Shown here: in pieces, positions 1-64,000 of the stretch
How positions within the stretch are numbered: the stretch's first letter is position 1
How the letters are laid out: each line of letters starts with the position of its first letter
NCBI GenBank assembly: GCA_015501595.1
Contig: JADNRX010000237.1
Location: forward strand, 1 to 64,000
Direction of reading: 5' to 3'
DNA: 64,000 bases
From: Hymenopellis radicata
Lineage: Eukaryota; Basidiomycota; Agaricomycetes; Agaricales; Physalacriaceae
Position numbers and translations under genes: made by a program
The notes under the pieces: model-generated
What the model saw: only the letters and a program-made list of their open reading frames with translations
Told to the model about the DNA's origin: nothing
Database searches by the model: none

Positions 1-1060
1 ACTCGACTGGTAAGTCGCCGCGTTGTCTATATGGATCTTGACTTAATTGTTTGTAGACTCACTTGGATTTCGACTTCCACGGTATGCTAGTCGCTTCAAC
101 GAGAACTTATCGACTGCACTGGCTATGCCGTTGTCGCGGGAGTGCTTATCAGTCTTGTAAGTTTTACCTGTTCCTTTTCATACGTCTTATTCATACGACC
201 AGCAGTTAGTACCGATACTTCGATTAGGACTGTTCACTTGGCTTCGTGCCGGTGATTGACAGTTTGGCTTCGCGCCGACTGAACCCTTGTGCATCGCGAC
301 GGGAAGGTAAGTGTCGCCGATATCATCAACCTTCTTCAAACTTATTCTTTCTTACAGCCATGACGGACGACTCGGCTAGCTGTCTGTGTGACAGACGGAT
401 TTCCGCCCGCAGGTCTTCACTGGTAAGTAAACTCTCTCATCTTAATTTCTCGCAGCCGAATCGTCTATGTAGAGACTCGCGCTGCGCAACCCTTGAGCCG
501 TTCAGCATGTATCGTGCTCCTTTAACGCTCATCAACGATGTTCTTCGCGCAAGTCAACGCCGCCGACATGGACTGTTGTTACCTGTAAGTAAGTATTAAC
601 AACTTTGTCTTGTTGTCCTCATTTCATTCACAGCAACCGACTCTAGTTACTCGAACGAGACACTCAGACGTGCTCCAGGTTATCGCGGGACAGGCCTCCA
701 ATTTGCATAGCTTAGCTGTGCACCCCCCGGGCTGGAGAGCACCTCGAGTTCATGCCCCCCCAAGTAAGTCATCTAATTTTATCCTCGTGCGCGCTCCAAC
801 TGACTGCGTCTCTTCAGGATACTTCTTCTGCGCACAGAAGAAGAAGAGGGAAGACAACACGGGAGGAGTCTCCTAGAACCGACGAAGAGGGCAAGGGTGT
901 CTTCCCCGGGTGGGATCCTTCTAGGCGCGTCTTCCTCGGAGAATATCTTCCTGGGAGTGTCTCCCTCGAGGACGGATCTCCGCCCCAGGGAGGAGTGTGC
1001 GCCGCCCCATACCGTGAGAGAGGAGATGCGCGCGTGAGGAGAGACGGGGTGGATTGAGGT
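1..1060 (+). other. Intron-like modules without a sustained reading frame
   Basis: Four or five consensus introns are visible on the plus strand: GTAAGT at 11 ending near 56, GTAAGT at 157 ending near 202, GTAAGT at 307 ending near 357, GTAAGT at 423 ending near 453, and GTAAGT at 587 ending near 633. Joining the pieces between them gives no long reading frame; stops appear in all frames of the block after 203. It may be a spliced non-coding transcript, a multi-exon UTR of a gene that starts outside the window, or a decayed gene. No protein family was recognised. Confidence 0.35.
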
Positions 1061-1078
1061 CTGGACGAGTTCTTTACA

Positions 1079-1940
1079 CAGTTAGAGGCTGACGGTGTAG
1101 GAATGGACTTGTTCGCGTATAAGTTAGTGGACCAAGTTTGAGTGAGCTGCTTACCATTAGACCAAGGACATGTAGTTTAGTATTAGCGTACTCGCCGCTC
1201 ATCTGTTGAAGTCGTTAGTTATTGAATACTTGAAGTGACCTTTAACAAACTGTTTTCGGTGCGTCGTGTGTAAGAGACTTACCCTCAAGGTAGAACCGCG
1301 TCGCCGCATTGACTGGAGAACCTCCGAGTCAAGAAAGTACGTTTGAGTGCGTTCATTCATGAAACCTCTCTCCGGCGGCATTGGCGTCAAAAACATTCTG
1401 GACTTGTCTTCCGCGCCAGTTCCAGCAGGCCTACCAGTGTACAAAGTCCGGTTCTCTGAGGTACCGGTACGTACAACCAACTTTGGGCGCCTTCATGAGT
1501 ATCACCCAAATGCTTTTACTTTACGCTACCATCAGCTATCTAATTATCCGGGTCGCTTTAAGTACAGTTATTCACGTAGAAATAACACACAAAATACGGG
1601 CAGTTCTTCCAAGATCGCGGAGGATCCTCAATTGGATTAAAGGGAGAAATGTTCGCGGTGAGTAGTTAGAGGCTGACGGTGTACTCTAGTAATTTCCGTA
1701 GGAATGGACTTGTTCGCGTGAAAGTCAATAGACTGGCTTTACGCACGCTACTTCCCTGGGGACATGTAGTTTAGCAAGAACGTACTCGCCGCTCATTTGT
1801 TAAAGTTGTTAGTTGGTTGTTCAATACTTGAACAGACCTTGAACAAATTGTTCTCGGCACGCCGTGTGTAGAAGACTTGTCCTCAAGATGGAACCGCGTC
1901 GCCGCAGTAACTCGAGAACCTTCGAGTCAAGAAGAATGAA
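1079..1940. repeat. Direct repeat of about 260 bases, two copies
   Basis: The block 1079-1340 recurs, diverged, at 1664-1940. Shared landmarks in the same order are GTTAGAGGCTGACGGTGTA, GGAATGGACTTGTTCGCGT, GACATGTAGTTTAG, CGTACTCGCCGCTCAT and ACCGCGTCGCCGCA. The second copy has an extra stretch of about 16 bases near 1683. Between the two copies lies a fragment of a zinc-finger gene. I see no open frame shared by both copies that would make this a gene family. Confidence 0.7.
1340..1570 (+). pseudogene. Orphan 3' fragment of a copy-I-type C2H2 gene
   Basis: The sequence is closely similar to the reverse complement of 41760-41985, the last exon and 3' flank of zinc-finger copy I. In the matching frame it encodes HETSLRRHWRQKHSG followed by LVFRASSS, the second half of finger 2. 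The copy here lacks about 18 bases that carry the stop codon in copy I, so it runs on to a later stop. There is no upstream finger, start codon or promoter-like context, so this is a broken duplicate. It lies in the opposite orientation to the main array. Confidence 0.75.
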
Positions 1941-2145
1941 CAGACCCACTGCCTCCCTGCTCATCATGGCTGAGGAGCGAGAGAGCTCCCCTTCGCTCTG
2001 AAAGTGTTTCTCAAGTACAGACTTTCTTTCACACACAAGTTATATCAAGAGCCGGAACACTAGTATAATTGCTAAGCCTAGAAATACATAGTATGGACAC
2101 TTTCAATCACCCAAAATGCTACAACAACAAAATAATGATACACAC

Positions 2146-4544
2146 TTAAACACGTACCCGCTTCGACGCCCCAGCCTCCTCTGGCTCCCTCGACCGCTTC
2201 CACGCCGCCGCCCCTGCAAACGGCTCCTTGAAATAGAGATTAATATCCGGCTTCTTCGCGCCCCTCAGACGCGGCGGCAGCGCAGATGGCGTCGTCGCAG
2301 ATGGCTGCTGCACAAACATATCCAAGCTCATCCCCGGCTTCTTCTTATACTAGTGTCAGGGTGAATACAGCCTGTCACCTAGACATATTTGCGGCTTACC
2401 GTCTCAAGCTCGGGTTTTCCCCGCCATTTAGCAATCGCCTCGCAGAACCGAACCGCAGCGCGCTCGACAGGCTCAGCCGGGTACTGCCACGCGAGGTCCT
2501 CCATGTGTGTAGAAAGATCCGGTGTTGACAGTGGTATGTCATAAAACTGCACAATTGGTTAGTCAATGCAAAACGAGGAAAAGGTGCACTTACCCTCCGT
2601 AAACGCTCGTCCATTTCCATCTCATACTCAGCCTCAGCGTCTCCCTTTCTGAGCGGTGCACCAGGTCTCAAACTCGGGAAAAGCATCCTCGCCGCATCAG
2701 ACAGCGTCGGCAGCTCGTCGGGCTCGTACTCTTCATAGTCCTTATCCACACCATCCACCTCCCTGCCTTCGATGATGCCAAGTCCAACGGTCAACAGGCA
2801 CTCGACAGCATGTGCACCCTTCCATTCGCCAGTGAGATACCCCTCTAACGCCGCACGGGTAAGCAAACCAGCTAAAAGCATGTACCACTGTCGTGTGGGC
2901 CGTAACGCGAGCCCATACAGCCTGTTTTGCGCCTCCTGGATAGCACGCATGGTCGACGTGGATGCAGGCCCTGGAAGAGGAGACAGCTCGCCGTACATTT
3001 TACCCCCGTACGCGCCGCTGTCTCGTTCCTTTGGTGGCGACTGGGGCGACTCGAAACCAGCCTCTTCCCTCGCTTCGCGTCCCAGTTCAGAGGCAGCCAG
3101 TGCGGACAACCTCAGAAAACGGGATATCAGCGTCGACAGCTTGGTATTCCCACCACCAGGTCGCCCACCAGGAGTCTCATCGAGTTTGCGACGCAGGACG
3201 CTCCCCGTAGCAGCAGATCGTGACAGGCCAGACCCAATGCCGCTGCCGTCCTGCCAGCCGGTGATTCCGCCACCGTCAGCACTCATTCCGGCCGCAGTAC
3301 CCATCCAGGTAGGTGCGGGACCAGTCCGGTCAGAAGGTGCAGAGCTAGAACGTCCTGGCCGAGTCACGACGCGCACCGGAGACCGCGCCTCGACACAGAT
3401 TTCACATCCAGTATGTAAATGCCGGGGACATCGAAACGAAGGCGGCGAATTCGCGGTGCTCGGGTCGGCGCCTTCCACGTAGAGAGTATGTATGCGTGCA
3501 TTCGGCTTCACAGGCGTCTTAGGCTGCAATAATGCTAGGTAAGAACATTCAAATGTGTGTGGTCTACTTACCGGATAGTTGGCCTGGTTATAACCGGGGA
3601 CAAGAGGAGAATAAGCAGAGATGAAAGATAGAGATGTGAGTGCGGGTGGGAGAGTAGCAGATAGGCTGCGGTATGGTTGTTCAGGTGAGGGTGTCTGACT
3701 GAAAGTCGAGGGCGTCGTTGGATGGAACGGCGGCGGCGGCACATGGCGGGCAAACAGGTCGTTTATGACGGTTCCCAAAGCCATCCGTAGCCGGACGCCG
3801 TCTGGGAGAATATGGGGATGGGAGCCTGTCCGCTGATTGGGCTTGATGATCTGCGGAGAGGTCGGAGGCGTGAAGACGTCCTCCTCCGACATCGGCAACA
3901 ACGGCGGCGGCTGGTCGAGCATGGATAGCACAACCTTTTCGAGGCCCTCGGCGCGCAGACGCAGAGAGCGGGCAAGCGGTAGATCCTGCGTTCGGAGCCG
4001 TTCATCCTCGTCGTCGTTGTATGGATCATGGTCATGGCCGGCCGCCCTTGTCTTGAGTGCGACAACGTCCTCGCCGTCGCTGCCGAGCTCGTCTTCCTCC
4101 TCGTAGTTCTCTGGACGGCGGCGGTGAGCATAGTTCTGTGATCGGGGTCCACCGGTTCGATCCGTCATGCCCAGCTCGGCGCGAGCTTGCGCAAATCGGG
4201 TGCGCGCTGGATGGATGAGCGACGACGATGAGCAGTATAGATATATACACACCATGAACCCAGAGCATATGGTCGATAATTAGTGTTCGGGTACTCTTTT
4301 CCCTTGGCGGGATCGAATGTAGATGATGTGCATGTTTATGCGCAGGCACCCGGAACGCCGTCGTCGTCGCCGACGACGAGCCATTATTCACCGCCGAGGA
4401 CGACGCCTGGAAGATGTTGGCCGTCGACGACAAGTGCGCGATGCTGTACGGTCCGAACTGACTGGTGCCATTATGGTGCTGCTGATGGCTACTGCTGCTA
4501 GCCGCGTTGAGCATTCCATACGCCGGTCCCGGGATGTTGGCCAT
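2146..4544 (-). CDS. Conserved uncharacterised protein, about 735 residues
   Basis: Five exons join in frame: 4544-4253, 4206-3572, 3523-2594, 2546-2400 and 2349-2146, with introns of 46-50 bases. The 48-base intron at 3524-3571 is a multiple of three, so unspliced reading is also open. The start MANIPGPAYG is the first ATG before a continuous frame. The N terminus is Ser/Gln/Asn-rich. A compact stretch DHMLWVHARTRFAQARAELG runs across the first splice site and looks like the most constrained part. Acidic clusters (EEEDELGSDGEDVV) follow, and a hydrophobic helical stretch (RQWYMLLAGLLTRAALEGY) lies about two thirds in. The tail is basic (SREPEEAGASKRVRV). I do not recognise the family; a nuclear role is only a guess from the acidic and basic patches. 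Confidence 0.75.
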
Positions 4545-4649
4545 GGCCCTGGAATGGTCTCCTCCTCGTCGTCGTCGAGCCCAGCGGGGGAATCCTGGAT
4601 ATAGTATTATAAGGGCCCGGGGGGTATAATGAGAGAGCTAAAGCAAGCA

Positions 4650-5117
4650 CAAAACTGATTCCGGATTTCCCCTTTCAACACTGATTATTAACTTTGTTCT
4701 TGTTAACCGCCTTGCCGCCCATCGTCCGCAGCGGAAAAAACAACGGCGAGCAGAGCTGATTTCCACGTCGACGTCCTGACTAAAATCCGTTGGATATTGT
4801 CTGCGCCGACATACGGAAAACATCGGACATTCACGGAGCAAATGGTTCTATTGGCATCGGGGGCCTCTATTGGCGGATCGTAAGCCAATCCAAGCATCCC
4901 AAAGTCAAACGTAAGGTAAACCCAAGTCGACTCGTCTCGAATTCTCAAGATCGCCGCCACAAAGAAATATCTTAGGGTTGCCGTGATAGCCTTCTATCAC
5001 GCTGTTAGCCGGTAAATCCTCGAATACACAGAACATGTGCAAACGGTGGTCCACATCGGATATGAAGCATTTAAGCTTTAGAACACGCAACTGAGGCGTG
5101 GTATGGGGAAATTTCAT
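4650..5117 (-). pseudogene. Fragment resembling an F-box/LRR-type mushroom protein
   Basis: Two minus-strand frames read as one protein if a small frameshift near 4990 is allowed. The upstream part has TPQLRVLKLKCFISDVDHR and FEDLPANSVIE. The downstream part continues as ITATLRYFFVAAILRIRDES and TWVYLTFDFGMLG. The leucine-rich beta-strand style is like the C-terminal parts of the expanded F-box-like proteins of Agaricomycetes. No F-box, start or clear 5' exon was found. Family assignment is inference and weak; the frameshift is seen directly. Confidence 0.35.
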
Positions 5118-6755
5118 TCTCGATCCACGATTAATACAGCCGGTGATCCATGACTCGGGAAGCGCCGTCTGCGCCGGCTGAGAACGTTGCTTGTGTGTTG
5201 AAAGTCTGCAAAACAGATTGAAGGTGTGAAAAGTGTTGAGCTCTTAGAGCCCATCGTAGGATGCGTACGCACGAAAAGGGTGAACTTGAAACTTGTACAG
5301 AGACGTTTGCGCAAATGTTGACTGAAGGATTGTGAACTCGCTTTAGCAGTCGCAATAAACCAAAAAACACAGCGGAAAGGTGTCTAGAGCGTCTCTAGCG
5401 AGTACGTTCTGAGCCTTGTCCGTCGAGGGAGGTCGCTGTACAGCGCCTTTGTAGAATAGATTTAATGTAGCACTTGAACCACCACTATCAAACAAAAGAG
5501 TCGTTCTAGCGACGCAAAAACAAGCACAGCGGAAAGTTCGTCCACCGCGTCTACATGATACATGTGGGGCCTTGTCCGTCGAGAGCAATTTTATTGTTAG
5601 AAACACCTTCTTTTCATTGAGCTTGTCAATTTTGCGGGGTGTCCATCCTTGCCACTTGCAGCATGCCGGAGAGAAAGGTTTCAGCCTTCTGGATATATAT
5701 GCCAGCCCGTTTCGCAGAGGAAGCTCGCGAGAGTTGTCGAGCGGACAAGCCGCCGCCAGAATTTTTTAAGGTTCGGACAATGATGTCATGTCATTGCCGT
5801 CCTCGGCAAAGCCTGATCATTAGAACTCCGAACGGACCTTACCGTGATCGCCTCCGATCGCCTTTCGGAGTCTCCGCGAGTCGAACACCACCAGTTTATC
5901 CAAAAAGAAAAACATTGAAACTAGCACTGGTGGGAACTTAAAAGTTCCACTTTACAACACTTACTGATCCTGTCAGTTCTACAATAGAGACAAAGTTCAA
6001 GTCCTATGAGTTTGGCCTGTTGGAGGTGTAAGTCCATCTCCCTATTTAGCAAGTGCAACCATGGCGGTTACTTTCGGGCAGCCTACCGTGATCCTGGCTT
6101 GTTAGAGAAGTAGGTGGTAGTTAGATGTACGCAGTATAGTAGTGCCATACTGTAGTCTAGCGTCCGGCGATCTGGAAAGGTCCGTGCCGTGTAATTGATG
6201 ATGATGATGATGAAGGCTGTCTCAGATAAAGACCACGCTCGAATTAAAACAATAACATACACGGAGTCTTTCCATCATGGTCGACTTGGATGCTGGAAAA
6301 TAAAGTCGCGTCCTCATTCGCGTCGGCGGTGGTAGTTGATGTCTACATCGTCATGCTTCTTATCGGTGCTTGTCCACCGCTTAATGTCTGCGTTTTAACG
6401 GGTGTTGATATCGTTGCTGGAATTCGGGTCGTCACCTATGCTGTCCGCTCGCGTGGTTGTTACGCATTTGCGTGCTGTGTCGACGCTCTCGCAGTCAGTG
6501 TCGTCGCGGGGTGATGTTTTGTACAGGCCGCGGAAAAGAGGACATGACAAAACACCGAGGGAAGGCGCACCGGTTGAAGAGCAGAGAGTCCATGTAGCAT
6601 AGTAACAGCTTTCTTTGTGTAGATGTAGTAGTAGATGGAGCTGAGATGAGAAACGGAGACAAGTTACTGATTAGATACCGATCGGCAATCCCGGTGTTTG
6701 TACATGACTACCCGACGGCCAAGTTTCGAAGGACCTTGACAAGCAAGGTAATGAT
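5118..6755. other. No gene recognised; short direct repeat and TGA microsatellite
   Basis: A short direct repeat is present: CACAGCGGAAAG...GCCTTGTCCGTCGAG occurs at about 5370-5427 and again at 5525-5583. A (TGA)n run lies at 6196-6213. Open frames here are short and have no recognisable motif. Some of the block may be remnant of the F-box-like fragment to its left. Confidence 0.5.
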
Positions 6756-8724
6756 TTACCTATGGGCTTGTTCTATCAACGAAGCAGCCCTGTTGGTGCG
6801 AGGCACAAGCTTATAATCGATCTGCTTCAAATGGCTGTAAAGTCGTGAGCATCGCCGAAACGAAACCGACAAGAAAGACTCACTTGACGATTCCAATAGT
6901 GAAATCAACCTCAGGCGTGATCTCAACTCCATCAGCGTCAATCGCTTTCTTGATGCTGCACGTCGCGAGAATCATAGCCATCGCGATCCACATACTTGAT
7001 TCGGCCAAGAAGCGACCAGGACATATTCTGGAAACAACTCAGCCTAAGAATAAACAAACGACGAATCCTCATTCACCTCCGACCGAAACCAAACGGCGAC
7101 AGATAAGGCTCCCCTCTCCCTTGCGGCTTGGGAAGGAAGCGGTCAGGATTGAACTGTGTCGCATCCTTGTAAATGTGTTTGTGTAAAGACATCCCTCGCA
7201 CATTAGCGAACACAACAGAGCCTTTCGGTATGAACATTCCGTTGTACACATCGTCTTCGAGGGACCGGTGCGGCATGCCCATCGGCACGACGGGATGCCA
7301 CCTACGCGCGGATGAATATCATTCCGCGGTACATCGAACAGCGCACCGTATAACTTCATGCATGATATGTTCAATATACGGCAGCGACTCCCGGTCATCA
7401 AAGGTCGGCAGCCTATCCTGTCCACAAACAGCATCAATCTCTGCTTGAGCCTTCTTCTGGAATTCCGGATGCAAGACCATGGCGATCATGAACACGACAA
7501 GCGTTCCCCACGACTGTCAAACTTAGAACGAATAATAACCAGCAATAATATGCGCACCGTATCGGCACCTGCACTGTAGATCTGACCAGCAGCACCCTTT
7601 ACATCCTCGATATACTCTTTCGGATCCTCCTCCGAATCCATCTCGCACAAGTACTTGGACAGGAAAGACGGCTGAGCAGTACCTTCAGCCTAGTACAAAT
7701 AGTGAACACAATGAATATCACAGAAAGAAGAGAACTGACCATCTGCTTCGTCGCAAACTCGAACGGGTAGTTTATAAAATCATATGTGACACTTTTCCAT
7801 TTCCGCGCGTAGCCGGCATAGTACGCGCCAGGGAACCAAGAAGGAAAGTGGGCCACTATATTATATATGCGCGTGATTGGACTCTGAGGCGAAGGCGGAC
7901 TCACACCAAGGGAAAAAATCCACGGGCGTACTCGCCGGTGACCCCGAATTGTGGATAAGCTTCCCCATCAAAGCGATGAGCTCCAAAAACGGATCGTCGT
8001 CTCTCTGAATCTCGTAGCCATACGCTATCTTGATGATGATGCACGTCGTATACCTGCAACACGAGTCAGCATGTACATTATCCAGGGGTGTTGCAACTAA
8101 CTAACCTCCCAAGAATCCGGTCATAATCCTCCGGATGCTCCATCAGCCTCTTGACCATGACAATCGACTCCTCATACGAAATCGGATCGAACGCCAGACT
8201 CTCTTGCCGTCCAAAGTAGTTCTGCAGCAGCCTCCGATGCAGATGGAATCGCTTTCCATACGGTATGAACGCCAGACCACGATCCCAGCCCATCCTAATA
8301 CCGGCTCAGTCCAAGATTACATCAATATATGCGGCAGACGAACATATTGAACACAACGAAATTCGGCCTGCAGCTGTAATTCGCGCTCCTCTTCTCCAGC
8401 AAATCGTTCGCCGCCTCGAGCGTGTCAAGGATAATCATCTTCCGGCCCAGGACTTCGAGATACATGACGTCCCCTAAAGACGGTTCGCGTTTAGTCTATG
8501 GGACGTCCAATGAAGCGTAGTAACAGCGACCCACCATACGTCTTTGCCCACTCATGGAACGCCTCTGGCTGGTGCACTGGCGGTATCACACGTAGATGGC
8601 CGATTAACGGATCCGGTTTGGGTCCAGGAGGGAGCTTGACTCCTCTTGATGATGAGGGGCGCGGTATTACGAGGAACAGGAAGACCAACACGGTGGGGAT
8701 GAGGGCGTACAGGACAGCGTCCAT
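6756..8724 (-). CDS. Cytochrome P450 monooxygenase
   Basis: A complete P450 of about nine exons with introns near 50 bases. It starts MDAVLYALIPTVLVFLFLVI, a membrane anchor, followed by the proline-rich hinge KLPPGPKPDPLIGH. The I-helix region is AAGQIYSAGADT. The E-x-x-R motif is in YIEHIMHEVIR, and the arginine codon itself is split by an intron before WHPVVPMGMPHR. The PERF-like region is NPDRFLPKPQGRGEP and the heme loop is FGFGRRICPGRFLAE with the cysteine ligand intact. All key residues are present, so it should be an active ER-bound enzyme needing a P450 reductase. The overall look is of the CYP64-like (O-methylsterigmatocystin oxidoreductase-type) group much expanded in mushrooms; the substrate is unknown. 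The stop codon is at 6756-6758. The tyrosinase gene ends about 330 bases upstream on the same strand. Confidence 0.95.
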
Positions 8725-9053
8725 CGTCGCGGTTGTCTTTGAGTCACAGTGGGGGCTGGGGCTACAAGCAAAAACGCAAAGGACCATGAGCCTGCACATG
8801 TCATATAAATCCATCAGAAGCAATGCCAGTCAGAATGATTGGCGACACCTAGTGTGCGAAGATGTGGAGGCATGTTCATCTCCGTTTGGTGGTTTGAGAA
8901 CACAACCGTGTGCCAAGACGAAGGGTGGGCTTCACATTGTGGGCACGAACGAACACGATGTGATTGGTGGGTATTCTACTAAGATTTATATTATAAAAGT
9001 CCTAGGGCCTGCATCAGATAGTGAAATACAATATGGCAAACCGACATACCGAA

Positions 9054-11176
9054 CTACAGCGAGAGACAACCAAAGTCTTTCAAGATTCTAGCCCATCTAC
9101 TGTCCTTACTGCCTAGACCATTGAGAAGATCAAACGCGTTCCACTCCGCGTTAGCGCGCGCCTCAATCATATTCGGGTATAACAGAGGAACCTTGACCAC
9201 CGCCATCTCAAGATCCTTCAGCGCAGATGCGGGTATAACAACTCCGTCTATCTACGATGGCAGGTCAAATTAGAAACATTCTGCCAGGGGAAGAAAAAGA
9301 GTGCCCTACCTTCTGCACCCGCCACGCCAAATTCGCCCTCAAGTACTTCTCCACGTCAGCGTCGTTCAGACCCTTCTGTTCCACCAGTTTCGTAAGATTG
9401 ATGAAACCCTCTGAAAGAACGTTCAAATGGTCGACGCAGTTTGGGCATCGCTCTGGCTGCGAATTAACGAATTCGCTGTGCGTGCCGACCAGCGCTGGGG
9501 ACGTGCGCCAGTTGGCTACAGAGGTCGGCGGGGCACCACAGAAAATGAGAATAGAGTAGCTCATGCGAAGAGCGTACTTCCTAGTTCGGATACGAAGGAT
9601 CCAATCAGAATGCGACTGGTCCTTGGCGAAGAGAGGTATTCGAATGGGGGCCAACGAACGAGTCAAAGTACTTTTGGCTGAGGTCAAAGACTTCTCGTTG
9701 TCGCTCGGATGGGTTTCTTCTCCATACATTTCGTCGACAATTTTCACTATCGCTGAGCGCATGTCGTCCTTCGGATGAATCCCAACGAATTCCGGGTATG
9801 TGAAGTTAAGCTCGGTCCAATCGCGCAAGGCAGAGCTGGTAGCGCGAAAGAAGGACGTAGGGGTATTCCAGAAGGGAAGCAAGTCTGGAACAGAATGTGT
9901 TTGTTCGCGAACAAACATGGATGCAAGGAGGCGTACCAATATCAAGGTGAGATTCAGGCACCCATTCTTGAGGATGGATAGTCTGCCAAAGAGAGAATAG
10001 ACGATCGACCTATAATGACTTGTTAAGAAGTGTCCAGATACTGTACGCCTTTGAACATACATTGGTGTGATGCAACCAAAATATGGGGTCGTAGGCTGTC
10101 GTAAAGCACATCAGCTACTTTCTACTCGGAGCTTAGAAGGAATTGTAACCTACCAGCCGCGTCTTTAGCACCCATCTGACCGCACCCACCGATACGATCA
10201 TGCATACCATTGTGTATCTGTTCGAGGCTGTTTGCAACTGCATCTGATTGTGAGATCGATTGGCCAATATGCAGCGAAGCGCATACATACAGGATTCTTT
10301 AGACGTACTGGTATTGCTGAACTGTTCCCAATTCTTGGTTCGAAGCAACATGTCATGTGTGTCCTTGCGAATGTTCAATGCACCAGCCAGAAGGTCCCTG
10401 TAAACAGATTGGCACCAGGCAGATTGAGAAGAAGGACACTCACTCTTTCAAGGCTTTCAGACTCTTCGCATCATCCCTGGGTTTCATCGGATGTCGAGCA
10501 GTTTCAGTAGCGACTTCAAAGTCTGGCTTCGGGTGGTAACGATATGAGAGAAGGGGGTTTGGAACGGAGACAAGGGCGTCCTCGGACTCTGGCGTAAATA
10601 TCTCAACCGTTTTCAGTTCGGTGACCTCGGGGGGAGGAAGATGGTTCGTGGCCCAATCCCAATATGGCGAACGCAGATCGTTAGCGGCACGCGTCCACGC
10701 GTCCCGGTTGTTCTGGTATCTCGCCGCTATTTCTCGTGCGCACCCTTGAAGCGCTTGCTGTAGATGATTCAGTCACACTTTAGGACGCGAGTGATGAGAG
10801 ACACGGTACCTCAAATAGAGAAACGTAGGCTCTATGCCAGACTGGAAACAGTACTGTCGAATGTGCGCAATAAAAGTAGGACGGCTTCTTCAAAGCGTCT
10901 AGGACAGGCGGTGCGTCGGCCCACGGAACCTCAGGGAGCGCGTGGATGCCGCCTATGCCAAACCATGAAAGTGGGTCGTCTTGGCTCCGCGCGGTAAGGG
11001 TCTCTTGAAGGAGAAAGTCAGTGTCATGGAGGACACGCCATTGTCGACTCACGTAGCGCTTGGATGTACAAGGAAAATTGGACACGGTCTTGAATAAGGT
11101 CGACTATATCGCGACGTGGCGCGACATTTGTTTGGAGACGCGGGCCAGTGACAATGGGATGCATAGTCTGAGACAT
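9054..11176 (-). CDS. Tyrosinase (polyphenol oxidase), type 3 copper enzyme
   Basis: It oxidises monophenols to o-quinones, leading to melanin. The chosen start gives MSQTMHPIVTGPRLQTNVAP, then DRVQFSLYIQAL as in Agaricus enzymes. CuA histidines are in GIHALPEVPW, YCAHSTVLFP and VWHRAYVSLFE. The cysteine of YCAH matches the thioether-bridge cysteine. SPYWDWATNHLPPPEV follows. CuB histidines are in SLEQIHNGMHDRIGG and AYDPIFWLHHTNVDRLFSLW, so all six ligands are present. The tyrosine motif NFTYPEFVGIHP marks the end of the core. A C-terminal lid domain with WILRIRTRKYALRMSYSILI and LAWRVQK follows, as in latent mushroom tyrosinases. No signal peptide is seen, fitting a cytosolic enzyme. About nine exons; the last joins at IDGVVIPASALKDLE and ends ILKDFGCLSL. 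The exact 3' splice choice is less certain than the core. Confidence 0.94.
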
Positions 11177-12168
11177 TACGATCGCCAGCGTCCGACCTTT
11201 ATAGCAGCGCGCCCTCGAGTTGCCGAATCACTCATGACGATCTCAGGCTGCACATCGGAAAGGTTTGCTCAGCCAAGTGTCACAAACGTGGGCTGCGAAC
11301 GGCGAACGATCAGAAATCGCGCTGACCATCTATGCCTCGGACATGGCTGAAAGTGAAAATTGAGAAAAACTGCACTAAGACTTCAGACATATAGAGTACT
11401 TGGGCTGAAACTGCTTCTGGCCATCCTAAGGAGCGTCAAATCGGAGGGACCAGCATAGTCAGCGCGCTTTATCAGGCGAAGACGCATAGTTCTGGCACTT
11501 TTCGTGCATGGTACCCATGTCAAACGGACATGGCGTCCTGCGGTAGAGCGATAAAGACGCGATTCTGCAGCTGCTTCAGAATAAATCAACAAAATAGTGG
11601 CACACTAGTCAACAGAGCGTAACTGACCCTTCAGAGTAGCACGCTAGATCTAGTACTATGCCTCTGCGAACAGTGATTCTAGGCGACTATCGCGGAGATG
11701 GTGGTCTGAGGAAAAAGTGGAAAAAAGGCTTACGATACACACGTGATCGCTCATGTGACCACGAATAGGCCTAGACTCGCTCTTCGAAGTCTTCCGGCGC
11801 ATTTCCCCTCCATGACCGCAACGAACGCGATTCACATCTGGCGATCTGGCGCCCAACTTACTAGTCAGATTCTTTACTTGAAGTGCTACAGCTAGCCCCA
11901 TGGATCGCGCTCGGACGGCAGCCGAAAATAGTTTATCGAGAATCATTTCTCCTTTCCACACTAGAGACCTGTTCAGTTCACGTCAAATTCAGGATTACAA
12001 TCATGTTGTATACATAGTTGAACAAGGCTATCCATGGTGAGTACACTAGGGGAAATAAAATAAACTGTAGGTATGAACTCGTTAATTCTTTCGTCGTGAG
12101 TCGTTAAAATCGTTTCTAGTCGTAACACCAACCAGCGCCCACAGCTATCGCTCCTTTGGCAATTGAAA
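11177..12168. other. Intergenic, nothing recognised
   Basis: Only short open frames without motifs. The 5' part should hold the tyrosinase promoter and the 3' part the terminator of the zinc-finger gene on the right. Confidence 0.5.
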
Positions 12169-13732
12169 TTACACCCCCACCATCTTTGAGCTTAGTCGCG
12201 CACCCCGAGCCTTTGCCTCTGGCCGCAGCTTTTTCCGGGTCCGTTGGCGGGCCCTCGTCAAACCGATCTCAGTGTCTTGAAGGTGCTTTTTGGCGACATG
12301 TCGATTACGTGACACGGTGTGGCGGAATGTCATTTGACACCCTGGGTAGTCGCAGAATGCAAGGAAGCCGCGATGGGTAGAGTCGATATGTCCTGAATAT
12401 GACAAGGTGAATGCCCGGGCAACGTCCATAAGAACGATAACTTACTGTTCAAAGAATACTTCGACGTGAAGTCGCATGCCTTCCCAGCTGTCTTGCAGCT
12501 AGAACAGTGAAATAGGACCGGATGCATGCGACGACTCTCTACAACCGCTGCGTCAACGCCTCGGGAAGCTTTAGGAGCTTTCCTGGACTGGGTTGACGCC
12601 CTGGTGCGGGTAGACGTTCGTGCACGTTCTACCAGGAACGGGTCTCCTTCCTGAGACCCAGATCTGGACATGTAGCTTGGTGAAAGTGCATGCAAAAGCG
12701 AGCTACTCGCAAAAGTTGTCCCTTGTAGCGATGAGGCTGGCGCAGAGAGATACGACGTCAAGTACGTCTCACCGACCACTGGGAGGTGAGCAGCACCCAT
12801 AGTCGCGGCAGATGAGGCTGACGGTTGTTGCGATGACCAGGTCTGACTTCCTGTGGGATAGGAGCCAGGGATATCATCCTGGTATGGTGGGAAGTCGTCA
12901 CGAAAAGGAAGGGGGTCATCAGCGGGATCGAAGTCAGGCTGCTCGTCCAAACGCAAACGGTCGAGACCGAATTCAATCCCGTCATAGAATGCCGGAGGCG
13001 CCGCTGTGTACGTGGGTGCAGGCTCGTTCGCCCCCCACACTTGTAAAGCATCACTGGAACCCCACGAAAATGTATTGGGGAGATGAGTGTATCCCGTCAC
13101 GCTGTGGCGACGTGTTAGTGTCGGTGCAGACTCCGCTCGAGGGGCACTCGACAGTGACTGGGTAGCATCAGAAGGCGCTCCGACGCGCTGATGGGAATTG
13201 ACCGAGAGAGGATATCGAAGGGAAGTCGGACTAGTATCGGATCCAGGGGCATTACCGATGATATTTCCATCTACGGAATACGCCACATCATTAGCTACTA
13301 GGTCGGCTACGAGGTAAGTGGCGTATTACCTGAGGTTGCATCACAATACGAGGTGAATGAATCCACAGTCACCCATACGTTCTTCTCCTCCAGGTATGGG
13401 ATGGTCTCAGGATCATCATCGAAGTCGTCGGAATCGGAATCACTGCCACCACGAGATCTATGGCGCATGAGTGAGGATGGACACCAATAAGAGACGGGAA
13501 CAAACGTCAATGAGAACTCTCCAGCTCCGTTGTCGACGAATCTGATAGAAGGGTCTGCGATTTCGACGTCCTCGTTCACGGTCCAGGGGTTTATGTACAG
13601 GCGAGGATCGAGTCCTGGCTTTTCGGTATAGTAACCGGACGAGACGGCCGCCTCCGGGCCAACTGCCATGGACAGCGACGAGTCTTCCCAAAAGCCATAC
13701 AGTGGACCATTGAATGAGCTATACGCATGCAT
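12169..13732 (-). CDS. C2H2 zinc-finger protein, array copy A
   Basis: Three exons. Exon 1 (13732 to about 13330) begins MHAYSSFNGPLYGFWEDSS and holds an acidic serine run (GSDSDSDDFDDDPE). Exon 2 carries a long Ser/Pro/Thr-rich segment with TRRHSVTGYTH, a basic stretch (TRTRASTQSRKAPKASRGVD), then the cysteine half of finger 1, FHCSSCKTAGKACDFTSKYSLN. A phase-1 intron at about 12443 downwards separates it from the histidine half, RHIDSTHRG. Finger 2 follows as FCDYPGCQMTFRHTVSRNRH with VAKKH, then a basic tail ending SSKMVGV. Likely a nuclear DNA-binding protein. Targets are unknown. Frame is open across both introns, so the gene looks intact. Confidence 0.85.
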
Positions 13733-14662
13733 GGTTGTGAACGAAGGTATATGGTGAAAGACGAAGAGCGAAGAAAGGTCTGGAGTGGATCAGCCATGAC
13801 GGGCATCCCTTTTAAATCACCATTATGACTCGTTATGCCCCAAGTGATAGCTGCCAAGTCTTAAAACACATGAATAGTGGTCTAAACGCTCGGGAATTCT
13901 CGAAAAGATGGTACAGTGGCCTATGGGCAATGGGCATTCACTAGTAACCCGCTGAAGGCCATGGACATTGTGGCTAACACCGAAGAGTGATGGTTGGGCG
14001 TGTGGTCGTCTGGATGTGTATATTGTAATTGTTTTGTTTTCGTATGGGGAATGGAAGGTACCTGATGACGCCGTTGTGCGCAGTAGATGCGGCGGGAGCT
14101 CAGGTGAAGGCTCTCCGTCGAGATTCGAAACAGACATCAGAGATTCAATCGTCCATCGTCCATCTTCGCATGTGACAGAATAGCAGTGTGAAGGAGAATC
14201 TGGTCTGACGTCAGGATAACGAGAATCGGATTCAATCCTGATAAGCACACTGAAGTGCATGTTGCTGACGGTGGCGGTCAGAAAAGGTAACACCGGAGGC
14301 CGATGCGTCTGTACAGAGTTGACGCGGTCTAGATATCGATCTGTTCTGTGTGTCCTTTCACTAGAGAGTGCGCCGGGGTAACGCGCACGTCTTTGGGAAC
14401 GACATTCGGTATAACCGTGCCGACCACCGAAGGAAGTTCATAACTCGCCGTGTACCCTGGAATTTCATTTAGAGAACAGGTTTAGAACGAACACGAGGAT
14501 ACCATCCTAACGCGTCGTATATTCGATTGCCCGATAACTGAATACATTCTGGAATCCAAAAAATGAGCAACTAACCAAGCCGACATCTAAACGTTACTTA
14601 AAACCCAAAAAGAAATTAAAACTCTATTATACCTCTAACCCTGCAGACCGAAAACACACAAT
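13733..14662 (-). other. Gap with one unrecognised open frame
   Basis: A minus-strand frame of about 150 residues lies at 13823-14293, with CYSVTCEDGRWTIESLMSVS near its start. It has no domain I recognise, and codon usage alone does not decide. The rest is short frames only. It could be the broken 5' part of another array member. Confidence 0.3.
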
Positions 14663-15988
14663 TCAGTCGACGGCTCCTCCGTACCGCTTCTTGGAGATAT
14701 CGTGTGTGTCACGGCGGTGTCTATCGAGCGAAGCCTGATGTGAATACTCCTTGGGACACCCGTCGATGCCGCATCGATAGACCTTATTGAGGTGCAAGCT
14801 CTCAATGTGTTCTTGAAAGAAATCAGTATGGGAAGCAATCGTCAGAGCTGGAAGAACTTACTTTCTCGAGCCGCTTTCGTGGTGAAGGTTGCGGTAGTAC
14901 AGTGAGGACATGCGAATTGGCCTGGAGCTTTTCGCCTTCTGGAAATTGCCAGCTCGTCTCTCCCTCGACGCCTTCGACCAGGAGTAGCGTCCAGTCCAAG
15001 AGGAGAAGCGGATTGCGCAATATCAGCAGACGGCAGGCGCTCGGAGAGGGCGTCCTCATTCGAAGCTTGGTCAGGCCGAGGCACGCCGCCGAACATCCTC
15101 ATTCTAAAAGAACGTTCAGCGGTGATACCACCGTCGTACATGATGCCGGGAGAGGAAACCGGAGGATACATGACCGAGCCTCCCATCCCATGTCCAATAG
15201 AACCAGAATTCAAAGCGGGAGAGCCGTTGATAGATGGCTCCCCGGCATAGGCGGATGGATGGGCATAAGATGTAAGAGATTGTTGGACGTGGGCTGCGAC
15301 TGGATGAGAGCTGAGGAATTGTTGAGACGGTGCATTGACTGCCTGGTTTTCCGTTGTCGTCGGCGCACGTTGGTAGAGAGCAGAGGCTATTCCGACGACG
15401 GGAAGACCATCAAATCGCCTGGCATCTGCTGCAGACCAGTGATAGGCGACCCCATGGATAGCGGTCGGGTTCTGGTAGTATGTTTCCGCGGAAGGAGGGG
15501 GGCTAAAGGAAGACAAACACTCGCGCCCAGGTCCCCAATCAAGAGAAGATGTTCCATGGGCTGAATCTGACGAAACGTCACGGAATAATCCTGATGATAT
15601 GGTGAGAATGGTTCGCAAGAGCGGAAATAACTTACAATGCCAGGACAATGATAGTATAGGTATACTTACTTTGATAGTATCCGTCGTACGGGCCTGCAGA
15701 GCTGCTGGCAGCTATACGCTGAAATTAATACGTTACAATTTGTCGGAGGAATGAACGAACCGTAACCATTGTACGGAACGAAGCCACCATTGGCATTTTT
15801 TGGGAGGTAGAGGTGGGCGTCGCCGGAAGACGTAGGATCAGTTTGGCTACGGCGGTCTGTCAAACAGTGGGAAAACAACAACAATGGGATTGACCGTACC
15901 GGGTAGCATTGAATTCAACGGCGGGAGGGCTGGACTGATGGGCTCCTGTCACGCCGTAAGGATGGGCGCCATAAACCTGCTCAGTCAT
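14663..15988 (-). CDS. C2H2 zinc-finger protein, array copy B
   Basis: The start MTEQVYGAHPYGVTGAHQSS at 15988 leads through short exons (RRSQTDPTSSGDAHLYLP, ASSSAGPYDGYYQ) into a long Ser/Pro/Gly-rich exon. The basic patch GRRRRGRDELAISRRRKAPG precedes finger 1, QFACPHCTTATFTTKAARE. A phase-1 intron then splits the finger, and the next exon gives KHIESLHLNKVYRCGIDGC and PKEYSHQASLDRHRRDTH, ending GGAVD. Reading continues in frame over at least four introns of about 45-85 bases. Expected to be a nuclear DNA-binding regulator; targets unknown. It is on the same strand as copy A and about 930 bases from it. Confidence 0.82.
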
Positions 15989-16896
15989 TATTTTCTTTCC
16001 TTGAGAGTACATGGGACGACGCGTAGGATCCTAAGACAGTCTTGCTCTGGGCGACGGTTTATAAACTGGCGCGCTTACATCGAAAACGCGGCTGCAGCAC
16101 CACAGAGCTAACAGTGCGGCGGCTACCCGCAGCACAGAGGTGCGCATGTTGGATGTGGCAAACGAGCATTGTTCGAGCGGAAGTAAGCAATCACATTCTG
16201 ATACGAGATGGAAAGCTGTGGGATAACCCATCGATTATCCCAGAATAATCATGAAGCTGGTCAAGCCTGGGTGCCAGCTTCCAAGAAGGGATAATAGTAC
16301 CAGTGGAGCAGTCGGTGGCGCTATGGGACCGCCTAAGGCTATACGTGTTGGAAGAACAACGTTGTGTCAGAAGCGTGTAGACCGGAAAACATCAGCATAA
16401 GTTCCAATTGCTGGCAACCCACCACCCTAGGTACAGACGTTGACCAGCAGTCTTGCTTGATGATGACGCGCTTTGACTCAGCATTGAAAACACTGCCAAG
16501 AAGAACATGAACAAGCTCCGTGGGGCTTGGAATAATCATAAACGCGCGCTTAGATGCTCGAAACCAATGATTAAGTTGAGAAACGATTTACTGAAACCCG
16601 AAAATTAGTAAAAGAGTGACGCAGTCTGATACGACTCACATGCTTCGTGCTTGTCAGACGACACAACTGACGTTGATGCTTCATTACTTTCGGTGAATGC
16701 CGCGCAGACGCGACCAAACTCATAAATGACATGATACCATTCCATGCCTCCCCTGCAATGCGCACTAAGGGCGTGTCAATTCAGAAATCAAGGTCGCGAT
16801 CAAGATCGTAATGGATCAGTACTCAGTGACGACCGAGAATCCTTTACATTCACGGATGTTATAGTATACACGTCATGTTCTTCCCAATCAACTGTC
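15989..16896. other. Intergenic, nothing recognised
   Basis: Short frames only. It holds the upstream region of copy B and the downstream region of the rhamnonate dehydratase gene. Confidence 0.5.
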
Positions 16897-18256
16897 TTAC
16901 TGCCTGTGCTCCTCTTCAGGCGCTTTCAAAACCTTTTCGGGTGAGGGAAACATCAACTTGTCTGCAGGGAGCAAGTTCGCCTTGGGGTTCAGCTCCAGTC
17001 CGAACCCAACACCGTCCAACTCGGACGCCAACACCTTCCCATTCTTGGGGATGTACTCGTTCAAGAACAAGTCGCCGAAAACAGGCAAGACTGACTTGCC
17101 GTCAGGGGAATTGGCGAGGTATTCTTGGAAGGGGCAATTCGGCTGGGAGATGACGAAGTGGTAGCTGTAGGGACCGCTGGCATGGGGGACGACTGGGATA
17201 TCATAGGCGGCAGCCTGAGCAGCGATCTTAAGCAGCTCGGTCATACCGCCCACCCACATGACGTCGGGTTGAAGGATATCAATATTACGCCCCTCGATCA
17301 GCTTTCGGAAGCCGTATTTCGTGTACTCGTGCTGTGCAGACGCGTCAACACGAGAAACACACGCTTATGAACAAAAATAGACTCACCTCGCCAGTAGTAA
17401 ACTTGAGCTGAGGAAGGGCTTGCTTGAGCTTGGCGAAGCCGTCAAAATCGTCAGGATGGAGAACTTCCTCCCACCAGTTGATATTCAGGTCGAGGCAGGC
17501 CGTCGCGAGCTGGATGGTATATGGCACGTTTAACGACATCCAACAGTCGACCATGATTGGGTAGTCCGGGCCGACACTCTCCCGGTGTTTCCTGAGGAAC
17601 TCGACGTTCTTCTTCAGCCCGGCGTGCCCCTCGTCAGGTCCATACGGCAAAGGAACCTTGCTTCCCCAGAAGCCCATCGCCTTCGTCGCGGTAGGCTCGG
17701 GACCCGTGCAGTAAAAGGTAATCTCATCCTTGATCGAGCCACCGATCATCTTGTATACGGGCTCTCTTCGTATCTTGCCCAAGAGATCCCAGATGGCGAG
17801 GTCAATGACGGAAATAACAGCGATGGGGAGACCTTTACGCCCGTAGAACATGGTGGAGAGGAACATCTGTTCCCAAATACGGTTCGTGTTGCGAGGATCA
17901 ACACCTATGAGGAAGCGTTCCAAATGCTGAGAGACGATCCAGCAGGCCGGGGGTCCGCCGAAGCCAGTCGCGAAACCGACGGTGCCATCGCTGGCCTCTA
18001 TCTCGACGAAGAAGGAGCCAAGTACGTTGATGCCAAAAGAGGTTCGCGATTTGCGATACTCTTCGTACTTGGACATAGGGGTTGAAATGGGATTGTCGAT
18101 TAGCCTACGCGCCGGAGTCAATTATGGAACACATAACTAATACTGAGCCTACCAGTGACCACGAGCAACATTATGGTAATCGCCACCAGAGCCAACACCG
18201 GCAATTACAAAAGTTCGGACGGCTTTGATGGTAGGGAACGTTCTCGCTGTAGACAT
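16897..18256 (-). CDS. L-rhamnonate dehydratase (enolase superfamily)
   Basis: It dehydrates L-rhamnonate to 2-keto-3-deoxy-L-rhamnonate in the fungal non-phosphorylated L-rhamnose pathway (the LRA3 step). Three exons: the start MSTARTFPTIKAVRTFVIAG ends at RGHW, an intron of about 48 bases follows, then LIDNPISTPMSKYEEYRKSR. The family pattern is clear: GFATGFGGPPACWIVSQHLE, DPRNTNRIWEQMFLSTMFYG and ISVIDLAIWDLLGKIRREPV. Metal ligands fit the mandelate racemase/rhamnonate dehydratase fold: Asp in IMVDCWMSLN, Glu in NWWEEVLHPDDFDG and Glu in FTTGEHEYT, with the catalytic-type His in VPHASGPYSYHF. The C terminus is KAPEEEHRQ. Length and residues look complete, and it is probably cytosolic. It sits alone among regulatory genes; no other rhamnose gene was seen nearby. 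Confidence 0.92.
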
Positions 18257-19088
18257 GGTGGGTATTCTCGAGTGTCTCTTGGAAGGTCATCTGTATTTAT
18301 CAGGTGGGCCGGATGTACGGTGCGTCGGACCGGTGGGCATCGTGAGTTAAACCTATCATCGAGCCGGGAGCCCGATGGCGTCCTAGGAGGTCACATTCAC
18401 TGATTTCGACGAGATTATCGAACGCGGATCAAACGCGAGGAAGTCCAGAGTCATTTGACGAGGCATGGATGTCCAAGTTAGGCGCTAGAAACCCGGATGG
18501 GCAAAATGTCGCGTATCTTCAAGTTACATTCAGCGATATTTGAGAAGGAATAGTGAGTTATGGGAGTCGCCACCGCGCTTGGCATGTGAGGCGCACTGTT
18601 GATCGTCAGTCGGAGAGCAGGTAAAGAATTTTTCATTAAAAACCTCCAGATATAACGACGCTGCATGAGAAACGCGTCGTCTCACAAATGCCTGGTTGTT
18701 GGGAGCAGGTTGGGAGTAAGGAAGAAGAAAGTTTGCTTGTGTTTGCCAGTGTCAGCTAGAGCCATCAATGCATAGCCACACATCAACCATAACTTCTTCA
18801 TGCCCTTCATGTTCTGGATACATTCTACGTTGTCGATGCATTCTATATCACGCAGCTCTGGAGCCCGAAAAAGAACAAGCATGCAGAGCTATTGTTCTTC
18901 CATCACTAGCCTCGCTAATGTCATTGTCCTGTTTCCGTCCCAAGTCCTTGTTCGGGGAACAAAAGCCCACTTTCCGAGCCTTGTATTTCAGGTACTGTGT
19001 GGAAAACAATAGCATTTTTTGCGTTTAAAATCGGCGGTAAAATCGAAATGGGAGCCTCACCATTCTTCATAGAAAAACCCCAAGGATC
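18257..19088. other. Intergenic, nothing recognised
   Basis: A divergent spacer between the rhamnonate dehydratase start and the plus-strand C2H2 gene, so it should hold both promoters. No open frame with motifs was seen. Confidence 0.5.
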
Positions 19089-21054
19089 ATGACGCCCTGG
19101 TTAGTTCCTCTTCGTTTAGTGCCAGTGAGTAGATCGCTGACCATGTCATTTATTTAGGTTGAACGAACAAGGCGAGGATAACAGGGAAAGTCCCTCCCAG
19201 ACAAGTATAGGTCTTGTACCAACCCGTGAAGTGACTCCAGAGCCGCAATATGGTGGTTCATTCCACTTGAGCCAGGACTCGACCATGCTAGATCGTTGCG
19301 CGCAGAACGAGTACGTACATGTATCCGCAAGCGAACTGTACTCATTTGTAATTGTGGCCTTCAGGCTACTTCTTTCCGCTCTCAGTCGAGGTGATGCATT
19401 CGGTAAGTACGTCTCGGCTCTTCGATAATATCGGCATTGCTCACACCAATCATAGATGATCCAGAGGAGTTCGCATCTACTCTAGACCGACCTTGTTCGA
19501 TTCCCAACTTAGTAATTACTCTGTGCGACGCGGAGTCTAACGAATATCGGCAGGAGGACATCGACCGGGATGACCGGTCCAATGTCAGTCATGACAGTGG
19601 ACTGCTGTTCGCTACTAGCGGCGAGACAGAACGAGGCGAGTCTATCCTGGGATCAGCGCTGAGCTGTGGGTCCCACCTTGGCGCGCCTTCACCGTTAAGC
19701 GTCAGTGGGTCCGCCATTGAAGAGGCTGGGCGGCCACACAGAAAGCGCAAGGGCAAAGCGCGAGCACCTGATTCTGCTCAGGTGGAACAGACATCGGACA
19801 GTCAATCAGAAGAAGCGGATGATAGGGATGGAGACCATGTCCACGACTGGGATTACAGCAGCGACTTCAGCGAAGCAGGTAGTGGAGGAGGTAGGGCATG
19901 CTTATTATTGGCAAGCATTGATTGATGGATCTAATATTTCGCCAACAGCATCAGACGCGCTTGCAATGGGTATTCCAGGTCCTTCGAGACTCAACAGACT
20001 GCCGGCCCGACGAGCTGGAGCGCGAAACTGCGAAGATCTGTCAGCCTTGGCAGAAAATTGTCAGACCTTGATTCGTTTGCTTCTTGTCTTAAGAACTCAC
20101 ATATTCATTTATATAGACAAAACGTCACTCGAGGAGCAACAACAACGACTAGAACATTTTTCTGCTCTGAAGCCTAAACAACAGAAGGAAAAACTTGCAA
20201 CCAACAAGAGGAGAAGACAGCCTGATTCGGACGACGACGAAGAGGCCGATGATCCTACATTTCAGCCATCACCGGGAGCACAGCGGAAGTTACGCAGTAA
20301 GCATCGAGTGTCTATTCACCACGAAGCTCACTCCGTTTGCCAGATACGCCGGTCAAGCGCGTTAAGACGGGCGCAGGAGCTCTCCCGGATGTCGATGAAG
20401 GTTCAACTTCCTCACACCGACGCCCTAGCCGCGAAGTTACGGCTAGCTATGATTCCAACGAGCCTTCGGATGCAAGTGCGTGTGCCATTTCATTGGTTCA
20501 TGCAGATTCGTGACGGAACTTGTAGGCAGACCTGATGCAAAGAAGCGGAACAAAGGCAACAACAAAAATATAGATTTGGATTATACGCACAAGAAGCGAA
20601 AACAGGAGACTTCTACGTTCGCTCCCAATAAGAAGAGGCGTACGGAAACCAGTGCGTACATTATCCAGATATCTTTACGCAATCCAGCTAAACATTTATA
20701 GGCCAAGAAAGCTTTCCTTGTCCTACTTGTGGCGAAGTCATTGGGCGGTTTTTCGATTTGAAACGACATATGAAAACCCACACGGGCGACAAGCTTCCAT
20801 GCCCCGTTACTGGCTGTTCTAACGTATTCTCGCGACAGGACGCCGTTGTGCGACATGTCAAGGGGAAGCACAAACCCAAGACGTCGCTTCGTCACCGCGC
20901 TGACGAAAACGGCGACTTGGAGACGGACGAGGCGCAGAATACCGAATGCGATGTTGATGATGACGAGGAGGATGACAAAGAGGAGGCGGAAGTGCGCAAG
21001 GCACAGAAGTCCTGTCCCAAGCCCAAGAAAGGAGGAAAACGAAAACGAAAATAG
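19089..21054 (+). CDS. C2H2 zinc-finger protein, not of the A-K type
   Basis: A multi-exon plus-strand gene. A tiny first exon (MTPW) joins LNEQGEDNRESPSQ, then LLLSALSRGDAF, then DDPEEFASTLDRPCSIPN. The middle is acidic and basic low complexity (RKRKGKARAP, DSDDDEEADDPTFQPS, KKRKQETSTFAPNKKRR). The last exon encodes two uninterrupted fingers: FPCPTCGEVIGRFFDLKRHM with KTH, then CPVTGCSNVFSRQDAVVRHV with KGKH. An acidic run and a strongly basic end (KKGGKRKRK) close the protein. The finger exon has no intron inside finger 1, unlike the neighbouring family. The frame between 19880 and 20090 could not be fixed: the stretch VLRDSTDCRPDELERETAKI is in a different frame from the exon before it. 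Confidence 0.75.
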
Positions 21055-21718
21055 TTATTCACCGCTAGTGTCGACTGATGATTTCTTTTGAGTATATGTA
21101 GAACAAGTACCAGTACAATATATCATACAGTAATGTGCCGCTCTTCGCAATCCGGTCGCGATCCATGCTGTACCCACCGAAATTCTCGTACGTTGAGCTT
21201 CAGTGCTTCACCAGGACAGCACCAGAGTTTGTTTCTTTCCAACCACCGCATCCCCATAATCGATGTGCCTCTCTGGCCGACGAATAACCTCCAGATTCTG
21301 CGGGATTGCATTTTAGAATCCGCTACCGGATAGGCCTTATGTTGGTCGCGCTCCTCAATTCCGTTCTGGCAACCGGGACCGACCCCTGGCATGCAAAGCG
21401 ACATCCTCGATGGACAGGATGATGCGCGTTAACGTCAATTCCCATCCTATCTGTCATCCTCCATGTCTCCATGTCAATCTCTCCGACTCTCTTTGCGCTT
21501 CCTCCAGGATCAGGATACTGAACTGGCGAATTTATCTTCTGCGATCGTCGCAGCGTGTATCTAGCCGGCTCGCATATGATTTACTAAGAATGTACAGGAG
21601 TATATAAGAGAGGGTAAGAAGCTTTAAGAATAATGAAAGGCATCGGAAATAGAGCTGATGTCTAATGAATTGTCAGGCAGTGCGTAAAGTCGAGCCGATT
21701 CATGACGAGGCGCGCTTG
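21055..21718. other. 3' flank duplicated with that of copy K
   Basis: No gene seen. The part 21615-21720 resembles 49245-49350, the 3' flank of copy K, with shared words such as GTCAGGCAG, AAAGTCGAG and CATGACGAGGCGCGCTTG. It marks one edge of a segmental duplication. Confidence 0.5.
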
Positions 21719-22333
21719 CTAACACGCCACTGGTTCACCATCACCATCACCATGGCGATTCAACACCCGAGTTTGGTCATCGTGGCGCAACTTGACATGG
21801 CGCGCCAGTGCAACCTTCCTCCCAAAACCGTCAGCACAAAGTTTGCACTTGAACGGTGTGAGTTCGGGGTGCGATTTCCTGTGCTCTAGATTGGGCTTCA
21901 GAGACGCGCTAAACACGGGCACACAAAAGGACTCACCGATCAGCTTGTGCTTGGCAGTAAATGTCTGCACGCATTTTTCGCACTTGTAGGGCGCAACATG
22001 TTTCCTGCGGTTCGCGTGCACCTTTTTGACTGCGTCAGACGGGGTATTCTTTCGGGACCGGCCGCTGGTACGCTCAGGCAAGGGACCAGTGGGCTCCCAC
22101 TTCAACGCCGGGATTTCAGTTAGCAGCCTTGGGTATTGCGGTGATAAGGGGATGCTAATAAATTCGGACTGGTTGAAACTTGGAGATAAGTGTAGGCTTG
22201 GGAGGACTGAATCCTCAAAGCTGGGCATGATGAAGCTTTGAAGGCCGAATTCTTCAAAGCTGGTACCTGAGTCCCTGGGCATGATGGGGCCTTGAAGGAT
22301 CACATTCTCAAAGCTGGTACCTGAATCGCTGGG
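21719..22333 (-). pseudogene. C2H2 zinc-finger part of a split kinase-zinc-finger gene, array copy C
   Basis: Minus-strand frame open from the transposon edge at 22333 to the stop at 21719. It begins PSDSGTSFENVILQGPIMPR and carries a short internal duplication (SDSGTSFE then RDSGTSFE). Then come PERTSGRSRKNTPSDAVKK and finger 1, YKCEKCVQTFTAKHKLI. A phase-1 intron of about 55 bases splits the finger before EHRKSHPELTPFKCKLCADG and LARHVKLRHDD. The end is GDGDGEPVAC. It is the closest relative of copy K. No start codon of its own is needed: the frame runs straight into the kinase segment if the transposon and one target-site copy are removed. As it stands the gene is split by 3.2 kb. A later start at an internal ATG could still give a short finger protein. 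Confidence 0.75.
22325..22333. repeat. Target-site duplication of element 1, left copy
   Basis: ATCGCTGGG lies directly outside the left terminus of element 1. The identical nine bases flank the right terminus at 25546-25554. Confidence 0.85.
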
Positions 22334-22340
22334 GGGCTAT

Positions 22341-22460
22341 CATATTTTACCGTGGCACCTACCGTGGTGCCGTGGCCATTACCGTGGCCGTTACCGTGGA
22401 CAGCACGGTAGTGCTACAAGATCACCGTGGGCAGGGACAAGGGCTGACCCTGTACCGTGG
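22341..22460. repeat. Left subterminal array of ACCGTGG words, element 1
   Basis: ACCGTGG and close variants (TACCGTGGCA, CCGTGGCC, TTACCGTGG) recur at short, irregular spacing. Orientation is mostly inward. Confidence 0.85.
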
Positions 22461-23340
22461 GCGTCACAGCGTTATGCAGCGATGTCACAGCGTTATGCAG
22501 TATCGTAACGCAGTCGTAACGCGCTCTTAGAAAGGTCTCCATAGTCCAGCATACCTAGAGAGAATACAGCAATGTCTTGACGGCGCGCGTGAGTGAGTAT
22601 GATCTCCCAAATCGGGTAACCGCGAATAGCCATGTGGCCAATGTAATGCTCGGGTCCTTGATGAACGCGGCTTGATCTTACACCATCATCGTTGAATGCA
22701 GAATGCGCTTCGACGCGATATCGGTACATCTCTTTGAATATGACTTCATTCCTCTTCAGCATATGTGCTCTCTTGTGTATTTGACATGTTTCTTTGATGA
22801 CTGCCGGTGAATTCGGCCATGTTGATTTCTGTCCTCATTTTTGGCTACTAACCTTGACAACAATGTCTTGTACACATTCCAGTGCGCGAGTGCGATGTTA
22901 AAAATTATTGTGAGTCACTGATCTCTTGCCCAAGGCAGTCCCGCACTATTTTTATAGGGAAAATACGGTCGTTTCCTCGCGAAACAGCTTGGAAACAGCT
23001 TGAGCGCTTGGATCCGGACACCGGACAGACCGCGAACTCGGAATCTACAAGTTCTGCTGACTTGTCTGTGGATACGGCAAATAGGAGCACTCTTGACTCT
23101 CTCTTTCCAATCTATGATGCTTCTGGTAAGTGCAATTGACTGAAGATTATATAGGCTATCTCAGGCCATTTAATCGGTTATTCCTTGGCTCCTCCCGCGA
23201 CCAAGGTGCTAGGAAATGCACCTCGTTCCTCCCGTTCCTCTTATAGATCACGCAAAACGGACGATTTGGACGAGGCAATGGTGAAATCGTCGACCGCGCG
23301 GCCTTGATCAACGTCTCCGATATTCAAACGTGCAAAGGAT

Positions 23341-24990
23341 GGAACATTTGTTCAAATTCAACGTGTTGTGAAGTCTGGAACCCGAGTCCTGAAACGGGTT
23401 CTCTCTGACGACGAGTCTGACACTCGTAAATCGGACTCTGACCATCGCCGTGTCAAGAAGCGACGGTGTGGCGTCGTCTCCTCCCGGGTTGGGATGTCGT
23501 TGAAACGCAGACTTTCACGCACTGAATCCTGCAGTACCGACTCTGATACTCACCACCATCGCTCATAGAAAGCCCGGCACACTCGTCATATCTCTTTTTC
23601 GAAAAGACAGGAACAGTCCGATCATGATACGGACAGTAGCATGTCCGTTGACGAGCTTCGTCACTCTAGAAAGCACCGAAGTGTTACCTCTTCGTCTTCT
23701 AAAACCACTTCACGCGGCCCCGTCCATCTGACCTTCCACTCTCGTCCTGCCGTCGAGCATGACTCCAAATCCAAACTCCCCGATCCTCCGCCTTCTACGA
23801 AAATTTCAGGCTGTGGCGACGAGCCCATAAACTCGGCACTTCTGTACAGGAAGGGCGAGAAGCTGGAGGACACGTGGGATGGTTATCCGGATGGCGACTT
23901 CACACTCGACATTACACATGACGTGTTCGCAAAGACAAGACGGTACATATGGCCCCTCTCTTGCGACGATGGCGCCTCCTTTCCTTAATGCTGGACGGGT
24001 TAATTACTAGCGTGATAAGGTGAAGCGGGTGGCCAACATCTCTGGGAGCCATTTCCTCCGACTCCAATACGCTGTATTCAAGAAGAATCGACCTGGTTTC
24101 GTTATCCAGGAACATCTCGATACGGAGATCGTGATCTCTATGCAAGGCGAGTTCATGAAAGCCATGCTTAAACTATCAATGACCGTCCCCTAAACGGGAT
24201 GGTCTCTGATGCGGCTCATGGGTGGTGGCGTGTTCGGAGCGATCTCTTGATTGTCACCTCCGTTTATTATGCGTTCTTGTGCTGCTGGGTTCCCGCGTTT
24301 TTCAATGGAGCGTCTGCTGAACACTTTGAATATCATTTCTATGCACTCTTCAAGAGTATACACAAGCAGGCAGCAAATAAAGACCTCGCTCTCCAGGTAG
24401 AATGGCTCGCTAGTGTGCGTACTTGTTGTATACTTCGTTTACTTTCTAATCAGGTGTTCTAGGTCATCGATTTCAGTGAAGCCTAGCGTACGGGATTCCT
24501 TCTTGCATATGTCCTGTTCTCCGGCGAACAGGATAGCACTCGTACGGCGGCTGAACGGGGAAGACATTGGCAGGAGAAACTCGCTTTGCGCCTGTTGACG
24601 TTGGCTTGGAGGCAATCCAGATCCTGGAGGACCGCATGTTTTCACTCGAAGGCTGCAGGGATTGCTGGTAACCGCCAATGGGGGCTCGACGCCGGTCATC
24701 ATCAAGATGGATGGTCGCCGTACCATCAGGAGTGTCCATCATGGAGTGATGATGCGCGCAAAGATCACGAAGTTGAGGTATGTACTCGATGTATTGCTTC
24801 AATGTCTCACAAGTCTGAGATGGACTACATTGATCTCAAGAAAGCGGACGACAGTCCTTCACCACGACAAGTGCAAGTCTTAGAGCGGAAGCGTCCAAAG
24901 CCGCGACAAAGTCGAAAGTCGGACAAGGAAAGAACCTTAGTAGATCACGGCTGCAGACCGCCGTACACTTTGATGGGATATTAGATATTG
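23341..24990 (+). pseudogene. Decayed protein gene carried by element 1
   Basis: Plus-strand pieces in shifting frames. They include a basic/serine region (VKSGTRVLKRVLSDDESDTR), then LEDTWDGYPDGDFTLDITHD, RDKVKRVANISGSHFLRLQY, VISMQGEFMKAMLKLSMTVP and SAEHFEYHFYALFKSIHKQA. Around 24600-24760 the frame PVDVGLEAIQILEDRMFS shifts to AAGIAGNRQWGLDAGHHQDG. The last two blocks match the frame carried by element 2. Several stops and frameshifts make it non-functional. I do not recognise the family; it is not an obvious transposase, so it may be cargo or a diverged element protein. Confidence 0.6.
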
Positions 24991-25147
24991 GTACACGCAC
25001 TAGATATAAGCTCTAAGCTTGTGTTTATAATCAAACCTCACTTACAACTCAAACCCCCAAAAGCTACGACCGAATCAACAGCTGATCGACAGAGTGTAAC
25101 GCCCTTGTCACGCCACTGTCACTTCCCATCACGCAGCATCATGCCCG

Positions 25148-25310
25148 TGCGTACTACCGTGGGGCTACCGTGACTACCGTGGGGCACTACCGTGGCCGTA
25201 GACGTTACCGTTTCAGTACCGTGGCCTACCGTGAGCCGTTACCGTTACCGTAAAATGGTCTACCGTGGTACCGTGGCCGCTACCGTGGCTACCGTGGTCA
25301 CGCCGTTTTC
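25148..25310. repeat. Internal array of ACCGTGG words, element 1
   Basis: Dense TACCGTGG/ACCGTGGC/TTACCGT words placed between the decayed coding region and the right end. The same relative position is occupied by an array in element 2. Confidence 0.85.
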
Positions 25311-25477
25311 CGTGAAGTCGATATTACACATTTTTGAGGTAGAAATACATCCTTACAGGTAATTGACATTGAGATATGTAGTATACAGTGTCATCTCTAC
25401 ATCCTACGGTACTTGAATGCTGGGTACACTACCAAAATTCATCAGTTAAGACAGCGGGCAGTGGGCTCTGTGGCTGT

Positions 25478-25535
25478 GCTACCGTGGTTCCGTGGCACGG
25501 TACCGTGGACCACACGGTAACGGTAACGGTAAAAT
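25478..25535. repeat. Right subterminal array, element 1
   Basis: CTACCGTGG and TACCGTGGAC turn into inverted words CGGTAACGGTAACGGTAAAAT at the right terminus, mirroring the left end. Confidence 0.85.
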
Positions 25536-25545
25536 CTTGCTGCCC

Positions 25546-25554
25546 ATCGCTGGG
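25546..25554. repeat. Target-site duplication of element 1, right copy
   Basis: ATCGCTGGG, identical to 22325-22333. It encodes the end of PSD in the kinase frame. Confidence 0.85.
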
Positions 25555-27054
25555 CATGCCATTGACAGTGAGTGTTGGCGGATGGAACCCGGATAGTATT
25601 TGGGAAGGGGATGTCCAGTCTGATGAATAATCTGTGACCTGAAAGGTGGTACCGAGGGCCTTCAATGACGAAATGACGATGTGGGTAGTAGGCCGCTCTT
25701 TTGCACTAAAAGACAAGCACGACATCACCAGGGACCATAGCTGTTCCGAAGGAAACAAATTAGTAGACGGCCGAGTATCTAAACGTGAGCCGTTGACGGG
25801 TTGTACAACAAAGTTGAAATTTAATCACATACTTCGATAATCGTGCACCCAAAGGAGTATATATCCAGTGCAGTAAAATAATCGTTCTCAAACAGAGAAA
25901 AATTCATCATTTCGGGGGGAAGCCATCGAAGAGAGCCTCGAAGTTCCATTGCAGAGCTCCCCGGTGAACGTGATTCAGCCAAGAGAGCGAGACCGAAGTC
26001 TGCCAGACAACAAGACCAGTCATTCTTGACGAGAATATTGGCCTGCAGAGAGGTAAATCAACCGGCTTGAACGGTCAGAATTGCTTACTCCTTTAATATC
26101 GCCGTGAACAACTGGGGGATCGAAGTCGTGCAAGTACTGTATGCCTTCCGCTATTTCAAGTATCTGGGATAAGTTTGGCCTCAGTAGCGCGGCTTAGGCT
26201 TGGAGTGCACGTACAGCCTTCATGCGATCATGTTCTGGATTCCTCTGTAGGAATTCCATAAGACTTCCGTTCTTCATCCAAGGTGAAATCAGGCAGAGCC
26301 GTGAAGCAAAAAGTTTATCGCTCATTCCAAAGAAAGGAAGGATGCTCGGGTGACGCAGTTGCCGCCAGAGAAGAGCTTCACGGCGACAGTCCTACATCGG
26401 TCGCCTTTTCAGCCTGCTTCACGCGGCACCAGCTGATATGAGACGTACCTTGAACAGCTCGCTGGCATTGTAACCGCCAGCGAAGAATCTCAGGACCTTG
26501 AGGGAAACAGTAGTTTGCTTCATGGAGCCTTTCCAGATGTCCTGTGAAATAATTCGTCAAATAGTACTATGACAATTCGGCAATCGAAAAATAGCTAACC
26601 GCGAACCCCCCGCCACACACTGGATGGTTCCCAGATATTTCCGCACTCTGACAGAAGAACGACGATGGTACAAGATCATAGCGTTCCCCGAGAACACGCA
26701 GACACCTCAGGCATTTCATACGATAGCCGGACGTGTCACTCCGAGACACATCGTCGGAATCCAATTCCTATTGTCCAAGAGATGTTAGCACGATTATCTA
26801 GATTTCAAATAGCTTTGGTGGCGCACAGTCTGTAGAACGTCCATCACTGCCTGAGACAGTTTTCGATCGAGACGAGATACAAGTGTTCTCCAAGGCGCAG
26901 GCAAGGACGTTAATATCGTCCTGCACTGTGAGACGAGGCGCTCTTTATTCTTTTCCGAGCTGAAGAGGTCGGACCACTCCATGAGACGCAATCGGTGGAT
27001 GTGGTATGTGATGACAGCAGTGCGACCTGTGCTGCTGCTGCAGGCCCCCATCAT
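25546..27054 (-). pseudogene. Protein kinase (tyrosine-kinase-like type), 5' part of a split kinase-zinc-finger gene
   Basis: Start MMGACSSSTGRTAVITYHIH. About seven exons with introns near 50 bases. The ATP-site lysine is in TVSLKVLRFF, the catalytic loop is VVHGDIKGANILV (HGD instead of HRD, common in this group), DFG is in LADFGLALLAE, and the activation segment end is RGSLRWLPPEMM. The C-lobe end is FPSEQLWSLVMSCLSFSAKE. Between DIYSFGCTIIE and RPSTNLF the frames do not join: the expected intron leads to I-L-G in another frame, and about 25 residues of the alpha-F to alpha-G region are missing, so this domain looks damaged. The frame then runs LKALGTTFQVTDYSSDWTSP to NGMPSD, exactly at the transposon edge, and would continue into copy C. 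Confidence 0.8.
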
Positions 27055-27475
27055 TGATCCAACGTTCCGGAAAAATCCGCAGGGGCAGTTTAGCTGTCAA
27101 TGCTCTACAGGTTAACGTACCCCTACGCAAGCAAGGCTGTCAGCACTCAACTTCATCATGAGGAAATTCGTCAAAGGGTTAACTAATACAGGGAGTAGAG
27201 GTGACTGGCCTCATACATCGGGAATGGGGAAGCAATATGCATGTGCGTGATTGGTTGTGGGTCTTTCCGTTATATCCAGTTAACAAATGAAGTCAACAGT
27301 ACGTGGAGCGACGAGTCCGACCCAGAAGCCATAGAATGCCATTTGGGTTTCTGCGCGTCGTAATAGGACAACAGGTATCGAATATGAGGGTATAATATAT
27401 CGAGCATAAGTATCCAATTATATAGTGTGTTATAACTTCATTGCCCGTCCGAATTCAACAATGAAAATAAGACGG
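27055..27475. other. Spacer between kinase start and copy D, nothing recognised
   Basis: Short, no motif-bearing frame. It should include the promoter of the kinase gene. Confidence 0.4.
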
Positions 27476-29543
27476 TCAATTCCGTGTAACCAGCTTCTTC
27501 GAGGAACGCGACTTTCCTACCGTCGCGTTTGATCCATGGTGAAGGCGCTTATGTCGCTGGAGCGAACTTTGATCACGATACGGGTTTCCACATAGTGAGC
27601 ATGCAGCGGGAGGCGCGCCGCTGTGTTTGTCTCGCATATGTCCTACGCCCATAGACTGGTAAGTGGGAAGCCATCAAATATGAGGGATTAACTCACTGTC
27701 GCGAGCGCTCTTGATCGTGAAACTCCTCACCGGGGAACATAAGTAGCAGAAAAACGAAGCAACCTTGTTTTTCCAACGCATCTTTTCCAGTGCCTTGGGG
27801 TCAGGTTTTCGTTCACCACGGGTGTGTTTGGGGAAGTTGCATTGCGAAGATACTATTAATCCGGAGCGACGCTATCGGCGGCGCCGGGCAAAGTAGGCGG
27901 CGTTACCTGAGGAACAGGCATCGGAGGGTCCACGTCCATGGACGGTGGAACGTAGCTCGCCGGTGGGCGTTCTCTGAAAACGAAGCTGATTTGATCTTGG
28001 TCTGGATTAGTGGTGTGTCGGTCGTAATTCAACGAGGACTGCGAATTCGGGAGCGTTAAACTTTCGTAGTTCGGCTGGCGAGGATCACTGCTCTGACCAA
28101 CCAGACCAAACCCGTTGCAGGGCGAACTGTAATCCGTCAGTGGTTCAGACGGTGGAGGCCCTTCGCTGTGTTGAACCTCGGCGCTATACATCGGTGACGA
28201 GCTGGAATAATTGTAGGGCTGCATGTCGACATGACTGGCTGGAGCCGTAAGATACGTAGAGCTTATGCCCTCGACAGGAAGAACAGTCCTGTCCCATGTG
28301 GCTTCGCCTTGGGAAGATAAACCAGTATTAAGAGCCGGTGGGAGAGTCAGGGGCGGTGTTGGCCAAGACGTGGGCGCTAGAGCGCTGCCAGTGCCAGCGA
28401 AGTCATTGTATTGCAACAAGTCCACGGCATTCTCTGCGGTACCCATGGCCTCTTGTGATACGGCGAAGCTGTTGTTTCTCTCGTGAATCAGAGTAGCCTG
28501 CACTCCCAAATGAGACTCTGAATGGTTGCGATAGCGCATGCCAAGCAACCTCGAATGCGAAGACTGGCCCATGGAGTCCGAATAACGACGCTCAATGCGG
28601 TGTTGGACATGGAGGAATGCGGGGTCGCTGATATTAACAGGGGAGGGATATTCGAGGGTGAAGGCGTTGGGGATCGAGCAGTCGAGGACAGGAGGGAATG
28701 AGGCTTTCCATCCACATGCATATCATTGAATTGTTCCGTTAAGAGGGAAGAGTGAGATAAACGTCGACGATGAAGGTTGGGGATTGGGAACTTGGTGCGG
28801 TTAAGTTGGAATCAGAATGACGACGAGCGACTCCGGGTCTGTAGTGAGCACCATAAGGCTGAGGGATTTGCAAATCGTGACAATAAAAGTTCGAAGGTAC
28901 GGTGAGCGTCTGTTCGCTTGCGACGTTCGGGAGTCGGAATGAAAGGAGGGATGGGATTGGGAAACAATGGAGGGGCTTGTCGGGGAAACGGGAATATGAG
29001 AGAATCGTCGTCTCCGTGAGGATCAATGATTGCGACGTTCGAGTCCCCATGAAAAAAGAATTGGGATTGGGAAACGACGGAGGGACTTCCCAACGAATTT
29101 GGTAATATGAGAGAATCGTCGTCGTCGGTAACTGAAAATGATGAGCAAACTGCAGCTGTATCTGGCATAGCATCTAAGGACGACGCACAGGGACTTTCGT
29201 CTAAAGTAGACGCTGTTATACCCGTAAAATCGGACGCGTTACTCCATCCGCTGTCAGAACTGAGACGTCTGCCGTGAGGAAAAGTACGAAGAAAAGTAAG
29301 ATGTGGATTACCATTAGATGTTCTTCGAAATGGGCCCCAGCCCGGGTGTGTCGGCGCTGTTCCTGCATCTAGGTGAAAATGACTGCTGTCCCTAGAGAAT
29401 AGGCTATTGGTATCACGCAGAGGATACAGTTATAATCCAACTTACACAGATATTTGCATAGATCCGCTCTCATCCTCCAAAAAGAACGCATGCTCTCCTG
29501 CTTCGTCAACGGGAGGAGGCTGGTCAGCGTTGGAGGCAGCCAT
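27476..29543 (-). CDS. C2H2 zinc-finger protein, array copy D
   Basis: Start MAASNADQPPPVDEAGEHAF. Exons include SSHFHLDAGTAPTHPGWGPF and RLSSDSGWSNASDFTGITAS, then DESPFTDDDDSLILPNSLGS after an intron beginning GTGCGTC at the same place as in copy E. Repeated RRHSDS/RRYSDS/RNHSES motifs occur in the low-complexity middle. The last exons give KMRWKNKVASFFCYLCSPVR, split by a phase-1 intron, then RHMRDKHSGAPPAACSLCGN and YRDQSSLQRHKRLHH, ending KKLVTRN. The join near 28700-28750 and the exon before the first finger (intron from about 27906 to 27794) are uncertain. The gene may be intact or lightly damaged. Close paralogue of copy E. Confidence 0.72.
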
Positions 29544-30491
29544 GCGGCACAGTCAGACGACGCCCGACAGGTCGAGGTAAGAAAGGAGGGTGTTGAAATC
29601 CTAAAGATCCCAGTGTCTTGGCGCCTTTTTATACCCCGTGGCGAAGGCGCTGCTAGCTGTGAACTTTAGCTGTTAACGTTGATATGCCTCAACGCCGAGT
29701 CAAATGAATGTTCACCTAAGGTTGAGGGCGCAAGCATGCCTGCCTGGACGGGTGGATATGGAGCGTTCCAAACTCATCGCTGCAGAGAAAGTCGGAAAAT
29801 GAGCGGGTGGTAAGTTGATGGGCAGCATGCCATCGCCCCTCATGCCGTTACAATCAAAAGGCCTGGCCCTTGAATTTCGGAATCAACAAGTTTGCGAACT
29901 GATCTCGTGGACGGGGACCAAGCGAGACATCAGACATAGATGGCTACAATCAGCACGGAGGAAACCACTCTACGTGGAAGGCTGATGTAACAAATTGCAA
30001 TGACGCCACGATGATTGTACTGTAGCACTCGAATTCGTGCGAGGAACGAGTAGTTCGGGAGTGCTTTGTTTGTGTCGATGAAGCGGGAAAGGGCGAACAA
30101 TTCTATTTATACACGCTGGTTTGCTTCCTCTTTTGGATTATCGTGTATACACAACTCCAAACAACGCGAACGCGTAAGTAGGGCGTGCTATGGACGTCCC
30201 CACTTTGTTTCCCTTCGACCTCCACCGCTCACTGCCCGGATACCTATTCGCGTCGAACTCGTTCAAGTTGACAGCCCAACGAGCCCGCTCGTTCATCATT
30301 GTACAGGGGCCTAGAAATACAAATGTGCAAATGTCGCAGAGCCGTTAGAACGAGTTAAGTACCTACGTACTGCAGGCTGGGGTATGTACAGCGAACAAAG
30401 ATGTCTCGTGGGTATTGAATGTATAAGGTATCGAGGCGATGTGTAACTGATTATAAGATCTAAAACCCGAGAGAAATTTGTCCCTCCTGAA
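29544..30491. other. Intergenic, nothing recognised
   Basis: Spacer between copies D and E with only short frames. Confidence 0.5.
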
Positions 30492-32618
30492 TCAACGTTG
30501 CTTTAGCTTCTTACGAGGCTTTCCCACTTTAGGATTAGGACCGTGTTGATTGCGCCAATGTCGTTGAACGGATGTCTGATCGCGATAAACGTTTCCACAC
30601 ACCGGGCATCTTGGGGGAGGTCCGCCACCGTGCTTTTCTCGCGTATGACCTGAGAAGCCGGTTTCAACGAACGCTCATTACATCCAAGAGAAGAAACTTA
30701 CGAACTAAAGCACTCTTGATAGTGTAACCGCGGTGTGGTGAACATTTCTGTGCAAAAATAGCGAGGCTGGATGTTAACCTTGCGCATTTTCTGCTGTGCC
30801 CCGGGTCGTGTTTCCGTGTGCCTCGTGTCTGCTTGCAGCCCATACGAAGGACTATAGTGCCAGGTCCTGCTAAAGCAGTTTCGGAGCTAGGCGACGCCAC
30901 GTGAGGGACTGGCATGGTTGGTGCCGCAGACGTAGATTCGAGTCCGTGGGCACACGTTGTCCGCAAACATATAAGATTGGCGGACTCTCTAAACTCGCGT
31001 CGCCCAAAGCGTTGTTAAGAGCATTGTACTCCGCTGAGTCCTGTGGCGTCGGAAAGAAGACCCCGTCGTAGCTTTGGGAGGACGCCGACAGTGCAGTCAG
31101 AGTCTGGTTACCCACCAGGTCCTGCGTGTCAACATGCAAATGCAGATCATTGCCATCAACGAGATTATAATGCTCTGGCGTTCCTGATGGCGCCATGGAA
31201 TTAGCCTGAGTGGTATATGTCGACGGAACGTCAAAATACTGGTACCCAGATTCAGGTCCTTGCATCTGGGTCCCATGTCCATGTCCTGTGGTATTGGGCT
31301 GCGAGTTGTTAACTTCGGCAGCAAAGCTCCCGGGTTCGGGAGAGCTAGAGGATACATTTGGGTATCCCACGCAACACTAGGAGACGACGGAGGACCATGA
31401 ACATCAAGCGCCATTCCGAGGGAAGACGAATCAACCGTCGAGGGAGCCATCGCTGGTGCCATATGTGATGGTGCGTACCAATGACTCGAAGGAGCGCCTG
31501 AGGAAATCGACGCGCGGTCCTCAGGCTCTTGGAGCGCATTACTCAAGGAACTCGAGTTTCCCCGTACAATAGGGCATCTGTTAGCAGGCACCGCATCGTA
31601 TGTGTTTGACCCCAAGACAGACTCTGAGTGGCGGTGGTGGAGCATGCCAGGGATTTGCCTAGACCATTGACCAGCCGAGTCTGAGTGGCGCCGCATAACC
31701 GTACGATCGGCTATAGGTATAGAGAGTCGGTCGGAGGAATCGTCATTGGCGGGTGATGGATATCCTGAATGCGAGTACGACGAGGAGGACGTAGAGGGCA
31801 GAGACGCCATGGCCGACTGGGCTTCGAATCCTTCACCAACATGCAAGTTCTTCATATCCGTGATTATGAGCGAATCAGAAGGACTCTGACGGTGAAGGAT
31901 GGGACGTGGGGGACGCCGTGGTACGTGAGATTCGGAATGCCGACGACCCGAGCTGTACGCCTCAGTATGCATAGGCGGCTGGAGGTAATACTGAGAAGAC
32001 GCGTTGGAGTAAGGGTCGGAGGGAATGTCCAGCGCCTGCTGGAAGTCCGACTGGTTCCATGTCTGTTCAGAGAACGCCGGCTGACGCGATACTGCGTCGT
32101 CCTCGTTGTCCGAGGCTGTAACTGAACGGTCTGAATGAGAAGATGCGACAGTGAAGGCAAGGTAGACGCACAAGGATCCTCGTCAACAGTAGACGACGTA
32201 ACACCGAACGACTCAAGGCTACCACTCCACGCACTGTCAGACTCTGGAACATAGGACTTGATGAGTACTACGCATGAAGACTAGCCTTCACGTACCGTTG
32301 GAAACTCTTCGCTGCGACCAAACAGCACTCCCCCCCATCATCGCTCCCTCTGTCCCCGATGCATAACCGCTACCGCTATAGACGACCCAGGTCAGTACGT
32401 CGTAGCAAAACCCGGCAACACATAACGCACGGAGATAGCTGCACGAGTCCGGCGTCGTTCTGGAGATAGAAAAAATGCTCCTCTCGGTCAACAGCAGGAG
32501 CATAGCCTTCATCGACGTCCATGCCAGTAGAGCCAGAGGTAAGGCGACGCCTGGGCGAACGAACCTTGCTCTCCCCGTCAGCGTTATGATTTGGAGGACG
32601 ATACGGAAGGCATGTCAT
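30492..32618 (-). pseudogene. C2H2 zinc-finger gene, array copy E, with probable frame breaks
   Basis: Start MTCLPYRPPNHNADGESKVR, then GSGYASGTEGAMMGGSAVWS and ESDSAWSGSLESFGVTSSTV. A 41-base intron beginning GTGCGTC is followed by YRSVTASDNEDDAVSRQPAF. Motifs RRHSES, RRHSDS and HRHSES recur. Near 31370 the coding frame shifts from ALDVHGPPSSPS to NVSSSSPEPGSFAAEV without a convincing intron. In finger 1 the first cysteine lies in RYFCTE, but the second, CSPHRGYTIKSALV, is in another frame, one base off. A phase-1 intron then leads to RHTREKHGGGPPPRCPVCGN and YRDQTSVQRHWRNQH, ending RKKLKQR. Two breaks suggest recent decay or assembly error. Sister of copy D. Confidence 0.68.
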
Positions 32619-33597
32619 GAGGGAGAAGAGGGAATGGGGCGGGCGTGAGGATCCCTACTGGCCTAACATTTTGACGTGCAGAGCTTTTATAATACTAGCG
32701 ATTCCAGAGTTTGTTCCAAAGGCTGTTAAATAGCTGTTTAGCTGTTATAACCTTTAAATACACGCCGTGTGAAAAATATTTCTATATCCATTTACCTCGT
32801 AAACGCGACAAACGCGATCCTGGGGTGAGTTGAGGGATCCGGAAGTGTTTTATGATGATCACTGCTGAGAGCAAGTTGGCCAGGTGCTAGCGGGAAGCCT
32901 ATCGCCTCCGATGCCGTTACAAGCCTCATTGCATCAAGGAACCTAGTACAAATCCATCTGGACTCGGGCGACAAGTTTGGGAGAAGGTTATACCAAGCAA
33001 AACATCAAGCGGACATTGTTACAATCAGCGCGGACAAAACGACTCTGCAAGTGGAAGACTGGTACAAGAAGCAAGTGCGTTCGAACCGGTGTCAGAATCA
33101 AAGCGACTGATCGGCGTCCAGGCAGACCGCGACCATCTGAAACAGAAGAAAATAAAGTGCTGAAAGCGGAAACTAGAAGTGTGGCGTGGTGGGTTTCCCA
33201 ACGCAGTAGGATCTGCCAGATATGATGGGGGATCGACAGAGGCCCAGGATGATGTTGAAACTCCGACTCTATCTTCCCTTGGCTGATGAAAAAAAACGTT
33301 TTGTATTCTGAGAGTTGGGTCGCGTTAACGTGATATGATACAAATTGTAGAAATGTATAAACTGTCCCTTGAAAATGCAATGCCAAGTGAGAATGACTGG
33401 TCCGTGCGGTGATATGATACATGAAAAAGTGAACTGCAGTATGTACGACAACCAAGACGACCTGCGCATGGCATTAAATGAGGATATAAAAGATGATACA
33501 AGAAAGCAAAGCGAAACGTGACGGCGATATGCGGCAATGATAACAAAACGACCGAGATCAATTGACAAGATGAAAGGCGACGATGAGCGGGGGTACT
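32619..33597. other. Intergenic, nothing recognised
   Basis: AT-rich in places, with only short frames. It contains the promoter side of copy E and the 3' side of copy F. Confidence 0.45.
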
Positions 33598-34770
33598 TTA
33601 CTCTGGTGTGGGCTCCGAGCGTAACCGACGCCTCTTGTGAGTCTTCGGTTGTCCGTGACCTTGTGACTTCTGGTGGCGATCTAGGGAGGACTTATCCCGG
33701 TAAGATCGGCCACATGAGGGATGTTCGCAATAAACGATATATTCCTCGGCGCCGTGCTTTGTTGTAACGTGGACTGTAATAAAATTAGATTTTGGAGAGA
33801 TCTGAAGCTTTGTCACTCACTGCCTAATGCCCCCTTCGTCGTAAAATCAACGCCACATACATCGCATATGAAGTTGGCAACGCTGCTGCCCTTGCGTTGT
33901 CTCTGGACAGCAGCGTCATTTCGTCCTCTTTTCTTCCGGTGCGACGTCAGTGCGAGAGGGGGTGTCAATACTTTGGGAGATGAGTCTGATAAGTCCGCGG
34001 ACAACTCTCCGTGGCGGACCACTGGTGGAGAGTGCGCGCTTGGACTGGAGTATGAGGTGAGGAAGGTGGAAGGAGTAAGACCCGATGTGCTTGACGCAGG
34101 CGAGGGGTAGTTCGACAACTGAGGAAATCCATTAGAGGTCGATGGAGTCGGGGGAAGCGAGAAAGGCCTTGGAAGTGGGGATAGTGATAGTTCGGCGAGC
34201 TGCGTGCAATAAATTGAAGATGGGCTTTCCTGGGCCACGTTAGGATGGGAAGATTCCATTGGGGCGTCAGGCACCGTTATCGGGAGCCGGAGTGGGGAAG
34301 CATATGGGCTGTCTTCCGCTAGAGTTGATAAATGGACGTCTCAACGTAGGAAAGCAAAGAATGTGAATAGTGCGCCCACCATCATGCAGCTGCGTTTGCC
34401 GTAGCGACAACCAGGGCGACGCGAATCCGTCATCTGTTAGCCGCGATTAGTCAAATAGAAATGCGGCTAGGACGATGAGTTACCTTCGGAAGATGGGATC
34501 CTAGGACTCCATACGTAGTCGCCCTAAGAAGAACTGATGAGCTGACACTGCCAGACTGTGCCTGTCGAACAAAAATTACCGAGAAGAAGCTGGGCAGTTG
34601 TAAAGGCAGTTCGGGATCTTGGTCCAGGACGCCTTCAGAGGCCACCGGGTATCTGAGCATTTGACTTGAGCGAGAGGTGCCAGGCGTGTTTACAAGGGAA
34701 CATACACGTTCAACCGTCCAATTTCTGGCCAATCCATGTCTACAAAAGACGTGGAGTGAGAGTAGTCCAT
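33598..34770 (-). CDS. C2H2 zinc-finger protein, array copy F
   Basis: All exons join in frame from MDYSHSTSFVDMDWPEIGRL at 34770. They run through YPVASEGVLDQDPELPLQLP, GDYVWSPRIPSSE, DDGFASPWLSLRQTQLHD and AEDSPYASPLRLPITVPDAP to a Ser/Pro-rich exon. The basic patch HRKKRGRNDAAVQRQRKG precedes finger 1, FICDVCGVDFTTKGALG. A phase-1 intron of about 46 bases follows, then HVTTKHGAEEYIVYCEHPSC and GRSYRDKSSLDRHQKSQGH, with a basic tail THKRRRLRSEPTPE. It is the cleanest intact member of the array. Expected nuclear DNA-binding protein. The RGRN patch resembles an AT-hook core, which would add minor-groove contacts (inference). Confidence 0.84.
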
Positions 34771-35239
34771 TCCGGGACCGATGGAGAGTGGATATGGACC
34801 AGAGACTATATACGTCCTTGGAGGGGCGCCGGCGAGATAATCTGATTGCTATTAAGACACGTGGCAGTGGGAGGTGGGGTATGGCGAGTTTCAACTGATG
34901 ACATTAGACGCCCTTCCCCTCCTGGTCCTGGAGATTTTGGGGCGAACGAGCATAAATCCATGGCACCAGGGGGACGACAAACCAAGAAAACGGGAGAAAC
35001 CAAGGGTGAGAAAGTATGCAGATGCGTGAGGGCCGGATTGGCGGTATGCCGTATGTCGAGCATGTGTCTCGAGACTCGACGCCATCAGCTGGCTAAGAAC
35101 CGAAGTTCGACGTGGCACGCGTGAGCTTGTGTGTCCACCTTTGGAATATAAGGGGAAGTGATATCCTTGTTCCATAGATGGCAGTTCCGAAGCGTATCGG
35201 GACTCGTGGATCTAATTCAACGCGCTAATTCAAGTGAGG

Positions 35240-35249
35240 CCGCGATAGT
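35240..35249. repeat. Target-site duplication of element 2, left copy
   Basis: CGCGATAGT (35241-35249) lies against the left terminus and is repeated at 37390-37398. The match extends by a base on either side, so nine to eleven bases are identical. Confidence 0.8.
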
Positions 35250-35266
35250 GGGCACATAGAAAGTAG

Positions 35267-35366
35267 CGGGAACCCTCGCGGGACGGTGCGCTAGCGCATC
35301 CCGCGACAGCGCAAGCTGCGCTAGGGTTACCGCGACGATGCGCTAGGGTTACGCGCTAGGACCAGG
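35267..35366. repeat. Left subterminal array of GCGCTAG/CCGCGA words, element 2
   Basis: Words TGCGCTAGGGTTA, GCGCTAGCGC and CCCGCGAC are repeated within about 100 bases. Confidence 0.8.
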
Positions 35367-35935
35367 GTAAGAGTGGAATTGTCTACCGTTCTTGGAATTG
35401 TCTACTGTTCTTTGAATAATTAATTAAAAATGTGCCCCATATACATTACTTGCGTATTTCCGTGACATGGAAAATTTAAACATAATCGTCCGGTCATTAG
35501 TCTGATTGAGGAACCGCGCGTGCCCTAAGATCTTGCCATTTTGAGAAGACGTGTCTGGGCGCAAACGATCAATCCATTCTTGATTGCGGACGATCATGCT
35601 GACGATAGCTGATTTCGACACGACAAGTCTCCTCTGATAGCCCTCATGCTGCGAACCCTGCTGAGATGAACTTTGATGGCCTGCCGAAGTTTCCAGTCAG
35701 ATCTTCACATCAGCCCCTGCCGTTTCGATGTACGTCGCACCACTAGTCTCGACCTGATGATGTGACATTTATGCGTTCTTTGCAACAGGTGTACTCCTTC
35801 GGAACATTGTTATGACCCCCAAGAGGTCCGTTCTCTCGTGTGTACTTCAATTACGCATATGATCTTTCTCTGTCCTGGTAATTTCTTCGTTTTGTGTGTA
35901 TTCTGCTTGATCTCATGTTCTTCATCTCAGTAACC

Positions 35936-36150
35936 TATCCCGCTACACCCTTGCGCCTCGCGCAGTAGACCGCTAGCGCATCTCGCGCATGCCCGCTAGC
36001 GCATTGCGCTTGTGCGCTTGTGCGCGAGGGTGCGCGAGACCCCCGCGAGCATTCCCGCGAGTGCGCTACGGACTCTCCCGCAAGTGCGCGAGTGCGCTAG
36101 GCCTGCGCTATGACTCCCGCGACCTGCGCTAGAACTCCCGCTAGCATTGC
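35936..36150. repeat. Internal array of GCGCTAG/CCCGCGAG words, element 2
   Basis: Very dense mixture of CCGCTAGCGCAT, GTGCGCGAG, CCCGCGAG and TGCGCTA words, many self-complementary, so strong secondary structure is expected. Confidence 0.85.
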
Positions 36151-36325
36151 GCAGGCCGATCTTCACTTGGTCGACCTTGTCGAAGTATTCATAGTAAGTC
36201 GCGCCATATAAATGTTCAAAAGAGTATTAATCATATGGAATGTAGGTTATTGTAGATGTAATCTATCTAGGCAAGAATCTATTCACCTCTTTTGCCTTTT
36301 ACTCCTCCTTAGGTCTGTTTTTGAG

Positions 36326-37200
36326 TTATCTGCCGAGGCGTCTTGGGTTTCCGCAGAACGCTTGTTTGGACCAGTGCTCTCGAACTTGAGACCAGGCTAG
36401 GAAGGGATGACTCATGAGCTTTAAGGTATGTCGGAAACTCTTTTTACTTACCTCTCGCTCCTTATCTAGTAATACAACTCTTAGATTATCCTTCCAGCGC
36501 TCCGGGCCCTCGTCATAGGGTATCCAGTCACTCTGAGGAGAACGAATATCAAGACCCCACTGCCGGTTGCCCGCCACTCCCGCCATTTTCGACTGGGAGA
36601 ACATGCGATCCTCAAGAAACGAAACGGCCTCCTTGTCGACATCCACGGGTGCTGATCGTGTCTGGCCTTTAATCGTCTTTCCGTGGTAGTCCATCTACCG
36701 CATCCAGGCATGCTGCAGTAGATCGTGCCCATCAACGCCAGCATTCGACGACTCTGCCTTCATTCGTGATGCGAGCAGAAGAGTAGCGCCATGAGCCACC
36801 AGTGCACCCTCGCTAACAACACTGGCTGGATCCGAGATAATCCGTAGGATCGTGTCGCGGTGTGGCAGGAGGACCTGGTCGATTTCACTGGTAAATGGTA
36901 TCCCTTTCGTATCGAGCAGAATCTTGTTGAATTGACTTTCGCTCATGGAAGCCAGTGTCCATTTTCCGATCTATTACAAGGTCAGTGACCGCATTTGCAT
37001 TGATTTTGCTCTTACTGGTGTCTGACGTCGGTTCTTCTTGTCCTTCCAGTACTCGTCGGCCATGTCAGATTCCGGAACCTTTACTGTTCCCCCCGTCTTC
37101 GGCCACGAACCATCCGGATAAAGGTTGCCTCGCCATAGGCATACAAGCCACCAACGCTCGCCGTGGACCTCTCCAACACTATCAATAATCCTTCCCGGAT
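36326..37200 (-). pseudogene. Decayed protein gene carried by element 2
   Basis: Minus-strand pieces: ESDMADEYWKDKKNRRQ near 37030-37080, then MSESQFNKILLDTKGIPFTS and ISDPASVVSEGALVAHGATL. A stop near 36694 precedes MDYHGKTIKGQTRSAPVDVD. The stretch PVDV...FLEDRMFSQSKMAGVAGN and RQWGLDIRSPQSDWIPYDEG matches the coding region of element 1. Family unknown to me. The shared protein in two elements with different subterminal arrays suggests it belongs to the element lineage rather than being chance host sequence. Confidence 0.6.
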
Positions 37201-37261
37201 ATTAGTTGCCTTGTCGAACCAAGGCTGCTTTTCCGGGCCTAAGAAACACCGGTAAGTCAAG

Positions 37262-37376
37262 TAGCGCTACTATGCGCGACCACTTATGCACGATTGCGCT
37301 AGGACCGGGGTAAGCATTCCCGCTTCCCGCGAGTGCGCTACGCGCGAGCCCGCAAGTGCGCGAGGGTTCCCGCTAA
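37262..37376. repeat. Right subterminal array, element 2
   Basis: GCGCTACTATGCGCGAC, TGCGCTAGGACC, CCCGCGAGTGCGCTACG and TGCGCGAGGG words. The left-array phrase GCTAGGACC...GGGTAAG is repeated here in direct orientation. Confidence 0.8.
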
Positions 37377-37389
37377 AATCTATAGGCCC

Positions 37390-37398
37390 CGCGATAGT
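37390..37398. repeat. Target-site duplication of element 2, right copy
   Basis: CGCGATAGT, identical to 35241-35249. Confidence 0.8.
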
Positions 37399-37765
37399 GA
37401 CACTGTCTGCACGCGCTTTGAGATCAATGTGGTGACTGCAAGGTGACTGTTAGCATTTGCGGCTTCTTATGGTGAGCCCTGAGTTCGAGAGGACATGGCT
37501 CGATCGGCAATCGGTTCAGTTCTAAATCAGGAGACTGGCTCATTTATTACCCAGCTCAGGCGTCAAGCCAGGACGAGCGTCGAGGTCTATACCCACAGCG
37601 CCAGCACGGCGCTTAGCTTTATGGACGGATAGTTATGAACGAAAGGAATTACAATACGATACACGAGGCTACCCGCTAGCAGGGATACACTAGTGCTAAT
37701 ACTAAGACATAAGTTGCATGACTTCCAGCAGGAATCGAGCATATCAAGTAGTTTCCAAGCTCTGT

Positions 37766-39035
37766 TCAAATGGTGCACGCCGAGTTCTTTCTCCGTAAGT
37801 GCCGATCCAGAGAGCTATTGTGCAGGTAAGGCTTCCCACAACGCACACAACGGAACACCCTACCTTCGTGAACGCTCATGATATGATCTGTAAATTCAGT
37901 GTCAAACGTATCGCTGGTACAAGGGGCAAGACATTTGCTGTTCAAGCCCGCCTGATTAGTGTAGTCAAATCCGGGACCACAGTCAGGGCAGGAATACGAG
38001 GCAGGTTTGCGTCGTCTAGCCTCTACAACTGATGATTTGTTACGCCCGCGGCGTCGAACATAAGGAGGAGCACGCCCGCGGACGTCCTTTGATTGCTTGA
38101 TTGAGTTGTCGATGGCAACGCCAACAAAAGACGGCTGTGGCAGATTCTGCGGGTCCTGCGCGGACGCGATCATTCCGAAAGCAGATGGCCTGAGACCGAA
38201 AGTGACATGTCGGGGATCATTGACAGGGAGGCGCGACGGAGAGGATTGAGAAGCATGATCTTCCAGAGGAAAGATTCTGAAGCCATTAGAAGGGGCTTGG
38301 CTTCGACGGCCTAGGGCGTCAGAGCTGTGAGAGACTTGCGGCGCGAATGAATGCGAAGCCGGTTGTAGATTGGAAACCTCCGAATCGCATGTAGACGTTA
38401 GAAGTGAATTCCCAACTACCTCGAACAGCACTGGAGGAGGAACGACATCGTTGCTGAAACCCATGTCTCCGAAAACGTCAACGAGTGGGGCATAAAGTAA
38501 ATTGGTGTGGCGGGAAAGCGGTGCGTGGGACGCCTCTAACAACCGCCAGACCCGCCTGCGAAAAGCTGGAAGAAACGGGATACAGCCGTCCACCATCCAG
38601 CGAATGGTCATATGATATAAGAGGAGATGGTGAACCCGAGCTGTCATCTATCATAGCATGATGAGTGTATAACCTAATCGGAGCGAAACACTGACAGTAA
38701 CTAGATCCCATCGACGGATGATACGAAGACCCAGAATACTTGCTGCAGCTGTCAGTGTCTGATACGGCATTAGACCATGCTGAATCATTCTTCAAGTTGA
38801 ACTTTGATGAATGATGGTCATCTGGCGGATGTCCTCGAAGGTTTGAGTCGAGGAACTGCCCATAGCGGGTATACAATGGAGGATTCCGTAGCAGTCGTCT
38901 GTTCGTACTCCCACTTCCAAATTTCCCGGCGTCAGAAACATCTGCACAATCAATGAAGATGTCGATACCGTCAAACTCTTGCAGAACGCCTTCAGAGTAG
39001 CTGGACGAGAGAGTGCTCATCGGGTCCAAGGCCAT
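37766..39035 (-). CDS. C2H2 zinc-finger protein, array copy G, with a GC intron donor
   Basis: Start MALDPMSTLSSSYSEGVLQE. The first exon contains NDSAWSNAVSDTDSCSKYSG, related to the SDSGWS motif of D and E. An intron of about 60 bases (GTGGAC start) is proposed after YDHSLD, giving EASHAPLSRHTNLLYAPLVD. The basic patch YVRRRGRNKSSVVEARRRKP precedes finger 1, YSCPDCGPGFDYTNQAGLN. The family intron is at the usual phase-1 place but begins GCAAAT instead of GTNNGT. Splicing there gives HIMSVHEGRVFRCVRCGKPY and LHNSSLDRHLRRKNSACTI. If GC is not used the second finger is lost. Confidence 0.78.
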
Positions 39036-39525
39036 TCGCAAACAAGGATGCAATCAGGCTTGGAATTAGGGAGCAACAGATTCGGGACTGAGACAGAAAA
39101 GGGGAGTGGAGGGAATTTGAGCAGGAGAGAAGGAGTAAAACGGGAGAAAGGATTAGGTATGATGAGCTTGCGCGCGACATTGGGTACATGGCCAATTTAT
39201 ATCCGAAAGACGCTCTGGCTGTAGGGTATCAGTGCTAAGCATCTCTCCGCATATCAAGAACGGATGATAAACTTGCCAGACGACAGCAATCCATCAACCT
39301 GAGCAGCCCTGCAGTGCTCAGTTCGTTCGAGGCGATGTAAGTCTGTGCAGAATTACTAAGCAGAATCGCATGGTGGTTGGCACGCTGATTTCTGAGTACC
39401 GTCGGGCATGGGCACGTCGGAGTGTGGCGCTGTAACCCTTTGTACAGACTGAAAGCACGAAAGAGAGACAGTGCGACCCGTAACAGCAGTTTTCGAGTTA
39501 GAGTACTGAATGCAGATATTCGCCT
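39036..39525. other. Intergenic, nothing recognised
   Basis: Only short frames between copies G and H. Confidence 0.45.
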
Positions 39526-40047
39526 TTAGCAACGGCAGAACCGGAAGGCAGTGAGATCTGAGTGCTCATGATCAGTGAAATCAGAGCCGCACTGGAGATC
39601 GCCTACCGTCGCACTTGTAAGGGCGCAAGAGTGACACTTAAATACCGTTGAATTAGATACCCTTATGACGCCGAGGCGTCTCGGTCGGTCCAAGCGGATG
39701 GAGAGGAGCGGTAAGTCCTTGATAGCGTGGTTGAAAATGAACAAACGACACCGGTCATCTACCGGCGTTTCAAACTGCCGAGACGCCGGAGGTTTTGACT
39801 GCTGATCTTGAGAATGAGCACTTCGAGCATTTGAAACTGGTAAAAATCCAGAGGACATGTAGCTGGGTATGGCAGGAATAGGACGACCCAGTCGGACGCT
39901 TTACGCCGGTGGAGCCTCTTGCACAGAAAAAGCGGGCGATGGTGCTGGAAATATGCCAGCGTCAGCGTCAGTCAGGAGCCGCATCAGCAGACGAGGGTTA
40001 TTACTATGCTCTTCATATTGATGCGGCATCAGATGCAGGATAGACAT
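39526..40047 (-). pseudogene. Truncated C2H2 family member, array copy H
   Basis: Start MSILHLMPHQYEEHSNNPRL, ending PPA, then an intron of about 45 bases (GTAAAG...CCCAG) to YMSSGFLPVSNARSAHSQDQ. The half-finger FKCHSCALTSATVGDLQ is followed directly by DHEHSDLTAFRFCRC and a stop. The family intron inside finger 1 is absent or shrunk to a few in-frame codons, the histidine spacing is wrong, and finger 2 is missing. The RGRN patch is also lost. It reads as a decayed paralogue that may still make a short protein. Confidence 0.55.
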
Positions 40048-41051
40048 AACAAGCCTCGTTTCAGTTGAATACTTCTTCGACGACCGTAAGTCGGATAGAA
40101 GTAAAAATAGATGGCCTCGCCACAGTGAAGCGCTTCAGGACCTTGGCGGCTAGTACGAGACAGCGCCACCATGGTGATCTCCTATTAGAAAGGTCATGGC
40201 TCCGAGTAGGATTCGTATCCGCGTTGCACGATGTTCGTTGAATACCCCAGCAATTGAATTTAGCGGAGTCAGCTCAGATTCAATCTCAAACGTAGACGGA
40301 CCAATACGACGAGAAAGCGAGTCTTGCACATGGATAGGCGTCCGGAAACTTCAGGTTCAAAGCATGCGGGAGGATGTCGATTCCGTGAGTCAAGAGACGT
40401 GTGATAGAAGATTACTAGGGCTTGATGATCACTGAAGTGAGAAGCATGTTGAGAACGCGCGGTACAGGTGGGGGAATAGATTCTGATGCAAGCGTTGTGC
40501 GGAGTACTGCCAGGAAGAAGTGCAGGCCTTCCTCGAATTTGGGTAGATTTGTCGCCACACACCGACAATGCTAGACTGCTCGGACCTGAAAAGTGTTATA
40601 CATAGATCAATCTTTCACGTACTGCATTTCAGCTGCTGTAATTCACTCAGGTCCTTCCTAATCCTCGACAAACAAAAGGTAAGCCAATCGGATTTGATGG
40701 GCATTGCGGCCAATGCGTGCGCAAGGGGGCCGAATAAAATGACGCTCAGAGCATCGCAATAAGTGGGCTTAGAGGGTCCCATCGCCAAGGAACAAACAGC
40801 AAAAGCGGCTTCTCATAACAAGCTCACAGCTGCGACCTGACTTCAATGCCAACCTAGTCAGACCCGTGTGGCATTCAGGTGGTCGAAAAATGACGTGCAA
40901 GTTGGAGCACGGCGAGTGTCATTCCCGTTTGTGTTTCGCGGCTTCATTGTGCGAAGCGATTACCAGTGTGAGCGAAGAAGAAAGCGCGTTTTGTGACGTG
41001 ACATTGATCGTGATCGCTTGAAGGGAAAGGCGAGTATATACAAAATACGTA
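40048..41051. other. Intergenic with no recognised gene
   Basis: The minus-strand frame at 40269-40568 is arginine-rich and has no family motif. It may be upstream remnant of copy H. Confidence 0.4.
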
Positions 41052-41279
41052 CTATTAGTTATTATGTACATTGACTGAAATGTGTAAAATGACTGAAATC
41101 GGGGAGACAGGGCTTCGGCGGCATCCCGATAACTGAAATTGGTACAGCACCTCCCGACGCACTGTCCGGGCTGACCCAGTGAGCGGAAATGCCTGAACCA
41201 AGTGCTGGGGAGACCCCAGACCCCCGAGAAGATATATTCCCACCACCCGAACCCCGAACCCGAACCCCTAACTCCGAGA

Positions 41280-41308
41280 ACTTAGGCTTCGGGAACCGAA
41301 GCCTAAGT
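41280..41308. repeat. Perfect 13-base hairpin
   Basis: ACTTAGGCTTCGG and its reverse complement CCGAAGCCTAAGT are separated by three bases (GAA). Confidence 0.9.
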
Positions 41309-41337
41309 GTAGGGCGCGCTAGGGCGCGCCGAAGCGT

Positions 41338-41390
41338 CACCAACCTACCCTAACCTCCCGCCTAACCAACCTAACCCAATCCTAACCGGA
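41338..41390. repeat. CCTAACC-rich telomere-like tract
   Basis: Irregular CCCTAACC, CCTAACCAA and CCTAACCC words. They resemble fungal telomere repeat (CCCTAA) but are degenerate and short, so chance or an internal remnant is possible. Confidence 0.45.
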
Positions 41391-41913
41391 ATACATCAAT
41401 CACCACAAACTGCGCCACATCGGGGACCCTTCGTCCTACCAAATAAGGAAATAGCGGGTCGGGCGCACCTATCATTCCAATTCTAGTCATTATGTACAAG
41501 GGGTACCGATTTTAGTTGTTTTTTGTCGAAGAAATTGCAAACACAGCATAATAACTGAAAACGGTACCGAATTCAGTCGTTAACAAATAACTAATAGTAC
41601 GGTTTTTGTCATCCCTCGGGAAAGGCGGCCGTCCATCCGCTGAATATCTTGGAAGGACTTTGGTATTCCTGACGATGCATGGCTGGCTTCCGTCTATATC
41701 AAAGGAGGCGAATTCAAAAAAAATTGGTGTCGGAAATATTATTTGAAGTATGTTGAAACGACCCGGATACTACTTAATCAAATAGTCGATGGTAGCGTAA
41801 AGTAAATTGAAAGTAAAAGCATTTGGGTGATACCCATGAAGGCGGCCAAAGTTGGTTGTACGTACCGGTACCTCAGAGAACCGGACTTCGTACACTGGTA
41901 GGCTTCCTGGTAT

Positions 41914-43127
41914 TCAAAAATTGGAGGAACTGGCGCGGAAGACAAGCTCAGGATGTTTTTCACGCCAATGTCGCCGGAGAGAGGTTCCATGACTGTACGA
42001 ATTCGAACAGGCGTCACAAGGGATGACGAGATGCAGGTGGTCGCTATTATGATGATCTAGATCACAGCTGAAATCACCGCCGCAGACAAAACGACAGAAA
42101 GAACTTGAACTCACCCTTCAAACGCGCCGCGCAGGTAAAAGCCTTCCCGCACTCCTTGCAAGCATAATTGGCGTCCCTTTTTCGCCGCGCCGCGATGATG
42201 GCCTCTTTGTTACGTCCGCGCTTCACCTTGCGACGCGTCGTATTTACGACTTCTTTACTGCTGCTTGCACAGGCGAGGCCGGACGAGGACGAATTCTGCA
42301 CAACGGTGGCTGACGATCATGCGGACGGGTTAGTTAACGTGCATCATGGTATCGGAGAAGCTACCTTGAGATTCCAACGCCGGTAGGTAGTCAAGCCCGT
42401 CCCCCAAATGATTTCCCACCGGCATGTTAACAATGAGGGATATGTCAGTGTCATAACAGTAACCATTTTGTTGACCATTATCAACAGAAAAGCTGACAGC
42501 ATCGGGACTTGAGACAGCTTGAGGACTGCGCGAATTCTGCGAATCTAGGGGCCCTGGTGAACCCGTGGTGCTAGGCGACAAGGAAGGTGGCGGGACGTGC
42601 GTTGAAAACGACATTTCCTGAAACGGTCGGTATAGATCATAAGAAGGCATAAGATAAGAGGTCAAAGCGCGGTGATCAGGCAGAAAAGTAGTATGGTTCA
42701 TCGACGAGGACGCAAGGACATCGGGATAGGTATCCTCAAAGGCTAGAAAAACGCTATCAGTGCCAATGAAGAGTCAAGGTACGAGGCACGCACAGCTCCC
42801 GTTCGACGATGGTGCTGGGCTGCTGCCTGACGAATAGTCACTCGACCAATCATCTGTATGACAAGAGTAAGTGAGTCTACAAGGAAAGCGACCACCGAGG
42901 CACTCACAACCTCTCAAGCCGGAGTCCGGGCCTAGTACGTGTATATTGTCTTCAATGGGGGGGTCTTCCGGAGGCTCAAGTGTAATGTTGACGTGGTCAT
43001 CCGTCGTGGACGAAGTTTCCGCCACAGAGAATACAATGGAGTCGAGGTAGGCGGAGCCTCGAGCGTCAGAGTCCGAGTGGTCGGGAGAGTAGACTGTCCC
43101 TAAAAATGAGCCGAATGAGAACGACAT
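41914..43127 (-). CDS. C2H2 zinc-finger protein, array copy I
   Basis: Start MSFSFGSFLGTVYSPDHSDS. Exons join as DSGLRDDWSSDYSSGSSPAP, then SFEDTYPDVLASSSMNHTTF, then LPALESQATVVQNSSSSGLA. The basic patch RRKVKRGRNKEAIIAARRKR precedes finger 1, YACKECGKAFTCAARLK. The phase-1 intron follows (GTGAGTTC donor), then DHHNSDHLHLVIPCDACSNS and YSHGTSLRRHWREKH. The C terminus is FRASSSNF. Its last exon and 3' flank are duplicated as the orphan fragment at 1340-1570. Most similar to copy J (shared LTSY...RFQEMS or PFQEMS motif). Looks intact. Confidence 0.84.
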
Positions 43128-44532
43128 GGGACGTGGGCAAGGGGGAAAACGACGCCAGTTATAGCCACTTAAATGTTCCGCGTGGGGGGGCGGTGCTGGC
43201 CTCGTTGGGTAATGGCAAGCTGTAAATGTCCAGGCTGCCGCGACGAGAAGCGTGTCTTCAGTTGCGCAAGATCATCTCCAGCTCGGGGATAGGCATAGAA
43301 GTAGCCCTCTCGCAAATCTATGATCGACATAGCCTCACTGCATACCATAGGCGCCGCTCTCTCTCAACAATACACCCATTAAATGGCGAGCTTGAGACGT
43401 CAGCTTCGTCAGACAGGTCGCCCTGGCGCTTTGAATGTGCCCATTCGGCGATCGACACGACTTCTTCTTGCAATACGGATTTGAAGACGACGGAACACTG
43501 ATGACAAGCACTGCCCTAAGGTCTGATTTAGTAGAAGAGACCCCTATTAGACTTTGAGAGACGAACCATGGCATGATCCCATTGAAACCATGAAGATGGA
43601 TCGGCGCGAAGGTAGATGCGAAGGGATTGGCCTGACGGGTTGGATTTTCCATAATCGAAGTAGAACATACTGTATATCGAACGAGGACATAACACGAGGC
43701 GTAATCTTTCGAGATCGCTGGTGGTGGAAGAGACGAGAGAAGGATCAGAGGGAACGGCCACAGTGACGGTAGGTAGGTAGGTAGGTAGAACCGGCACAAG
43801 GTCCCAATGAGGAACGGCCGTGTGTTTTCTGTCGCATCTTTTCACGCTGCATTTGTGTTTCCTAGATCAGCTCCAGAAGCACGGGGATGACAGGGACCTG
43901 GGAGATTGAACGTAATTGAACGCTCGAGCGCTCGCCGAGTAAGTCCTTATTGAAGAAACGAGGAAACGATGTCATAAGCCGACTACGCATACAAATGCTC
44001 AGGTACAAATACTAGTAAACTAATAGATGCCCCCGCCGGCAGTCAAGTAAGTAAAGTAACAATATACGTGTAAAAAAATTGAGTCTAATTCCAGGCATGT
44101 CACGCTGTGAGTCTCACGATTCGTCCAAATATACCACATCTTCACGCGTCACGAGTGCACTCGATCTTGCCAGTGCAACAGAAAAGTTTGAGAGAGCTAC
44201 GGCGGCTGCGCCGTAGATTGGCAGCTTTTTTGCGTACACATGCGTTTCACAGATTTCTCCATCCATGGGTCGTCTCTCGTATCGCCACAAGATGCCGTGT
44301 CTAAGAGCGGGAAGTGCACGTGTAACTTCCTGCGGTTCTTCAACATTCTCTGTACAGTGTACGCGCATGAACAGAACAATAAGCCAACCGATAAATGTAC
44401 TCGGAATACAATAATGAATTATAACGTCACTGTCAATCGCGATTGCGGGAGTAGTAATACAGTAGAGTGGTCAAAAGCTACATCAGGTATCATGAGCCAA
44501 AAATCAACACAGAGCGTCCTAATCCATCAAGC
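43128..44532. other. Intergenic; GTAG microsatellite
   Basis: No gene recognised. A (GTAG)n run lies at 43769-43788, and a small hairpin CTACGGCG-GCTG-CGCCGTAG is near 44198-44217. Confidence 0.45.
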
Positions 44533-45792
44533 CTAGGAACTCGGTGTGGGTTCAGGGTGTTTGGCGCGTTTATGGCGGTGGAGAGAGGTTGTATGCCGAA
44601 ATTTCTTGGGACACACATCACAGACGATGTCAAGATCATGATGCTCGCTATTAACATGATCTACGAAACCAAACTTAATTCCAGGGCAAACCAACGTCAA
44701 AATGAAACGAACCTCTCATGCGCGCAGAAGTCGTGAAAGTGGAATTGCATTCGGGACACATATGCGTAGCCTTTTTCTTTCTTCGTAGGCTGGCCTCTTT
44801 ATTGCGTCCTCGCTTCGAACGTGGCCTCCGAGAATTCATATTGGGGACCTGATCAGCGTTTCCTGGAGATCGCATTTCGGTCGCCGGAACAGATGGGGAT
44901 CCGCCTGCGGAGGTATTAATGAGGTACACGCCACAACATCAGACAAAATACTCTGATATTGAACCAGCCCAGGAGGACTCGAATCAAACTGCGTCGCCGA
45001 CGGATCGAAGTCAAAGTCGAAAAGGGATGGGTCATTGTCCACATCATAACGCTCATTCGCATTGCCGATGAAGGGTCCTGATAATGGCACTTCAGGACTG
45101 CATAGGTCGAAGGGGAGAACGATCCTTGTGAGCCGGCGGAGGTCGGTGATGTAGACCATGATGGGGTCTCCGTTAACTGGAGGGACATTTCTTGGAAGCG
45201 CCCATGTAGCTCAGCAGGGGACCCATGTGGTGACGCGTACGACGTTAGAGGCTGATAATCCGACAACGCAGCGGGTTGCTGAGGGTAAGGGAATTGAACT
45301 TTATTGTACGGGAGGCTTTGGGCGGAGAACGGATTTATGGGTTCTTCAAACGCTACAGTAACATCAGATGACGTTAGACACTATGATATGCCCCAATGAC
45401 GCACATTCCCCGCTCGACGACCATACTGGGCTAGTATTGGTTGAGGAATCGCTGAAGCCGTCGTCTGCACGATGTTTGGGTTAGCGCTGGAATTGAGGAC
45501 ACGAACGAATGAGAAACTCACTCTGCCTCCATGTGTCGAGTCCTCCCCTCGTCGGGAATCGGTAGGCCAGGTGGTTAGAGCTCAAGCTTGTCGTTTGTTC
45601 ACCGATGGCATATGCTGCAGTGTTCGTTGGAACCTCAATGGTGTAGGTGAATTCGTCTTCACGCGCAGGCAGCGTATCTGCCTTTGTCGGGCGTGTATCG
45701 ATGGAAGGGAAGGAATCCTGCGCGGAGGAATCTGGAGCCTCGGGCCCACGCGGGGACAGGAAGGTGTCGGTGGTTCGAAAGTTGGAATTCAT
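44533..45792 (-). CDS. C2H2 zinc-finger protein, array copy J
   Basis: Start MNSNFRTTDTFLSPRGPEAP. Exons continue NDGFSDSSTNTSPVWSSSGE, then SFEEPINPFSAQSLPYNKVQ with GRFQEMSLQLTETPS. The frame change near 45110-45170 is explained by an intron starting GTCTAC, giving PEVPLSGPFIGNANERYDVD. Then come SSPPGLVQYQS and GGSPSVPATEMRSPGNADQV. The basic patch RRPRSKRGRNKEASLRRKKK precedes finger 1, HMCPECNSTFTTSARMR. A phase-1 intron with donor GTTCGT follows, then DHVNSEHHDLDIVCDVCPKK and FRHTTSLHRHKRAKHPE. Intact if the two weak-donor introns are real. Confidence 0.78.
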
Positions 45793-46451
45793 GGTAATGG
45801 TCGAAGAAATAGGACGATGCAGAAGGGAACCGGCGCGACAAAAGAGAGAAGGAGGGTTTTATAGGTGCCCCTGTGAGCAGCTAAAGGCGATGTGAAGCCT
45901 AGGCCAACCGTATTCTGTCTTGACTAGGATAACCTTACAATTATCTCAGCATCAAAGCACACTGCCTTCAGGACAAGTAGACATAGACTGAACGCACCAC
46001 ATGAACAACTCGAGGCAGGCGCGAGCGTTGAGGATGACGTGAGATATCGGGCATGATAGCGAAGAATGCCCCGATTGCTGTGAAGATCTGAATCTATAGA
46101 GGGACCGGGACGAGATTAGGTTTCTGAACTGTACTAGCCAGATGAGTTAGAGACGCACCGAACGATTGGCTTGACGAAAGTGTTCTGTTTGGAAATACAG
46201 AGACGTCATCGGTGCACTGCGGGGATGTTGTTGCCCGTAGGTCTGGAAAGGGATGAACGTGTGCAACAGTCCTTGATGGTGGAAGAGAAAGGTCAAAGAT
46301 CATCGATGGCATGTCCGAACAAGCCGCAGTGCCGAGAACATCTCCGATGGAATGTTTCTAGAGGCTGAACCGGATGCTGAACTGGTTGACAATGCCTCTC
46401 AAAGTAGGAACAAAGAAAAATGCATGTTAGAGAACTATCACCACACATGAT
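45793..46451. other. Intergenic, nothing recognised
   Basis: Spacer between copy J and the MYND gene; short frames only. Confidence 0.45.
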
Positions 46452-47901
46452 TTAAGTAGATCGTTTCTGCTTCTGCAAGTCTTCGCACTCTTGCTTGTGC
46501 GTTGACTTCCAATGACCCTAGGAAATGCGTCAACTCTCAGGCAGGTTCGTAGGAGAGCAAAGACCCACCTTCTGACACGCAGCCGAACAATAAAACCTCT
46601 GTTTACATCCCGCACATTGCTTCAAATCGTGAGGGCTCCCACACGCGGCGCATGCCGAATTCCTATCCTTCCCGTCCTTCTTGAGCTCCTCAAAATAACC
46701 CCAAGACTCCGAGTCCACAGGCGCGGTAATCTCGCTCGTAGTCTTTCGCCTGATCCCCCTCATCTGCGGGTCGACTGAGAAGCCTTCGAGAGACATAGGA
46801 ATCTTGAAAACTCTGGCACCCGCAGGATACGATCCTTTGGTGCCCAAGGCTGTCATGATAGCGTTCTGGGTTTCCGCGACGTCAAAGTAGTCCGGGTCAA
46901 ACTGAGGTCGCAGATTCCATCCGCGCTGCGTGTAGTTGAGTTCGCGGTAAATCTCTTTGAGCTGGTCCCGTTTCTCCTTGGTAGAGCCACTCTTCATCGT
47001 CTCGAGCGTCCTGGACCACTTGGAGTTTCCGCCGCCATTTTCCATGGGGCATATTCCTGAGCCGGCAAGGACCTTGATCGCCCCGGAACTGCTTTCGAGA
47101 GGAAGGATATGTTCGACCTAAAAAGTAATCAAGCGTTCAGTACTAGATTCCATCTTCGACAGGCCGCGCCAACCTCGATGTCGTGATCAAAATGGTCGCC
47201 GAGGTCGTACTGGTATTTCATAATATTGCCGACCTCCGATAAAACGTGGGCGATACAGTATTCCTCTTCATTTAGATAGGCGTATCCTGACTAGATGAGA
47301 TGGATTTTCAGGGAAGGGCACGCGTACGAAGACCGGCGACATACGAGATCGATATGCATCATATCCACTGATTGGCAGTTCTGGTAACGGCTATCAGGTG
47401 GCTGTTATTTACTTTGGCAGGCGATGGTTTACCCTCGGTCCAAACAGTGTACCGTCGCGGTAGTCTGTGAAAATATGGCCATGAAAATTGCGCCACCTGG
47501 GAAGAATTCACCGAGAACGAATTTTGGATCAACGGAGACATACCATCCCATCAAAGGGGCCAGAACTTTGTCTTGAAAGACATCGAAGGACATCCCGCCC
47601 GATACGACAAACCTTCTCCAAATACGAGGCTCTCCGTCCTCCTTCAAAATCTCTCTGAATACACGTTAGGACCTGCGTCAGATAGTGATCAGATGAACAG
47701 ACGGCATATAAATCTTGAGAACATAATCGCGTCTGGTGAGATCTCCCAGATTGGCAGCCTTGAGTTCACGTTTCTAATCTATGTCAGAATCCGCGGCCAT
47801 CTTCGCGATTTTGGAAGACGAACTCTGCGCGCAAGAAGTGCTTTCATGAATTGTTCTTCAGGACGAGCCAGAGATGACGATCCCAATGGACCGTATGTCA
47901 T
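46452..47901 (-). CDS. pRiA4b ORF-3-like domain protein with C-terminal MYND zinc finger
   Basis: Exons joined in frame: MTYGPLGSSSLARPEEQFMK, KRELKAANLGDLTRRDYVLK, EILKEDGEPRIWRRFVVSGG, WRNFHGHIFTDYRDGTLFGP, PLPELPISGYDAYRSRMSPV, SGYAYLNEEEYCIAHVLSEV and VEHILPLESSSGAIKVLAGS. RIWRRFVV and YQYDLGDHFDHDIEVEHILP are hallmarks of the plasmid pRiA4b ORF-3-like family (IS1096 passenger-type domain). The C-terminal end is a MYND finger, CAACGSPHDLKQCAGC and RFYCSAACQKGHWKSTHKQE with the last cysteine, cut by an intron. MYND fingers bind protein partners. The function of the pRiA4b-like part is unknown. The gene separates copies J and K of the zinc-finger array and is on the same strand. Confidence 0.88.
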
Positions 47902-49335
47902 CTGGGATTGCATCTACAGCGCGATAGTCAGCTATCAGTCGCGAATAGGGGCGAAGAACATATACCTTTCGGGTAGTCGTGGTCCGATAATCAATATCTT
48001 CATGACCGTATCCCTGTTCCCCCTCCTTTATATACTAAAAATGACAAGGTTCAGCGACAACACCGCTACGAACCAAACAAACTCTGCACATACAGGGAAG
48101 AAGCCCATGACCGGATGCGCCCATCGGGACCAACATGCTTCTGGTACGTATCTGGATCTATGCGATATCCATGTTATTTTTCTCAAGAATTCAAGTCTTT
48201 TCCGTTGACTTACGTTGGAAAAAGACGTCGAGCAGTAAGCTGCCGTGGTCGCCTGGAGCGAACTTGACAAATGCTGGTTGTTGCCCGTTGCCACCAGTAC
48301 CGGCGGTAGGATGTGCGCCACCTCCAAACATAGAGAAATGCGAGAGACTTTCAAAACTGTCAAATTGGAGAAGATGGAGGGAAGAAGCAACCAATAATTT
48401 TAGGTAATGAAATTCCAATTCACATTTCACATTGTACAAGCACGTGACTGAACTGGAAGACGCGACGACGACGCGCATAATAGGGGTAAACGCCACAGAT
48501 CCCAGACTGAGCTGGACAACTAGAAGGCGAGAGTCTGGATCTTGACTCATCCTACGCGTCTACTTGACTGGGAGATCTCCCAGATGCAAAACGGAGAACT
48601 CGAAATCACCGCCTCCAGTTCTGCCCTCGGTGTCTCCAGTTCCAGCAGCGCCCCAATCCAAATGAAAACCAGGAACGACGCCTCGGATCCAGATACGGGT
48701 TGTATTCGGGTCTAGAGGCGGACCATTATCCCGCACAACGTGTTCGACGCGTGTAGTAGCTGTGGCGCTATCGCTTAGCCGGAGCTTCCTTGAATTATCT
48801 GAATACATACGTAAAATTCGAAGATTGATATAGTACTTTAGAAAAAGATGGGAACATCAGAACCCGAGAGCAGTGCTCCCCAAAAAGAGGCGCGCGATTA
48901 GAGCTTCCCGGATCACTCCTCTAAGCGCTCGACTTACGAGAGAACGGGCCCTGATAAAATGGAAGCTAGCAATGTCACAAGGCGCTACGACAAGGCACCT
49001 GCACAAGGAGCTGCGACAAGGCACCTGAAAACTCACAACGAAAGGACATGTGCTGATCATGTTCACATCATGATTAAGATTGCTGTGAAAATAATAGATA
49101 ATACAAAGAGCTGAGGTGACTTGGGATACATGGAGTAGCTATTGCTATAATGCTGGACGATGATGGGTAAAACGAAAAATGCTGGATATATACACGGAAA
49201 AGAAAGCGATGACAACCAGGAGCATCGATAGCGAGAGTTAAAAAGCTTTAGAAATAATGAGAATTGAAGCATCGTAAAATGAAATTAACGTTCGTAACGA
49301 ATCGTCAGGCAGCGCGCAAAGTCGAGGAGGGCGGG
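47902..49335 (-). other. Gap with two unresolved minus-strand open frames
   Basis: At 48560-48808 an 82-residue frame (MYSDNSRKLRLSDSATATTR, with RIWIRGVVPGFHLDWGAAGT) ends in a stop. At about 48210-48330 a Gly-rich frame MFGGGAHPTAGTGGNGQQPA with FVKFAPGDHGSLLLDVFFQ ends at a good intron donor. They could be exons of one or two small genes; no family was recognised. Confidence 0.35.
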
Positions 49336-50557
49336 TCATGACGAGGCGCGCTTGTTAACACGCCGCGGTTTCACCCTCGCCCTCGGTGACTCGTCATCCG
49401 ACTCCATGTCATCGTGCCGCTTCTTAACATGGCGGGCCAATACCCCACTGGTCCCAAAAGTTCCAGGACAATACTTGCACTTGAACGGTTTGAGTCCGGC
49501 GTGGGAGTTCCCGTGGTCTGTGGGTGCGCTTTAGCGACGCGCCAAAAAGTTTGAAACAAGCAACTCACTAATCAAATTGTGCTTGGCGGTAAACGTCTGC
49601 CCACACTTCTCGCACTTGTGGGGCGCAGCGTGTTTCCTGCGGTCCGCGCTCGCCTTCTTGACTGCCTCGGACGCGACATTCTTGCGGAACCGGCCGCTGG
49701 TACGCTCCGGCGCCGGACTGGACTCATCATTATCAGAGGCCGCGAGTTCAACGCGAGGGTCAAGGCACCCTCCCGGCTCCAACGGCTTGGGCATCTCGCT
49801 GGGGCTGTTGAGCATCATCGAGGTAAAGTCGCTGTCGAAAGCGTCGGACATATAACTGGGGGCGGGAGACGCAGGGTCGCAGTCGTCGGCAAAGGGAGGC
49901 GCTAAGCGCGTTATGCTGGAAACACTGGAGTCCCGAGAGCGCGCCTGGATGGGGCTTAATAGTCCCTGGTCGCGTCCAAGGGAGCGTCCACGAGTTTGGG
50001 CATCCTCCGGCGTAAGCAACAGCGATTCGAGAGATGACGTGCTGTTGCTGAAGGTGCTTTGCGGGTTGGCGTACGGACTGAGATAGTCGTCGTCGTGGGG
50101 TGACCCGAAAGCGGCGGAGCTGTAGGTGGACATCGGCGAGAGGAATGGACTTGCGAGCTCCATGTTCGTGTCGACGCGGAGGGGTGAGGGGTTGTGGAAG
50201 GTGGCGTTTGACGAGAAATCGGGCGTGCTCGGCATGGATGGCGAGTGATGGAACTGCGGCATTTGAAATGAGGATGCCGAGTCTGATGAACGACGCGTTA
50301 TTGATCGCTGAGGGGGGGTGTGGGGGAAGTCGAAGGTGGCGCTTGAATTGAACGGGGAAAGTTCTGTAGATCGTCAAGGATTAGATATAGTGCAAGTAAG
50401 AGTGAGATATAGACACACCAGAAGGAGAGAAGGGAGAGGAGGGAGAGCCGTAGAATGAGTCAAAGGTCGTGGCGCTTGACGCCAGCACGCTGCCGTCGGT
50501 ATCTTCGATATTGATACCGATTATGCACCCCGAGTCGTCCACGGACATCATCTCCAT
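49336..50557 (-). CDS. C2H2 zinc-finger protein, array copy K
   Basis: Exon 1 is MEMMSVDDSGCIIGINIEDT to SPFSPS. An intron of about 55 bases is followed by ELSPFNSSATFDFPHTPPQR and TRRSSDSASSFQMPQ. A long Ser/Pro-rich exon ends with APERTSGRFRKNVASEAVKK and finger 1, HKCEKC...GQTFTAKHNLI. The phase-1 intron follows, then NHGNSHAGLKPFKCKYCPGT and LARHVKKRHDD, with a basic end RVKPRRVNKRASS. Frame is open throughout. Copy C, at the end of the split kinase gene, is its closest relative, and the similarity goes on into the 3' flank. Confidence 0.86.
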
Positions 50558-51562
50558 GTTGAGCGGTGGTTAAGAACGAAGAGCGGGTGGTGGGACGAGT
50601 TCCGGGGGGATTGGAGGTAATGTCAAGATGAGAGGATACGACACCAGGTTATAAGTCGAATAGCTGTTGAGTCGTGATGCAGTGCAAATGACTGAATCCG
50701 GGCAGGTCGTTCCAAAGGAATCCGGCATCCCAAAATGGATTCCCTGACTCAATCCGGGACCGCTGCCAGGTGAGCACGCTGCTGTCAGATGGAATCACCC
50801 GGAATGCTGTGATATCATGATCTGTTAAAAGAGGGCTGCGAATGGATTCCACGTCAATTCCGCGACTCACAACGATGAAAACCCACACCAACCTTGCGTC
50901 CCCGCAGGATTTCCTCGCAGTATGCCCTCCCAATTGTCAGCTGGAGAGCAGGAACCAAGTAAAGTGCGTGTGCTATCTTTTGCTGTGCGGCGCTTAAGCT
51001 CACCAGAAGGCAAACAGGCGCTGTAGAAGTGTGCACAGCTATGTGAAAAGCGTGCACTCCGGATAAGAGAGAACAGGGATCCGGGTGCCCTTGACATTTT
51101 GGTAGCCACAATTTGCTCTGAATTGGGCGGAGTATTCGTCCAACTTTGGTGGCGGGAAACAGAACGACTAGAATTCTTTTTGGAATAATCGTCTCCATCA
51201 GGTCAATCGGACCGGACACCCGGCGAACATGAGTATCGCGCATTAATCTCGCATGCCTTTGCCCAGCGCACATTGATATTGAATGGTCACGAAGGCCGTA
51301 AGCACTGCCATCAGAGAACCAGTCCCCGATATTCACTTTCAGCTAAAATTCGAACTTACCCCAGAACTTCACGTTCACATGCGGTCGACTGTTCCGTATT
51401 TGGTAAAAATCATAGTTCGTGGGTCCATCATAGGGAGCGTAAAGTACTTAACAAATGCATAAATGTCGCAAGGCGGTGGCTGTCTAATGATCGTGACGTG
51501 TCGTTTTTCTCTAAGCTTCCATCTAGGGTTTGCGAACGAACGAAAGGTTCTGGATGTCAATA
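50558..51562. other. Intergenic, nothing recognised
   Basis: Short frames only between copy K and the secreted protein gene. Confidence 0.45.
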
Positions 51563-52713
51563 TCAGAACGCTGCATCGAATCGAGCAAGGACGTGGCGTA
51601 CCACCCAGCGTGTCGGACCGAACTCATGTTCAAACATCTCCTTGTTTCCCGTCGCGATGATTGGGGACCCGTCTATCGTAGGAAGCATATCAACATCGAC
51701 GTCGAATCAACGCAAATATTCCAAACCTTGATCAACCACGCCAAGGAACGCTTTTATTTTGGAGGCGTCACCGTTGACCCACAGGATATCAAAACAGCCG
51801 TCGTGATCGTGCGAGAACTTCATCAAACACAAGGGTAAACAAGTGGCCAGCTGATGTGGCGCAATTTTCCACGTACGATGGCGGTCTCCTTGATGCCGGT
51901 GACATCAGAAAACGAAGTGATCCCCGCCTGAGCAGAGTTGGATGGCGTGGTACGCGCACCGCTGACTCCCAGATAGATGTAACTAGAAAAACACATAAGA
52001 ATACATCTCACGCGACTTGATGAGGGCATACTTAGGGCTATCCGATGTAAGATCTTGAGATGTACTAGCAAAGCCGACGATGCCCGCCATAAACGGCAAG
52101 CTTGGTTCTGGACCATCCTGGGGCAGTGTTCAGCAAACACGACGTTCACGCACAAAGGCATATATTTACCACGAGGCCAATGCTGATGGGACTCCACATG
52201 GCAGTGCTCATATCAAGCCGAACAAGGAGTCTGTCGTGCTCATGTGTGGCCAACGTAAACTCGCCAAAAGCATTGAACTTTTTCCCAACAAAGCCATAGT
52301 TCGCATCGTCGAGCGTCGCCAGCTTCAGATACCCTCTGCGCCTATGGACAGAGGTAAGAACGTGCACGGTTTGACCGGCAACCAACGGAATATTCACCAT
52401 GTCGACGCGGTGTTTGATGACATCGGACCTGAAGAGCCCATCAGTGGCGGTACTAAAGGTACGCGGAATCCAGATACACACCAGGATCTCCGCGGCGGGT
52501 GGGCGCTTTCAGCGGAAAGCCAGCCATCAGTCGCTTCGCGTTCGTCATTGTACGTGCGGCGATTTCCCCAGATGAGGGTACATTTTTCTGATGCTCCCAC
52601 AAGTCAAGCTCTCGGGGATTCAAACGCGTGGGATTCGGCGTACCCAGAACCGTAATAGAGAGCAGGAGCACTGCGAAGATGTTGCCCAACATCGGACGTC
52701 TTGTCAAGTTCAT
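51563..52713 (-). CDS. Secreted protein of unknown function
   Basis: Start MNLTRRPMLGNIFAVLLLSI. The hydrophobic stretch and following GTPNPTR look like a signal peptide. The pro-like segment ARTMTNAKRLMAGFPLKAPT is typical of a group of small secreted Agaricomycete proteins. Exons continue GPMSSNTASTW, RRGYLKLATLDDANYGFVGK with FNAFGEFTLATHEHDRLLV, then DGPEPSLPFMAGIVGFASTS, YIYLGVSGARTTPSNSAQAG and SDVTGIKETAI. The 3' exons (HDHDGCFDILWVNGDASK, DGSPIIATGNKEMFEHEFG) are present, but one splice phase near 51710 does not fit, so the C-terminal part may be damaged or mis-modelled. No catalytic motif seen. Confidence 0.65.
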
Positions 52714-55700
52714 GGGCTTAAACAGTGCTCGACCGCTCCAATACGGATTAAATATCTTCTCATGGCAGCCCCTTAAGCCGACGGCATGACCGCCACAGGT
52801 TGCCCGCACTTCGGATGGGTAAGACATCGTCGGTTGTGCCTGGCAGCGCTATGCACTGTCACCTCGGCCTCTGAAAGAAACCAATCACTGAGTCGAATGT
52901 TTATCGAAATCAATTGGATGGTCTCACCGCAAGCGAACACACAACCGACCTCGATCAACCGTCTTCAAGAGAACGCGAGTGGCCACTTTCTAGGCGCGCT
53001 CCTTGACCTACCCCGGGGGCGCTTCTGGGCATGTGGTGCATTAGGGCATCATAATCCAGCGCACCGCAATCGTCCCAGCCCTGCACTTGAAGTCAAGGAA
53101 CGAAAATAACAGGGCATCTCATCCGCGCATCATGACCTCGATTTAGCCCATGCGGAAATATCCAAATCGAGGTCAAGAGAAAGTTGATGCTCCACATGCA
53201 GGTCGACAAGTCGAAAGCCTGTCCCACAGAGAATAAGTGATAACATCGTTGGCCGTGGAGAAATCTTTACCTTGTTAATTCTTCCAGTCGCATCCGAACA
53301 TCAGTATTGCTTGATCGATCGCAAATGAGGCGTCTACTCGAATCACATAACACATGCGTTAACGCTCGCCCGTACGCCCAGAAACTGAGTATATCCGCCG
53401 TGAAAGATCGCACAAACCCGAGATTAGCGCCAGAAACCTGAGATAGGCGCGGGCTGTTAATGGCCCGCTGCCAGTTACGGAATCCACCACGATTCTTTCA
53501 TATGCGCACTCGAACAGAGAACTTGTTCGGTCCACATTCGGCAGTACGTGGTCGCACGATCAAATCGCTAAACAAGGATTGTCAGATCCTTGAAATCTTG
53601 ACCTGATAGGAAAAGTAACTGACCAGATACCTGAACGAAAACAGGTTAGTCCAAGATCAATGCCAACGGCGAACGGATACCAACTCCAGAAGCGGTAGCT
53701 GGCAATCCTTTCTCCAAAGTTGCCGATGTTGTTATCGATAGCAAAGCGAAGAGAGAAGGGTTAGCACCTCTGCCGTAATCCCGTTATTAAAAGATAGCTG
53801 TGAGGTTTCTGATGATGGATAGCAAGGCCTGCCGGTTCTCATATGAGATGTCAACGACATTGCAGCACACCGTACGCACGCATGCAGACGGCATCGCTTC
53901 AGGGCTTAAGGCGCAAGGAACGGGAAGGCGAGCAAGTTGACAGCAAACGCTTCAGTTGTGGAGCACCAGCGATCGATATGAACCATCGATGAACATTGTA
54001 AGTGGTTTTGGACATGATAGCAGACAGAGCACTGCCTGTACAAGAAACGGCTTCGAGCCTGCACTGCCCGGTTCAGTAATGATGTGCATCCAGCGACAGA
54101 AGACTTACGAATAGTTAGCTAGTATTAGGCGCTGAATCGATACCAATGGCAACTTTCCCTCTCCAATAACGGCGGACAACTGGGACCGTGAAAACTGAAC
54201 AGCATACTTTCGAACTGCTTTCGAAAGGAAGAGTCAACACAGCCGCTATAGAGTAGATTGCCCGAATACACCTTTGAACGTCGTGTTATGGAATTCTAAG
54301 AAGCGTTGTATTGCGCGCGAAACTGTGAAATTCTCGGAGGTGTGCAACTCTACTTGGAAGCCGCATCGTCGGAGTATACGTTGTTACATTGCACAGGCAT
54401 CTCGACATGATAGCTGTCAAAAGAATTGAGAATTGCAAGACAGAACGGGAGAAGAAGACGTACTCGTGAGCAGTGTTGCTGGTTATCACACAGCAACGAT
54501 GTCAGGACCATATACCACAGGCTTTGAGGCATTTATCGTCTGTCGGTGCTTGACTTGCGGACACAGCCTTTGCCACAACGGCGTCAATTTGGAAATCGCC
54601 CAATGGATTTTGAAAGGTCGTCCTTTGAAAAAAGTAAAAGGAGAGCAACCAAAAAGGTAGGCGAAATGAACGTTGACGGTTGCTGGTATGTGGAGCAGGG
54701 AATGATTACAAGATGCGAACGCGATTGCCATCTGTCTATTCATACACGACTTGCAGTGGATTGCATGGGTTGAAAGGAGACTGGTAGTACACTGTTGCCT
54801 TGAGTGAATAAGACGAAAAGCCGGATGTAGGGAAGAAACGCACCACAAGGTATACTGAACATACCGCCATCACGCAAGTCGCGGCGCTCAACTAGGGCTC
54901 GATGGCGCATTCCAGGCGTTCAATGTTTCTCGATAGTCGTGGACAAAGCCAAGCTTGCGAGAATCGGTAGGTCTCCTAGTCGTCCTGGGCGAAAATGGAG
55001 GGGGCGTAGGACGAGAATCGCGCATGACTCCACCATTCTGTGCAGGGCGTCGAAGCTGCTGGAGACGTCCAGCATTGGCCAAGGTCGTGGCTATCCGTTT
55101 ACCACCGCCTACGGTTTACATCGACCTACGCTCGTCAGCCGATAACAGTGCCGCCGACGCTGGTCGTCGCGTACCTTGGCAGTCAAATGATTCATAGGCT
55201 GGAGCTCATCGCTGTGCTAGTTGTCGTTTGCAGTATTGGCGTTGTCACTGTCAGAACGCGTCGTGGCATCACTGCCATCGTCGGGAACGCCGCCCATGGT
55301 GGTCGGGACAAGGTCGGGAATTGTCGGGACTGGCTTCGATCGCCGGGAGCCGAGATTCCGACTTGCTCAATTCGGAAACTCTGCCGCCTCCTGCGTTCTC
55401 CAGTTCCACAAATTCGTCCCAGAGGCTATGTTCTTTACTGTCCGTGCTGCAGATCTTAGTGATTCCTCCAGGGTGAAGCCAATCTTAATCTGTTGAATCA
55501 CGCCCGCCCTGCGCGCTCTCCTTTTCCTCAGAACTGGATCAGTTGCTGTTCACTGGCAGGCTCTATCTCGTAGCTCTCGTTTTCGTGAAGTGTGTGATCT
55601 CGCTTGAACAACTCGGCGACACCGGACTACTTGAACATCGATGGACACACAAGCTTGCCGAATTGATTAAAGCTGCCCAGCCGTGTGGAATGGGATCAAC

Positions 55701-55741
55701 AAAACTCGCCTGAGTCTCTATCCATCGATCTATCATCGTCA
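52714..55741. other. Long gene-poor stretch
   Basis: No convincing gene. A minus-strand frame at 54888-55082 (RPTDSRKLGFVHDYRETLNA with WNAP) and one near 55230-55310 (MGGVPDDGSDATTRSDSDNA) look coding-like but could not be joined. 52786-54430 has only short frames. Confidence 0.45.
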
Positions 55742-56839
55742 ATGGACGACGACAGCTCATTTCCATTGGCAGAACTCCCGCTCGACCTCGTTCGCGATAT
55801 TCTTGAACTCGCCGCCTTTACAAACGGGTTCAATTGTTGTCTCGTGTCAAAGACCGTTCGAAAATGGTAGGCAGTCCCTACAGTGCTGCCGCTGCGTGCA
55901 TATTAACAGCACGTCTACAGGGTGGAACATTTTCTATATCAACACGTTTATCTGGACACTGAAGAGAGGTTGCAAATGTTTCATTCCGGGATAACTTCCC
56001 GAAACGACCCCTCCTTCTTCGCGCAGAACGTGAAAGTGCTCTGCTTTAATCCCCGCATATCGACTGCTCGTTTCGATGCCTCCGAGTCTACAATCGCACA
56101 GGTGCTCACGAGTTGCTCCGGCATTACCACGTATGGATACTGGGCAATCTCGAACGCTCTGCATATGATGCTTTCCCCTTTACAGGCGCCAAAGGCTCGC
56201 ATCAGGCGCCTCTCGCTCTATGACCCGTTGAGGTCTGAAATCACCATCTTTCCCCGCTCCATCACGCACCTTCACCTTTCTTTCATGTCCCCCTCCCGGG
56301 GGGAATGGCACAATCTCTTTGCGTCCCAGTCCTCTGAACTATGGAAACATCTTCCCTCTTTAACTCATCTATGGCTTAATCCCGTGACTCTTGATGCTTT
56401 GAAGCCAACGGGCTACATCTCCTGTCTTTTATCTCGTGCTCCTACGAGATTGAGCCTGTTGATTGGCGAACTACTTGTTTATCCCTGTGTTTACGAAACG
56501 ATGAACGAGTTAAAGAGACTCGAAGAGGAAGACATACGGTTTGTGGCCATTTCGGGAGTATTCGACAGGCAACGGGGCGTCGAGGACTCGCCCCTCATTC
56601 TGAAACTCCCCTCTTACCAGCACAATCTTTCGCTCGGCTATGAGGACACCATGTGGGAGTGTGCAGAGCGGTTTTCATGGGCAAGGAAGGGAAGATCGTC
56701 AGGTAACCAGCCTTCTCAGCTGAGAACTCGACCAAAAGAAGCGCCTCCTATCCATTCCACGAGTCGAACGTTCTTCCGACACAGGTTTCCCGTGTACACA
56801 TACGTTGTGTATCTCGCACCGCGTCCAATTCACACATGA
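55742..56839 (+). CDS. F-box protein
   Basis: Two exons: 55742-55866 and 55921-56839. The N terminus MDDDSSFPLAELPLDLVRDI with LELAAFTNGFNCCLVSKTVR is an F-box-type helix bundle (LPLD...I...A.......LVSK...W), the SKP1-binding part of SCF ubiquitin ligases. The splice joins RKW to VEHFLYQHVYLDTEERLQM. A leucine-rich region follows with repeated strands (ARIRRLSLYDPL, SITHLHLSF, LPSLTHLWLNPV). The C terminus after WARKGRSSG is odd; an intron at GTAACC (56703) is possible, so the last 40 residues are uncertain. Target unknown. A large family in mushrooms. Confidence 0.8.
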
Positions 56840-57567
56840 CATACACAGGATTGAGCTGTGCGCTCCGCATTTTTTCCAGGTTTTTCGGCGTCAGCTGATG
56901 CCAAAAGCGACTCAGGCATACAAGCAATGCTCCGATTGCCAGTTAGGGCCTGCCATCGTCTTTGGATTATACACGCGTAAGTAATATGCGTTCAGAACGC
57001 GTGTTTCGCAATCCGCCTTCAGCAATGTGACGAGATGCGGTGTTCGAGGCCGGTAGCCATCTATTAGTGGCTCAGCCTAAGAATAGTATGCGGGGCGCTT
57101 CGGAATGGTTGGTTGCCATCGAGCATCCTACGCTATCGCGCATGCAACGTTGACTCGAGCCTCAATAAGCGGCCTCCTGTCCTCTCTCACACGTTGTGGA
57201 CGCGTCGAGCGGGTTTGATCCGTCCAGTTTCCGTGCCTGTTCCGAGTCATTTTCAGCTGACGAATTTCACTGTCGATCAGGACAATTCAACCGCTACCAA
57301 GACACTCCTAAGCAATACGCGCTACGCGAAAACCGCTCACTGCGCACTGTCGATATGCATCTCATCATTTCACTGCAGGACGTCAATCGGGGAAAATGTG
57401 CTCCCGCTCGCAGTCCTGGCACATGATCCTGATTCCTATTCTTGATTTTTCACACTTGGGCACTGCCTTCAATATTAATGTCGACCGGGAGGACAGCCGA
57501 TTGGCAGGTGCCCTTAAATAGGGCGTGAGTCTTCCCAAGACTCTTCCCCATAAACCCCCACACAAGC
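56840..57567. other. Intergenic, nothing recognised
   Basis: Plus-strand frames at 57113-57445 have no family signature. It holds the promoter of the SPFH gene. Confidence 0.4.
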
Positions 57568-59633
57568 ATGAGCATGAGCGTAGCAGATACCACTACCATC
57601 GTTGGCGACCGCGACACCTTCCGGAAGGAACAGGAGTTCTCTCTTCATCCCAAGGACGCCAGCCATGCTACCACCATCGGCAAGCGCCGTGATATCAACC
57701 ACCCCGACTCCGCTGAGGACCGCTTCGCCACCACTCTGGATTACATGGCAGAAGACCGACCTTTCTTTGTGAAGATCGGGAAGGAGGGCTTGATTGCTGC
57801 TCTTGAGAAACTTGACCGCCAGCTCGTCCAAGTAAGCAGTACTTTTCTTATATTTGTCCAACATACCAATTCCTGTAGTCTGGACGCACCAATCTTCTCT
57901 CCAGGAAGGTGAGTTCAAATCATCGACGCGTCGTTTCCGTGCATTAAACGTGTTGATCAGAGCCCCGTTACTTGGACAGGACGAGAAATCACACCCGGAC
58001 AACTCGGTCTCATCAATCACGGTGGTTCGCCCAAGATTCTTACGCGTCCTGGTCGATACCCCGGATTCCCTCTCCGAAACTGGTGGGCTAGGGAATGGGG
58101 TGGTGTTCGTGGCCGTGAGTTCCTTTTCTCTGTGTCACCACTCTTTGAAACTCATATTTCGTGTCGAACCAGTATCGGACACGGTCATCAGCTTTCAAGG
58201 TCTCACCGTGGTACAAGTATCCCAGAATCAAGCTGCGGTTATTTCGGATCCCCAGAATCACATCTTCGTCATTCGTAATGCGGCTTTTGTCGCTTTCGCC
58301 ATCGAAGGAACGTATGACGTGTTGTCCATCGTCGACCAAACGCATTTGCCGACTCCTGTGAAGGATGGAGTTACTCGCAGTATCCTTGGTTATACACACG
58401 AAGTGAAGATGAAGAGTAGGCTTAACCCCCACGACGAACGGGACTTTGTGGTGGCGACCTTGTAGGCTTTCAATTTCACAAGTTTGTGAATATGACTTAT
58501 CCTATGTCAGCCTCGATATTCCTGCCAACAACTGTGCTATCCTGCAGAGGGGAGACGAGCTCGAACTCCTCGGTGCTGGACAATCAGTGATCACCAACCC
58601 GAGCGTCACTCTGCGTGGTCTGTATACTCTTGGTGAAAACCAGATCGAGATGCCCACCAAGGACATGTCAGTGATCTCTTTGCTGTTATGCTCTAAATCG
58701 CTGAATACCTACACAGCTTCACACGCGACCAAGTACCAGTCAGCTTGACGATATACCTCAAATGGCAGCTCACCGAACCGATGAAACTTGCGACTCACGG
58801 TTACCACACTCCTTACGATGCTCTCCGCGACAAGACGCAATCCATCCTCACACAAATCGTTGCCCACCTGGATTACTCGTCAATGGTCAAGCAGCGCTCT
58901 CTCGGTCCAGACAACATGGAGGACGGAACTGATCCTTCTTCCCCCTTCCTGGACGCCCTCCGAACGCGTGCCATGGACGACATGCACGAGGCCGCGCTCG
59001 AATACGGGATCGTCTTGAAAGATTTGGGTAATCGATTTCGCCTTCCGCCGCGTTCCATACCTAATCCTTCTCTCCAGCTGTCATCGACCGTCAATTCAAG
59101 GGCGAGATCGCCACCACCATGGACAAACTGACGACTCGTGCTCTGCAGGCACAAGTCGAAGCAGCGGTACGCGCCGCCGTTTACCTAACCCTTTCTATAC
59201 GTTTCTGACAGGCTGCTATCAGAACGTCGACCGGGAGAACAGCAACAAAGTTAAGCAGGAGGAGGGTGCGCTTTCTGTTGCGCGCATCAGGGCGCAGGCG
59301 CTCAACACCCAGGCCGACGCGGAGGCGTACAGTGTCGTTGCGGCGGCGAAGGCGCAGGCCCAGCGCCTGAAGATCGAGGCTGAGGCCAGCGCGGAAGCTA
59401 CACGCCTCGCCGCCGAAGCTGATGCAGAGGCGATCCGCATCAAGGCTACTGCCGATGCTCTAGTTACCGACGCCTTCGCTCGGGAGATGGAGCTTCGGAG
59501 GATGGACGTGGCCCGCGTTAAGGCGTTTGGCTCCAAGACGGTGTTCGTTCCTTCAGAAGGCCCGGGCGCCCAGATGGGGAATGCCATGGCCATTGGGATG
59601 GCTGCTAACATGGGTGCCAAGTTAAACTCGTAA
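57568..59633 (+). CDS. SPFH/band 7 domain protein
   Basis: Start MSMSVADTTTIVGDRDTFRK. Exons join as LIAALEKLDRQLVQ, SGRTNLLSRK, SPVTWTGREITPGQLGLINH, LSDTVISFQGLTVVQVSQNQ, then CAILQRGDELELLGAGQSVI and VPVSLTIYLKWQLTEPMKLA. The SPFH core ends in ALEYGIVLKDL, and VIDRQFKGEIATTMDKLTTR follows. The C-terminal coiled coil is Ala/Glu-rich (KVKQEEGALSVARIRAQALN and many QADAEAYS, AEADAEAIRIKA repeats), as in flotillin and stomatin relatives. The tail is GNAMAIGMAANMGAKLNS. Such proteins build membrane-linked oligomeric scaffolds. No transmembrane segment is evident, so membrane contact may be peripheral. The middle exon around 58440-58500 is the least certain. Confidence 0.85.
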
Positions 59634-59663
59634 ACGTTTAATAACCTTCGGACCCTCTTTGTA

Positions 59664-59684
59664 CTCTCTCTCTCTCTCTCTCTT
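59664..59684. repeat. CT microsatellite
   Basis: A run of CT dinucleotides just downstream of the SPFH stop codon, probably in the 3' UTR. Confidence 0.9.
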
Positions 59685-59886
59685 CCTCTTTGATACCCAC
59701 GCCGGCAGGAGCTTTAGTACTATCACCGTCGTTCAACTTTCTCATTCTGTATCGATATGCATACTGTACAACATCTGGAATCTGTCTACTTGCTACAGGA
59801 ATTTAGTTAAAATAATATTTACCAATCATGTGTGTGGTCGTGGCGGTCATCAAGAAAGGTAAAATGCTAAGGTCCTTCCTCGCCCC

Positions 59887-61240
59887 TCATAGCTTTGCTT
59901 CTACATACATCCGTGACGGTATCCGTATTAAGATGTCATTCAGACGTTCGGCCAAAGCTGTTGGATGTGTCTGTGGAAGCTAAACGGCACTGAATTAGCA
60001 TCTTGCTCTGTAGCAGTCGAAGGAAGAGCTTACCAGGTGCCCCGCACCCTCTACATATGATACCGAGGCAAGATTGCTCAAACCGCCCGTGGCATTGTTG
60101 ATAACATCGTCTTTGACACGACCAGGTCTATGAGAACGATAAGGTTTTCATGTCCGCGAAAATCGACGATGGAGACTTACATATAGTCATTAGTGCTCCC
60201 GTATACAAAATGTAGCGGCACCATCTTTGCGAAATGAGAAAGCCCTTGGTAGGCCCGGGCGTTTCCTAGATGATCTCTGTAGTACGCCTGCGAGTTAGGT
60301 TAGATCAGAACGCGATTGCGTCGTGGGACTCCCGTACCAGCTCCATCTGTCGACTGCATTTTAGAGTCACACCACCACTCGCCATGAGATCATCCCCGTC
60401 GTGCACGTTCGGCAAGTTTTTGAGACCGTAGCACTACTTGGGCGTTAGAACAGGATACCCGCAAGATTATCAGTAGACTTACTACGAACGATTGTAAAAC
60501 TCGGTCGTCCCAAGCCTTCCAGGTGCGTTTACTTCTGAGTGAGAGGTACGCAGCTTCACGCGAAGGCCACTGATCTTCTCGTTTGGTCGCGCCCTTGAGG
60601 AAAGCCTCCTGCGCCGCTTGAGAGCTCGCCTGATCCATGATCATGATCTCGACGAGGACCAAAGACTCGAAGCGAATTCGGGGGAATAATGACAGGGTGA
60701 GCAATCTACGACAGCACCCATGTGAGCCCATTGAAATGCCAACGTATAAACATGGACACGTACAGAGCACCAGCACCCGACGAATGTCCCACGCCAATGA
60801 GACGGCGTTTTCTAAAGTTGACGTCAACGCCCGTGCCAAGGCCTAGAAGAAAGGCGTGTAGGAGCCGGGCGTATTCCTCCCAGCGAACTAGCGAGAAACA
60901 TGTTAGCGAAAGTATGATGAGGGCCTAAACGAAACTAGTACGCACAGGTTTCGTAGCCCCATTGCAAAATCTCCTCATTGAGCATCGCAGCATCGCCGTG
61001 ATTGGGAGCGTCAATAGCCCAGACGTCGCGGATTTTGCCGCCCTTCATTGCGAATAGATCATCGATTGTGGGTTCCCAGATCTCTTTGTGAAAGTTGGTT
61101 CCATGGACGAATATCAACGTGAATGCGTCTGCATCGGCGAGATAGGGTGAGTTGGGCCGCCAGTACCGCTTCACGGTCGAGACCAAGGGATAGTTAGGTC
61201 GGGGGTCGAAAACAAAGGACTGGGTTTGCAGAGTCGACAT
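59887..61240 (-). CDS. Alpha/beta-hydrolase with PTS1-like C terminus
   Basis: Start MSTLQTQSFVFDPRPNYPLV. The N-terminal core is FTLIFVHGTNFHKEIWEPTI (oxyanion HG). VWAIDAPNHGDAAM follows, then VWEEYARLLHAFLLGLG and the nucleophile elbow LIGVGHSSGAGALL (G-H-S-S-G). An intron follows it. LVLVEIMIMDQASSQAAQEA and REDQWPSREAAYLSLRSKRT come next. MVPLHFVYGSTNDYM probably carries the acid region, and SVSYVEGAGHLLPQTHPTAL the catalytic histidine. The end EAKL matches the AKL variant of the peroxisomal targeting signal. Relatives in databases are often called toxin biosynthesis proteins because of peroxisomal hydrolases in plant-pathogen pathways; there is no evidence for that role here. Substrate unknown. 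Confidence 0.85.
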
Positions 61241-63448
<2,208 letters not shown>

Positions 63449-63650
63449 TATCTGTTGTCATGCATAACCTCAAATTAATGTATTCCAAACCTAGCAAATA
63501 GATTGAACCCATCTCACCAGCTGGGTTTAGGTATTGAGCACTTATCCAATCTAGTGCAGATCTAGTGCAAGAACATCCTATTTCACTGTATTCAGTCCTG
63601 AGTAAAGAGATTCAAGTTGGCTCACTGTAGAAATAGATTATATGCTATAT

Positions 63651-63992
63651 TTATGCCTGACCTGATAGAGGTGAATAGAGTCTATAAATGATTATGATGC
63701 GCCACAAACGACATTTCCTATCATGCAGGAACTCGGTTCCTCTGTAGGTTATTCTAAAATCATCTCCGCCATGTCGGATATGAATGAAATCGTTCTCGCC
63801 CGACGAGGCCTTGAGTATGAATATCAGACCCCGACTGCCTCTCCGAATGACGGAGAGGTTACTCTTGAGCCAAGGAATCAAAAGAATTGTTTCTACGGTT
63901 CCCGGAACTATGTACGTTTCATAATCAGCAAACGCGTGCTTTTCGACATCCGCACAACATCCCAGAGTCGAGTCACGGCGTGCCTCCTCCAT
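63651..63992 (-). CDS. Possible small protein, 113 residues
   Basis: A minus-strand frame from an ATG at 63992 (MEEARRDSTLGCCADVEKHA) to a stop at 63651, with SNLSVIRRGSRGLIFILKAS in the middle. It has no recognised domain. It ends close to the window edge, so more 5' sequence could change the model. May be spurious. Confidence 0.3.
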   Translation of the reverse strand: MEEARRDSTLGCCADVEKHAFADYETYIVPGTVETILLIPWLKSNLSVIRRGSRGLIFILKASSGENDFIHIRHGGDDFRITYRGTEFLHDRKCRLWRIIIIYRLYSPLSGQA

Positions 63993-64000
63993 CGCCAGCC

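Follow-up and report, generated by a model that had tools for sequence, protein, structure and literature searches.

A damaged kinase gene in frame with a C2H2 zinc-finger gene in Hymenopellis radicata: probable remnant of a chimeric gene interrupted by a TIR element

Results

A kinase gene and a C2H2 gene share a reading frame

The 64,000-nucleotide stretch of Hymenopellis radicata DNA analysed here (the window) carries on its minus strand a damaged protein-kinase gene directly 5' of a C2H2 zinc-finger gene, ZF1, with a reading frame common to both (Table 1). A hand-spliced draft of the kinase matched Pfam PK_Tyr_Ser-Thr with an E value of 1.2e-28 and scored 100.6 and 94.9 bits for PF07714 and PF00069 (cut-offs 23.1 and 31.7, respectively), both of which are also present in the precomputed domain list of the deposited kinase model, P0001. 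The catalytic motifs are in place (GGGFA, VSLK, HGDIKG within HGDIKGANIL, DFG and PPE), which we take to represent the glycine loop, the VxLK lysine, HxD, DFG and (A/P)PE, respectively. From 22324 (SGTSFE…) the ZF1 frame stays open to a stop at 21719; it has one 51-nt intron and contains the finger pattern C-X2-C-X12-H-X3-5-H (CEKCVQTFTAKHKLIEHRKSH). The zf-C2H2_4 match scores 29.6 bits (cut-off 27) when the intron is removed and 19.9 bits, below the cut-off, when it is retained. The deposited model P0121, a separate 170-aa C2H2 protein that starts from the ATG at 22282 (positioned by hand), splices this intron. A further ATG at 25557 (MPSD), four codons before the element boundary on the kinase side, is a possible start of ZF1 itself.

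An earlier note on this DNA had identified a kinase and a C2H2 gene with two fingers. Pfam similarity on both sides agrees with these identities, but the kinase frame adjacent to the element is not that of the deposited model and an 82-bp deletion lies upstream of it; both fingers are present, but the first is split by the intron, which had been read through. The window has several C2H2 genes on the strand of ZF1. The start of a third copy of the 54-nt repeat (CATG plus the target copy) is found on the kinase side of the element. Protein relatives of ZF1 at E ≤ 1 numbered two among 100 word-sharing candidates, both from H. radicata and none from outside it, and a query combining the kinase end, linker and ZF1 retrieved none of 906 such candidates at E <= 1. 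The sole DNA match to the ZF1 N-part in its own genome is itself, and no Rfam match was found in the window at gathering thresholds.

Table 1. Coordinates of features at the kinase–C2H2 junction (window positions)
Feature	Position	Strand	Basis or remark
First coding exon of deposited kinase model (MEWSDLF…VLQT)	26827..26982	-	P0001 placed on the window manually
Kinase body	25833..26767	-	spliced by paralog comparison; agrees with P0001
Kinase body exons	26767-26600, 26541-26449, 26391-26215, about 26163-26089, 26042-25833	-	
Site of 82 bp missing relative to paralogs (C-lobe, after DIYSFGCTIIE)	25775..25776	-	paralog alignment
Out-of-frame end of deposited kinase model (ILGRLLICFLRNSYGPW stop)	25725..25778	-	P0001
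Kinase last-exon remnant and linker (LWSLVMSC…SLKAL…TDYSSDWTSPSQILSGFHPPTLTVNGMPSD), in the frame that meets ZF1	25546..25740	-	needs acceptor AACAG at 25741
Linker common only to C461 in own genome	25568..25653	-	indels 9 and 3 nt
Right copy of 9-bp target duplication, ATCGCTGGG	25546..25554		
TIR element, 3,212 bp; ends GGGCTATCATATTTTACCG / GGGCAGCAAGATTTTACCG; TACCGTGG-rich subterminal repeats	22334..25545		
Left copy of 9-bp target duplication, ATCGCTGGG	22325..22333		
C2H2 zinc-finger gene ZF1	21719..22324	-	intron 21936-21886; deposited as P0121
Two 54-nt direct repeats coding MPxDSGTSFE… (zinc-finger N-part)	22221..22328	-	
Finger 1 (CEKC…HRKSH), interrupted by 51-nt intron	21869..21988	-	position by hand
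Finger 2 (CKLC…HVKLRH)	21782..21853	-	

A dispersed TIR element inserted into an existing junction

DNA of the element that separates the two frames matches seven other contigs of the genome, and since several of these copies reach query position 1 or 3212, the element ends are real. Flanks were inspected at four of the seven matching contigs. Duplications were found at C763 (GGAAAGTAC, 9 bp), C543 (GCATCGGTTG, 9–10 bp) and C567 (CTTTTGAAGGTCC, 13 bp), and the two flanks inspected at C330 did not match each other. The element thus has the inverted-repeat ends, target duplication and dispersed copies with the same ends that are typical of a TIR DNA transposon. Within 5.2 kb read from the C567 copy, a single ORF (182 aa) is at least 120 aa long; by eye it is not transposase-like.

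Because element copies elsewhere have the same ends, the juxtaposition of kinase and zinc finger is older than the insertion. The earlier note had proposed that a transposon lies between the target copies, that both frames are open to its edges and that its removal together with one 9-bp copy restores a continuous frame, all of which is borne out: the kinase-side frame is open on the minus strand from 25740 to 25546 (LWSLVMSC…VNGMPSD), the zinc-finger frame is open from its own edge, and the two are in phase at the restored empty site. Its further proposal, that a fusion existed before the insertion, stands for the juxtaposition but not for a working fusion, given the C-lobe loss described below and the separate deposited genes.

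The kinase has lost part of its C-lobe

In a four-locus alignment, 82 bp present at 25775/25776 in the paralogous loci L039, L041 and L043 are absent from the window, as are 81 bp found at this site in the partial paralogous copy L042. Use of the usual paralog splice site in the window (acceptor 25779|25778) leads to a frame shift, and the last 17 residues of the 310-aa P0001 are out of frame (ILGRLLICFLRNSYGPW). The window kinase consequently has no complete C-lobe in one frame, and no intact kinase frame reads into the joint. An alternative acceptor at 25741|25740 keeps phase at a cost of about 40 C-lobe residues, and since its branch site and pyrimidine tract look good by eye (CTACTAATTTGTTTCCTTCGGAACAG), an in-frame, internally shortened kinase may have read on into the C2H2 frame before the insertion.

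Own-genome matches to the window kinase number 174 at exon level, and copies differ in homopolymer length. Over four exons of equal length, dN/dS for the kinase body is 0.39 against C615 and 0.45 against C681, ratios that indicate past constraint. These two contigs, which are probable alleles, differ from each other by 4 nonsynonymous and 1 synonymous substitutions, and constraint on the family is therefore supported for the past only.

The linker occurs at a second locus with a different C2H2 gene

The linker is found at just two places in the 75.5-Mb genome, the window and C461. Kinase homology to C615 and C681 stops at 25653, whereas that to C461, which is slightly closer to the window kinase (88–90% versus about 87% DNA identity for C615), continues to 25568, just upstream of the ATG at 25557. 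In C461 the linker runs stop-free into finger-like exons, given two similar introns (51 and 54 nt). These exons are decayed and share about 88% identity with another of the window's C2H2 genes (30614–30766), not with ZF1. The C461 kinase is broken: it has an in-frame stop and contains about 12.2 kb of additional DNA. The linker frame is maintained between the two loci, both indels being multiples of three, and its substitutions give no sign of constraint (6 nonsynonymous and 1 synonymous in the tail; dN/dS 1.0 for the C-lobe end plus tail). Two other proteins, P0069 and P0115, emerged from a loose text search for linker motifs among listed related kinases and were unrelated on inspection.

These observations bear on whether the two genes are simply neighbours that came to lie close together and in phase by chance. 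In that case ZF1 would start from an ATG of its own, at 25557 or 22282, and decay would have removed the stop of the kinase tail. By chance, a link of 32 codons would lack a stop with a probability of 0.24, times one third for phase, and the several same-strand C2H2 genes, the ATG just before the element and the end of C461 homology immediately upstream of it all fit this explanation. We nevertheless regard it as rather improbable, since only about 96 bp separate the end of C615/C681 homology from that ATG, which leaves little room for a terminator and a promoter, and since the linker frame is kept at C461.

The other haplotype lacks most of the junction

The assembly keeps both haplotypes as separate contigs, and C606, from the other haplotype, is collinear, with gaps, to window positions 10893–64000. 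In C606, position 26754 is joined straight to finger 2, and whole-length comparison revealed no kinase domain, no element and little of ZF1. It therefore cannot show the empty site and was discarded as an allelic example of it. The separate assembly of haplotypes and the homopolymer-length differences could also suggest that mis-joined haplotigs or a collapsed repeat produced the junction or the 82-bp loss. Such an artefact is very improbable: collinearity with C606 extends over ~53 kb with kinase and ZF1 remnants in the expected places, the linker recurs at C461, and further copies of the element are flanked by typical duplications.

Related kinases carry varied C-terminal domains

We found 506 related proteins at E ≤ 1e-10, of which 120 were listed and inspected; these are mostly from genera that we take to belong to the Agaricales. 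Eight of 40 relatives that have long C-terminal extensions contain distinct recognised domains, including PHD, homeodomain, KN homeobox, bromodomain and RhoGAP. None of the 120 listed proteins (of 506) showed a C2H2 pattern. Elsewhere, kinases of this family share one frame with PHD or RhoGAP, the RhoGAP match containing one TAG. Such pairings, the in-phase empty site and the shared linker followed by C2H2-like exons at C461 would fit a genuine kinase–C2H2 fusion that was recently functional, perhaps with a C-lobe shortened through the acceptor at 25741|25740, and was inactivated by the element. We consider this unlikely in view of the C-lobe loss, the separate deposited models (P0001 and P0121), the lack of a C2H2 pattern in the listed relatives, and the broken kinase and different C2H2 gene of C461. 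A working fusion that was later split, as the earlier note envisaged, is therefore not supported: ATG 25557 is a possible independent start, the sole linker relative in the genome is itself damaged, most of the locus is absent from the other haplotype, and chance would leave the link open with the probability given above.

Discussion

The joint is best read as what remains of a chimeric gene, not as a functional fusion protein. The locus is probably a decayed chimeric junction, in which a kinase paralog was joined to a C2H2 gene, 82 bp were lost and a TIR element was inserted. A kinase paralog from a TKL-like family that expanded in this lineage, with a C-terminal tail of ~25 residues, would have been placed immediately upstream of, and in frame with, one of a cluster of C2H2 genes, presumably by rearrangement inside the cluster, and the combined transcript may once have encoded a kinase–C2H2 protein. 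The loss from the C-lobe exon, seen relative to paralogs, could have occurred either before or after the insertion of the TIR element, for which no transposase is evident, at CCCAGCGAT with its observed 9-bp duplication. At best, the present locus would specify the two deposited products, the truncated 310-aa kinase with its out-of-frame end and, separately, the C2H2 protein of 170 aa. The other haplotype retains only the 5' part of the kinase and finger 2, remnants that suggest a 4.9-kb deletion between them.

If the junction was once a working gene, a kinase with its own DNA-binding domain would have linked phosphorylation directly to a site on the chromosome. The evidence points to a relic, yet one from a kinase family with strikingly varied C-termini. 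A tentative possibility, which we hold with some doubt, is that in Physalacriaceae and their relatives this expanded TKL-like family serves as a mobile module at the N-terminus, to which DNA- or chromatin-binding and signalling domains have been added time and again at the C-terminus. The captured domains would then be PHD in Hymenopellis, homeodomain and KN homeobox in Desarmillaria, bromodomain in Mucidula and C2H2 twice in Hymenopellis, with RhoGAP, SH3 and response regulator as signalling domains. If so, the window would hold one capture between birth and death, and one kinase tail would have been joined to two C2H2 genes, both of one cluster type. With this family one could ask how frequently new domain pairings emerge, how long such pairings persist and whether chromatin- or DNA-binding partners are over-represented.

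Comparison with known systems

Mutator-like (MULE) DNA transposons of fungi have terminal inverted repeats and generate 9-bp target duplications. The element described here likewise has both, but no transposase was found in the C567 stretch and the duplications of its copies are 9, 9, 9–10 and 13 bp; MULE is a putative class for it. In the parts of a paper on fungal DNA transposons that we consulted (PMC12730594), no family is named with a 9-bp duplication.

ZF1 belongs to the same finger family (PERTSGRxRKN…KCEKC.QTFTAKH) as a standalone C2H2 gene at 49.4–50.3 kb of the window, which has an allele on C606 and is 73% identical to ZF1 in DNA over 501 bp; that gene differs in having its own long N-part, with no joined kinase frame seen. 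The kinase–PHD protein P0002 (C615; probable allele C681) is a close paralog, with about 87% DNA identity to the window kinase, and likewise has a C-terminal zinc-binding module, but a PHD instead of C2H2 fingers. In C681 a single frame of 452 codons runs stop-free from within the kinase C-lobe across the PHD, 238 of them from SLKDL to the PHD; upstream of this frame, a one-base difference shifts the kinase frame.

No kinase–C2H2 fusion in fungi was found in the portions consulted of the open-licence literature, including PMC2838846 and PMC4177888. Many TKL kinases are reported for Laccaria bicolor in the sections seen of Kosti et al. (2010, PMC2838846). As in this TKL-like expansion of the Agaricomycetes, the window copy is a Pfam PK_Tyr_Ser-Thr kinase, but it differs in its partial C-lobe and adjoining C2H2 gene.

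Kinase-derived and C2H2 sequence were joined before a TIR element was inserted

The window (contig C560) lies in an assembly of 75.5 Mb in 1,405 contigs from H. radicata, probably strain IJFM A160, a mushroom of the Physalacriaceae from decayed wood (PMC8480192). The earlier note had proposed that a kinase-C2H2 fusion gene existed at this locus and was then split by a transposon. Its readings of the two frames were borne out: the kinase-similar frame (minus strand) is open as far as 25546, with VNGMPSD as its last residues, the zinc-finger frame (SGTSFENV…) is open down to the stop at 21719, given a 51-nt intron inside finger 1, and the two are in phase with each other. The kinase corresponds to the deposited kinase-like protein P0001 (242 compared residues identical) and the zinc-finger gene (ZF1) is matched at 100% by P0121, both from H. 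radicata. The element between them belongs to a dispersed family with DNA matches on seven other contigs, and several of these matches run to one end of the element (position 1 or 3212). The flanks of four of the seven contigs were read; duplications of 9 bp (C763), 9–10 bp (C543) and 13 bp (C567) were found, and the two flanks read at C330 did not match each other. Given the in-phase frames, the target copies and a dispersed family with duplications of its own, this is a TIR element that inserted where kinase-derived sequence was already joined to C2H2 sequence. Within the C2H2 part, the 54-nt repeats (22221–22328) begin with Met-Pro, a start also present on the kinase side of the element, which lends slight support to the older joint since just four bases of that match (CATG) lie outside the target copy. 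Decayed open frames within the element (23380-24985; …GEKLEDTWDGYPDGDFTLDITHDVFAKTRRY…) are, by our own reading, not transposase-like and are possibly captured host sequence.

Coordinates of features at the kinase/ZF1 locus and its counterparts
Feature	Location	Size
ZF1, C2H2 gene	window 21719..22324 (-)	
Target copies ATCGCTGGG	window 22325–22333 and 25546–25554	3,212 bp between them
Inserted element	window 22334–25545	
Linker, kinase tail before the joint	window 25568..25653 (-)	
Extra DNA in the C461 kinase copy	C461:108.0-120.2 kb (L040, L055, L039)	~12.2 kb
P0122 junction region	L046 around 1658-2287 = C606:61.16-61.79 kb	

Random DNA of the local dinucleotide composition stays open over 32 codons in 24% of cases, over 64 codons in 6% and over 130 codons in 0.2%. 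If ZF1 has its own start (ATG at 25557), just 32 codons from the end of kinase homology need explaining, so that the open frame alone is weak evidence for a fusion.

ZF1 lies in a cluster of C2H2 genes that spans 12.3-50.3 kb, mostly on the minus strand. A Pfam search placed its fingers near 20.7, 21.8, 27.5, 30.5 and 49.4 kb, and we read further finger-like ORFs near 12.3, 14.8, 33.8 and 37.8 kb; several genes of the cluster apparently carry an intron within a finger.

The window kinase is damaged

Exon structure was read off against paralogs elsewhere in the genome, on C615 (L041 and a further, partial copy, L042), C681 (L043) and C461 (L040 plus L039), alignment at the C-lobe exon being confined to the closest loci among 174 exon-level matches. 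L043 is 96% like the C615 copy and is probably an allele of L041. The window lacks a segment between 25775 and 25776 that measures 82 bp in three of the four loci covering the exon and 81 bp in L042. With the acceptor of the paralog frame (ending at 25779) the window frame is shifted and then meets a stop; P0001 uses this acceptor, shifts frame and ends ILGRLLICFLRNSYGPW. The frame followed to the element in the earlier note is entered in phase only via a different acceptor (AACAG at 25741), at the cost of ~40 C-lobe residues. Values of dN/dS for the kinase body (0.39 against C615; 0.45 against C681, four exons of equal length) show moderate constraint. Between the probable alleles on C615 and C681, however, there are 4 nonsynonymous changes to 1 synonymous, and a one-base difference shifts the frame in the fifth exon of C681.

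The same kinase tail precedes a different C2H2 gene on C461

Homology of the kinase to C615 and C681 stops at 25653, and the next ~85 bp (TDYSSDWT…PPTLT) occur in this genome only in the window and on C461. The two linkers show two length differences (9 and 3 nt) and six nonsynonymous substitutions to one synonymous, and thus no demonstrated constraint. On C461 the linker leads into two tandem finger-like exons, with no stop on the way if two similar introns (51 and 54 nt) are spliced out. These exons match not ZF1 but the C2H2 gene at window 30614–30766, with ~88% identity. One kinase tail therefore sits before two different C2H2 genes, each time in phase. Both copies are broken: the C461 kinase has an in-frame stop and is interrupted by extra DNA, for which self-comparison revealed no terminal repeats, and the finger region there is decayed too.

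The locus is largely absent from the other haplotype

Aligned blocks of contig C606 (L045, L046, L048-L054) run collinear with window 10893–64000, with gaps between them and identities of roughly 86–99% each; C606 is the other haplotype, both haplotypes standing as separate contigs in the assembly. Several large indels distinguish the two, including one of ~4.9 kb at the kinase/ZF1 locus, where window 26754 is followed on C606 directly by finger 2 (about 21866–21780) and next by 21428. C606 has no kinase domain, linker or element site here, and only a small part of ZF1 is left. As both genes have remnants there, we infer a deletion on C606 rather than a gain in the window. The deposited C606 protein P0122 (212 aa) joins the 5′ exons of the kinase gene in frame to finger 2. 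At least one chromosome set would be able to do without the locus.

Relatives of the kinase and their C-terminal partners

Of 3,361 candidates in a search with the kinase part, 506 proteins matched at E ≤ 1e-10, and the best 120 of the 506 contained no C2H2 pattern. The kinase end, linker and ZF1 together matched 0 of 906 scored candidates at E ≤ 1, and ZF1 by itself, over 100 scored candidates, nothing beyond P0121 and P0122. Both the element and a juxtaposition that predates it are real, but a working fusion gene is unsupported, because the kinase has lost its intact frame, kinase and ZF1 are deposited as two models, and these searches yielded no intact relative. The locus is best read as the relic of a chimeric gene within the C2H2 cluster.

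The alignment reaches the end of the C-lobe in 107 of the best 120 kinases, 40 of which continue for at least 100 further residues. Some long extensions are a second kinase domain (e.g. P0003, P0054). Pfam identified kinase-like models and TCAD9 (two members) in these 40 proteins, together with single cases of RhoGAP, response regulator, KN homeobox, homeodomain, bromodomain, PAM2, Cation_ATPase_N and PHD. C-terminal domains include a homeodomain and a KN homeobox in Desarmillaria (P0009 and P0037), a bromodomain in Mucidula (P0028), RhoGAP in Hymenopellis (P0017) and SH3 in P0050; NPHP3_N lies at the N-terminus of P0090. Some deposited models with extra domains may be false merges; two cases were compared with the H. 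radicata genome itself. A match on C618 spans P0017 residues 281–466, from the kinase C-lobe into RhoGAP, at 99% identity with one TAG reported inside. The paralogs L043 and L041 run on into a PHD finger, on C681 in a single frame open for 452 codons from within the C-lobe through the PHD, which scores 28.1, over the cut-off of 24; the PHD of P0002 (C615) lies just under it at 22.1. The unusual part, which we regard as a lead and not a result, is that members of this kinase family tend to carry a variety of partner domains at their ends, including several nuclear ones.
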